Shown piece after piece: positions 1 through 46,640 of a stretch of DNA of 46,640 nucleotides (the stretch's first letter is position 1; every line of letters begins with the position of its first letter). Where the stretch lies: positions 1-46,640 of the forward strand of contig NZ_FNWU01000011.1 of assembly GCF_900108505.1 (NCBI RefSeq). Reading direction: 5' to 3'. Origin of the DNA: Halopenitus malekzadehii (GTDB lineage: Archaea; Halobacteriota; Halobacteria; Halobacteriales; Haloferacaceae). The translations under genes and the position numbers were made by a program. The notes below the pieces were generated by a model that saw only the letters and a list, made by a program, of their open reading frames with translations, searched no databases and was not told the origin of the DNA.

Positions 1-348
1 ATCACGCTCTTAGAGTACAAGGCCGAGTTGTACGGCTGTCACGTTGTGCAGGTTGAAGCGGCAGGAACGACCAGAGAGTGTGCGTCGTGCGGTGTGGAGA
101 CAGCCAAGCCCATTTGGGTTCGAGAACACTCCTGTCCAAGTTGTGGATTCGAGTGTGACCGTGACGCGAACGCAGCAATGAATGTGCTTCAACGCGGTTT
201 TTCTGAATTAGGGCTGGAATGGCCCGAAGACACGCCTGTGGAGACTGCGCTCCCTACGGACACTCATTCGGTGTCTGCAAAGCGCGTCATCGAAACAGGA
301 AGCCCCTGCCTCAAGGAGCCGACGAAGGCAGCGACTAGGCAGGGGTAG
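1..348 (+). CDS. tnpB: TnpB-family RNA-guided endonuclease, C-terminal part (truncated by window edge)
   Basis: The frame is open from base 1 and ends at TAG 346-348, leaving 115 residues; the start lies outside the window. The piece has the zinc ribbon of IS200/IS605 TnpB (CASCG, then about 20 residues on CPSCG). This is followed by DRDANAAMN, which carries the last acidic residue of the RuvC-like nuclease site. In the family, TnpB is a compact DNA nuclease guided by an RNA made from the element's right end. No TnpA transposase is visible here, so the element could be a TnpB-only type or its partner may lie upstream. Whether the whole gene is intact cannot be judged. Confidence 0.9.
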   Translation: MTLLEYKAELYGCHVVQVEAAGTTRECASCGVETAKPIWVREHSCPSCGFECDRDANAAMNVLQRGFSELGLEWPEDTPVETALPTDTHSVSAKRVIETGSPCLKEPTKAATRQG

Positions 349-352
349 TTCA
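290..352 (+). ncRNA. Candidate omega/reRNA scaffold at the tnpB 3' end
   Basis: In IS200/IS605 elements the guide RNA of TnpB comes from the tnpB 3' end and right end, and its last bases reach into flanking DNA as the guide. Here the 9-bp hairpin 303-311/337-345, with a smaller GCC/GGC stem in its loop, sits where such a scaffold would be. The flank from about 353 onward would then be the guide. This is by analogy only; no transcription evidence exists in the sequence. Confidence 0.35.
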
Positions 353-378
353 CGTGGTTACACTCGTGTTGCCTGAAC

Positions 379-386
379 TATATATG
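379..386 (+). promoter_or_regulatory. TATA box before the small ORF and the DoxX/dioxygenase operon
   Basis: TATATATG at 379-386 is centred about 27 bases before GTG 409. That is the usual spacing for a leaderless haloarchaeal transcript beginning near 409. It lies only about 30 bases beyond the insertion-sequence end and overlaps the right arm of a weak inverted repeat (AGTTCA 347-352, TGAACT 374-379). Confidence 0.5.
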
Positions 387-408
387 GGTTTGCAACCAAA
401 CTAGATAT

Positions 409-600
409 GTGATAAAACTACAGAACACAGCAGTCCTCGGAACCGATTCGCCCGACCACCCGGGATCGGACCCGGAACGATCCCCCAGCATCGACGACCG
501 CGGCGATCAGGTCGTCGCCGTCCGGCAGCCGTCGCCGACCACGGGCGTGACGGGGCGGACCGCGGGGATGAGTGATGGCCGGACGGAGATCGGCGCATAA
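409..600 (+). CDS. Possible small protein upstream of doxX (63 aa)
   Basis: A 63-codon frame starts at GTG 409, right where the TATA box at 379-386 predicts transcription to begin. It ends at TAA 598-600, overlapping the ATG of the DoxX gene by one base (TAATG), which suggests translational coupling. Third positions are G/C-rich as in the neighbouring genes. The product is rich in Pro, Asp, Arg and Ser, has no membrane segment and matches no family I recognise. It may equally be untranslated leader, so the call is tentative. Confidence 0.3.
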   Translation: MIKLQNTAVLGTDSPDHPGSDPERSPSIDDRGDQVVAVRQPSPTTGVTGRTAGMSDGRTEIGA

Positions 601-1076
601 TGGGGCCGATCACGTCGCCACAGTCGTCAGCAGGGATCGATTCGGGGTGGGGCCCGGTGTTCGTGCGCCTCGCACTCGGGATCCCGCTGCTCATCGCCGG
701 CGCCGGAAAGGTCCTGGCGATCGGTCCCAAGCCGATGGGCCTCTCGGGATTCGCCGGGTTTCTCGCGAGCCTCGGCGTTCCGTTCGCTCCGATCGGCGCG
801 TGGGGCGTCGGCCTCCTCGAACTCGTCGGCGGGGCCCTGTTGCTGGTCGGCCTGTTCGTTCGAGTCACGGCCGCACTCGTCGCCGTCGATATGCTCGTTG
901 CCACCGCTCTCGTCCATCTTCCCAACGGGTATCCCGCCGCAAGCAACGGCGTCGAGTTGACGCTTACGCTGAGCCTGATCGCGCTGGCGCTCGTCGTGAG
1001 CGGCCCCGGCGTGCTCTCGATCGAACGGGCACGGCTGAGTGGAGCCGATCGTCTCACGGACTCGGACCCACAATGA
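600..1076 (+). CDS. DoxX family membrane protein (CatD/MhqP-like)
   Basis: The 158-residue product has four hydrophobic segments at about residues 19-40, 60-84, 86-107 and 118-138, with the small-residue-rich first helix (LALGIPLLIAGAGKVL) typical of DoxX. The preceding small frame ends in TAATG at this start. The stop overlaps the next ATG (ATGA 1073-1076). DoxX proteins are small membrane proteins often paired with oxidoreductases. In Bacillus subtilis the catDE and mhq operons pair one with a ring-cleavage dioxygenase, the arrangement seen here. A role in handling catechols or quinones at the membrane is inference. Confidence 0.85.
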   Translation: MGPITSPQSSAGIDSGWGPVFVRLALGIPLLIAGAGKVLAIGPKPMGLSGFAGFLASLGVPFAPIGAWGVGLLELVGGALLLVGLFVRVTAALVAVDMLVATALVHLPNGYPAASNGVELTLTLSLIALALVVSGPGVLSIERARLSGADRLTDSDPQ

Positions 1077-1921
1077 ATCAGGACGTTTTCCCCCAGGGAA
1101 CACACATCGGCCGCACTGCACTCCGCGTCACGAACCTCGGCGAAGTAACCGACTTCTACCGGGACGTCGTCGGCCTGACCGTGCTCGAGGGATCCGACAC
1201 CCGGTCGGTTCTCGGGGTCGCGGATACTCCGCTGCTCGTCCTGGACGGCGATCCGACCGCACCCGACCGACACCAGTCGAGCGCTGGCCTCTACCACACG
1301 GCGTTCAGAGTGCCCTCGCGGGCGGCGCTCGGTGACGCGCTGTCCCGGATCCGGGACAACTGGCAACTCGGCGGCGCCTCGGACCACTGGGTCAGCGAGG
1401 CGCTGTACCTTACGGATCCGAACGGAAACGGGGTCGAGATCTATCGCGACTTCCCGCGGGAGGAGTGGCCGCACAACGACGACGGGAGCGTTCGGATCGG
1501 GACCGAACCGCTCGATCTCGACGCCGTCGATGCGGCGGCCACGGGAGCCACGCGGGCACCTCCCGAAACGGACATCGGACACATCCACCTCGAAGTCTCC
1601 TCGCTGGACGCGTTCAGGGACTTCTACATCGACACCCTTGGGTTCGAGGTCCAAACGGCCGCGCCCGCGGCGTCGTTCGTGTCCGCCAGCGGGTATCACC
1701 ACCATATCGGTGCCAACACCTGGCACCGCCGAACGGACCCGATCGCCGGACGCGGGCTCTCGTGGTTCGAGATCGTCGTTCCGGACGGGGACGCACTCGC
1801 CGCCGTCCGCTCGCGGATCGAGGACCGCGGGAGCCAGGTCACCGAGACGGACGACGGGCTCGTCGTCGCCGATCCCGACGCGATCGAGGTCCGAATCCGG
1901 GCCGATCCGTCGACGCGCTAG
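1073..1921 (+). CDS. CatE-like extradiol (catechol-2,3) dioxygenase, two VOC domains
   Basis: The start ATG 1073 overlaps the DoxX stop. The frame is open further upstream, but that part reads as Arg-rich out-of-frame sequence. The product has 282 residues in two vicinal-oxygen-chelate halves. The C-terminal half keeps the expected metal ligands: His in GHIHLEV (170/172), His in the 209-211 cluster before IGANTW, and Glu272 in IEVRI. The N-terminal half has His75 and Glu122 (GVEIYRD), but its first ligand position reads GRTALRV instead of His, so the iron site is probably in the C-terminal half as in CatE. Ring cleavage of catechol-type compounds is the family role; the substrate is unknown. 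Confidence 0.82.
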   Translation: MNQDVFPQGTHIGRTALRVTNLGEVTDFYRDVVGLTVLEGSDTRSVLGVADTPLLVLDGDPTAPDRHQSSAGLYHTAFRVPSRAALGDALSRIRDNWQLGGASDHWVSEALYLTDPNGNGVEIYRDFPREEWPHNDDGSVRIGTEPLDLDAVDAAATGATRAPPETDIGHIHLEVSSLDAFRDFYIDTLGFEVQTAAPAASFVSASGYHHHIGANTWHRRTDPIAGRGLSWFEIVVPDGDALAAVRSRIEDRGSQVTETDDGLVVADPDAIEVRIRADPSTR

Positions 1922-1927
1922 GAACGA

Positions 1928-2212
1928 TCACGTCGTGAACAGATCCGTCTCGGACGGGGCCTCGAAGAGCCCAAACCTGACGCCGGCGTCCAGCCAGCCG
2001 TAGCCGTAGGAGTACGACGCCAGCGCGTTGACCGGATCGTCGTCGGCCCGAAAGTGGCGGCCGTCGCGGAGATACGACTCGGCCATCTCCCGGCACTCAG
2101 CTGCCGCCTGTCCAAGCGGGGTGTCGGCGGGGGCGACCGTCTCGGCCTCCGCGAGCGCGTCCGCGAGCATCCGCTCGTAGCGATCCGTCTTCTCCACGAG
2201 GTCGGCCGTCAT
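1928..2212 (-). CDS. DUF357 family protein
   Basis: The 94-residue product starting MTADLVEKTDRYERML matches the small helical archaeal DUF357 family in length and in its C-terminal pattern (DDPVNALASYSYGYGWLDAG). The frame is open 26 codons further upstream, but that part is Pro/Gly/Arg-rich and the family starts here, so ATG at 2212 is preferred. A weak TATA-like CTTTGTGG lies about 27 bases upstream. The family has no established function. It is last in the minus-strand run that includes the surface-protein genes, but a 90-bp gap before it suggests its own promoter. Confidence 0.8.
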   Translation of the reverse strand: MTADLVEKTDRYERMLADALAEAETVAPADTPLGQAAAECREMAESYLRDGRHFRADDDPVNALASYSYGYGWLDAGVRFGLFEAPSETDLFTT

Positions 2213-2302
2213 ATCCACCGATCGACGACCGCCCCACAAAGGGCTGCCGTCCGGCTCTGGACGAGCGACCGTCGACCCGGACGGAGCCATCGGCCAGCCG
2301 CG

Positions 2303-3061
2303 TCAGCCGCCGTCGGAGACGACGACGTCGTCGACGGCGACCGCGTCGCCCCGCCGGGATCGAACCCTGAGGGCGGCGATCGTGTCGATCGGGGACCCGA
2401 ACGACTGCGTCATCCGGATGAGCTCGCTGTCCCCCACGTCGGCGAGGGCGGCGTCGAACTGCCCGGCGGCGAAATCGACGCTCTCGAAGGACAGCTTGTA
2501 CCACCGCCCCGGCTGCACGGTTCCCGACAACAGGTCGCTTGCGCCCCCGGACTCGGAGTCGGTCTCGGGGTTCACCACGACCTCCAGCCCGTTGTTCCCC
2601 GTTTGCACCTCCGCGCCGAAGCCGAGGGCGCCGGCGGGATCCCGAAACTCGAACCGGACGCTCGTCACCTCGGACGGGACCCGCCACCACAGCGAGTAGG
2701 TGTCGACCGTCGTCTCCGGGATCGCGAGTTCGATGCGGCGGGCCTCGGCGGGCAGAAAGACCGCGCCAGCCCCTCGTGCCGCATCATCGATCGACTCCAA
2801 GGCATCGACGTCGCCGCTCCAGTCGCCCGGTCCGTCGTCGAAGTCCGCGGCGAACTCGCGTGTGGGGACCGAGGGAGTGTCGACCGCGGCTGCCGGCGTG
2901 TCGCTTCCGCCGGCAGTCGCCTCGGACGATCCCTCCTCGACCCCGACGCCGACCTCTTCGCGGACCTCCTCGAACGACGTACAGCCGGCTAGTCCCGCGG
3001 ACGCGGCCGTGGCGCCCGCGAGGAGCAGTCGTCGTCGTGTGGGCCGATCGGGGTTACTCAT
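2303..3061 (-). CDS. Tat-exported lipoprotein with a lectin/glucanase-like fold
   Basis: The N-terminus has twin arginines (RRRLLLAGATAAS) followed by a lipobox LAGC with Cys27, the haloarchaeal Tat-lipoprotein signature. The mature protein would be anchored outside the membrane. A Glu/Ser/Thr-rich linker to about residue 65 leads to a domain with FDDGPGDWSG and alternating hydrophobic strands ending VDDVVVSDG. This resembles concanavalin/LamG-like beta-sandwich domains, though the family is not certain. It starts 13 bases after the stop of the Ig-like surface protein and is very likely co-transcribed with it. The partner or ligand is unknown. Confidence 0.72.
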   Translation of the reverse strand: MSNPDRPTRRRLLLAGATAASAGLAGCTSFEEVREEVGVGVEEGSSEATAGGSDTPAAAVDTPSVPTREFAADFDDGPGDWSGDVDALESIDDAARGAGAVFLPAEARRIELAIPETTVDTYSLWWRVPSEVTSVRFEFRDPAGALGFGAEVQTGNNGLEVVVNPETDSESGGASDLLSGTVQPGRWYKLSFESVDFAAGQFDAALADVGDSELIRMTQSFGSPIDTIAALRVRSRRGDAVAVDDVVVSDGG

Positions 3062-3074
3062 TCGTGACCCCCGA

Positions 3075-4706
3075 TCACTCGGCTCCGCGGAGGCGGGCGC
3101 CGATCAGGAGGAACGCCAACAGTGCGGTCACGACCGAGAAGCCGGGAATGGACCCGGACGTCTCGTTCCCGCCGCCGTTCGAGCCGGAGTCGTCCGCGTC
3201 GTTCGATCCCGACCCGCTCGCGTCCTCGGTGGTCTCGCCGCCGCTCGACCCATCGGTGTCGCCGGTATCGTCACCGGCGTTCGAACTTCCGTCGCCATCA
3301 TCGCTCCCGCCGTCGTCCGAATCGGCGTCGAACGAGCCCGGCGTCTCCGCGGTCACCTGCGTCGACGACCCGTCGGTATCGTCCGTCGAGCCATCGTCGG
3401 CGCCGCTCGTCGACGCCCCGCCGCCGCTTACGGTGATCGTCTCCTCGTGCTGATCACCCTGTGAGTCGGTGACGATGACGCGAACGAGCGTCTCGCCGTC
3501 CGCGGCCGCAAGCTGGTGGTCGAGATCGACGCGGCTCGTCGTCTCGTCGCCGCCGTAGGCGCGCACGATGTCGATTATCTCGTCCGTCTCGGGGTTCACC
3601 GACTCGATCGTCACGCTGTCGATCTCTCCGCGATCGACGCGTCCGACCACGGACACGTCCCCGTTCTCGACGGTCGTCCGCTCCTGGTCGAAGGTGACGG
3701 CCGGATCGATGTCGCGGTCGTACACGATGGTGTAGTCACGTTCGATCGTGTTTCCTGCCGCATCGACCGCCGTGATGGTGATGTCGTTTTCACCCTCGTT
3801 GAGCGAGACGACCGTGTTAACCTCCGTGGAGAGCCGATCGCGGTTCGGCTCGGCGTGCGTCGACTGGAGCACTTGCGTCGTCGATCCGGTCGGTCCCTCG
3901 AGCTCGACGCGGTCGAGCTTCACGTTGTCGGTGACGGTTCCCTGGACGCGAACCTCGTCGGTTCCGGTTCGTTCCGGAACCGTGAGGTCCATCGTCGGTT
4001 GTTCGGTGTCGTCGACGTAGAGGACGAACTCGTGGACGCGGGTGTTCCCCGTCTCGTCGGTGTAGGTCGCCGTGATCTGGTTCTCGCCGTCTCCGAGGAA
4101 CAGCTCCTGTGAGAAGGATCCACCGGGGTTCGATATCTCGTACGACTCCCGAGTCGTCTCACGTTGGCTTGCAAAGATGTAGTCGTGGCGGCGTTCGATC
4201 ACGATCGACTCGACGCCGAACTCGTCCACGATGTCCGCGGCGAGCGTCACTTGCGCGTCACCGACCGTCGTGCTTTCCGGCGGCGACGACAGATCGGGCG
4301 TCGAGAACGGCGACGTATATCGGAGATACGGGCTGGTGCTGTCCTTGTGTACGGTCGCCTCGTACGTCGAGGTGCCGCCGGCGTTCGTGATTATTTCGAG
4401 CGTGTTCTCCCCGTCGTCCATCTCGACGTCGAGCGTCCGTGAGAACGACTCCGATCCCGGCTCGAAGCTTTCCCGGATGTCCCCGTTGACGCGGACCTCG
4501 ACGAGGTCGATCGCCGTGTCGGCCTCGATCGAGACGTCGAGGGTCGGGTGTCCGTCGACCCGAACCGTATCGCCCGCCGCCAGTTCCGTCCCGTCGACGC
4601 TGACGGAGGTGTTCTGTACGTCACCAACCACCACTCCAGCCATCCCCGCGATGGCTATCGCGATGACGATCCCCCAGATCGCCCCACGAACCGAACGTCG
4701 TGTCAT
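3075..4706 (-). CDS. Secreted Ig-like repeat surface protein with PGF-CTERM anchor
   Basis: The 543-residue product has a Sec-type signal (about residues 8-30) and roughly four beta-sandwich repeats, each ending in a similar turn such as ENTLEIITNAGG, ENQITATYTDETGN, ENDITITAVDAAGN and ETLVRVIVTDSQGD. A Ser/Thr/Asp/Gly-rich stalk of about 110 residues follows, then PGFSVVTALLAFLLIGARLR at the C-terminus. That tail is a PGF-CTERM signal, which archaeosortase A processes in haloarchaea to lipid-anchor surface proteins. The start ATG 4706 has a TTAAG box about 27 bases upstream, fitting a leaderless transcript. A role in the cell envelope or adhesion is inference from architecture. Confidence 0.85.
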   Translation of the reverse strand: MTRRSVRGAIWGIVIAIAIAGMAGVVVGDVQNTSVSVDGTELAAGDTVRVDGHPTLDVSIEADTAIDLVEVRVNGDIRESFEPGSESFSRTLDVEMDDGENTLEIITNAGGTSTYEATVHKDSTSPYLRYTSPFSTPDLSSPPESTTVGDAQVTLAADIVDEFGVESIVIERRHDYIFASQRETTRESYEISNPGGSFSQELFLGDGENQITATYTDETGNTRVHEFVLYVDDTEQPTMDLTVPERTGTDEVRVQGTVTDNVKLDRVELEGPTGSTTQVLQSTHAEPNRDRLSTEVNTVVSLNEGENDITITAVDAAGNTIERDYTIVYDRDIDPAVTFDQERTTVENGDVSVVGRVDRGEIDSVTIESVNPETDEIIDIVRAYGGDETTSRVDLDHQLAAADGETLVRVIVTDSQGDQHEETITVSGGGASTSGADDGSTDDTDGSSTQVTAETPGSFDADSDDGGSDDGDGSSNAGDDTGDTDGSSGGETTEDASGSGSNDADDSGSNGGGNETSGSIPGFSVVTALLAFLLIGARLRGAE

Positions 4707-4792
4707 ACGACGATATGACGGATCGGAGCACTTAACGCTTCGTGGTCGCCGGAGCGGTGGACGACCACGCGAACCACGCCCGATCGGCGGGT

Positions 4793-5440
4793 TCAACAGA
4801 CGGGCTTCGGGTCGACGCCGAGCGACTCCAACGTCTCCACGTGTTCCTCGTAGGCGACGGCGACGACGTCGGCGGCCGCCTCGGTCGCGACCTCCCAGTC
4901 GGCCTGGTCCGTGCAGATGGCCGCAAGGAGATCGAGCGCGCGCTTGCGTTGCCCCTCGAGATCGCCGCGAAGCTCTCGGAAGACGCCCGCAGTCTGCGGG
5001 TCCGCGTCCCCAACGAAGTACCCGACGTACTGGGACTTCGACTCGTCGGCGACCAGGATCCGGCCGAGCAGCGCGCCCGCCCGCTCGACCGTTCCGTCGA
5101 TCGACCGGAGATGGGTCGGGATCGCGAGATCGTCGGTGTCCTCCTCGTTCCACCTCTCCTCGGCGTCCCCGTCGAGCTCCTCGCGGACGCGCTCGGCGTG
5201 CACCCGCTCGTCCGCGGCGATCGACTCGAAGACCTCACGGGCGTCCTCATCGGGCTCGTCCGCGGCCCACGCCGCGAACGTTTCGGCTGCAGCCAGCTCC
5301 GCGACCGCGGCCGCCTCGAGGACGCGATCGGCCTCGAGTTCGCCCTCGGTGGCGGCGTACAGTGCCTTCGAGGAGCCGAGCCTGGAGAGTTCGGTCGCGA
5401 GGTCGGACTGGACGGTCTCGAGCACGTCATCGGGAGCCAT
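4793..5440 (-). CDS. Ferritin-like / rubrerythrin-type helical protein
   Basis: The 215-residue product is almost all helical, with Glu-rich helices at about residues 25-60 (AAAVAELAAAETFAAWA) and 65-95 containing DERVHAERV, an ExxH-type arrangement of ferritin-like proteins. Two more helices follow (QYVGYFVGDADPQ and the Ala-rich C-terminal helix with EEHVETL). Such four-helix bundles often bind two metal ions, but not every ligand can be assigned here, so it may be a degenerate member. TTAAG about 28 bases before the start suggests its own leaderless promoter, separate from the rhodanese gene upstream. Confidence 0.62.
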   Translation of the reverse strand: MAPDDVLETVQSDLATELSRLGSSKALYAATEGELEADRVLEAAAVAELAAAETFAAWAADEPDEDAREVFESIAADERVHAERVREELDGDAEERWNEEDTDDLAIPTHLRSIDGTVERAGALLGRILVADESKSQYVGYFVGDADPQTAGVFRELRGDLEGQRKRALDLLAAICTDQADWEVATEAAADVVAVAYEEHVETLESLGVDPKPVC

Positions 5441-5518
5441 ACGAAAAACACGGGCCGGGAGCGACTTAACGTGTATCGTTAGTGTCCTTGCTCGCCGTCG
5501 CTCTCACGCGTCGACCTC

Positions 5519-6385
5519 TCACGCGCCGTCGCCGGTCTCGATCGGCGCGTCGACGAGGTTGCCCCACTCGGTCCAGGAACCGTCGTAGTTGACGGTGTCC
5601 TCGTAGCCGAGCAGCTCGTGGAGCGCGAACCACGCGACCGAGGAGCGCTCGCCGATGCGGCAGTAGGCGATGGTCGTCTCGCCACCGTCGATGTCCTCGG
5701 CGGCGTACAGATCCTCGAGCTCATCGCGGGTCTTGAACGTGCCGTCGTCGTTCGTCACTGCCGCCCACGAGATGTTCTTCGCGCCGGGGACGTGGCCGCC
5801 ACGCTGGGCTGTCTCCTGGAGTCCCGGGGGCGCGAGGATCTCGCCGCTGTACTCCTCGGGCGAGCGGACGTCGACGAGCGGGATCCCGCGGTCGATCGCC
5901 TTCTCGACGTCGTCGCGGTACGCCCGGATCGTCTCGTAGGGACCGCCGGCCTCGTAGTCCGCCTCGGGGAAGGAGGGAACCTCGTCCGTCGTCGGATAGT
6001 CGTTCTCGACCCAGTACTCGCGGCCGCCGTCGAGTAGCTTGACGTCGTCGTGGCCCCAGTACTTGAACTGCCAGTAGGCGTAGGCGGCGAACCAGTTCGA
6101 GTTGTCGCCGTAGAGGACGACCGTGGAGTCGTCGCCGATCCCGTGGGCGGAAAGCAGCGCCTCGAAGTCCTCCTTCTCGAGGATGTCGCGCTGCGTCTGA
6201 TCCTGGAGCTGGCTCTCCCAGTTGAAGCCGATCGCTCCGGGGGCGTGCGCCTCGTCGTAAGCCTCGGTGTCGACGTCGACCTCGACGAGCCGAAGATCCG
6301 CGTCATCGCTCTCGAACTCGTCCAGCCGAGCCTCCACCCAGTCGGCGGAGACGAGCACGTCGTTCGCGTAATCTGAGTCTCCCAT
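5519..6385 (-). CDS. tssA: Two-domain rhodanese, thiosulfate sulfurtransferase
   Basis: The 288-residue product has two rhodanese domains. The N-terminal one has Asp where the catalytic Cys would be (LYGDNSNWFAAY). The C-terminal one carries the active loop CRIGERSS with Cys242, which would hold the persulfide. This is the usual layout of sulfurtransferases that move sulfur from thiosulfate to cyanide or thiols. The ATG at 6385 is chosen because TTATAC lies 28 bases upstream; an in-frame upstream extension reaches 6436. It is divergent from a second rhodanese at 6617, separated by 231 bases. Confidence 0.88.
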   Translation of the reverse strand: MGDSDYANDVLVSADWVEARLDEFESDDADLRLVEVDVDTEAYDEAHAPGAIGFNWESQLQDQTQRDILEKEDFEALLSAHGIGDDSTVVLYGDNSNWFAAYAYWQFKYWGHDDVKLLDGGREYWVENDYPTTDEVPSFPEADYEAGGPYETIRAYRDDVEKAIDRGIPLVDVRSPEEYSGEILAPPGLQETAQRGGHVPGAKNISWAAVTNDDGTFKTRDELEDLYAAEDIDGGETTIAYCRIGERSSVAWFALHELLGYEDTVNYDGSWTEWGNLVDAPIETGDGA

Positions 6386-6616
6386 AGCGCCCGATCCTAC
6401 GGGCTCTTCGTATAAGGCACCCAACACCACGGACATACCCGCCTCTCGTTCGATTCAGAGGCAATATTAGCCGACTCGTGGATGGCACAGACGGATCGGC
6501 GGTGAAATGATGACTCATACCACGGTGTCTCCCGCAATAATTGCCGGTGATCCGAAGGATCGGCGGGATCGCGACGAGCCCACGGAGTCAACTATCCGGA
6601 GGGAGAAAGACGGCCA
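6386..6616. promoter_or_regulatory. Divergent promoter region between two rhodanese genes
   Basis: For the minus gene, CCTTATACG at 6410-6418 sits 28 bases before its ATG. For the plus gene, CTATCC at 6592-6597 sits about 23 bases before ATG 6617, and a GGAGGGAG run at 6598-6605 could act as a ribosome binding site. Two similar 11-mers, GCAATATTAGC (6461-6471) and the near-perfect palindrome GCAATAATTGC (6534-6544), are possible regulator sites. Confidence 0.45.
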
Positions 6617-7459
6617 ATGACCGAGAAGTCGGAGATGTCTGGATCCGATGGCGGTACTGACGGCGCCGAGATCGTCGTTTCGGCCGCGTGGCTCGCCGAT
6701 CGCCTCAAGGAGCCGACCGTCCGCGTCGTCGACGTCCGCGACGCCTGGGAGTACGACGCGATGGGCCACGTACCCGGTGCCGTCAACGTGCCGTTCGATG
6801 CGTTCCGCGACCGCGAGGGGCCGGACCTCGGCACGCTCCCCGGTGCAGCGGCGTTCACGGACCTCCTCGGCGACGCCGGGATCGCTCGCTCTGACACGAT
6901 CGTCGCCTACGACGACACGAACGGCGTCTTCGCGGCGCGGTTTCTCGTGACCGCCCTCGTCTACGGTTTCGAGGACGTGCATCTGCTGAACGGTGACTTC
7001 AGTGCGTGGAAGCACGACCATCCGGTCGACGGTGACCCCGTCGAACGCGATCCCGTCACGGTCGAACCGCGTCGTGTCGACGGCCCCGAGTCACCGATCC
7101 TCGAACACGACGCGGTGGTCGAGCTGCTCGAGTCTCCGGCGGCGGACGTCGTCTTCCTCGACACTCGAGACGCCGAGGAGTACGCGGCTGGGCATCTCCC
7201 GGGCGCCGTCCGGTTCGACTGGACGGAGGCGGTCGATCCCGACACCCGGGGGTTCCGTTCGCCGGACGTCCTCCGGAAGCGGTTCGCCGAGCGTGGGATC
7301 ACGCCGGACCGGCCCGTCGTGCTCTACTGTAACACCGCCCGGCGGCTCTCACACACCTACGTCGCGCTCCGGTGGATCGGCGTCGACGACGTCCACATCT
7401 ACGAGGGCAGCCTGACCGAATGGCGTGATCACGGTCGCGATCTCGTCGCCGAGGAGTGA
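6617..7459 (+). CDS. tssB: Second two-domain rhodanese / 3-mercaptopyruvate-type sulfurtransferase
   Basis: The 280-residue product again has two rhodanese domains. The inactive N-terminal half has Asp at the catalytic position (AYDDTNGVFAARF). The C-terminal half has the loop CNTARRLSHTYVAL with Cys238. The CNTARR loop differs from the CRIGER loop of the divergent neighbour and is longer on the Arg side, so the two enzymes probably prefer different donors. The acidic start MTEKSEMSGSDGG looks like a natural N-terminus. It is followed after 91 bases by thioredoxin reductase, which could help reduce persulfide products, an inferred link. Confidence 0.86.
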   Translation: MTEKSEMSGSDGGTDGAEIVVSAAWLADRLKEPTVRVVDVRDAWEYDAMGHVPGAVNVPFDAFRDREGPDLGTLPGAAAFTDLLGDAGIARSDTIVAYDDTNGVFAARFLVTALVYGFEDVHLLNGDFSAWKHDHPVDGDPVERDPVTVEPRRVDGPESPILEHDAVVELLESPAADVVFLDTRDAEEYAAGHLPGAVRFDWTEAVDPDTRGFRSPDVLRKRFAERGITPDRPVVLYCNTARRLSHTYVALRWIGVDDVHIYEGSLTEWRDHGRDLVAEE

Positions 7460-7550
7460 TCCCGGAACGGATGCCATCTGCACCGGGACTGGCCCGGCCG
7501 CCGCACCCGACAGCGCAACCTACATACGCCACGATCGCCAACGATCCGGT

Positions 7551-8633
7551 ATGAGTGACGACCCGATCGAACACCGACGCCTCATCGTCGCCGGGACCGG
7601 GATCGCCGGCCTCACAGCCGGTATCTACGCCGCGCGGGCGAACAACGATCCCCTCATTCTCGAGGGCGACGAGCCGGGCGGACAGCTCACGCTGACGACC
7701 GACGTCGAGAACTATCCGGGCTTTTCGGAGGGGATCGGCGGCCCCGAACTGATCACCGAGATGAAGGCGCAGGCCACGAAGTTCGGCGCCGAGACGAAGA
7801 ACGGCGTCGTCGAGTCGGTCGACGACTCGGATCGCCCGTTCCGCGTCAAGCTGACGAACGGCGACGTCTACACCTGCGACGCGTTCATCGCCGCGTCCGG
7901 AGCCTCCGCGCGGACCCTCGGCATCCCCGGCGAGGACGAGCTGATGGGCTACGGCCTCTCGACGTGTGCGACCTGCGACGGCGCCTTCTTCCGCGGCGAG
8001 GACATGCTCGTGGTCGGCGGCGGCGACGCGGCGATGGAGGAGGCGAACTTCCTCACCAAGTTCGCCGATACGGTCTACATCGCCCACCGGCGCGAGGAGT
8101 TCCGCGCCGAGGACGTCTGGATCGACCGCGTGATGGAGAAGGTCGAGGACGGCGAGATCGAGATCCTCCGGAACACCGAGGTCACCGAGCTCCACGGCAC
8201 GCCCGAGGAGGGGATCGACCAGGTGACCCTCGTCGAGCACCCCGACGGGCACCCCACGGAGAAGCTCGAGGACCCCGATACGGCCGACGAGGTCGAGGAG
8301 TACGACTTCGACGTCGGCGCCGTGTTCTTCGCCATCGGTCACACCCCGAACACCGACTACCTCGCGGACACCGGCGTCGAACTCGACGAGGCCGGCTACC
8401 TCAAAACCGCCGGCGGCGACGGCGGCGGTCAGACGAAAACCGGCGTCGAGGGACTGTTCGGCGCCGGCGACGTGGTGGACTTCCACTACCAGCAGGCGGT
8501 CACCGCCGCCGGAATGGGCAGCAAGGCCGCGATCGACGCCGACGAGTACCTGACGGAGCTGGAACGCGCCGGCGAACTCGCCGACACGGACATCGCCGAC
8601 GCGGACGCGGAGGCCGCGACCGCCGACGACTGA
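7551..8633 (+). CDS. trxB: Thioredoxin-disulfide reductase
   Basis: The 360-residue flavoprotein has the FAD Rossmann motif GTGIAGLTAG (about 15-24), the redox pair Cys139/Cys142 in STCATCDGAFF, the NADPH motif GGGDAAMEE (156-164) and the C-terminal FAD contact GLFGAGDVVD. It would reduce thioredoxin in the cytoplasm. ATG 7551 is chosen because the family begins near MSDDPIEHRRLIVAG, and CATACG about 28 bases upstream could be the TATA box. A 40-residue acidic tail is typical of haloarchaeal proteins. The gene is convergent with menD, only 12 bases apart. Confidence 0.93.
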   Translation: MSDDPIEHRRLIVAGTGIAGLTAGIYAARANNDPLILEGDEPGGQLTLTTDVENYPGFSEGIGGPELITEMKAQATKFGAETKNGVVESVDDSDRPFRVKLTNGDVYTCDAFIAASGASARTLGIPGEDELMGYGLSTCATCDGAFFRGEDMLVVGGGDAAMEEANFLTKFADTVYIAHRREEFRAEDVWIDRVMEKVEDGEIEILRNTEVTELHGTPEEGIDQVTLVEHPDGHPTEKLEDPDTADEVEEYDFDVGAVFFAIGHTPNTDYLADTGVELDEAGYLKTAGGDGGGQTKTGVEGLFGAGDVVDFHYQQAVTAAGMGSKAAIDADEYLTELERAGELADTDIADADAEAATADD

Positions 8634-8645
8634 CGACCCTGCCGC

Positions 8646-10499
8646 CTATTCTTCGCCGTCGGTCGCCGCCAGCGCCGCAGTCGTCGCCTCCTCGCTGAGT
8701 CGCTTGCGAACGCGGTGGCTCGCTTCGGCGTCGACGTGCACCTCGATCAGGGTGCTCCCGTCCCGGGCCAGCGATTCCCGATACGCCGACGCGAGGTCCT
8801 CGCTCGTACCGTCTCCGTCCTCACCTCCATCTCCATCCCCGTCACGGGCATCGACGGTCACGTACCGGAGCCCGTACTGGTCGGCCAGCGTCGAGAACTC
8901 GATCCCGTGTGGCGTCTTGAACCACTCCGTGAACTCGGGATCGTACTCCTCTATCGGCAGTTTGTGGAAGATCCCGCCGCCGTCGTTGTTGACCGCGACG
9001 ATCGTCGCATCGACGTCACACCGGTCGAGCGCCAGCAGCCCGTTGGAGTCGTGATACAGCGCCAGATCCCCGGTGAGCAGCGTGAGGTCGTCCGTCGTCG
9101 CCGACCCGGCTCCGAGCGCGGACGAGACGATCCCGTCGATCCCGGAGACGCCGCGGTTGCCGCAGACGGTGAGGCTCGTGGTTCCCGGGCGCCCGAACCG
9201 GTCGAGGTCCCGGACCGGCATCGAGTTGGAGACGAACAGCGTCGCGGGGTCGGGCAGCTCCGCGAGCAGCGTCTCCGCGACGCGTCCCTCGTGGAACGCG
9301 TCGGCGGACTCCAGAGCCGAGAACGCCGCATCGTCGGCGCGTTCCCACTGGTTCGCGAACGCGCCGCCCGTATCCCCACTCCCGACGCTCGTTCGTCCAC
9401 CACGACCCGACGCGCCGACGAGCCGGGACAGGTCGCCACAGAGCCGGTTCGGCTCCGCGATCACGAGGTCGGTCGCCGCGAACTCGGCCTCCCGCCAGCG
9501 GCCGGCGGGGTCGACGACGTACTGGTCGGCGTCCGTGGCGGCGAGGTATTTCCGCAGCGACTTCGAGGTCGGGGACGCGCCGAGTCGGAGGACGACCTCG
9601 GGATCGCGCCAGGTGGGCGTCGACGCACCCGCCACGTCCGCGGAGAGATAGGCGTCGTAGCCGCCGATCACGGGTGCAACCCGGGCGTGGCCGCCGAACC
9701 GGAGCCCGGAGAGTGGATCGGCGAGGATCGGGTACCCGGTTGCGTGCGAGAGAGCCGTGATCGCCTCGGCGTCGAGCCCGGGCGGATCGGCCGGCCCGGC
9801 GACGATCAGACCGCGGTCGGCCTCCAGAGCCGACGCGAGCGCGCGCAGGTCGCGGTCGTCCAGTCTGGCCGCGCCGGTCGTCCGGCCGACGTAGGGTCCG
9901 TCGCGTCCCGACTCCGCGGCCGGATCGAGGTCCGTCGGCACGTCGCCGGGAACCGGCGCCGGCTCGAGAGGCTTCGCAAACGGGACGTTGAGATGGACGG
10001 GACCGGGGTCGGTCCCCTCAGCGGCGGCGAGCGCCCGAGCGACGGTGGTCCGGACCGAGGCGAGCGCCCGGTCGGACGCGGCGGGCTCCGGAAGGTCCTT
10101 ATAATACCGGACGGCGTCGCCGTAGAGCTTCTCCTGGTCGGCGGTCTGGTTGGCTCCGGAGTCACGCAGCTCCGGCGGGCGGTCGGCGGTGAGCGCAAGC
10201 AGCGGGACGCGACCCTGGTCGGCCTCCATCACCGCCGGGTGGTAGTTCGCGGCCGCGGTTCCGGAGGTACACACGAGCGGCGTCACCTCGCCGGTGCGGC
10301 GCGCGCGGCCCAGCGCGAAAAAGGCCGCCGACCGTTCATCGAGCTGGGAGAAGACGTGGACGTCCTCGTGGCGGGCGAACGCCATCGTCAGCGGCGTCGA
10401 ACGACTGCCGGGGGAGACGACGGCCGCCGAGACGCCGGCGCTCGCCAGTTCGTCGACGATCGCCGTCGCCCACAGCGTGTTCCGGTTCGGCGCGGTCAT
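8646..10499 (-). CDS. menD: MenD, SEPHCHC synthase (menaquinone biosynthesis)
   Basis: The 617-residue product is a thiamine-diphosphate enzyme that joins isochorismate and 2-oxoglutarate early in menaquinone synthesis. The N-terminal domain has VVSPGSRSTPLTMAF and the cofactor-contacting VCTSGTAAANY. The C-terminal domain has FVSNSMPVRDLD and the ThDP/metal motif GDLALYHDSNGLL followed by NNDGGGIF. Length and motif order fit MenD. The other men genes are not in this window, so menD is separated from them here. A TTATAA box at 10524-10529 lies 27 bases before the start, indicating a leaderless transcript. Confidence 0.93.
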   Translation of the reverse strand: MTAPNRNTLWATAIVDELASAGVSAAVVSPGSRSTPLTMAFARHEDVHVFSQLDERSAAFFALGRARRTGEVTPLVCTSGTAAANYHPAVMEADQGRVPLLALTADRPPELRDSGANQTADQEKLYGDAVRYYKDLPEPAASDRALASVRTTVARALAAAEGTDPGPVHLNVPFAKPLEPAPVPGDVPTDLDPAAESGRDGPYVGRTTGAARLDDRDLRALASALEADRGLIVAGPADPPGLDAEAITALSHATGYPILADPLSGLRFGGHARVAPVIGGYDAYLSADVAGASTPTWRDPEVVLRLGASPTSKSLRKYLAATDADQYVVDPAGRWREAEFAATDLVIAEPNRLCGDLSRLVGASGRGGRTSVGSGDTGGAFANQWERADDAAFSALESADAFHEGRVAETLLAELPDPATLFVSNSMPVRDLDRFGRPGTTSLTVCGNRGVSGIDGIVSSALGAGSATTDDLTLLTGDLALYHDSNGLLALDRCDVDATIVAVNNDGGGIFHKLPIEEYDPEFTEWFKTPHGIEFSTLADQYGLRYVTVDARDGDGDGGEDGDGTSEDLASAYRESLARDGSTLIEVHVDAEASHRVRKRLSEEATTAALAATDGEE

Positions 10500-10523
10500 A
10501 CGGGTCGGTTCGTCCCCGACCGC

Positions 10524-10529
10524 TTATAA
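10524..10529 (-). promoter_or_regulatory. menD TATA box
   Basis: The palindromic CTTATAAG at 10523-10530 is centred 27 bases upstream of the menD ATG on the minus strand, the standard distance for a leaderless archaeal start. Confidence 0.6.
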
Positions 10530-10629
10530 GCCGGCGAAAGCGGTCGCTCCGGATCGGCGGTCCGTCGCCGCCGAGCCGCGTTCGTCCGTTTCTGCAAGCC
10601 TTATGCCCGCCGACGGCCTCGGATCGCGT

Positions 10630-11307
10630 ATGAGCGAGGACGACGCCGAAGCGATCGAGTTCGAGGACCATCCGGATGTCGAGACCAAGGCGTCCACGGA
10701 TGCGGACGCTGACGACGTGGACGCGGACGGTTCGGACACCACAACCGGGGATGTGGACGACGGCGGCGAGCCGACCCTCGCCGACCGCGTCGCCGACCTC
10801 GACGACGAGGACGCGGCGGCGATCGCCGAGGCGGTCGCGGACCTCGAAGCGCGCGTCGAGGAACTCGAGGCCGAGACCGACGAGCAGGCCGCGGAGATCA
10901 AGGACCTCACCGACCGGCTCAAGCGCAAGCAGGCGGACTTCCAGAACTACAAACAGCGTGCGAAGCGCAAACAGGAGTCGATCAAGGAGCGTGCCGCCGA
11001 GGACCTGATCGAGCGGATCCTCCCCGTTCGGGACAACCTCCAGCGCGCGCTCGAACAGGAGGAGGGCGCCGACATCCGACCGGGCGTCGAGTCCACCCTC
11101 GAGGAGTTCGACCGGGTGCTCGCGGACGAGGACGTCGAGCCGATCGAGCCGGAGCCGGGCACGGACGTCGATCCCACCCGCCACCAGGTGATGCTCCGCG
11201 TCGACAGCGACCAGCCCGCGGGCACGATCGCCGAGGTGTTCCAGCCCGGCTACGAGCTCGGCGAGTCCGTGATCCGCGAGGCGCAGGTCACCGTCAGCGA
11301 GGAGTAG
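10630..11307 (+). CDS. grpE: GrpE nucleotide exchange factor
   Basis: The 225-residue product has an acidic, disordered N-terminal region (about 1-70), a long coiled-coil helix (about 75-125, LEARVEELEAETDEQ to RLKRKQADFQNYKQR) and the four-helix/beta-wing GrpE head. That head includes LIERILPVRDNLQRAL and the C-terminal VFQPGYELGESVIREAQV. It would release ADP from DnaK. ATG 10630 lies about 28 bases after CCTTATG, a likely TATA box. Neither dnaK nor dnaJ follows: the next gene, surE, is on the other strand. Confidence 0.94.
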   Translation: MSEDDAEAIEFEDHPDVETKASTDADADDVDADGSDTTTGDVDDGGEPTLADRVADLDDEDAAAIAEAVADLEARVEELEAETDEQAAEIKDLTDRLKRKQADFQNYKQRAKRKQESIKERAAEDLIERILPVRDNLQRALEQEEGADIRPGVESTLEEFDRVLADEDVEPIEPEPGTDVDPTRHQVMLRVDSDQPAGTIAEVFQPGYELGESVIREAQVTVSEE

Positions 11308-11370
11308 CGCGGGACGCGGTCGTGGCCGCCGGCGTCGGTCCGATCCCGACCCCAGTTTCCTTCAGTCGCC

Positions 11371-12228
11371 TCAGTCGCCGCCGGCACCGGACCCAGCGTC
11401 GGCCACCGGTTCCGGGTCGGTCTCGGCGCTGTACGCCTCCGCGAGCCCGTCGAGCGCCTCGTGGTGCTCCGAGGCGTGCGGGACGGACAGCGGGGAGACC
11501 GACACGCGGCCCTCGACGATTGCCCGGCGGTCGGTCCCCTCGGGGTCGGGCACGTCGCCGGTGCGCATCCGGTCCCAGATCCGGTCGTGAAGCGTGATGT
11601 CGCCGGTGTCGGCGTCCCACTCGGCGTCCATCTCGTAGAGGGTCGAGGGCTCCGTGACCGCGATCGCGGCGCGCTCGCCCGGCAGCGGCCCCGACTCGCC
11701 GTCGGCCATCGGGGCGTTCACGTTGAGGTAGTCGGCGTGGTCGAAGACGCCGGCGTCGATCGCGTGATCGACGAGGTAGCGCGTCACGGCGGCCGCGTGC
11801 GCGAAGTGCTCCGGGTCGGGCTCGAGTTCCCACCAGTCGTCGCCGCCCGGCACGTACATCGAGGTGGCGATCGCGGGGACCTCGAAGAAGGCGGCCTCGA
11901 CGGCGGCCGAGACGGTGCCTGACCGGCCCAGGACGTACTCGCCGAGGTTCGCGCCCTTGTTACAGCCGGAGACGACGGCGTCGGCGTTCGGAACGAGCTC
12001 GCCCAGGCCGGCGACGACGCAGTCGGCCGGCGTGCCCTCGACGGCGTAGCCCAGGTCGTGGTCGTGGACGACGACGTCCTGGGAGATCGACCGCCCGACC
12101 GCGCTCTGGTCGGCGGCGGGGGCGACCGCAACCACGTCGTAGGCCGGGGTGAGGGCGTCGTACAGCGCGCGAAACCCGACGGTCTCGATCCCGTCGTCGT
12201 TCGTGAGAAGGATCCGATCGACGCTCAT
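11371..12228 (-). CDS. surE: SurE, 5'/3'-nucleotidase
   Basis: The 285-residue product begins with the SurE metal site ILLTNDDGIE, followed by VAPAADQSAVGRS, GTPADCVV and VVSGCNKGANLGEYVLGRSGTVSAA, in the family order. It is a metal-dependent phosphatase acting on nucleoside monophosphates. The frame is open seven codons further upstream, but ATG at 12228 places the metal motif near the N-terminus as usual. A CTTAAAA box at about 12249-12255 lies 25 bases upstream. The C-terminal 15 residues are a Gly/Ala/Asp tail with no recognised role. Confidence 0.93.
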   Translation of the reverse strand: MSVDRILLTNDDGIETVGFRALYDALTPAYDVVAVAPAADQSAVGRSISQDVVVHDHDLGYAVEGTPADCVVAGLGELVPNADAVVSGCNKGANLGEYVLGRSGTVSAAVEAAFFEVPAIATSMYVPGGDDWWELEPDPEHFAHAAAVTRYLVDHAIDAGVFDHADYLNVNAPMADGESGPLPGERAAIAVTEPSTLYEMDAEWDADTGDITLHDRIWDRMRTGDVPDPEGTDRRAIVEGRVSVSPLSVPHASEHHEALDGLAEAYSAETDPEPVADAGSGAGGD

Positions 12229-12314
12229 ACCGACTCCAGGGTCGGACACTTAAAAAACGCTCCGCCACCGCGGCGGACCGAACGCTGGGAGGGCCGTCAA
12301 GAGGGGAAGGTGAT

Positions 12315-12761
12315 CTAGTTGGTTGGGGCGGTCTGTGAACCGAGCGTCGCGGATGAATCACCGTTGGCGGATCGCCAGTTTACGGAGACGGTTTCGCCGT
12401 CCCAGGTGCTACTATCACTACCTTTCCAAACATCATAGCTACTTCCCGCTGACACATCTCCGTCCCAACTCGTATCTCCGTTAAGTGTGATTCCGCCGGT
12501 CGCGTTGACGGTAACCGTGTCACTGCTGGCGTCGATCGTATCGCCGCCGGCGTGACTGATCGTCACGTTGTTTTCGTCGTTGAAGTCGAAGTTGAAACTC
12601 GCGGTCGGCTGGGTGTTCTGCAGGTCGTCGCCGAGGCCGAGGACGAACGTCCCGATGACGGCGGCCAGGATGACCGTAATCGCCACCATCAGGATCACGC
12701 CGATCACCGGCGAGACCGCTCTATCCTCCGTAAACAGGGTCTTGAGGTCGTGTAGGTTCAT
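12315..12761 (-). CDS. Type IV pilin, PilA-like (first of three paralogues)
   Basis: The 148-residue product has a short positively and negatively charged leader ending EDRAVSPVIGVILMVAIT, the haloarchaeal Pilin_N domain. A prepilin peptidase would cut between Arg and Ala, leaving the hydrophobic helix to build the pilus core. The mature part is a Thr/Ser/Asp/Gly-rich beta domain ending TVNWRSANGDSS-like and LGSQTAP, a C-terminal motif shared by all three paralogues. It is preceded by a conserved promoter element and a structured leader of about 69 bases. No pilus ATPase or platform gene is nearby. Confidence 0.9.
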   Translation of the reverse strand: MNLHDLKTLFTEDRAVSPVIGVILMVAITVILAAVIGTFVLGLGDDLQNTQPTASFNFDFNDENNVTISHAGGDTIDASSDTVTVNATGGITLNGDTSWDGDVSAGSSYDVWKGSDSSTWDGETVSVNWRSANGDSSATLGSQTAPTN

Positions 12762-12830
12762 TGGTGTATGCGCAGTCCTGGGACTCGTACGCCGACCGAT
12801 CGTCGATCGGGTCCCTCCTCCCAGCGGCTG
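12762..12830 (-). promoter_or_regulatory. Conserved structured leader of pilin gene 1
   Basis: Transcription is expected near 12830, about 27 bases after the TATA box. The leader can fold into an outer stem, TCCCAG 12819-12824 with CTGGGA 12778-12783. This encloses an inner hairpin, CCGATCG 12796-12802 with CGATCGG 12804-12810. The outer stem closes 16 bases before the start codon. The same nested fold is possible in the leaders of pilin genes 2 and 3. Confidence 0.5.
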
Positions 12831-12853
12831 ACGATCATAGATTAATTCTAGAA

Positions 12854-12880
12854 GTATATAAAAACACGCTTCAAAATATC
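12854..12880 (-). promoter_or_regulatory. Shared pilin promoter element, copy 1
   Basis: On the plus strand this reads GTATATAAAAACACGCTTCA and continues AAATATC. It consists of a TATA box with an upstream GCTTCAAA block. Closely matching copies lie at 13589-13615 and 14673-14699, each 91-96 bases before a pilin start codon. Confidence 0.6.
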
Positions 12881-13002
12881 AAAATTGGTAGCGAGAAGGC
12901 CGCTATCCCGGGTATGCCGACAGTTAGCGTTGTTCGACTCGACCGGGATTCGCGTCGGGAGCGATATAAAAACGACGGTCGGACGCGGGATCGACGATCG
13001 CG

Positions 13003-13500
13003 TTAGGGCGCCGTCTGCGAGGCGAGCGTCGCCGACGAATCGCCGTTGGCGGACTGCCAGTTCACGGTGACCGTTTCGCCGTTCCAGTATCCTTCTGCAT
13101 CGTTATCGTTAGTAGTTCCATTATAAACGTACAGCGTTTCACTGTCTCCGGCACCGATCTCCTCATTCCAGTCGAACGGAGCCTCGGACGGCGCTTCATC
13201 GCTCGAGTCGTTCAGTACCTTGTCACCAGTTACCGCCACGGTTACCTGATCGCTACTGGAGATAACGTCACCGCCACCGTGACTGATCGTGACCGACTCC
13301 GGCGCTGATCCGTTCGCGTTGAAGTTCATATTGAAGCTTGCGGTCGGTTGGTTGTTCTGTAGGTCGTCGCCCAGCCCGAGCACGAACGTGCCGATGACGG
13401 CCGCCAGAATGACCGTGATCGCCACCATCAGGATCACGCCGATCACTGGCGAGACCGCTCGATCGTCCGTAAACAGGGTTTTGATGTCGTGAAGTTGCAT
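13003..13500 (-). CDS. Type IV pilin, PilA-like (second paralogue)
   Basis: The 165-residue product begins MQLHDIKTLFTDDRAVSPVIG and shares its hydrophobic N-terminal helix almost residue for residue with the other two pilins. The next LGLGDDLQNNQPTASFN stretch is also shared. The body diverges and is longer than in paralogue 1 (GDKVLNDSSDEAPSEAPFDWNEE region), then ends in the common VNWQSANGDSSATLASQTAP motif. Cleavage is expected between Arg and Ala of DRAVSP. The gene lies 241 bases upstream of paralogue 1 and has its own promoter and leader, so the two are separate transcription units rather than one operon. Confidence 0.9.
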   Translation of the reverse strand: MQLHDIKTLFTDDRAVSPVIGVILMVAITVILAAVIGTFVLGLGDDLQNNQPTASFNMNFNANGSAPESVTISHGGGDVISSSDQVTVAVTGDKVLNDSSDEAPSEAPFDWNEEIGAGDSETLYVYNGTTNDNDAEGYWNGETVTVNWQSANGDSSATLASQTAP

Positions 13501-13565
13501 TGTGAAGAATCAGTCCTGGGACGATCCACCGATCGATTCGATCGGTGGATTCCGCCCAACATCTG
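13501..13565 (-). promoter_or_regulatory. Conserved structured leader of pilin gene 2
   Basis: The inner hairpin is the strongest of the three: ATCCACCGATCGA (13524-13536) and TCGATCGGTGGAT (13538-13550) are perfect inverted 13-mers separated by one base. It is enclosed by an outer stem, CTGGG 13516-13520 with CCCAA 13555-13559 (one G-U pair in RNA). The outer stem closes 15 bases before the start codon. Confidence 0.55.
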
Positions 13566-13588
13566 ACAACAAAACCTACGTGCTCAAC

Positions 13589-13615
13589 GTATATAAACAA
13601 CAGCTTCAAAACAAC
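13589..13615 (-). promoter_or_regulatory. Shared pilin promoter element, copy 2
   Basis: The plus strand reads GTATATAAACAACAGCTTCA then AAACAAC. It matches copies 1 and 3 in the TATA box and the GCTTCAAA block and lies about 92 bases before the pilin 2 start codon. Confidence 0.6.
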
Positions 13616-13743
13616 CGCGATCGTGTGTGTGAGGCCCTCTCTATGCTGTTTGCGGGTGGTTGGCATCCAACGGTAAGGATGGCGATCGTGGTCGACGCCC
13701 CTCCACCCAACCATTAAGCCGATCGTCGGAGACGAGTCGATCG

Positions 13744-13977
13744 ATGACGTCCCAGTCCCCGCCGTCCCTCCCGCGAAGCTGGACCGCCGCCGTGATCATC
13801 CTCGGCACCCTGATCCTCGGCTATTCGGTGATCATCGCCGGGCAGATCCTGCTCGGCGTCATTCCGGTACTCCTGCTCGTCCTGTTGTATCTTCTCTGGC
13901 GGTTCGTCGTCGCCGTCGAGTCGATCGCCGACGCCCAACAGCGACTCGCCGCACGCCGAGAGCGACGGGAGCGATAA
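13744..13977 (+). CDS. Small two-helix membrane protein of unknown function
   Basis: The 77-residue product has two hydrophobic helices at about residues 13-32 and 34-53 (AAVIILGTLILGYSVIIAG; IPVLLLVLLYLLWRFVVAV). These are followed by an amphipathic, Arg-rich C-terminal helix (IADAQQRLAARRERRER) that would face the cytoplasm. ATG 13744 is preferred over an upstream in-frame start because ATTAAG about 30 bases before it looks like a TATA box. It lies opposite in direction to the pilin genes, between paralogues 2 and 3. I do not recognise the family, and a pilus-related role is only suggested by position. Confidence 0.65.
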   Translation: MTSQSPPSLPRSWTAAVIILGTLILGYSVIIAGQILLGVIPVLLLVLLYLLWRFVVAVESIADAQQRLAARRERRER

Positions 13978-14087
13978 TTGATCGACGACGCGTGATCCAG
14001 CGTGTGTGACACCGGAACCGTTTCCGGTTGGGTGTACGGTAGTCGCGAAACGACGACGGCTCGCCTGAAAAAAGCCGTTGAACTCGG

Positions 14088-14585
14088 TTATACCGTCGGT
14101 GCGTCCTGGGAGCCGAGCTGGGCGGAGGAGCTCCCGTCGGCAGATTCCCAGTTCACCGAGACGGTCTCGCCGTTCCAGGTGCTCCCAGAATCACTCTCGT
14201 TGTGCAGGTAGAACGTCTGGCTGCTCCCGGCACTCAGACTGTCGCTGTACGTCCACGTGAACGGGGAACTTTCATTACCGCCATCCGATGAATTTCCAAT
14301 ATCTGCACCACCAGTAACGGCGACCGTCACCGTGTCTTCACTGCTGATGCTGTCGCCGCCGCCGTGGGAGATTGTAACGCTGTCGTTTCCGCTGTCGTTA
14401 GTCTCGAAGTCGAAGTTGAAACTTGCGGTCGGCTGGGTGTTCTGCAGGTCGTCGCCCAGCCCGAGCACGAACGTGCCGATGACGGCCGCCAGAATGACCG
14501 TGATCGCCACCATCAGGATCACGCCGATCACCGGTGAAACCGCTCTATCCTCCGTGAACAGGTTCTTGAGGTCGTGTAGCTTCAT
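14088..14585 (-). CDS. Type IV pilin, PilA-like (third paralogue)
   Basis: The 165-residue product starts MKLHDLKNLFTEDRAVSPVIG, again with the shared Pilin_N helix and LGLGDDLQNTQPTASFNFDF continuation. The central part (NDSGNDSVTISHGGGDSISSED, then SSPFTWTYSDSLSAGSS) is closest in pattern to paralogue 2. The C-terminus ends WESADGSSSAQLGSQDAP, the family tail. An in-frame extension to 14672 exists, but ATG 14585 is the start equivalent to the paralogues and follows the conserved leader at the conserved distance. Cleavage is expected at DR/AVSP. Confidence 0.9.
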   Translation of the reverse strand: MKLHDLKNLFTEDRAVSPVIGVILMVAITVILAAVIGTFVLGLGDDLQNTQPTASFNFDFETNDSGNDSVTISHGGGDSISSEDTVTVAVTGGADIGNSSDGGNESSPFTWTYSDSLSAGSSQTFYLHNESDSGSTWNGETVSVNWESADGSSSAQLGSQDAPTV

Positions 14586-14649
14586 ATGTGCGTGTGTCCC
14601 CAACTGGGTCGTATCCCGATCGGTTCGATCGATTCCCGCCCAGCGACTG
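14586..14649 (-). promoter_or_regulatory. Conserved structured leader of pilin gene 3
   Basis: The outer stem is CTGGG 14604-14608 with CCCAG 14639-14643. The inner hairpin is shorter, CGATC 14617-14621 with GATCG 14627-14631. The outer stem closes 18 bases before the start codon, and the CTGACGATC block near the expected transcript start matches the pilin 1 leader. Confidence 0.5.
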
Positions 14650-14672
14650 ACGATCGGAGAAAACGGGTACAC

Positions 14673-14699
14673 CTATATAAAACATCGCTTGAAAGTATC
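14673..14699 (-). promoter_or_regulatory. Shared pilin promoter element, copy 3
   Basis: The plus strand reads CTATATAAAACATCGCTTGA then AAGTATC. It shares the TATA box and the GCTT-AAA block with copies 1 and 2 and lies about 91 bases before the pilin 3 start codon. Confidence 0.6.
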
Positions 14700-14779
14700 G
14701 GACTTGATAATTAAATGACGAATACGATCGCCGACCCCGTTCCCCCAAAAACACGCGCTCGATCGGGAGTGGACCGCCG

Positions 14780-15190
14780 CTACCCGTCGATCTCGACGTC
14801 CGTCTCGACCGGGTCGGCATCGTTGATCGCGACCGCGACGGTGTAGGTGCCGGACTCCTCGGGCGTGTCGACCGCGGGATACTCGACGACGATCACGTCG
14901 TCGGTTTCGAGGGCGTACCCGGTGTCGAGCGCGATCGTGTAGGAGTAGTCGTTCGTGTTGACGCCGCTCACGTGGGTCTCGTTGAACCGGCGATCGATCT
15001 CGCCGTCGGCGTCGGTGTCGACCCGAGCGAGACGTTGTCGTGGGCGACGGTTCCGACCGTGAACCGATCGCGGGGGTAGCTGACCGCGACGGCGTCCCAC
15101 TCCTCGCCGGCCGTCGCGTCGCCGGCGCTGAAACCGTGTCGAGGTCGAACCGTGGCGGAATCGGCCGGTTCCGGGGTCGGACCACGTCCA
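14780..15190 (-). pseudogene. Frameshifted C-terminal remnant of a haloarchaeal surface protein
   Basis: Three pieces in different minus-strand frames join into one sensible acidic sequence. The first is RFDLDT (around 15140). The second is FSAGDATAGEEWDAVAVSYP to NVSL (about 15130 to 15035). The third is ARVDTDADGEIDRRF to the stop at 14780, including GYALETDDVIVVEYPAVDTP and ending ETDVEIDG. Each change of frame needs a one-base loss or two-base gain, at about 15130 and 15033. The composition (Thr, Asp, alternating strands) is that of secreted haloarchaeal surface domains. No start or signal peptide is found. A sequencing error at two places is a less likely alternative. Confidence 0.6.
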
Positions 15191-15242
15191 GATCGGCCGG
15201 TTCCGGAACCCCGGGTCGCGACCGATCTCGGAGCCGGCGGCG

Positions 15243-15824
15243 CTACTCCTCGACGAGCGAGCCGAAGAGCTCGTCGGCGTCGGCGGGCACGTCGAAGTCG
15301 TGGTAGTGTTCGCCCTTCTCCTCGCTCAGGATGTTGAGCGCGGCGGCGGCGCCGTCGCCGGCGGAGATGACCGCCTGCCACTCCTCGGCGCGAACCATCG
15401 CGCCGGTTGCGTAGGCGCTCTCGACGGAGGTCTCCATCGTCACGTCCACGTCGACGACGTCGCCGTCGAAGTCACACCCCAGCGACTCGGCCAGGTCGCG
15501 GTTGGCGCCGGTCGCGAGGATCACGTAGTCGGCGGCGTGCTCCTCGCCGTCGGCCGCGACGACGAAGCCGTCGCCGTCCGCCGAGACGTCCGTCACCTCG
15601 GTCCCCTGGTGGCGCTCGACGCCGAAGTCGTCGACCTGATCGCGGAGCGTCTCCATGTAGACGCTCCCGTCGATCGAGCCGATCCCGGGGTAGTTGAACA
15701 GGTGAGCCTTGTGCATCCAGGTGCCGTCGGTGTCGAAGACGGCGGTCTCGAGGCCGTTTTTCGCGGTGAAAAGCGCCGCGCTCAGTCCAGCCGGTCCGCC
15801 GCCGATTACGAGTACGTCTGCCAT
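15243..15824 (-). CDS. Short thioredoxin-reductase-like FAD oxidoreductase
   Basis: The 193-residue product begins with the FAD motif ADVLVIGGGPAGLSAALFTAK and ends with the FAD-contacting TGAMVRAEEWQAVISAGDGAAAAL. It lacks the NADPH domain and the CxxC pair seen in the thioredoxin reductase at 7551. It is therefore a single-domain relative that cannot carry out the standard reaction alone; its electron donor is unknown. ATG 15824 is preferred because GGCTTTATGG about 27 bases upstream forms a TATA box. The C-terminal 30 residues (EEKGEHYHDFDVPADADELF) are acidic. Confidence 0.8.
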   Translation of the reverse strand: MADVLVIGGGPAGLSAALFTAKNGLETAVFDTDGTWMHKAHLFNYPGIGSIDGSVYMETLRDQVDDFGVERHQGTEVTDVSADGDGFVVAADGEEHAADYVILATGANRDLAESLGCDFDGDVVDVDVTMETSVESAYATGAMVRAEEWQAVISAGDGAAAALNILSEEKGEHYHDFDVPADADELFGSLVEE

Positions 15825-15908
15825 CGTCGACCGTTGGGCACGATGGGCCATAAAGCCACGCGAACCGGAAGGCCGGTCGGCTGACCCGGGCGTGCCGGAT
15901 CGCCCGTC

Positions 15909-17456
15909 TCAGTCGGTCGTCGGCTCGACGTCTGTGGCCGCGTCGACGTCTCGCGATGGCTCCGACTCCTGTGCCGGCTCCACGCCATCGCCGCCACCGG
16001 CTGGGGTCGGGTTCGTCAGCGATCCATCCCGCCAGGTCCCGCGGGCGAACCAGAGGTAGGCGATGACCCCGCCGACGATGTTCGAGACGGCGAAGGAGGC
16101 CCAGACCCCGGCGGAGCCGATCACGGTCGCGCCGATCCACGCGATCGGCAGCCGGACGAAGCCGAGAGTTACCACGGACAACACCGCCGCGATGAGCGTC
16201 TTGCCGGCGCCGCGGAACCCGCCCGTGTAGGCCCGCATCACGCCGATGAACCCGAAGGTGAGCGCGGCGTACCGGAGGAACGTCGCGCTCTCGGCGATGA
16301 CGGCGGGGTCGTTCGTGAAGATCGCGGCGATCGGTCGGGCCGCGATCAGGGTGATCACGCCGACGCCGGTTAGGATGTACAGCATCGCCCGCGCGCCGAA
16401 GTGGTTCGTCGCCGCGGCTCGGTCCGGCTTCCCCGCGCCGATGTTCTGTCCGGTCATCGTCTCGATGCCCTGTGAGACCGCCAGCGCCGGCAGGAAGACG
16501 ACCGAGTAGATCCGCGTGCCGATGCCGTAGGCCGCCACGACCGTCTCGGGGAAGGCGGCGATGACGAACAGCAGCAGGTTGATCGACAGCGACCGCGCGG
16601 TCCCCTCGACGGAGGCCGGGAGGCCGATGTCGAACACCTTGCGCGCGAACGCGCGGTCGGGCGCCATCTGTCCGAGGCGGATCCGCACGCCCCGGGTCCC
16701 ACGGAACATAATGACCAGCCCGACGATCAACGCGAGCGCACGCGAGAACACCGTCGCGATCGCGGCGCCCTCGATCCCGGAGCCGGTGTAGCCGGTCGCG
16801 GTGAACAGCCAGGACTGGATCCCCCCGGCGCCGAGCGCCTCGAAGAGGGGATTCTCGGTGAACCCGAAGATGAGGATCGGATCGAGCACGACGTTGAGCA
16901 CCACGGATCCGGCCATCACGTACATCGGCGTCACCGTGTCGCCGTAGCCGCGCATCAGCGCGATGAAGACCGCGAACCCGAACACGAAGACGAGCCCGGC
17001 CGAAAAGACGCGCATATACGACTCCACGAGTGGGGCGATCGCGTCACTCGCGCCCAGCAACACGAGGAATTCGTCGACGAACAGGAGGCCAAGCCCTCCG
17101 AGAAGCACCGAAGCGATCACGGCGTAGCTCATCGTCTGGGAGGCCGCGTACTCGGCCCGATCCGTTCGGCCGGCGCCGACGTGTTGGGCCACGAGCACGC
17201 TCCCAGCCACCGAGAGCCCGAGCGCCAGCGAGATGAGCAGGAACACCATCGGAAACGCGAAGCTGATCGCGGCGAGCGCGGTGGTGTCGAACTGTCCGAG
17301 CCAGAAGGTGTCCGCCAGGTTGTAGGCGGTCTGGAAGAGGTTCATCACCACGATCGGCAACGAGAGGTAGAACAACGGCCAGCCGATGCCGCCCTCGGTG
17401 AGATCGAGGTCGTCGGGACCCTTGAACAGCGAGTCGATCGCCGAGCCAAGCCCCAT
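15909..17456 (-). CDS. MATE family multidrug/Na+ antiporter
   Basis: The 515-residue product has about twelve hydrophobic helices in two similar halves. It has MATE features such as GWPLFYLSLPIVVMNLFQTAYNLADTFWLG at the first helix and the pseudo-repeat at the start of the second half (FARKVFDIGLPASVEGTARS). MATE proteins export cationic compounds using a Na+ or H+ gradient. ATG 17456 is the first methionine at the family's usual N-terminus; the open frame upstream has no ATG. It is divergent from a TetR regulator, and a 14-bp palindrome at 17707-17720 probably controls it. A 40-residue acidic tail follows the last helix. Confidence 0.92.
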   Translation of the reverse strand: MGLGSAIDSLFKGPDDLDLTEGGIGWPLFYLSLPIVVMNLFQTAYNLADTFWLGQFDTTALAAISFAFPMVFLLISLALGLSVAGSVLVAQHVGAGRTDRAEYAASQTMSYAVIASVLLGGLGLLFVDEFLVLLGASDAIAPLVESYMRVFSAGLVFVFGFAVFIALMRGYGDTVTPMYVMAGSVVLNVVLDPILIFGFTENPLFEALGAGGIQSWLFTATGYTGSGIEGAAIATVFSRALALIVGLVIMFRGTRGVRIRLGQMAPDRAFARKVFDIGLPASVEGTARSLSINLLLFVIAAFPETVVAAYGIGTRIYSVVFLPALAVSQGIETMTGQNIGAGKPDRAAATNHFGARAMLYILTGVGVITLIAARPIAAIFTNDPAVIAESATFLRYAALTFGFIGVMRAYTGGFRGAGKTLIAAVLSVVTLGFVRLPIAWIGATVIGSAGVWASFAVSNIVGGVIAYLWFARGTWRDGSLTNPTPAGGGDGVEPAQESEPSRDVDAATDVEPTTD

Positions 17457-17915
17457 CAGGGCCACCCCATCGTCCGGACCGTGTCTCCCCGTGACGACTG
17501 ACGACGGCGTCGGCGTCGAGCCGTGTTCGTCGTGCGGCTCGTACTCGTCGCGCGGTTCGTCGATCGATCGGTAGGTGTGTCTCGTATCAGTCCTGTAACC
17601 ATCGTCACCTCGGCCTCCCAAACTCCACGATCCCGTTCCGGTCCGCCTCCGGCGTCCCGGTCGGGTACCGGTGAGAGGGAGGGCTCTCGCGAGTCTTACC
17701 GTATTTACTGACTAGTCAGTCAAAAGGGTTGTGGACCCAGGGGCATTCACCCCGATCCCTGTGTACTGTTCACGAGTCAGTCGGATATACCGGTGTGTAA
17801 CGCTGAAACACGCCGATCGACGATCGACGATCGACGGGCCGGTTCGACTGACGGCTCGGTCACGTTTTCGGCATTGGTCACAACAGTTATACACCCGGAA
17901 CGAGCGAACGGACGT
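17457..17915. other. Divergent intergenic region between MATE and TetR genes
   Basis: No convincing gene is seen in these 459 bases. They contain a likely minus-strand TATA box (GTAAATAC, 17701-17708 complement) overlapping the palindrome at 17707-17720. This would give the MATE transcript an unusually long leader of about 220 bases. Three tandem copies of CGATCGA lie at about 17814-17834. AGTTATAC at 17885-17892 is the likely TATA box of the TetR gene. Confidence 0.6.
17707..17720. promoter_or_regulatory. Palindromic operator, probably for the adjacent TetR regulator
   Basis: ACTGACTAGTCAGT is a perfect 14-bp palindrome. It abuts and partly overlaps a TATA-like GTAAATAC on the minus strand, so a bound dimer would block the promoter that reads toward the MATE gene. 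TetR-family repressors bind such sites and usually act on a divergent exporter gene. Confidence 0.6.
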
Positions 17916-18509
17916 ATGGCGGAGTCGCCGGATCGACGATCCTCGGACATCGACGAGGCGATCATGCAGGCTACCTACCGTGCGCTCCACGAACACGGCT
18001 ACGCGGGACTCACGATGCAACGGATCGCCGACGAGTACGGCAAATCGACGGCCGCGATCCACTACCACTACGACACGAAGGAGGACCTGCTCGCGGCGTT
18101 TCTCGACTACCTGCTCGAGCGGTTCCGGGAGGCGGTTCACGAGGTCGAGACGACCGACCCGGAACAGCGGCTGCAGCTCCTTCTCGACCAGCTGATCGTC
18201 GATCCGGGCGACCACCACGGGCTTCTCATCGCGATGCTGGAGATGCGGAGCCAGGCACCCTACAACGAGACGTTTCGCGAGCGATTCCGGCAGAACGACG
18301 AGTACATTCGATATCTCCTGGAGACGGTGATCGACCACGGAAACGAGGCGGGCGTGTTCGCCGGCGTCGACCCCGAACACACCGCACGAACCCTGTTGAC
18401 GGTCGTTGACGGCGCACGAACGCGCGCGGTGGTCCTCGAGGAGCGAACCGCCCTCGAGACCGCACGGCGAGCCGTCGAGGAGTACGTCGACGCGGTCGTG
18501 TTGGCGTGA
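17916..18509 (+). CDS. TetR family transcriptional regulator
   Basis: The 197-residue product has the TetR DNA-binding domain at about residues 12-60, with ALHEHGYAGLTMQRIADEYGKSTAAIHYHY containing the helix-turn-helix and the typical YHYDTKEDLL that follows it. The C-terminal all-helical ligand domain has Glu/Arg-rich helices and a Leu-rich dimer face. ATG 17916 is chosen because AGTTATAC lies about 27 bases upstream; the frame continues upstream without TetR similarity. It is divergent from the MATE exporter and probably represses it in the absence of a ligand. The ligand is unknown. Confidence 0.92.
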   Translation: MAESPDRRSSDIDEAIMQATYRALHEHGYAGLTMQRIADEYGKSTAAIHYHYDTKEDLLAAFLDYLLERFREAVHEVETTDPEQRLQLLLDQLIVDPGDHHGLLIAMLEMRSQAPYNETFRERFRQNDEYIRYLLETVIDHGNEAGVFAGVDPEHTARTLLTVVDGARTRAVVLEERTALETARRAVEEYVDAVVLA

Positions 18510-18578
18510 GACGGACGCGTCCGATGACCGCCGTCGGCATCGATCGAGGACCGACCGGCCGACGTCGATACTATCGAA

Positions 18579-18610
18579 AGTATAAAGACCGTAACTAACC
18601 GTTCAGTTAC
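18579..18610 (+). promoter_or_regulatory. TATA box with inverted-repeat operator before the sulfatase gene
   Basis: AGTATAAAG at 18579-18587 is a strong TATA box. Just after it, GTAACTAACCGTTCAGTTAC (18591-18610) has 6-bp arms GTAACT/AGTTAC and 16 of 20 symmetric positions. It covers the region between the TATA box and the expected transcript start near 18608, where a repressor would block initiation. Its sequence differs from the palindrome at 17707. Confidence 0.5.
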
Positions 18611-18728
18611 CATCGAACGGAGGACGGTGGGCCGCCCCCGAAGCTCTATCCGGGTCGGTCGACCGAATCCGGGGAGGACGCCGCACCTCGACGGCACGGA
18701 TCGGGGACCACACGATCGCGAGCCGAGT

Positions 18729-20189
18729 ATGGGACCGAACACATCGCCATCCAACGTCGTGCTCATCACGGTCGACTCGCTGCGTGCGGACGCGATCGGC
18801 CCCTACGACGGGGACCGCCATACGCCGGTGATGGACTCGCTTGCCGACGACGGCGCCGTCTTCGATCGTGCCTTCGCGACCGGCAACTGGACGCCGTTTT
18901 CGTTCCCCTCGATCCTCGCCTCACGGCCGGTGTTCGCCGATACCGGCCGCATCGGTGTCTCCGACGTCCCGACGCTGGCCGGGGTGGTATCCGACGCCGA
19001 CGTCGCGACCGGCGGATTCAACGCCGCGAACGGCTTTCTCACCTCCCACTGGGACTACGACGACGGGTTCGACGAGTTCGAGCCCTTCGTCGCCAGCGTC
19101 GGATCGAGCATTTACAGCCGGTACCTGGCGACACATCCGACCGTCGAGGCCTGGATCCAGCTCGCGACGGCGCCGGTTCGTCGGCTAGGGTCGTGGGTCC
19201 GCGGCGACACGGACGACCGGCCGTTTCTCGACACCTCGCGGATGTTCGACGTCGAACACGCCGCAACCGAGTTCGTCGAGACCACCGACGAACCGTTCTT
19301 CCTCTGGATCCACTATATGGACGCGCACACGCCCTACGTTCCGGCGCCGCGGTACATTCGGGAGGTGTCCGACGGGCTCGTCGGCACCCACCGAATGATC
19401 CACGCACACACCCGAACCGGGCTCGGCTGGGAGGTCGGCGATCGAACGCTGTCGGAGCTTCGAACCCTCTATCAGGCCGCGGTTCGGCAGGTCGACGCGA
19501 GCATCGGCCGTCTGCTCGAGACGCTCTCGACGACCGGCGTCGACGATGAGACCGCGGTCGTCGTCGCCGGCGATCACGGCGAGGAGTTCCAGGAGCACGG
19601 CCACCTCGCCCACTATCCGAAACTCTACGACGAGCTCATTCACGTCCCCCTCATCGTCGACGTGCCGGGTGCCGACGGCCAGCGCATCGAGGGACAGGTC
19701 GGCCTCGATGCGATCCCGCCGACGGTGGCGGACCTCCTGGAAGTCGATGCGCCGGCCGCGTGGACCGGCCAGTCGCTCGTCGATTCGGTCGTCGCGGGCG
19801 ATACCCCCGACGATGAGCCGGTCGTTTCGGTGACCGTTCGCGGTGAGGAGGTGACCGCCCAGCCCATCCCGCGGTCGCTCTCCGACGGCGACCTGCTCGT
19901 CAGCGTCCGCGACCGGGATCGGATATACATCGAGAACGTCGACACCGGCGACGTCGAGTTCTACCGCCGACCGGACGATCCGACCCAACAGACGACCCTC
20001 GCGGCCGACCCGCGACCGGACGACCGGGCAGCCATGGACCGGTTCGCGACGATCGTGGACGACCACGCCGCGGTGTTGCGCGAACGCGACGCAGCTCGTG
20101 CGGACGCAGCCGGGGGAGACGGGGACGGAGACGACGGCGACGTCGATGAGGACCTCGAGGCACGCCTCTCGGCGCTCGGCTACCGGTAG
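18729..20189 (+). CDS. Sulfatase-like hydrolase (alkaline phosphatase superfamily)
   Basis: The 486-residue product has the superfamily metal motifs. They are VVLITVDSLRADAIG near the start, the nucleophile region ATGNWTPFSFPSILASR (Thr or Ser rather than the Cys that formylglycine sulfatases use), HYMDAHTPYVPAP and VVVAGDHGEEFQEHGHLAHY. Haloarchaeal members often act on surface glycans or phosphoesters; the substrate here is unknown. ATG 18729 gives the family N-terminus. GTG 18627, with GGAGGA three to four bases upstream, would add an Arg-rich 34-residue extension and is a less likely start. The stop abuts the GtrA start, so the two form an operon. Confidence 0.83.
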   Translation: MGPNTSPSNVVLITVDSLRADAIGPYDGDRHTPVMDSLADDGAVFDRAFATGNWTPFSFPSILASRPVFADTGRIGVSDVPTLAGVVSDADVATGGFNAANGFLTSHWDYDDGFDEFEPFVASVGSSIYSRYLATHPTVEAWIQLATAPVRRLGSWVRGDTDDRPFLDTSRMFDVEHAATEFVETTDEPFFLWIHYMDAHTPYVPAPRYIREVSDGLVGTHRMIHAHTRTGLGWEVGDRTLSELRTLYQAAVRQVDASIGRLLETLSTTGVDDETAVVVAGDHGEEFQEHGHLAHYPKLYDELIHVPLIVDVPGADGQRIEGQVGLDAIPPTVADLLEVDAPAAWTGQSLVDSVVAGDTPDDEPVVSVTVRGEEVTAQPIPRSLSDGDLLVSVRDRDRIYIENVDTGDVEFYRRPDDPTQQTTLAADPRPDDRAAMDRFATIVDDHAAVLRERDAARADAAGGDGDGDDGDVDEDLEARLSALGYR

Positions 20190-20612
20190 ATGATCCGGTC
20201 GTTCATCAGAAACCTCCACAGCGGCCCCGTCGCACTCCAACTGCGTCGGTTCGTCATCGTCGGTATGATCGCCGCCGGCGTCCAGATGGCGTTGTTATGG
20301 GCGTTCGTCGACGTCGTGGGGGTTCACTACCTGCTTGGCGCGACGATCGCGATCGAGATCACGATCATCCTCCAGTACGGGATCAACAACGCCTGGACGT
20401 TCGAAGCGGCCAGCAACACCGGAACCGAGTTCCTGTCGGGGCTCGTGAAGACGAACATCGTCCGCGGGTCGGCGATCCCGATCCAGCTCGGCATCCTGTT
20501 CGGGTTCGTCGAGCTCGCCGGAGTCCCGTATCTCATCGCGAACGCGCTCGCGATCGGAATCAGCGGCGGCTATCGATTCGTCCTCGACGCGAAGTGGACC
20601 TGGGGGCAGTGA
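20190..20612 (+). CDS. GtrA-like membrane protein
   Basis: The 140-residue product has four hydrophobic helices in the GtrA pattern: LRRFVIVGMIAAGVQMALLW, a second helix around YLLGATIAIEITIILQYGINN with the typical Asn-Asn-Trp after it, then two C-terminal helices ending YRFVLDAKWTW. GtrA proteins are thought to move polyprenyl-linked sugars or otherwise help cell-surface glycan synthesis. The start follows the sulfatase stop with no gap. A 14-base direct repeat straddles the stop codon (20586-20599 and 20611-20624). Confidence 0.88.
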   Translation: MIRSFIRNLHSGPVALQLRRFVIVGMIAAGVQMALLWAFVDVVGVHYLLGATIAIEITIILQYGINNAWTFEAASNTGTEFLSGLVKTNIVRGSAIPIQLGILFGFVELAGVPYLIANALAIGISGGYRFVLDAKWTWGQ

Positions 20613-20624
20613 CGCGAAGTGGAC
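20586..20624 (+). repeat. 14-bp direct repeat across the gtrA stop codon
   Basis: GACGCGAAGTGGAC occurs at 20586-20599 and again at 20611-20624, 25 bases apart. The second copy begins one base after the first base of the TGA, so the stop codon lies at the junction. This looks like a small partial tandem duplication. Confidence 0.7.
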
Positions 20625-20717
20625 ACCATCGACGGCGACGGCTCGACGTCCTGACGGCGGGTGGCGACGGTCCGGCCAGAACGGTACTTCTTTGAGCGAC
20701 GGCGCGAACGGTCGGAC

Positions 20718-21134
20718 ATGGTCACGCTGGGACTGGTCGTCGCGCAGTTCAACGGGTCCGTCACGGAACCGATGGCGGAGGCGGCACGAGCCGTCGCCGC
20801 GGAACGGGACGCCACGATCGAACACGAGGTTCCCGTTCCGGGCGCCTACGACGCGCCGCTCGCGTCCGACCGTCTCGCGCGACGCGACGACGTCGACGCG
20901 GTCGTCGTCGTGGGGGCGATCGTCACCGGCGACACCGACCACGACCGCGTGATCGGCTCGGCGGCCGCCGAGCAGCTGACGGCGGTGAGTCTCGACCGGG
21001 ACACCCCGGTGACCTTCGGCGTCAGCGGGCCCGGAATGTCGGGCGCGGAAGCCCGCGAACGGGTCGAAAAGGGCGCCGACGCGACCCACGCGGCGATCGA
21101 CCTGGTCGAGGATCTGCCCGACCCCGAGCCGTAA
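20718..21134 (+). CDS. ribH: 6,7-dimethyl-8-ribityllumazine synthase
   Basis: The 138-residue product matches archaeal lumazine synthase: LGLVVAQFNGSVTEPM at the start, PVPGAYDAPLASDRLA, VVGAIVTGDTDHDRVIGS with the catalytic His, and TPVTFGVSGPGMSGAEARER in the later region. It condenses a ribityl pyrimidine with a four-carbon phosphate in the penultimate step of riboflavin synthesis. ATG 20718 gives the natural N-terminus, and CTTCTTTGAG about 28 bases upstream could be the TATA box. No other rib genes are in the window. Confidence 0.92.
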   Translation: MVTLGLVVAQFNGSVTEPMAEAARAVAAERDATIEHEVPVPGAYDAPLASDRLARRDDVDAVVVVGAIVTGDTDHDRVIGSAAAEQLTAVSLDRDTPVTFGVSGPGMSGAEARERVEKGADATHAAIDLVEDLPDPEP

Positions 21135-21303
21135 CGCCGATCGCCAGCCAACACGGTCGGCGTCCGTGTGACCGTCGACCGCCAACCAACCGCCGGCCGA
21201 CTGCCGACCACCGATCGACCGCCGGCCGCCAATCAACCGCGCCAGCACCGAGATCGATACCGAGACGACGCCGACACCACACCGACACAGACCGAGACAA
21301 CAG
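21135..21303 (+). other. C-rich, purine-poor leader region before the first aminotransferase
   Basis: This stretch has many short repeats of ACCGCC, CCGACC and CCAACC on the plus strand and no clear TATA box close to ATG 21304. It has no reading frame with haloarchaeal character. It may be an unstructured leader or decayed sequence. Confidence 0.4.
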
Positions 21304-22452
21304 ATGACCGACGACTTCACCGACCGTATCCAGCGAGTAGAACCGAGCGCGACCCTGGCCATCTCCAACCTCGCCGCCGAGAAGGAGGCGGAGGGTGCCG
21401 ACATCGTCGACCTCTCCGTGGGCGAGCCCGACTTCGACACGCCGGAGAACATCGTCGCCGCCGGTACCGAGGCCCTCGAGGCGGGCCACACCGGCTACAC
21501 CTCCTCGAACGGGGTTCCCGAACTGAAGGACGCGATCGCCGAGAAGCTTCGCGGCGACGGCATCGAGGCGTCCGCCGACGAGGTGATCGTCACGCCGGGC
21601 GCGAAGCAGGCCCTCTACGAGACCGTCCAGACGCTGGTCGAGGACGGCGACGAGGTCGTGCTCCTCGATCCGGCCTGGGTCTCCTACGAGGCGATGGTCA
21701 AACTCGCCGGCGGCGACCTCGAGCGGATCGACCTGGCGCCACACGACTTCCAGCTTGAGCCCGCACTCGAGGACCTGGCGGCGGCGATCTCGGACGACAC
21801 CGAGCTCCTGATCGTCAACTCCCCCTCGAACCCGACCGGCGCGGTCTACGCCGACGCCGCCCTCGAGGGCGTCCGCGACCTCGCCGTCGAACACGACGTG
21901 ACCGTCGTTTCCGATGAGATCTACGAGCGCATCACCTACGGCGTCGAGCCGACCTCGCTTGCGACCCTCGAGGGAATGGCCGACCGGACGGTCACGATCA
22001 ACGGCTTCTCGAAGGCGTTCTCGATGACCGGCTGGCGGCTCGGCTACCTCCACGCGACCGAGGAGTTCGTCTCACAGGCGGGCAAACTCCACTCCCATTC
22101 GGTGTCGTGTGCGACGAACTTCGTCCAGCGGGCCGGGATCGAGGCGTTCGCGAACACCGACGAGGCGGTCGTGGAGATGCGGGACGCGTTCTGCTCCCGG
22201 CGCGACCTGCTCGTCGACCTGTTCGCCGATCACGGCGTCGACGTCGCCGTCCCCGACGGCGCCTTCTATATGATGCTTCCCGTCGCCGAGGACGACCAGG
22301 CGTGGTGTGAAGACGCCATCGAGCAGGCGCACGTCGCCTGCGTTCCGGGATCGGCGTTTAACGCGCCCGGCTACGCGCGGATCTCCTACGCCGCGAGCGA
22401 GGAGCGGCTCCGCGAGGCGGTCGACCGGCTGGCCGAGAACGACTTGCTGTAG
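21304..22452 (+). CDS. aspC1: Class I PLP-dependent aminotransferase (aspartate type)
   Basis: The 382-residue product has the class I fold signatures: VGEPDFDTPENI, GYTSSNGVPELK, VTPGAKQALYET, the SPSNPTGAVY loop and the PLP-binding lysine in NGFSKAFSMTGWRLGY. The C-terminal FNAPGYARISYAAS holds the Arg that binds the substrate carboxylate. Aspartate or a related amino acid is the likely substrate by similarity; the exact one cannot be read from sequence. It is followed after 87 bases by an Lrp-type regulator and then by a paralogous aminotransferase. Confidence 0.9.
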   Translation: MTDDFTDRIQRVEPSATLAISNLAAEKEAEGADIVDLSVGEPDFDTPENIVAAGTEALEAGHTGYTSSNGVPELKDAIAEKLRGDGIEASADEVIVTPGAKQALYETVQTLVEDGDEVVLLDPAWVSYEAMVKLAGGDLERIDLAPHDFQLEPALEDLAAAISDDTELLIVNSPSNPTGAVYADAALEGVRDLAVEHDVTVVSDEIYERITYGVEPTSLATLEGMADRTVTINGFSKAFSMTGWRLGYLHATEEFVSQAGKLHSHSVSCATNFVQRAGIEAFANTDEAVVEMRDAFCSRRDLLVDLFADHGVDVAVPDGAFYMMLPVAEDDQAWCEDAIEQAHVACVPGSAFNAPGYARISYAASEERLREAVDRLAENDLL

Positions 22453-22539
22453 CGGCTACTGCGTGTGCGTCGGCGACCGCCGCCGTCCGTCGACGCACCG
22501 ACCGCTATCCCTTTGAGGGCGGGGTCGTATGCGGAACGT

Positions 22540-23028
22540 ATGAGCGATGAGCGGGAAGTACTCGACGTACTGACCACGAACGCCCGCGAGAGCACCGCCG
22601 ACATCGCAGCCCAGACCGGCCTGGATGAGGCCGCCGTCGAGGAGGCGATCGCGTCACTCGAGCGGCGCGGCGTCGTCCACGGCTACCAGGCGGTCGTCGA
22701 CTGGGACCGCGTCGAGGAGGAGCGCGTGCGCGCGATCGTCGAACTCAACGTCGAACTCGACCGGGAGACGGGCTACGAGGAGATCGCCGACCGGATCGCG
22801 AAGTTCCCCGCGGTCGAGGCGTTACACCTCGTGTCGGGCGATTACGACTTCGCGGCCGAGGTCGCCGGCGCCTCGATGCAGGACGTCTCCGGGTTCGTCT
22901 CCGAGCAGGTCGCGCCGATCCCCGAGATCACCCAGACGGTGACCCACTACGTGATGGAGACCTACAAGGACGGCGGCGTCCGGTTCGGCGATCGGGACGA
23001 GGACGACCGGCTTTCCGTCTCGCCATGA
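22540..23028 (+). CDS. Lrp/AsnC family transcriptional regulator
   Basis: The 162-residue product has an N-terminal winged helix (about residues 5-55, VLDVLTTNARESTADIAAQT to RRGVVHGYQAVVDW) and a C-terminal RAM domain that senses amino acids (VEALHLVSGDYDFAAEVAG and EITQTVTHYVME). CCTTTGAGG about 26 bases before ATG 22540 may be its TATA box. The TGA overlaps the next ATG (ATGA 23025-23028), so it is translated together with the second aminotransferase. It probably regulates one or both flanking aminotransferase genes in response to an amino acid. Confidence 0.92.
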   Translation: MSDEREVLDVLTTNARESTADIAAQTGLDEAAVEEAIASLERRGVVHGYQAVVDWDRVEEERVRAIVELNVELDRETGYEEIADRIAKFPAVEALHLVSGDYDFAAEVAGASMQDVSGFVSEQVAPIPEITQTVTHYVMETYKDGGVRFGDRDEDDRLSVSP

Positions 23029-24176
23029 AGCTCTCCGAGCGTGTCACCGATCTCCCCGAATCGGGGATTCGGGAGTTCTTCGAACTGGCGGAGGCCCGCG
23101 ACGACGTCATCTCGCTTGGCGTCGGGGAGCCGGACTTCTCGGCCCCCTGGGCGGCCCGTACCGCGGCGATCGACTCCCTGGAGCGCGGGCAGACCTCCTA
23201 CACCTCGAACCGGGGGATCCGCGAGCTTCGGGAGGCGATCGCCGACCACCATCACCGCTACGATCAGTCCTACGACCCCGGTGAGGAGATCCTGGTTACC
23301 ACCGGCGCGAGCGAGGCGGTCGATCTGGCGCTGCGCGCGCTCGTCGATCCCGGTGACGTCGTCGCGATCCACGAGCCGACCTACATCTCCTACGGCCCCG
23401 GCGTGGAGCTCGCCGGCGGCGAGCCGCTGTCGGTGCCCACGCGCGCCGCGGACGACTTCGCGTTGACCCGGGAACGGCTCGAGGCTGCCGACGCGGGGAG
23501 CGCCGACACGCTGGTGTTGTGTTACCCGAACAACCCGACCGGCGCGGTGATGACCGCGGATCAGCTCGCCGAGGTCGCGGCGTTCTGTCGCGAGCACGAC
23601 GTCCAGGTGATCGCCGACGAGATCTACGCGGCGCTCACCTACGGCCGGGACCACGCGTCGATCGCGACCCAGCCGGGAATGCGCGAGCGGACGGTCGTGG
23701 TCAACGGCTTCTCGAAGGCGTACGCGATGACCGGTCTGCGGCTCGGCTACGCGCTCGGTCCCGCCGAGGCGATCGACGCGATGAACCGGATCCACCAGTA
23801 CACGATGTTGTCCGCGCCGACGACGGCCCAGTACGCGGCGCTCGAAGGGTTGCGATCGTGTGACGAGGAGGTCGCGGACATGGTGAGCGAGTACGATCGC
23901 CGCCGGCGGTTCGTCCATTCGCGGTTCCGGGAGATGGGGCTTGACTGCTTCGAGCCCCGGGGGGCCTTCTACGCGTTCCCCGACTGCGGCGGCGACGACG
24001 AGCGGTTCGCCGAGGAGTTGCTGGAGTCGCAGGGCGTGGCGGTCGTTCCCGGCTCGGTCTTCGGAGCCGGCGGCGAGGGACACCTCCGCGTCTCCTACGC
24101 GACGAGCATGCGCGAGCTGAAGCGGGCGACCGACCGGATCGAGACGTTCCTCGCCGAGCGCCGGCAGACGCCCTAG
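23025..24176 (+). CDS. aspC2: Second class I aminotransferase (paralogue)
   Basis: The 383-residue product has the same motif order as its upstream paralogue: [47 protein letters not shown] and the PLP lysine in [16 protein letters not shown]. The C-terminus differs ([22 protein letters not shown]). The two proteins are paralogues rather than a recent duplication, since similarity is limited to conserved motifs. The start overlaps the Lrp stop by ATGA, a sign of coupled translation. Substrate preference is not evident. Confidence 0.9.
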
Positions 24177-24247
24177 CGACAGTCGCCCGTTCCGATTCGT
24201 TTTCTACACCCACACAAACATAACACTCGATACGATCGATCGGGATA

Positions 24248-24270
24248 TATTTTCCAACCCATCGGAAATA
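24248..24270. promoter_or_regulatory. Imperfect inverted repeat upstream of acyl-CoA dehydrogenase
   Basis: TATTTTCC (24248-24255) and GGAAATA (24264-24270) are inverted with one extra base and an 8-base spacer. They lie about 17-20 bases before a likely TATA box (AGTTATC, about 24287-24294), in an unusually A/T-rich 140-bp gap. This position fits a regulator of the fatty-acid or branched-chain catabolism type, but no regulator gene is adjacent. Confidence 0.35.
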
Positions 24271-24318
24271 CCGAATTCATTGCGAAGAGTTATCACGAAC
24301 GAACCACCACGAGAGGGT

Positions 24319-25479
24319 ATGGACTTCGAACTCACCGACGAGCAGAAACAGCTGCGCGAGGAGGTTCGACGCTTCGCCGACAACGAGATCCGGCCGATCG
24401 CGAGCGAACACGATCGGGAGGAGTCATATCCGTACGAGGTGATCGAGAAGGCGGCCGAGATGGGGCTGATCGCGCCCCACATCCCGGTCGAGTACGGCGG
24501 CGTCGGCTACTCGGCGCTCGAGAACGCGATCATCACCGAGGAACTGTTCGCCGTCGACCCGGGGATCGGGCTGTGCATCTCCGGGGCGGGATTCGGGGCA
24601 GAGGCGATTATGGAGTTCGGAACCGAGGAGCAACGGGAGGAGGTCCTGCCGGCGGTCGCCAGCGGGGAGTCGCTGATGGGGTCGGCGATCAGCGAACCGC
24701 AAGCCGGCTCCGACGTCACGTCGATCGCGACGCGGGCCGAGAAGGACGGCGACGAGTGGGTGATAAACGGGTCGAAGATGTGGATCACCAACGGGACGGT
24801 CGGCGACTACTTCGTCGTCCTGTGTGAGACCGACCCGGAGATCGAGGACCGCTATTCGGGCTATTCACAGATCCTCGTCGAGGCCGACCGCGACGGCTTC
24901 GAGGCCGAGAAGATCACCGGCAAGATGGGGGTCCGCGCGAGCGATACGGCGGAAGTCTATCTCGATGACGTCCGAGTCCCCGAGGAGAACCTGATCGGCC
25001 AGCGCGGGATGGGCTTTCTCCAGCTGATGCAGTTCTTCGATGAAACCCGGACCGCCGTCGCCGCCCAGGGCGTCGGGATCGCGAAGGGCGCGACAGAGCG
25101 CGCACTCGAGTACGCACAGGAGCGCGAGCAGTACGATCGCCCGATCAGTGACTTCCAGGCGATCCAACACAAGCTCGCCGAGATGCGCACCAACGCCGAG
25201 GCGGCGCGCTGGCTCACCTATCGGTCCGCGTGGGCGGTCGATGCGGACCCCGATGGGGCCACCGCGCTCGCCTCGATGGCCAAGGAGTTCGCCTCCCGGA
25301 TCGCGGTCGACGCCGCCGACGAGGCCGTCCAGATCCACGGCGGCGCCGGCTACGTCGACGACCACGACGTCGAGCGACTCTACCGCGACGCGAAGATCAC
25401 CCAGATCTACGAGGGGACCACGGAGATCCAGAAGAACATCATCGCCCGGGAGCTGCTCGGCGACGGGATCGAGCCGTGA
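24319..25479 (+). CDS. acd: Acyl-CoA dehydrogenase
   Basis: The 386-residue product has the three-domain fold: an N-terminal helical domain ([18 protein letters not shown]), a middle beta domain with [20 protein letters not shown] and [13 protein letters not shown], and a C-terminal helical domain with [11 protein letters not shown] and [22 protein letters not shown]. The catalytic base is probably the Glu in [14 protein letters not shown]. It oxidises an acyl-CoA to the enoyl-CoA using FAD. ATG 24319 follows a TATA-like AGTTATC about 28 bases upstream. No electron-transfer flavoprotein genes are nearby, and chain-length preference is not visible. Confidence 0.93.
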
Positions 25480-25544
25480 ACCGGCTCGGCCTGCTCCGTT
25501 TGCTCCACCTGCACCGCCCGTAGACGCCGCAACTCCCTGACGAC

Positions 25545-26633
25545 TTATTGGACGCCCATCTCGGTGAGCCGTTCGGGGAGATAGGTGTCGGTGACGAAGT
25601 CCAGCCCGCGGCTCGCCAGCGCCTGCTGTTCGGACTTCTTGCCGATGTCGAGCTGCAGTTCGATCTGCTCCTCCCAGTAGTCGGTCTGGAAACGGGGGTC
25701 CTCGAGCTCCGACTCGAGGGCGTTCACGTCCGAGTCCGAGAGAGGATCACTTGGCAGGTCGTACTCGACGATGTCCGTCGGCCGAATGCCGACGAACCGT
25801 GCGTCCGGCGTGGCGAGGTACTCCGAGAGGTGTGCGGACTTGATCGAGCCGTACGCCACCGACCCGAAGATGCGGTAGGACCACGGGTCGCCGTCGGTGA
25901 AGACGACCACCGGGAGGTCGAGCTCGTCGTTGAGCCGCCGGGTGATCCGCCGGGTCGCTCGCGCGGGCTGGCCCTTGAGGTGGACCACGAGACAGTTGTA
26001 GTCGTCGTCGAAGCCGTTCTCGACGAGCCGGTCGCGCATCCCGCCGGTCTCGACACAGAGGACGAAGTCGATGTCGTGGTCGAGGAACTCGATCATGTCC
26101 GGGTTGTTGGGGATCTGGTAGCCCCCCTCGCCGACGTCCTCCTGACAGTGGATCTCGCGTTCGCCGCGGCGGGTCTGCTCGCGGAGCCGGAGCGGCCCCA
26201 TCAGGGTCGCACCCGACTCCTCCGGGCGCATGTGGAAGTCCTCGCGGGTGACCCCGGAGACGATCTCCAGGTCCTCAACGAGGTCGTTCGACTCGTCCTG
26301 GCTCGTGAACTGCGCCTCGTCGTTGTCCCACGACTCCGAGAGGTAGTACAGCTCACGCAGGGTCGAGGAGCGCCCCTCCTCGAGCTGGTCCGCGAGGAAC
26401 TCGATCGTGTAGACTGCCTTCAGCAGCTTCCGGGCGCCACGCACGGAGTTCGCGCTCCGCGTCGACGTCCGGTCGCCGTAGGTCCAGACGCCGCTTTCGG
26501 GATCGTACTCGATGTTGCTTTTCGTTCGCGTCGGCAGGGTCATCTCCGGGATCTGCCCGCCCGCGAACTGGTCGTAGAACTCCGCCGCCAGGTCGATGAG
26601 CTGTGCTCGTGCGTCCGCGTCGTTTGCTGCCAT
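25545..26633 (-). CDS. top6A: DNA topoisomerase VI subunit A
   Basis: The 362-residue product is the DNA-cleaving subunit related to Spo11. It has the winged-helix domain with the catalytic tyrosine in [11 protein letters not shown] (Tyr96 or 97). The Toprim domain carries CVETGGMRD (metal-binding Glu) and [14 protein letters not shown] (DxD). It works with subunit B to relax or decatenate DNA by a transient double-strand break. Its ATG overlaps the subunit B stop (TAATG at 26631-26635 complement), so the two are translated in a coupled way. Confidence 0.95.
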
Positions 26634-29077
26634 TAGGCGTTCACCGTGAGTTTCTCCGCTTCGACGCCGTCGACGCTCACGTCGAAGTCGGCATCGTCAG
26701 CCACCGTATACGTCACCGTTGCCTCCTTGCCGGCCGGGACGTCGGGGCGCCACTGCAGGAACCACTCGCCGTCCATATCCACGACCGTCCCGTCGGAGGG
26801 ATCGGTCGGTTCGGCCGAGACGATGTCCGTGATCTCGAGGGACTCGTTCGTGTCCGAGTGGTTCTCCACCCGGAGCGTAACCGAGACCTCCTCGTCACCG
26901 TCGATCTCGCGTTCGACGCTAACGTTGTTCATAATGCGTGCGAGCGCGCCGTCGATGTCGGGACGCTGGCGGCCGGTCACCTCCGCGACCTTGTCGGCCA
27001 TCTCCGGGAGGATGCGCCCGAGGACGTCCTGCTTCTCGCGGCGCTTCTGCATCGAGCGCCGCTTGTTGAGGAACGACTTCAGCTCGCGGGCCGCCTCGCG
27101 GATGGCGAGTTCGATCTCGTCTTCGATCTCCGGGATGTTCGCGAGCGCGTCCTTCGACTCGCTCGTGAACGGAACGTTCGTCGAGGCGACGTGGACCATG
27201 ATCACCGCGGGCCCGCTGGGCAGTCCGCTGCCGCCGGGTTGGTCGAGCCCGTAGTTGCGCCAGCCGATCGACTTGACGACGTCCGTCGTCGCGCAGGCGC
27301 CGCGCTGGTAGACGAGCGGAACCCGGTTCGCGAAGCGCATCACCTCGACGCTGCCGTCGGCGGGGATCTCGCCGCCGTAGGCGATCCCCGCCTCGACGAT
27401 GAAGGGGTCGCCGCCGTGGACCTCCGCGTCCCGCGTCGCGGCCGCGTAGAAGTCCGCGTCGAACTCCTTGCGAAGCCCCGCCTCGACGAGCTCGTCGGTG
27501 ATCGGCGCCAGGCAGTCGGTCGGGGGCGCCAGGATGTCCGTCTCGCGCATCGCCTCCAACAGCTCCGCGGCGGCGTCGCGGTTTCCGGCCACCGCGTCCA
27601 CGTTCGGCGGGTCGTCGGGGACGGTCTCCATCAACGACCAGAGCGCGTCGGCGACGTTCTCCCGAGCCGTCTCGCCGAAGCTGACGTCCCGTTGGTCGAT
27701 GACGAAGCTCGCGGCGTCGGCGATCTCGCGCTCCAGGTCCGCGCGTGTGAACCGGAACCGATCGTCTCCCCCGTTCGCGAGGCGACGCGCGAGCGCCTCC
27801 GCGACCGCGCGAACGGTCGCGTCGTCCTTACGCGTGCTTGTCGCGTCCTCGATGACCGCGTGAAGGTCGTCGGTGAGGTGGTCTCGCGTCTCGTCGTCAG
27901 CCGCGTCCTCGGCGTCGCCGTAGGCGGTGATCTCGGTCCAGGCGGCCGCGATCGCGTTCGCGCGGACCGTCTCTCCGAACGTCTTGCCGGTGTCGGTGGC
28001 GACCTCCTCGGCGATCGTCTCGACGATCCCGACCAGCTCGGCGTGGGTGATCCGGGTATGGTTGCCGACCGTCTCCGCGACCCGGCTGGCGAAGGTATCG
28101 GTAGCGGCGGCCCCCTTGTTGGAAACGGCGTCCGCGACCGCCGCCTCGAGGTCGGCGTCCTCGTGGGCGGCCGGCGGGCGCCAGGCGATCTCCCGGCCGA
28201 AATGCCGGTCGCGAAAGTTCGAGACCAGGGAGTCGGCCGTCTTCTTCCCGACGCGGGTGAACTCCCCCTGGAGGAACCCGGAGATCGAGTAGGAATCGGT
28301 CGCCTCAAGCATCTTGATGAGCGTCCCCAGCTCGACGCCGTGGGGATGTGGCCGGATCTCCGAGGTTTCGGCCGGCAGCTGGTCGGTCGCACGCTCGAAC
28401 TTCAGCGGCTCGTCGAGGCCGGGCTCGCGGAGCTCGATCCGGGCGTGAGGGTTGACGACCGCCGTGTGTTTGATGTAGTCGTGGAGCTGCGACCGGGCGC
28501 GCATGTTCGCCTCCATCTCGAGTTCGATGCGCGTCCCGTGTGGGCGGTCCCAGCTCGTCTCCTCGTCGGCTTTGATCTCCGGCTCGTTCGTGTCGGTGTC
28601 GATTATCAGCTCGAAGTACTGGGCCTCCGGCTGCCCCTTCGGCCGGGAGGTGATCCTCGCCGGTTGTCCGGAAGTGAGCTGAGAGTACAGTACAGCCGCT
28701 GAGATCCCGATCCCCTGTTGACCGCGATTCTGCTCACGGGTGTGAAAACGACTCCCATACAATAGCTTCCCGAAGACCTTCGGAAGCTGTTCTTTCGTGA
28801 TCCCGGGCCCGTTGTCCTCGATCACCAGGCGATAGTAGTCGCCGACCTCGGTGATCTCGACGTAGATGTCCGGGAGCACCCCGGCCTCCTCGGTCGCGTC
28901 GAGGGCGTTGTCGACGGCCTCCTTCACCGCCGTCACAAGCCCGCGAGCACCCGAGTCGAACCCGAGCATATGTTTGTTCTTCTCGAAGAACTCGGCGATG
29001 GAGATCTCGCGTTGGCCCGCGGCCAACTCCTCGGCGATCCCCTCCTCCTCGCCGAGCGTTGACTGGATGGACGTCAT
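26633..29077 (-). CDS. top6B: DNA topoisomerase VI subunit B, with haloarchaeal insert
   Basis: The 814-residue product is the ATP-binding subunit. The GHKL ATPase motifs are [22 protein letters not shown] and [14 protein letters not shown] (about 53-135). An H2TH region ends near FRDRHFG (293), the transducer runs from about 515 to 720, and an Ig-like C-terminal domain covers about 730-814. Between H2TH and transducer is an extra stretch of roughly 195 residues (300-495) absent from crenarchaeal proteins of about 530 residues. It consists of two copies of one helical module, about 329-383 and 429-483, exactly 100 residues apart. ATG 29077 has GGTTTTAACC about 31 bases upstream. Confidence 0.95.
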
Positions 29078-29221
29078 TCGGTGGGAAGGTCTTACCCAGT
29101 CGGGGTTAAAACCCCTCCGGCGGCGAGGTGAAAGTGGAATCCGGCGATCGAGACGCTTCACGACCGGAATAGCGGTTCCAATGGTGGCCGATATCTCCGG
29201 CGCACGACACGCCCGAGAGCG

Positions 29222-30061
29222 TCACACCGCCAGCAACTCGTCGACGACTACGAGCAGGGCGAACCCGACGAGGAACGCGGCGGTGGCCGCATCGGCATAC
29301 CCGTGACCGTGTGAGGAGGGGATCATCTCCCGGAAGACGACGGCCATCATCGCGCCGGCCGCGAACCCGGCTGCAACCGGGAAGATGCCCGTCGCGAACG
29401 AGACGAGGAAGAAGCCGACGACTGCAGCGGAAACCTGCGGGAGCAGTCCCGAAAGCGTCGTGTAGACGAGCACGCGGCCGTTCGAGATCCCGGTTTCACC
29501 GACCGGGACCGCGAAGGCGAACCCGTCGGGGACGTTCTGGAGGCCGATGACGATCGCCAACAGGAGCGCGACGTCATCGAGCCCGGAGGCGAACGCGACG
29601 CCCATCGCCAGCCCCTCGGGAGCGTTGTGGAGGACGATCGCGGTGCCGATGAGAAGCGCCCGCCGGATCCGGGAGTCGGCGTCGTCGATGGCGTCGAGCC
29701 CGGACCCACCGGCGTCATCACCCTCGACATCGACCACGGTCCCATCACCGTCGTCGAGCCCACCCTCCCGCCGCCAGCCCAGATACCGCGCGTGGACGTG
29801 TGGGACCGCCTTGTTGCCGCCAAGCAGGAGAAAACCGCCGAGGAAGACGCCGGACATCACCGCAAGGAGCGACCCCTGGTCCATCCCGGGCAGGATGAGC
29901 CCGAAGACGCTCGCGGCGATCATAATGCCGGCAGCGAGCCCCAAAGCGGCGTCGTAAACCCGATGGGACACGCGAGCCCGGAAGAACACTGGAATCGCGC
30001 CGACGCCGGTGATCGCGCCGGCGATCGTCGCCACGACGAACATCGTCGCGAACTCGTTCAT
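29222..30061 (-). CDS. ZIP family metal transporter
   Basis: The 279-residue product has about eight hydrophobic helices, with the metal-pathway motif VLHNAPEGLAMGVAFASG in the fourth and a second site LQNVPDGFAFAVPVG in the fifth. A cytoplasmic loop between the third and fourth helices is rich in Gly and Asp and includes HVHARYL, a possible metal-sensing His pair. ZIP proteins bring zinc or other divalent metals into the cytoplasm. CCTATTTG about 27 bases before the ATG is the likely TATA box. It lies between the topoisomerase VI and gyrase operons, with no obvious functional link. Confidence 0.92.
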   Translation of the reverse strand: MNEFATMFVVATIAGAITGVGAIPVFFRARVSHRVYDAALGLAAGIMIAASVFGLILPGMDQGSLLAVMSGVFLGGFLLLGGNKAVPHVHARYLGWRREGGLDDGDGTVVDVEGDDAGGSGLDAIDDADSRIRRALLIGTAIVLHNAPEGLAMGVAFASGLDDVALLLAIVIGLQNVPDGFAFAVPVGETGISNGRVLVYTTLSGLLPQVSAAVVGFFLVSFATGIFPVAAGFAAGAMMAVVFREMIPSSHGHGYADAATAAFLVGFALLVVVDELLAV

Positions 30062-30118
30062 ACGACGTCATCGGCCAGCACCGACAAATAGGTCCGGGCG
30101 GGATGGTCGGAAAACTGA

Positions 30119-32115
<1,997 letters not shown>

Positions 32116-32116
<1 letters not shown>

Positions 32117-34704
32117 TGAGCTCCGACGTACCCGACGTCGACCCCGAGGACGTCCGCGCAGCGCAGGTGACGAACGCCCGCATCGAGGACGAGATGGAGC
32201 AGTCGTACATCGACTACGCGATGTCGGTCATCGCGGGGCGCGCGCTCCCGGACGTTCGGGACGGGCTCAAGCCCGTCCACCGGCGCATCCTCTACGCGAT
32301 GCACGAGGCCGGCGTCACCAGCAGATCCCCACACCGGAAGTCATCGTCCGTGGTCGGCGAGACGATGGGTGACTACCACCCACACGGCGACAGCGCCATC
32401 TACGACACGCTCGCCCGGATGGCCCAGGACTTCTCGATGCGATATCCCCTCATCGACGGGCAGGGGAACTTCGGATCCATCGACGGCGATCCGCCGGCCG
32501 CGATGCGGTACACCGAGGCCCGGATGGCCCCCATCGCCGAGGAGCTGCTCGCGGACATCGAGCGCGACACGGTCGACTTCCAGCCCAACTACGACGACCG
32601 CCTCGAGGAGCCCGCGGTGTTGCCGTCGGCGATCCCGAACCTGCTCGTCAACGGCTCGTCGGGGATCGCCGTCGGGATGTCCACGAACATCCCGCCGCAC
32701 AACCTCGGCGAGGTGATCGACGCGACGGTCGAGTTGATCGAGACGCCGGACGCGACGGTCGAGGACCTAATGGACCACGTCAAAGGCCCCGACTTCCCCA
32801 CCGGCGCAAACATCGTCGGGCGAAACGCGGTCCACAAGGCGTACAAGACGGGACGCGGCCGCGTCCGCGTCCGTGCGGAGTTCGAGGTCGACGAGGAGGA
32901 GGGACGGATCGTTATCACCGAGCTTCCCTTCCAGCAGAACAAGTCCCGGCTCGTCGAGCGGATCGCCGAGGACGTCACCGAGGGCGCGATCGAGGGGATT
33001 CGCGACCTCCGCGACGAATCCGACCGCGACGGGATCCGCGTCGTGATCGATCTCAAACGCGACGCGATGGCGGAGGTCGTGAAGAACCAGCTGTTGGAGA
33101 GCCACCTCGAACGGACGTTCGGCGTCATCAACCTCGCCCTCGTCGACGGCGCGCCGCGGGTGCTCGATCTCAAGGAGACGCTCGAACACTACGTCGAACA
33201 CCGGCGCGACGTCGTTCGACGACGCTCGGAACACGAACTCGAAGAGCGCGAGGACCGCGCACACATTCTCGAAGGCCGGCTGAAGGCGCTCGAAAACGTC
33301 GACAGCGTCGTCGAGACCATTCAGGACTCCGCGGATCGCGACGCCGCGAAGGCGGCACTGGAGGCCGACTACGAGTTCTCGGAGGCGCAGGCAGAACACA
33401 TCGTCCGGATGCAGCTCGGGTCGCTTACCTCGATGGAGACCCAGGAGATCGAATCCGAGTACGCGGACGTCACCGCCCGGATCGAGCGGCTGGAGACCAT
33501 CCTCGGTGACCCCGACGAGCTGGATCAGGTCATCGTCGACGAGCTGGAGGCGATCAAAGACGAGTACGACGACGAGCGCCGAACCAGCTTCATCGAGGAC
33601 TCCGGATCGGTCACCCACGAGGACCTCATCCCCGAGGAGGAGTGCGTGGTCGTGATGTCCGAGGACGACTACATCAAGCGGATGTCGCTTGAGGCGTTCC
33701 GGGCGCAAAACCGCGGCGGGAAGGGGATCATCGGGACGGACCTCAAGGAGGGTGACAGCGTCTCCTCGGTGTTCATCGCGAACTCCCACGATTACCTGCT
33801 TGCGATCACCAACCGGGGACAGATCTACCAGCTGAAGACCTACGAGATCCCCGAGATGTCCCGGACGGCCCGCGGGAAGTCGGCCGTCAACCTCCTCGAT
33901 CTCGACGACGGCGAGGAGATCCAGGCGGTCGTCGACTGCGACCGCGTCGGCGAGGACGTCGACGAGGAGCGATACCTGACGATGGTCACGCGTGACGGCT
34001 ACATCAAGCGGACGTCCGTCGAGGCCTTCGAGAACATCCGGTCGACGGGGATCCGTGCGATCCGGCTCGAGGACGGCGACGAGCTCGTCGACGTCGAGGA
34101 AACCGACGGTGACGCCGACCTCGTGATCGGAACCGCCGACGGGATGGCCATCCGGTTCGACGAGGACGAGGTGCGGGCGATGGGTCGCAGCGCTCGCGGC
34201 GTCCGTGGGATCGACCTCGAGGCGGGCGACCGGGTCGCCGGACTCGCCGCGGTCGATCCCGACCGGCACAACTGGGTCCTGACCGTCACCGAGAACGGAT
34301 ACGGAAAGCGGTCGGACGTCTCCGAATACCGCGTCCAGTCGCGAAACGGCAAGGGACTCATCGACATCAAGACCGGAAGCCGAAACGGATCCGTCGTCGC
34401 GATCGAGGCCGTGACCCACGGCGACCACCTCCTCGCGATGAGCGCCGACGGCCAGATAATGCGAACCCGCGTCGAGGACGTCTCGACGGTCGGACGGAAC
34501 ACGATGGGCGTGATCGTGATGGATCTCGAGACGACCGACGAGGTGTCGTGTCTCGACATCGTTCCGGCAGCGATCGCCACGGATGACGGTACGAACGGGA
34601 CGAGCGATCCGAACGAGACGGAGTCGGAGACGCCCGAGACGGACGCGACGGCGGCCGACGTGACCGAAGCCGGCGTGGCCGGTCCCGACACCGAAGACGA
34701 GTAG
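32116..34704 (+). CDS. gyrA: DNA gyrase subunit A
   Basis: The 862-residue product has the catalytic Tyr132 in [10 protein letters not shown]. Ser93 and Asp97 are in [10 protein letters not shown], the region where fluoroquinolone resistance maps in bacteria. The C-terminal DNA-wrapping beta-pinwheel contains [10 protein letters not shown], matching the GyrA box, and several repeats of [12 protein letters not shown] type. The last about 50 residues are an acidic Thr/Glu/Asp tail with no fold. With GyrB it introduces negative supercoils. Its ATG overlaps the gyrB stop by one base. Confidence 0.96.
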
Positions 34705-34711
34705 CGAGCGG

Positions 34712-35614
34712 TTACAACACCGTTTTGCCGAACGCACTGGCCGCCAGCTCGGTCGCGAGTTCGGCGGTCTCGTTGTGGCTGTCGAGCGTCGGATTCACCT
34801 CGACGAGCTCCATCGAGCGAACGCCGGCGTCGGCGACCTGTTCCATCGCGGAGTGGGCTTCCCGATACGTAACCCCGCCGCGGACGGGCGTCCCGACGCC
34901 GGGCGCCTCGGTCGGGTCGAGCCAGTCGAGGTCGAGGCTGACGTGCAGTCCGTCGACGCCGTCCGTCGCCGTTTCGATCGCCTCCTCGACGACGGTCGTG
35001 ATCCCCCGGTCGTCGATGTCCGACATCGTGTAGGCGCTGATTCCCCGGCCAGCGATCAGCTCACGTTCGGCGGGATCGACGCTGCGAAGCCCGACCAAGA
35101 CGAGGTTCTCCGCACGAAACCGCGGCGCGTGCGCCCAGTCCATCTCGGCGAAGGGACCATATCCCAACGCGGCCGCAAGCGGCATTCCGTGGACGTTCCC
35201 CGACGGTGACGTTTCCGGGGTGTTGAGATCGGCGTGGGCGTCGAACCAAATGGCGCCGAGGTCGGCCTCGCGGGCCGCACCCGACAGCGTTCCGATCGCG
35301 ACGGAGTGGTCTCCCCCGAGTACGAGCGGCGTTTCCCCGGCGGCAAGCGAGTCGGCGACGTCGTCGCCGAGTCGGGTGCAGACCTCGGCGGTTTCCCGAA
35401 GGAACTTGGCCGTTCCCGACGGCAGCGTCTCGTGATCGGGATCCCGTTCCTCAGCACGGGGAACGGCGAGATCGCCCCCATCGACCGGTTCGACGCCGGC
35501 GCGTGAGAGCTGGTCGGAAAGCCCCGCATACCGGATCGCCGAGGGGCCCATATCGACGCCACGACGGTTGGCGCCGTAGTCGGTCGGTGCGCCGATGATT
35601 CGAACGGTGGTCAT
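34712..35614 (-). CDS. rocF: Arginase (ureohydrolase family)
   Basis: The 300-residue product has the three metal motifs of ureohydrolases: LVLGGDHSVAIGTL, IWFDAHADLNTPETSPSGN and SLDLDWLDPTEAPGVGTP. The DLNTPETSPSGNVHGMPLA segment is characteristic of arginase rather than agmatinase. It would convert arginine to ornithine and urea using two manganese ions. TTCAAG about 27 bases upstream of the ATG may be the TATA box. It converges on gyrA with only 7 bases between the stops. Confidence 0.9.
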   Translation of the reverse strand: MTTVRIIGAPTDYGANRRGVDMGPSAIRYAGLSDQLSRAGVEPVDGGDLAVPRAEERDPDHETLPSGTAKFLRETAEVCTRLGDDVADSLAAGETPLVLGGDHSVAIGTLSGAAREADLGAIWFDAHADLNTPETSPSGNVHGMPLAAALGYGPFAEMDWAHAPRFRAENLVLVGLRSVDPAERELIAGRGISAYTMSDIDDRGITTVVEEAIETATDGVDGLHVSLDLDWLDPTEAPGVGTPVRGGVTYREAHSAMEQVADAGVRSMELVEVNPTLDSHNETAELATELAASAFGKTVL

Positions 35615-35740
35615 ACGTGGCGATCGACGGCGGACGGCTTGAAGCTGGGGATCACGGATGTGACAACCCCAGCCCGCTCTCGATCGGGACGGATCCCGGC
35701 TTCCACCGCCTTTAAGCGGGCTCCGTGAGTACGGATCCGT

Positions 35741-36274
35741 ATGTCATCGATCGAACTGACGTCCAGTCAGAAAACCATCCTGACGGCGCTTATCAATCTC
35801 TACCGGGAGGAGGAGGGCGCGGTCAAGGGCGAAACGATCGCGGCGGAAGTCGACCGGAATCCGGGCACGATCCGCAATCAGATGCAGAGCCTCAAAGCCC
35901 TCCAGCTCGTCGAGGGCGTCCCCGGTCCGAAGGGCGGGTACAAGCCGACCGCCAACGCCTACGAGGCACTCGACGTCCAGCAGATGGACGAGCCGGCGAA
36001 CGTCACGCTTCGCTACGAGGGAGAGATCGTTGAGGACGCGAACGTCGACGAGATCGACCTCTCGAGCGTCCACCATCCAGAGCTGTGTCGCGCCGAGATC
36101 CACATCCAGGGATCGGTACGCAGGTTCTCGGAGGGCGATTCGGTCACCGTCGGGCCGACCCCGCTGTCGAAGCTCGTGATCGAGGGAACCGTCGACGGCA
36201 AGGACGACACCTCGAACGTACTCATCCTCCGGATCGACGACATGCGCGCGCCGATCGAGGAGCCAGATCACTAA
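35741..36274 (+). CDS. HTH-type transcriptional regulator, archaeal conserved
   Basis: The 177-residue product has an N-terminal winged helix of about 70 residues (LTSSQKTILTALINLYREEE, then VDRNPGTIRNQMQSLKALQL as recognition helix). A mostly beta domain with LRYEGEIVEDANVDEIDL and FSEGDSVTVGPTPLSKLVIEG follows. I recognise it as a conserved haloarchaeal regulator often annotated Rrf2-like, but it has no Cys residues positioned for an Fe-S cluster; its only Cys is in HPELCRAEI. CTTTAAG at 35710-35716 sits 28 bases before ATG 35741. Its target is unknown. Confidence 0.75.
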   Translation: MSSIELTSSQKTILTALINLYREEEGAVKGETIAAEVDRNPGTIRNQMQSLKALQLVEGVPGPKGGYKPTANAYEALDVQQMDEPANVTLRYEGEIVEDANVDEIDLSSVHHPELCRAEIHIQGSVRRFSEGDSVTVGPTPLSKLVIEGTVDGKDDTSNVLILRIDDMRAPIEEPDH

Positions 36275-36291
36275 CGGTTCGATTCCCCGGT

Positions 36292-37473
36292 CTACATGTC
36301 GCCGAAGGCGCTCACGGCGCGTCCCGGCGAGGAGATCTTCCCGATCCAGCGGCTCGCGATCGCCTTCTTGAGCATCTTCGCTGCCGGCCCGCCGAAGGTG
36401 TTGATCGGAATTCCTGTGACGTCGTGGGCGACGGCCGAGTCGCCGACGGAGATGACGGTCCCCTTGTCCTCGTGTCGCCAGGTCTTCAGCGGCGCACCGC
36501 GGGCGGCACGCGCGAGGTTCTCACCGGCGACCTCCGCGGCCTGCCAGGCCGCCTGTGCGGTCGGGGGCGCGACGTCGTCGCCACCCTGGCTGACGAGCGC
36601 GGTGTCGCCGATGGCGAACACGCGGTCGTCGCTCGTGGTGAAGTCGGATTCGGCGACGACACGGTTCGAGCGGTCGTCCGTCTCGACGTCGACGCCCTCC
36701 AGTTCCGGCTGGCCAGTGATGCCGCCGGTCCAGATGAGAACGTCGTAGGACAGCTCCTCGGGGTCCTCGTCCTCGCCGCCGCCCAGATACACCGACTCGT
36801 CGTCGGCCTTCGAGATGAAGTCACCGGTGAGGATCTCCACGTCCGCGTTCTCGAGCCGCTTTCGGAGGGCACCCTGTACTTCCGGATCGTTTCCGGGGAA
36901 GACCTCGTCGAGCCCCTCGATGAGCGACACGTCGATCGGCGCGCGGTGTTTCTCACGATACTCGGCGATCTCGCCGGCAGTCTGGATGCCCGAGAGCCCG
37001 GCACCGCCGACGAGCACCTGTGCGGGATCGGACTGGGTCGCCTCCGCGGCGGCCTCCCGAACCTCTCGGTGGATCTCGTGGGCGTCCTCGAGGCCCTTGA
37101 GCTGGTGGGCGTGTTCCTTCAGGCCGTCGATGCCGAAGAACGCGGTCGTCGAGCCGATCGCAAGCAGTAGATAGTCGTACTCCAGGCTGGTCCCGTCGTC
37201 GGTTTCGATCGTCCGGTCGTCGACGTCGACGTCGGTCACGCGCCCCTGCACGAACTCCGTGGCGGGGGATTTGATCTCTTCGACGGGAACCGTGACCTTC
37301 GATTCGATCGACGGGTCACGGATCACGCGGTGGACCTCGTGTAACACGAGATGGTAATCGTGCTCGGAGACCCAGGTGAGTTCGGCCTCACCGGCATCGA
37401 TCTCGTCCTCGAACGCCTTCACCGCGCCGGCGCCGGCGTACCCGGAGCCGACGACGACAACTTGCGTACTCAT
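36292..37473 (-). CDS. ndh: Type II NADH dehydrogenase-like flavoprotein
   Basis: The 393-residue product has two Rossmann motifs, VVVGSGYAGAGAVKAFE at the N-terminus for FAD and VLVGGAGLSGIQTAGEIAEY at about residue 155 for NADH. The FAD-contacting VFAIGDTALV lies near the C-terminus. Overall length and the C-terminal amphipathic region resemble membrane-associated NDH-2, which passes electrons from NADH to quinone without pumping ions. A related oxidoreductase role cannot be excluded. GACTTTATC about 26 bases upstream is the TATA box. It converges closely on the HTH regulator gene (17 bases). Confidence 0.85.
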   Translation of the reverse strand: MSTQVVVVGSGYAGAGAVKAFEDEIDAGEAELTWVSEHDYHLVLHEVHRVIRDPSIESKVTVPVEEIKSPATEFVQGRVTDVDVDDRTIETDDGTSLEYDYLLLAIGSTTAFFGIDGLKEHAHQLKGLEDAHEIHREVREAAAEATQSDPAQVLVGGAGLSGIQTAGEIAEYREKHRAPIDVSLIEGLDEVFPGNDPEVQGALRKRLENADVEILTGDFISKADDESVYLGGGEDEDPEELSYDVLIWTGGITGQPELEGVDVETDDRSNRVVAESDFTTSDDRVFAIGDTALVSQGGDDVAPPTAQAAWQAAEVAGENLARAARGAPLKTWRHEDKGTVISVGDSAVAHDVTGIPINTFGGPAAKMLKKAIASRWIGKISSPGRAVSAFGDM

Positions 37474-37566
37474 ACCGGAGCATCCTCAGTCAGCGGATAA
37501 AGTCGCTTTGGAACGTTCCTGTCGGTGAAATCGTGGTGCAAGGGTCGAGGCACGGACGGATCCGTC

Positions 37567-38388
37567 TCACTCGATCGAGAGGCCCGGATGCCAGCGGTCG
37601 GCGTCCGATGCCGCGACGCGATCGTCCATCGCCGCCAGCAGTTTGACGGCGAGCGTCGCGGTCTCGGCGGCGCGATCGTCGCCGGTCGTCCGAAACTCCC
37701 CCGACGTCCGGTCGGCGTACACCGAACAGACCGCGCCCGCACGAAGCCCGTAGACGTTCGCGAGCGTGAGGATCGCGCTCGCCTCCATCTCGACGTTCAA
37801 CACGTTTACCTCGCGCAACTCCTCGAGGAGGGTTTCGGAGCCCGCAGCCTCGAACCCACCGAATCCCGGCCGCCCCTGGCCGGCATAAAACGAATCGGCA
37901 CTCATCGTCACGCCGACGTGATACTCGTAATCGAGCCGTTCGGCGGCCGCGATCAGCGCAGTGACGACCTCGTGGCTCGCCGTCGCGGGATAATCCGAGC
38001 GAACGTACTCGTCGCTGGTCCCCTCCTGGCGAACGGCTCCAGAGGTGATCACGAGATCGCCGACGTCGGTCTCGGGCTGGATGCCGCCACAGGATCCGAC
38101 GCGGATGACCGTCCCGACCCCGACCCGCGCAAGCTCCTCAACCGCGATCGCCGCCGACGGCGAGCCGATCCCAGTCGAACACGCCGAGATCGGGACGTCG
38201 TCGACACGACCAGTCACGGTCCGGTACTCGCGGTGTCGCGCGACCTCGGTCGAGGCGTCCCACTGGTCCGTGATCGTCCCGAGGCGGTCGGGGTCACCGG
38301 GCAACAACGTCGCGTCGGCGACGTCATCGGGGCCGACCTCGAGGTGGTACTGCGTCTCGTCGTTCGGGTCCTCGCTATCGCCCGTCAT
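37567..38388 (-). CDS. udp: Uridine phosphorylase / nucleoside phosphorylase
   Basis: The 273-residue product has the NP-I family features: LLPGDPDRLGTITDQW (phosphate binding), TGIGSPSAAIAVEEL, VIRVGSCGGIQPETDVGDLVI and the nucleoside-site VNVLNVEMEASAILTLANVYG. It splits uridine (or another nucleoside) with phosphate to give the base and ribose 1-phosphate. ATG 38388 is the first start with the family's N-terminus, and ACTATGG about 27 bases upstream may be the TATA box. The pattern fits uridine phosphorylase best, but purine nucleosides are possible. Confidence 0.88.
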   Translation of the reverse strand: MTGDSEDPNDETQYHLEVGPDDVADATLLPGDPDRLGTITDQWDASTEVARHREYRTVTGRVDDVPISACSTGIGSPSAAIAVEELARVGVGTVIRVGSCGGIQPETDVGDLVITSGAVRQEGTSDEYVRSDYPATASHEVVTALIAAAERLDYEYHVGVTMSADSFYAGQGRPGFGGFEAAGSETLLEELREVNVLNVEMEASAILTLANVYGLRAGAVCSVYADRTSGEFRTTGDDRAAETATLAVKLLAAMDDRVAASDADRWHPGLSIE

Positions 38389-38497
38389 AGTCGCGATTCG
38401 GGGAGCAACCCCATAGTGGTTCGCGTGCGGCACCGTGGCCGTGACTGATCGCGATCGCCGCCCGTACCTTCTTTAGGCGGGGACGAAAACGTCAGGT

Positions 38498-38677
38498 ATG
38501 GTCGAAGCATTCGTTCGGCTCCACTGTCCCGAGTGCGCGAAGGATTGGGAAGCCTCGCCAAGCGATCTCCCCGACCTGCGCACGAACTACAGCTGTGGGG
38601 ATTGTCACGCGACGCGACGGCTCACGGAATTTATGCGGACTGAACGCGACCTCGAGGCCGTCAAGCAGTTCCAGTGA
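38498..38677 (+). CDS. Small zinc-ribbon protein (59 aa)
   Basis: This short frame reads MVEAFVRLHCPECAKDWE, then NYSCGDCHATRRLTEFMRTE, with two CxxC pairs about 22 residues apart that would hold one zinc ion. It has a TATA-like CTTTAGG at 38471-38477 about 25 bases before ATG 38498. Haloarchaeal genomes carry many such mini zinc-finger proteins of unknown role. It is divergent from the uridine phosphorylase gene, 109 bases away. Confidence 0.82.
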   Translation: MVEAFVRLHCPECAKDWEASPSDLPDLRTNYSCGDCHATRRLTEFMRTERDLEAVKQFQ

Positions 38678-38731
38678 CTTCCAGCGGACGGACCCGTCCA
38701 AACGAGATGCCGCATCGCCTCCTGGCTGCCG

Positions 38732-39136
38732 TCACTCGCCGGTCGGCGACCGCGCACCGCAGGCGTCACAGGCGATGCAGGTCGTTCCCTCCTCGGTAAC
38801 GAGTCGCGTGTCCGGAAGTCCACACTCCGGACAGACGACGAACGCCTCGGCATAGTCGTCGAGCGCCGCCGCGATCCGATCGGTTCGGAAACCGCCGGTG
38901 AGGCGGGCCCGCCCACGATCGTCGATCCCCGCACTGGTGCCGAGCTCTCCCTGAAGGAACTGGAGCACGTGGTCCGGATCGCGGTCAACTCGGTCGGCGA
39001 TGTCCTGGAAGTTTTCCACCACGGTCGCGTGCCCCTCCGACCGCACCTCCGGATCTGGGACCTCGAACCGCCCGTCCTCACCTTGGATGTCGGACGTCTC
39101 CTCGATGGCTCGGTCGAGTTGGTCGTCGTACCCCAT
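38732..39136 (-). CDS. eif2b: Translation initiation factor aIF2 beta-type protein
   Basis: The 134-residue product has an N-terminal DQLDRAIEETSDI helix, a central alpha-beta domain with VVENFQDIADRVDRDPDHVLQFLQGELGTS, and a C-terminal zinc ribbon CPECGLPDTRLVTEEGTTC then CDACG. This is the layout of aIF2 beta, which helps deliver initiator tRNA to the ribosome. ATTTAACC about 27 bases before the ATG is the TATA box. It is short for the family but has all three parts. Confidence 0.88.
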   Translation of the reverse strand: MGYDDQLDRAIEETSDIQGEDGRFEVPDPEVRSEGHATVVENFQDIADRVDRDPDHVLQFLQGELGTSAGIDDRGRARLTGGFRTDRIAAALDDYAEAFVVCPECGLPDTRLVTEEGTTCIACDACGARSPTGE

Positions 39137-39288
39137 ATCGAACCGTTACGATCGGATCGGGTTAAATTCCGTGGCCCGCAAGCGACTATTCGTGAGAATC
39201 CCGCAGGTAGGAGCCGTCTATTCGGGTTCGTGTGTTAACGGTGATCAAGATAATACTATATGCCCTCGGTCGCTAGAAACGGGTGCCT

Positions 39289-39522
39289 ATGAAGAAACAG
39301 GAACTCATTCACCTGCACGGCCTTCTTTCGGAAGTACGAAAACAGTGCGAGCACTGGGACGAGGACCTCGAACTCGAGGAGTACGAAACGATGGGTGTCA
39401 AACCGACATCGATCCACAAATCGAAGACCGATCACAAAGCGGCTGTTTTCAAACTCGCGACGGGCATCACGGCGCCGATGGGCGAATCCGAATCCGAAGC
39501 GCTGGCCCCGACTGCTGACTGA
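39289..39522 (+). CDS. UPF0058 family protein
   Basis: The 77-residue product starts MKKQELIHLHGLLSEVRKQC and continues with HKSKTDHKAAVFKLA, the pattern of the archaeal UPF0058 family, whose members are about this length. The start at 39289 follows CTATATG by about 30 bases. The function of the family is not established. The intergenic region after it (39523-39789) has no gene. Confidence 0.8.
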   Translation: MKKQELIHLHGLLSEVRKQCEHWDEDLELEEYETMGVKPTSIHKSKTDHKAAVFKLATGITAPMGESESEALAPTAD

Positions 39523-39621
39523 ACGTCACCTCTCGCCTCCATACCCAACGCCACACAGTGGCAACGCTCGGCGGGTCCGGGTCCGCACGTGTCGTCCCGG
39601 CGTCGCGGAACTCCCCTATCG

Positions 39622-39677
39622 ATCGTCGAACATCGATCGTCCTGCCTCGATCGCCGAACACCGATCGCCCCGTCTCG
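39622..39677 (+). repeat. Two tandem 28-bp imperfect repeats
   Basis: Units 39622-39649 and 39650-39677 are adjacent and identical at 23 of 28 positions. All five differences are C/T transitions. Each unit contains a CGATCG core. They lie in the 267-bp gap between the UPF0058 and DUF555 genes. Confidence 0.65.
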
Positions 39678-39789
39678 ATCGACGTTGGGGATCACCACCT
39701 CTCGATGGGTCACCCAACGCGATCGCTGAACGACAGCCACCCAGTCAGAGACGTCCGTTGATCGGCGAGTCGCAGCCGACGGTGAATCG

Positions 39790-40245
39790 CTACTCTGGAT
39801 CCTCAACCATCTCTTCGAACTCGGGGAGGAGATCCGAGTCGTTCTCGACGGTGCCTGATCCCTCATCGTTCCCGTCGGTGGCGGTCCCGGAGTCTTCCGT
39901 CGTGTCCGAATCAGGGATCTCCGCAACGGTTAACACCTTCAGCGGAATGTTCCGCAACCGCTGTCCGATCTCCTTGCGGGCGATCCGCGAGGCGTGTTCC
40001 TCACGATCGACGTTGAACACGGTCATCTCGAGCTCGAGCGCCACGAGCGCTTCGTCGGCCGCGATAAAGGCCGGCGGGAGTTCCTCGCCGCCGGGTGTGG
40101 TCCAGGTCCCCATCTCGATCTCGACGTAGTTGAGGTCGGGATTCAACATCTCCCCGGTCTTCGAGATGGCGATCCGTACCGCTTCGTCGACCGTTTCGAC
40201 GTCGTATACGGGAACCGCGGCCTCAACGACGACTCGACAGTCCAT
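39790..40245 (-). CDS. DUF555 (UPF0212) family protein
   Basis: The 151-residue product has the archaeal DUF555 core in its first 110 residues (DCRVVVEAAVPVYDVETVDE, then KTGEMLNPDLNYVEIEMGT, and ALVALELEMTVFNVDREEHA). A haloarchaea-style tail of about 40 acidic residues follows (DSDTTEDSGTATDGN to EEMVEDPE). The function of the family is not established. The tail is low complexity and probably disordered. ACCTTCATAC about 30 bases upstream may contain its TATA box. Confidence 0.85.
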   Translation of the reverse strand: MDCRVVVEAAVPVYDVETVDEAVRIAISKTGEMLNPDLNYVEIEMGTWTTPGGEELPPAFIAADEALVALELEMTVFNVDREEHASRIARKEIGQRLRNIPLKVLTVAEIPDSDTTEDSGTATDGNDEGSGTVENDSDLLPEFEEMVEDPE

Positions 40246-40325
40246 CGTGAGATCACCTAACGCACCAAGGGGTATGAAGGTTCGGCCGGGTCACCGACCG
40301 AATTCACGGAGTCCACCCGGCAAGA

Positions 40326-41324
40326 TCACTCACCGTCCGACCGGAGGTAATGAAACACGTAGGTTTGAGCGTATCCGGCGAACTCCCCGCCGAACCGGCC
40401 GCGGATCGCCCGCGAGGTCTCAGCGTAGGACCCACGGTCACACTCGGGAAACCGATCGGCGATGACCGACCGGATCCACGTATCAAGCGGCACCGCCTCG
40501 AGGTGGTCCAACGCGAACAAACACACGCAATCGGCGACCTTTTCGCCGACGCCGACGAACTGGGTCAGGAACTCGCGCGCGGGTTCGTACGCGAGCGCGG
40601 CCGCCTCGGACGGGTGTGCGTCCCCGTCGGCAACCATTCGTGCAGTCCGTTCGACGTACGGGGCTCGATATCCCAACGCGAGGTCCCGAAGCCCCTCCTC
40701 GGACGCCGCCGCGAGCTGGGTCGGCGTCGGGAACGCGTCGATCGTCTCCTCCCCAAACGTGACCGTCTCACCGTATGTCTCCGCAAGCCGGCGCTGCATC
40801 CCGTGGATTCGCGAGACGCGCATCTGTGCGGAACAGATGAACGAGATTAGACAGGAAAACGGCGGATCGCGAACCAGACGCATCCCCGGATACGCGTCGA
40901 CCGATCGGTCCACGATCGAGAGATCGGGAATGGCCGCCAGTATCGCGTCGAGGTCGTCATCGAGCCGCAGGAGATGCGTCAGAACCGGGACCGCATCGGC
41001 GGTGGCCGCCCACTCCAGGGCCCCGTCGTCGACGCCGCCCACCTGTCGGACGCGAACGGCGATCCGCTCATCCGACACGCCGTCGATGGGCGGGACGACC
41101 GTCCGGTACCAGTGGTTGCCGCCGTGTGCCCCGAGTTGGTCATACATCGATCCGTCCGCCCGGTCCCAGAGGTAACTCTGCCCGCTTTCGAGCGTCGACT
41201 GAAGGTCAAAGGGGCCGGCCACGTCCGCAAGATCGATCGCGCCACGCTCCAGCGACCGCTCGCCGACCGAGCTCGCCGCCGTCGATCCAGTATGCGCGCC
41301 CGACTCGGGGGGTTCCGATCCCAT
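40326..41324 (-). CDS. ogg: 8-oxoguanine DNA glycosylase / AP lyase (OGG1-type)
   Basis: The 332-residue product has an OGG1-like N-terminal domain with STLESGQSYLWDR and the HhH-GPD domain. The catalytic Lys262 is in FVGVGEKVADCVCLF and Asp281 in AVPLDTWI, equivalent to Lys249 and Asp268 of human OGG1. ICSAQMRVSRI matches the family helix before the hairpin. It removes 8-oxoguanine and nicks the abasic site. The ATG at 41324 gives the N-terminal region starting MGSEPPESG, and AATACGG about 26 bases upstream is a possible TATA box. Confidence 0.9.
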   Translation of the reverse strand: MGSEPPESGAHTGSTAASSVGERSLERGAIDLADVAGPFDLQSTLESGQSYLWDRADGSMYDQLGAHGGNHWYRTVVPPIDGVSDERIAVRVRQVGGVDDGALEWAATADAVPVLTHLLRLDDDLDAILAAIPDLSIVDRSVDAYPGMRLVRDPPFSCLISFICSAQMRVSRIHGMQRRLAETYGETVTFGEETIDAFPTPTQLAAASEEGLRDLALGYRAPYVERTARMVADGDAHPSEAAALAYEPAREFLTQFVGVGEKVADCVCLFALDHLEAVPLDTWIRSVIADRFPECDRGSYAETSRAIRGRFGGEFAGYAQTYVFHYLRSDGE

Positions 41325-41417
41325 CACGTTCGGGGTGGGGGCGGCACCGTATTCGCGTTTCGATACGACCCGTCTGTGCCGGCCAGCCCTTTTGGTCGTC
41401 CGGTCCGAACCGACCGT

Positions 41418-42044
41418 ATGCCGACCTACCGCCGCCGGACTCGCGTTGCCGCACCGCTTGCGGACGTGTGGGCGTTCCACTCACGGGCCGACGGTCTGCA
41501 ACGGCTCACTCCCGACTGGATACACCTCCGTGTCGAGGGCATCGATCGCCCCGATGACGCCGCAGCCGCCACCGAACCACGACCGATCGACGACGACACG
41601 GCGACCGAGCTCGTCGCGGGTACCGAGCTTCGGCTCTCGGTCAACCCGTTCGGAATCGGTCCGCGACAGCGTTTCGTCTCGCGGATCCGGGACCGCCACG
41701 CCGGGGACGGACGCGCGTACTTCGTGGACGATATGTCCGCCGGACCGCTTCCCGAATGGGTACATACACACCTGTTCTTCGCGGACGGTGACGACACGAT
41801 CCTCGTCGACGACGTCCACTACCGACTGCCGGGCGGCGCGGTGGCTGCGCGGTTCGCACCGATAAGTGGGTGTGGCCTCGAGATGGCGTTTCGTGATCGC
41901 CACCGGCGAACCAAGCGGCACTGGAGTGACTGCCGTGTCAGTGGTGGTCTGCGGGGAATCCGTACTGTACCATATCGGTCCCGTCCCGGTCCACTCCCGA
42001 CGACCCAACGACTGAAGCCCACGGCCGGTGAAGAACCGATATGA
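41418..42044 (+). CDS. SRPBCC (START-like) superfamily protein
   Basis: The 208-residue product begins with RTRVAAPLADVWAFHSRADGLQRLTP, the haloarchaeal SRPBCC pattern (ligand-binding hydrophobic cavity), and continues to DDVHYRLPGGAVAARFAP and the usual FRDRHRRTKRHW end near residue 168. The last 40 residues (SDCRVSGGLRGIRT on) are basic and unlike the family; they may be read-through of decayed sequence. The stop overlaps the next ATG by ATGA. CCTTTTGG about 27 bases upstream is a weak TATA box. The ligand is unknown. Confidence 0.78.
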   Translation: MPTYRRRTRVAAPLADVWAFHSRADGLQRLTPDWIHLRVEGIDRPDDAAAATEPRPIDDDTATELVAGTELRLSVNPFGIGPRQRFVSRIRDRHAGDGRAYFVDDMSAGPLPEWVHTHLFFADGDDTILVDDVHYRLPGGAVAARFAPISGCGLEMAFRDRHRRTKRHWSDCRVSGGLRGIRTVPYRSRPGPLPTTQRLKPTAGEEPI

Positions 42045-42445
42045 CCATCGACGTCGTCGACCTCGACCACGTCGCACTGCGCGTCAGCGACCTTGATGCC
42101 GCCCTGGCGTTCTACCGTGATCTACTCGGGCTTGACGTTCGGGACCGCGACCGATACGCGGCCGGCGAGGTGCCATACGTCGCCCTCGTGGCCGGCGGCC
42201 GTCACCTCCATCTGGTTCCGAGCGAGGGGCCGATCGACGTCGGCGGCGACCACGTCTGTCTGTTGGTGCGTTCGAGCGGCGTCGACACGAGATCCGAACT
42301 CGAGGCGCTGCTCGATCGGATCGCCGACGCCGGCTACACGGTCGAACCCGACGAACCGCGGAAACGCTACGGCGCCTACGGGCGCGACTGGGCCGCATAC
42401 GTCCGTGATCCGGATGGCCGTCGTGTCGAACTCAAACTCCACTAA
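42041..42445 (+). CDS. Glyoxalase/VOC family protein
   Basis: The 134-residue single-domain VOC protein starts with LDHVALRVSDLDAALAFYRDLLGL (metal-ligand His after LD) and ends with AAYVRDPDGRRVELKL, where Glu is a second ligand. The central GRHLHLVPSEGP gives a further His. These fit metal-dependent lyases, isomerases and resistance proteins of the VOC fold; the reaction cannot be chosen from sequence. It overlaps the SRPBCC gene by four bases, so both are probably expressed together. Confidence 0.85.
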   Translation: MTIDVVDLDHVALRVSDLDAALAFYRDLLGLDVRDRDRYAAGEVPYVALVAGGRHLHLVPSEGPIDVGGDHVCLLVRSSGVDTRSELEALLDRIADAGYTVEPDEPRKRYGAYGRDWAAYVRDPDGRRVELKLH

Positions 42446-42531
42446 CGATCCCGACTGCCGGCGGAGCCTCACACCACCCCGTGTCCGACCGCAGTCGGTA
42501 TCCCTTTGTCACCATCCGGCGTGGTCCCGTT

Positions 42532-42810
42532 ATGAGCGGTGACACCTTCGCCGTCGGCATCCACGTGACCGACGCCGAGTTTCAGTTCGTCGTCCGCGTC
42601 CCGTCGTCGATCGATTCCGGCTGGTCGGACCCCAATGCCTTCCAGTCGCTCGTCGAACGGCACGTCTGGGACCGACTCGACCGGACCGCCGTCCTGGAGA
42701 CGATCGATCGAACCGCCGATGTCGGAGAGACCGTCTCCTTGGGCACGATCACGCTCGACCCCGATGGCACCGTCGTCGACGCGTCGCTGCGCGATCCCAC
42801 GTCGGACTAA
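42532..42810 (+). CDS. Conserved haloarchaeal hypothetical protein (92 aa)
   Basis: The 92-residue product is compact and mixed alpha-beta: TFAVGIHVTDAEFQFVVRVP, a helix around AFQSLVERHVWDRLDR, then SLGTITLDPDGTVVDASLRD. It has no signal peptide, membrane helix or Cys. CCCTTTGTC about 27 bases before ATG 42532 is a possible TATA box. I do not recognise the family. It is the last gene before the rRNA operon's terminator, with 143 C-rich bases of empty sequence between. Confidence 0.7.
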   Translation: MSGDTFAVGIHVTDAEFQFVVRVPSSIDSGWSDPNAFQSLVERHVWDRLDRTAVLETIDRTADVGETVSLGTITLDPDGTVVDASLRDPTSD

Positions 42811-42953
42811 CTCGCTGACGCCGGGACTGAAGCCGGATCGAGACCGTCGGCTCACTAACCACACCCTCCCCGATTCTCCCGCCTCCCGACTGATCACACA
42901 GTCGTAACTCCCCAACAACCACACGACTCCTCCCAACACCCCTTACCGACCGC

Positions 42954-42962
42954 TAAAAAAAA
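42954..42962 (-). terminator. T-rich terminator of the rRNA operon
   Basis: A run of nine A on the plus strand gives nine T on the minus strand, about 65 bases after the end of 5S. It is followed by GC-rich sequence. Such T-tracts end transcription in archaea. No tRNA gene lies between 5S and this tract. Confidence 0.6.
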
Positions 42963-43026
42963 CCGACCCGCACCCTCCATCCGAATACCGCCCTCAATAT
43001 GAATGACTGAATATGAATATGAATGG

Positions 43027-43148
43027 GCAGGCGGCGAACCACCACTCCCAGAGGGTCTCCCACTCCAGTACTCGGTGATACGCGGGCAGGCTTCACTTCC
43101 GTGTTCGGAATGGGTACGGGTCTTTCACTGCCGCTCTGGCCGCCTTCA
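43027..43148 (-). rRNA. rrf: 5S ribosomal RNA
   Basis: The minus strand contains the archaeal 5S pattern CCCGTACCCATTCCGAACAC and later GAGTACTGGAGTGGGAGACC, with terminal helix AGGCGGC at the 5' side pairing with GCCGCCT at the 3' side. The length is about 122 bases. It is the last rRNA of the operon. Confidence 0.93.
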
Positions 43149-43149
43149 T

Positions 43150-43204
43150 GCTGACTCCCGGACTCGAACCGGAACGACGCCGACGCGTCGACTCCCGTGT
43201 CAGT
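43150..43204 (-). promoter_or_regulatory. tRNA-like element before 5S (processing signal)
   Basis: Just upstream of 5S the RNA has a T-arm look-alike: stem TCCGG/CCGGG around the loop TTCGAGT (43157-43173), flanked by an outer CTGAC/GTCAG stem (43151-43155 with 43199-43203). In Haloferax volcanii a tRNA-like element at this place lets tRNase Z cut the 5' end of 5S. The outer stem ends directly at the expected 5S start. There is no full cloverleaf, so it is not a tRNA gene. Confidence 0.6.
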
Positions 43205-43238
43205 GGTCCGCCGCGCTCTCGCGAACGCGCCGACCGAA

Positions 43239-43272
43239 TATACGTGCGATCCAAGTACCGCCTGAACTCAGC
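43239..43272 (-). repeat. 3' half of the 23S pre-rRNA processing stem
   Basis: This stretch pairs with 46229-46262 across the whole 23S gene: TACGTGCGATCCA here and TGGATCGCACGTA there, plus CTGAACTC/GAGTTCAG. Between the two helices are a short CGCC/GGCG helix and 3-base bulges, close to the archaeal bulge-helix-bulge that the splicing endonuclease cuts. Confidence 0.7.
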
Positions 43273-43280
43273 GCCCGACC

Positions 43281-46202
<2,922 letters not shown>

Positions 46203-46415
46203 GTTACTATACGTCCACGAACTCGTTCGCCGAGTTCAGTGGGCGTCTGGATCGCACGTATACACGGTCGTCATCGAATCACCCCGGGTGTGAACGGGCG
46301 TGTTCGTCGAACCCTTCCTACCCACGGTTTCCCGGGGTAGTGCATCGGTCGTTGCTTCACTCCCGGTTGCGACCGACCCCACTTAAGGGGACGGTTTCAA
46401 GCCGGGCGTGGTACA
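46203..46415 (-). other. Spacer between tRNA-Ala and 23S
   Basis: No gene is seen. It holds the 5' half of the 23S processing stem. A CCCCTTAAG motif (minus strand, around 46380) and TTCGATGACGACCGTG further on could be weak internal promoter elements of the kind reported in haloarchaeal rRNA spacers, but the evidence is thin. Confidence 0.5.
46229..46262 (-). repeat. 5' half of the 23S pre-rRNA processing stem
   Basis: It is complementary to 43239-43272 and ends about 27 bases before the mature 23S 5' end, as expected for the precursor stem. The bulge CAC next to TGAACTC forms one side of a bulge-helix-bulge. Confidence 0.7.
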
Positions 46416-46487
46416 TGGACCCGCTGGGATTCGAACCCAGGGCATCCTCCTTGCAAGGGAGGCACTCTCCCACTGAGCTACGGGCCC
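46416..46487 (-). tRNA. tRNA-Ala (UGC)
   Basis: The minus strand folds as a 72-base tRNA. The acceptor GGGCCCG pairs with CGGGTCC, including the G3-U70 pair that marks alanine tRNAs. The anticodon stem CCTCC/GGAGG encloses the loop CTTGCAA (anticodon UGC, complement at 46453-46455), and the T-arm has GGTTCGAATCC. It lies in the 16S-23S spacer, its usual place in haloarchaea. CCA is not encoded. Confidence 0.97.
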
Positions 46488-46629
46488 GCCCACCGTGCGG
46501 TGGGCGTGGTGTGTGTCTGTGTGAGCTCGATGGTCCATCGGTGTCCGGCCTGGCGGCGAGGCGGGCGCGGGATCTGCAATACGCTGCAATGAGTGGTGAG
46601 CTCGCCCGTGTGGGCGAGTCTCGGTCTGT

Positions 46630-46640
46630 AGGAGGTGATC
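46630..46640 (-). rRNA. rrs: 16S ribosomal RNA, 3' tip only
   Basis: The last 11 bases are the complement of GATCACCTCCT, the conserved 16S 3' end that contains the anti-Shine-Dalgarno sequence. The rest of the gene lies beyond the window. Confidence 0.85.

Follow-up and report, generated by a model that had tools for sequence, protein, structure and literature searches.

A tandem array of pilin genes

The window analysed here, a stretch of 46,640 nucleotides, is one contig of the 3.1-Mb genome of Halopenitus malekzadehii (G000), which we compared with those of two congeners, G011 and G037. Three tandem paralogs encoding PilA-type pilins lie on its minus strand, and their products score 82.9-89.7 bits against a Pilin_N (PF07790) cut-off of 25.2:

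12315..12761, minus strand: pilin gene 1, PilA type, 148 aa (Pilin_N PF07790, E=2.3e-25)
13003..13500, minus strand: pilin gene 2, PilA type, 165 aa (Pilin_N PF07790, E=3e-23)
14088..14585, minus strand: pilin gene 3, PilA type, 165 aa (Pilin_N PF07790, E=1e-24)

Gene 1 has orthologs in both G011 and G037. Between genes 3 and 2, the opposite strand encodes a predicted membrane protein of 77 aa with no Pfam match (13744-13977, plus strand), and a gap of similar size separates two pilin genes in the congeners as well. A preliminary description of this DNA proposed that the three pilin genes share a promoter block and a folded leader. Apart from small corrections this was confirmed, and the two elements turn out to be separate.

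A CsmR-type box in pilin promoters

The following promoter elements were located:

12877..12890, minus strand: CsmR-type box of gene 1, TACCAATTTTGATA, matching 9/10 of the consensus TATCA-N4-TGATA
12868..12876, minus strand: TTTTGAAGC block between box and TATA box of gene 1, read from the sequence (previously given as GCTTCAAA on the plus strand)
12857..12862, minus strand: TATA box TTTATA of gene 1, 14 nt after the box (pattern match)
13592..13611, minus strand: TTTTGAAGC and TATA box of gene 2 (pattern match), with no CsmR-type box upstream (best 6/10)
14696..14709, minus strand: CsmR-type box of gene 3, TATCAAGTCCGATA, matching 9/10 of the consensus
14676..14681, minus strand: TATA box TTTATA of gene 3, 14 nt after the box (pattern match)

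When the promoters of the three genes and their orthologs were aligned, an inverted repeat, TATC-N6-GATA, emerged upstream of the TATA box and GCTTCAAA. The resulting layout at genes 1 and 3 is TATCA-N4-TGATA, then 14 nt, then TTTATA; an operator was also looked for upstream of TTTTGAAGC and the TATA box of gene 2, where the best match at that place reached only 6/10. The preliminary description thus saw only the flank of the box, namely the block on its TATA side. That block does accompany the TATA box at all three genes, but its sequence is not identical throughout, gene 3 carrying GCTTGAAA instead of GCTTCAAA; likewise, the common spacing between TATA box and ATG stands, with a distance of 89-94 nt in place of the 91-96 nt first given.

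A search with TATCAANTTCGATANTTTGAAGC, allowing at most 3 mismatches, returned seven sites in the three genomes of the genus, all seven before pilin genes, against no control site. Among 243 haloarchaeal pilin upstream regions, 53 contained a box matching at least 9/10 positions, compared with a mean of 1.3 and a maximum of 8 for 60 shuffled consensuses; in this count a clear box was mostly missing from the pilins of Haloferax. The gap between box and TATA box was 13-16 nt in 44 of 48 boxed pilin upstream regions. In the window genome, box plus TATA box with at most 2 mismatches occurs at four sites only: pilin gene 1, pilin gene 3, the archaellin operon and a membrane protein gene divergent from csmR. 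A broader pattern search across the family also matched non-pilin genes, of which MCP-like transducers, cetZ and an archaellin gene are plausible CsmR targets and uvrC is likely a chance match.

CsmR, a small winged-helix protein, regulates the archaellum regulon. ChIP-seq in Haloferax volcanii placed TATCA(N4)TGATA beside BRE/TATA within a motif of ~34 bp (PLoS Genet 2026, PMC13286277), and the elements in the window (14+14+6) also add up to 34, so that both box sequence and spacing match the ChIP motif. As in H. volcanii, the window genome has a CsmR ortholog and a boxed archaellin operon. The published targets comprise archaellum, chemotaxis and cell-shape genes; in contrast, the pilin promoters in the window are themselves boxed.

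Nested hairpins in the leaders of the genus

Downstream of the TATA boxes, the three leaders contain the following elements:

12828..12832, minus strand: GTCAG, predicted transcript start region of gene 1, 22 nt after TTTATATA, a spacing fixed in the leaders of the genus
12773..12830, minus strand: 5'-terminal nested hairpin of gene 1 (outer CTGGGA/TCCCAG plus CAG/CTG, with an inner hairpin), from folding and kept in orthologs
13510..13567, minus strand: GTCAG start region and 5'-terminal nested hairpin of gene 2, the strongest of the three, from folding
14604..14651, minus strand: GTCAG start region and 5'-terminal nested hairpin of gene 3 (outer CTGGG/CCCAG, inner CGATCG), from folding

Within the genus, those pilin leaders of the cluster that carry a promoter have GTCAG exactly 22 nt after TTTATATA, which is where an archaeal transcript start is expected relative to the promoter; with the start thus predicted from the TATA box, the mRNA would begin with the hairpin. 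The preliminary description regarded transcript starts downstream of the hairpins as incompatible with its reading, and the predicted starts lie upstream of them. The outer stems it listed are exactly in place: CTGGGA/TCCCAG at gene 1 (12778-12783/12819-12824), CTGGG/CCCAA at gene 2 (13516-13520/13555-13559, with one G.U in the RNA) and CTGGG/CCCAG at gene 3 (14604-14608/14639-14643). The distance to the start codon was recovered as well, and the folding program returned the nested fold for all three leaders.

Folding energies, computed at 37 C with standard parameters that do not represent the high-salt haloarchaeal cytoplasm, gave z scores against dinucleotide shuffles of -1.1 for gene 1, -4.95 for gene 2 and -1.9 for gene 3, of which only that of gene 2 is individually significant; the case for the leader therefore rests on comparison and not on energy. 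Furthermore, CGATCG occurs 158 times in the 46.6-kb window, so the inner GATCG palindrome alone says little. The comparison within the genus is more telling. CTGGGA/TCCCAG is unchanged in the gene 1 orthologs of G011 and G037, whose inner hairpin has a different sequence (CGATCG type versus GGCC..GGTCC type), and one paralog in the genus carries GCCGG/CCGGC in place of CTGGG/CCCAG, a U-A pair having changed to C-G on both sides. The number of pairs expected between the first 20 nt after the predicted start and the region before the AUG is 11.9, 13.1 and 11.7 for genes 1, 2 and 3, respectively. A covariance model of the genus leader, run against 170 genomes of the family, gave strong matches in the genus only, the others (E 0.006-0.09 per genome) being treated as chance; the letters CTGGG/CCCAG are thus a local, genus-specific invention.

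A stem anchored to predicted transcript start and AUG across haloarchaea

Boxed pilin leaders were then chosen by promoter only (box plus TATA box), without reference to structure, which yielded 37 leaders with predicted lengths of 48-114 nt. They were split by shared 6-mers, not by tree, into 20 clusters with no shared sequence between clusters. Across these clusters, 10.7 pairs are expected to link the 20 nt at the 5' end with positions -32..-9, as against 3.9 in dinucleotide-shuffled leaders (p = 2.9e-6); the 9 nt directly preceding the AUG are 88% unpaired, as against 51% (p = 9.5e-7). The signal is tied to the predicted start: when the 5' end was moved upstream by 10, 20, 30 or 40 nt, the pairs fell to 6.2, 1.9, 2.1 and 1.5, and the region upstream of the promoter gave 2.2 in the same test. 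At least 9.5 pairs were found in 75% of the boxed clusters and 10% of the controls, and the anchored stem was absent from the upstream regions of 270 non-pilin genes (4.0 pairs versus 4.2 shuffled).

About 50 clusters of box-negative pilin genes with a TATA box in range agreed (9.65 pairs versus 3.97 in TATA-matched controls, p = 2e-5; 140 of 206 box-negative pilin upstream regions, having no TATA box in range, were left out). When each part of the leader was shuffled separately, so that the A/C-rich tail was kept, the 69 clusters still gave 9.9 pairs against 4.0 (p = 9e-11), with 38 of the 69 individually at p ≤ 0.05. Folding from just after the TATA box, with no start assumed, placed the main peak of the 5' edge of the outer helix 28-35 nt after the TATA box (28 of 69 clusters) and its 3' edge at a median of 9 nt before the AUG. 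An energy test on all pilin upstream regions reached only p = 0.01, because that sample mixed in operon-internal genes and wrong leader ends. The shape of the stem is thus general and its letters genus-specific: 69 sequence-unrelated pilin leaders share the same anchored shape. We also considered reading the leaders as Shine-Dalgarno carriers and rejected it; GGAGG is not enriched (8 versus 7.7 expected) and GGGAG only weakly so (p = 0.05).

Boxed archaellin genes likewise carry a short 5'-terminal hairpin, with 9 of 9 deviating in the same direction (p = 0.002), and their stems change pairwise between species (GTCTGC/GCAGAC and GTCTGT/ACAGAC). The stem sequence in these leaders (L162-L171, L185, L136, L137) is species-specific, and the spacer before the AUG is open; the boxed archaellin gene of the window genome (L174) has its ATG near 11601 on the minus strand. 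In contrast, the boxed cheY and the boxed membrane protein gene adjoining csmR begin 29-35 nt downstream of the TATA box and look leaderless. The leader therefore goes with filament subunits and not with the box.

A proposed two-layer expression cassette

We propose, with a probability of about 60%, that the pilin unit is a two-layer expression cassette composed of a CsmR-type DNA operator and a 5'-terminal RNA hairpin. Where the preliminary description left open a functional RNA or a DNA-binding site, both would be present at separate positions, with an operator in the DNA before the TATA box and an RNA fold from the predicted transcript start. At the DNA level, CsmR would bind the operator 14 nt upstream of the TATA box at genes 1 and 3, beside the basal transcription factors, and CsmR or a close homolog would most likely set transcription of these two genes jointly with the archaellum. 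At the RNA level, transcription would begin at the conserved GTCAG and place the hairpin at the very 5' end of the mRNA; its outer stem would pair the ~20 nt at the 5' terminus with the segment preceding the start codon, so that the A/C-rich spacer of ~9 nt and the AUG stay unpaired. Because the two other kinds of boxed gene look leaderless, we assign the stem to the abundant mRNAs of filament subunits, pilins and archaellins, whose lifetime and/or translation it may govern. Control of pilin dosage, as first suggested, is plausible on this inference. The missing box of gene 2, the restriction of the window leader family to one genus, the non-significant covariation, the scarcity of clear boxes among Haloferax pilins and the response of H. 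volcanii to csmR deletion (below) count against the cassette.

The pilA4-pilA3 operon of H. volcanii, which likewise encodes adhesion pilins, has one mapped start and a 5'-UTR of >100 nt, described as 'rare' for haloarchaea, and the accessible parts of that report describe neither structure nor conservation of the UTR (PMC6490895). In the hp transcript, a haloarchaeal 5'-UTR hairpin sets translation efficiency, and its stem, when tested by mutation, lowered translation; it differs from the pilin leaders in being weaker (-7.4 kcal/mol) and in having no pilin or conservation reported in the portion available to us (PMC2636863). By analogy, the pilin stem might fit a brake better than a booster.

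Stem-loops of the ompA type at the 5' end protect bacterial mRNAs against bacterial enzymes; the one in ompA, like the pilin stem, lies close to the 5' terminus of a message for an abundant surface protein, although the haloarchaeal nucleases would differ and no relation is implied. We tentatively suggest that a 5' stem closing the whole leader and ending ~9 nt before the AUG could mark the mRNAs of type IV filament subunits (pilins and archaellins) throughout Halobacteria, as a signature conserved in shape but free of fixed sequence; by bringing the 5' end beside the start codon, it might let a leadered mRNA act like a leaderless one and protect its 5' end. We found no description of structured pilin leaders in archaea in the open-access literature. 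Such a long, structured and class-wide leader on filament subunits is unexpected, given that haloarchaeal mRNAs are mostly leaderless, and RNA family searches based on sequence would miss it, because conservation is confined to its shape and to its fixed position at transcript start and AUG.

Covariation, RNA families and the possibility of a switch

The preliminary description proposed covariation as a check on the fold. In Haloplanus, 97.8% of the cells in 20 leaders are paired, against 23-49% with slid partners, but only 1 of 18 pairs is compensatory and the covariation score was reached by 113 of 500 shuffles and is not significant; within a genus the leaders are nearly invariant, which renders covariation uninformative. 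RNAalifold on the pilin groups of Haloplanus and Haloferax met the same excess of conservation, and some groups were tails of upstream pilin genes. It is the shape argument across genera, where the test succeeds, that carries the weight.

The leader could instead be a regulated switch whose hairpin is opened or closed by a protein, a metabolite, an sRNA or temperature and so sets pilin synthesis, as in the S15 leader of Halobacteria; we consider this unlikely, though it is the strongest of the alternatives. It would account for the near-invariance of the Haloplanus leader across paralogs and species beside diverged flanks (79% versus 55-56% identity). In the ~60-nt Haloplanus leader (alignment A4), two competing inner pairings, GGGA..TCCC and GGAGC..GCTCC, exclude each other, and the leader is possibly bistable. 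Haloarchaeal UTR structure can also mediate growth-phase control (PMC2636863). However, a shared ligand site is improbable given that no sequence is common across genera, and the spacer before the AUG is open in the predicted fold, leaving no obvious OFF state. Nothing was found in support of the earlier suggestion of pilin switching. The S15-Halobacteria ribosomal protein leader (Rfam RF03143) is likewise a haloarchaeal cis-regulatory mRNA leader, but it forms one family conserved in sequence and structure, whereas the pilin leaders share shape and position only and do not match RF03143; indeed, no Rfam family matched above the gathering threshold in the leaders of the window or of 13 related loci. 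The only Rfam candidate in the window, a weak miRNA match inside coding sequence, was discarded.

CsmR in a congener without archaella

The CsmR ortholog was picked by its position beside archaellins and a KaiC-like gene, and its identity was confirmed in Haloferax: there the match directly precedes two archaellin genes, in agreement with the published position of hvo_1209. Orthologs of csmR with 70-72% identity are present in the window genome and both congeners:

G000:C27:349331-349660, strand not given: csmR of the window genome, 71% identity to the query ortholog, KaiC-like gene adjoining

G011 has no archaellin and no ArlCE above the cut-off, yet it retains csmR (L184, C1:2047555) with its KaiC-like neighbour. 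This runs contrary to the published claim that, in Halobacteria, csmR is always accompanied by archaellins (PMC13286277). In G011, box plus TATA box with no more than 2 mismatches turned up at two pilin promoters and nowhere else. The box and the retention of csmR suggest that pilins may be direct CsmR targets. Deletion of csmR in H. volcanii raised, and did not lower, target and pilin transcripts, and the authors read the pilin induction as compensation (PMC13286277).

Somewhat less probable than a switch is that a regulator other than CsmR, such as a distant CsmR-like winged-helix protein, reads the pilin box and that pilins and archaella are controlled separately. Each genome encodes several distant homologs (24-36% identity), and the TTTGAAGC part, which lies outside the published core motif, is conserved and kept by gene 2 without the box. 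The box sequence and spacing equal to the ChIP motif, together with the true csmR ortholog beside the KaiC-like gene in G011, argue against such a regulator and for CsmR. Only a few proteins are known to regulate archaeal adhesion pilins, and a single regulator acting on archaellin and pilin promoters would provide a testable link between swimming and sticking, for which G011, having kept csmR and the pilin boxes, is a natural experiment.

Chance and DNA-level explanations

The leaders might have no function, being common to paralogs through recent duplication or gene conversion, with chance hairpins in GC-rich, GATC-rich DNA. The tandem arrangement of the paralogs, the abundance of CGATCG and the two leaders lacking individual significance are what this explanation would predict, but it does not account for the 69 unrelated leaders whose common anchored shape exceeds local shuffles, for the non-pilin upstream regions without it or for the persistence of the outer stem in orthologs that differ in the inner sequence, and we regard it as very improbable. 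Least probable of all is that the inverted repeat acts as DNA, as a cruciform or a further operator close to where transcription starts, for although CGATCG and CTGGG/CCCAG are palindromic and the element sits at the promoter, the paired segments are anchored to predicted start and AUG with sequences unrelated between clusters, where an operator should keep its sequence, and G.U pairs are common in the stems.

Additional observations

The gene divergent from csmR encodes a membrane protein of 93 aa with no Pfam match and stands under its own CsmR-type box (L182 1058-1339, L183, L185, also L136/L137). The archaellum-less G011 has no such gene at the position adjoining csmR, which makes this protein a candidate archaellum-associated protein. 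In two genomes of genus g15, a CetZ-type gene is preceded at a distance of ~200 nt by a CsmR-like box (L132, L133). Finally, a fourth pilin gene of the window genome (L003, G000:C39:20374) has a different leader, with no box (6/10) and a strong 5'-terminal stem of 14.6 expected pairs.
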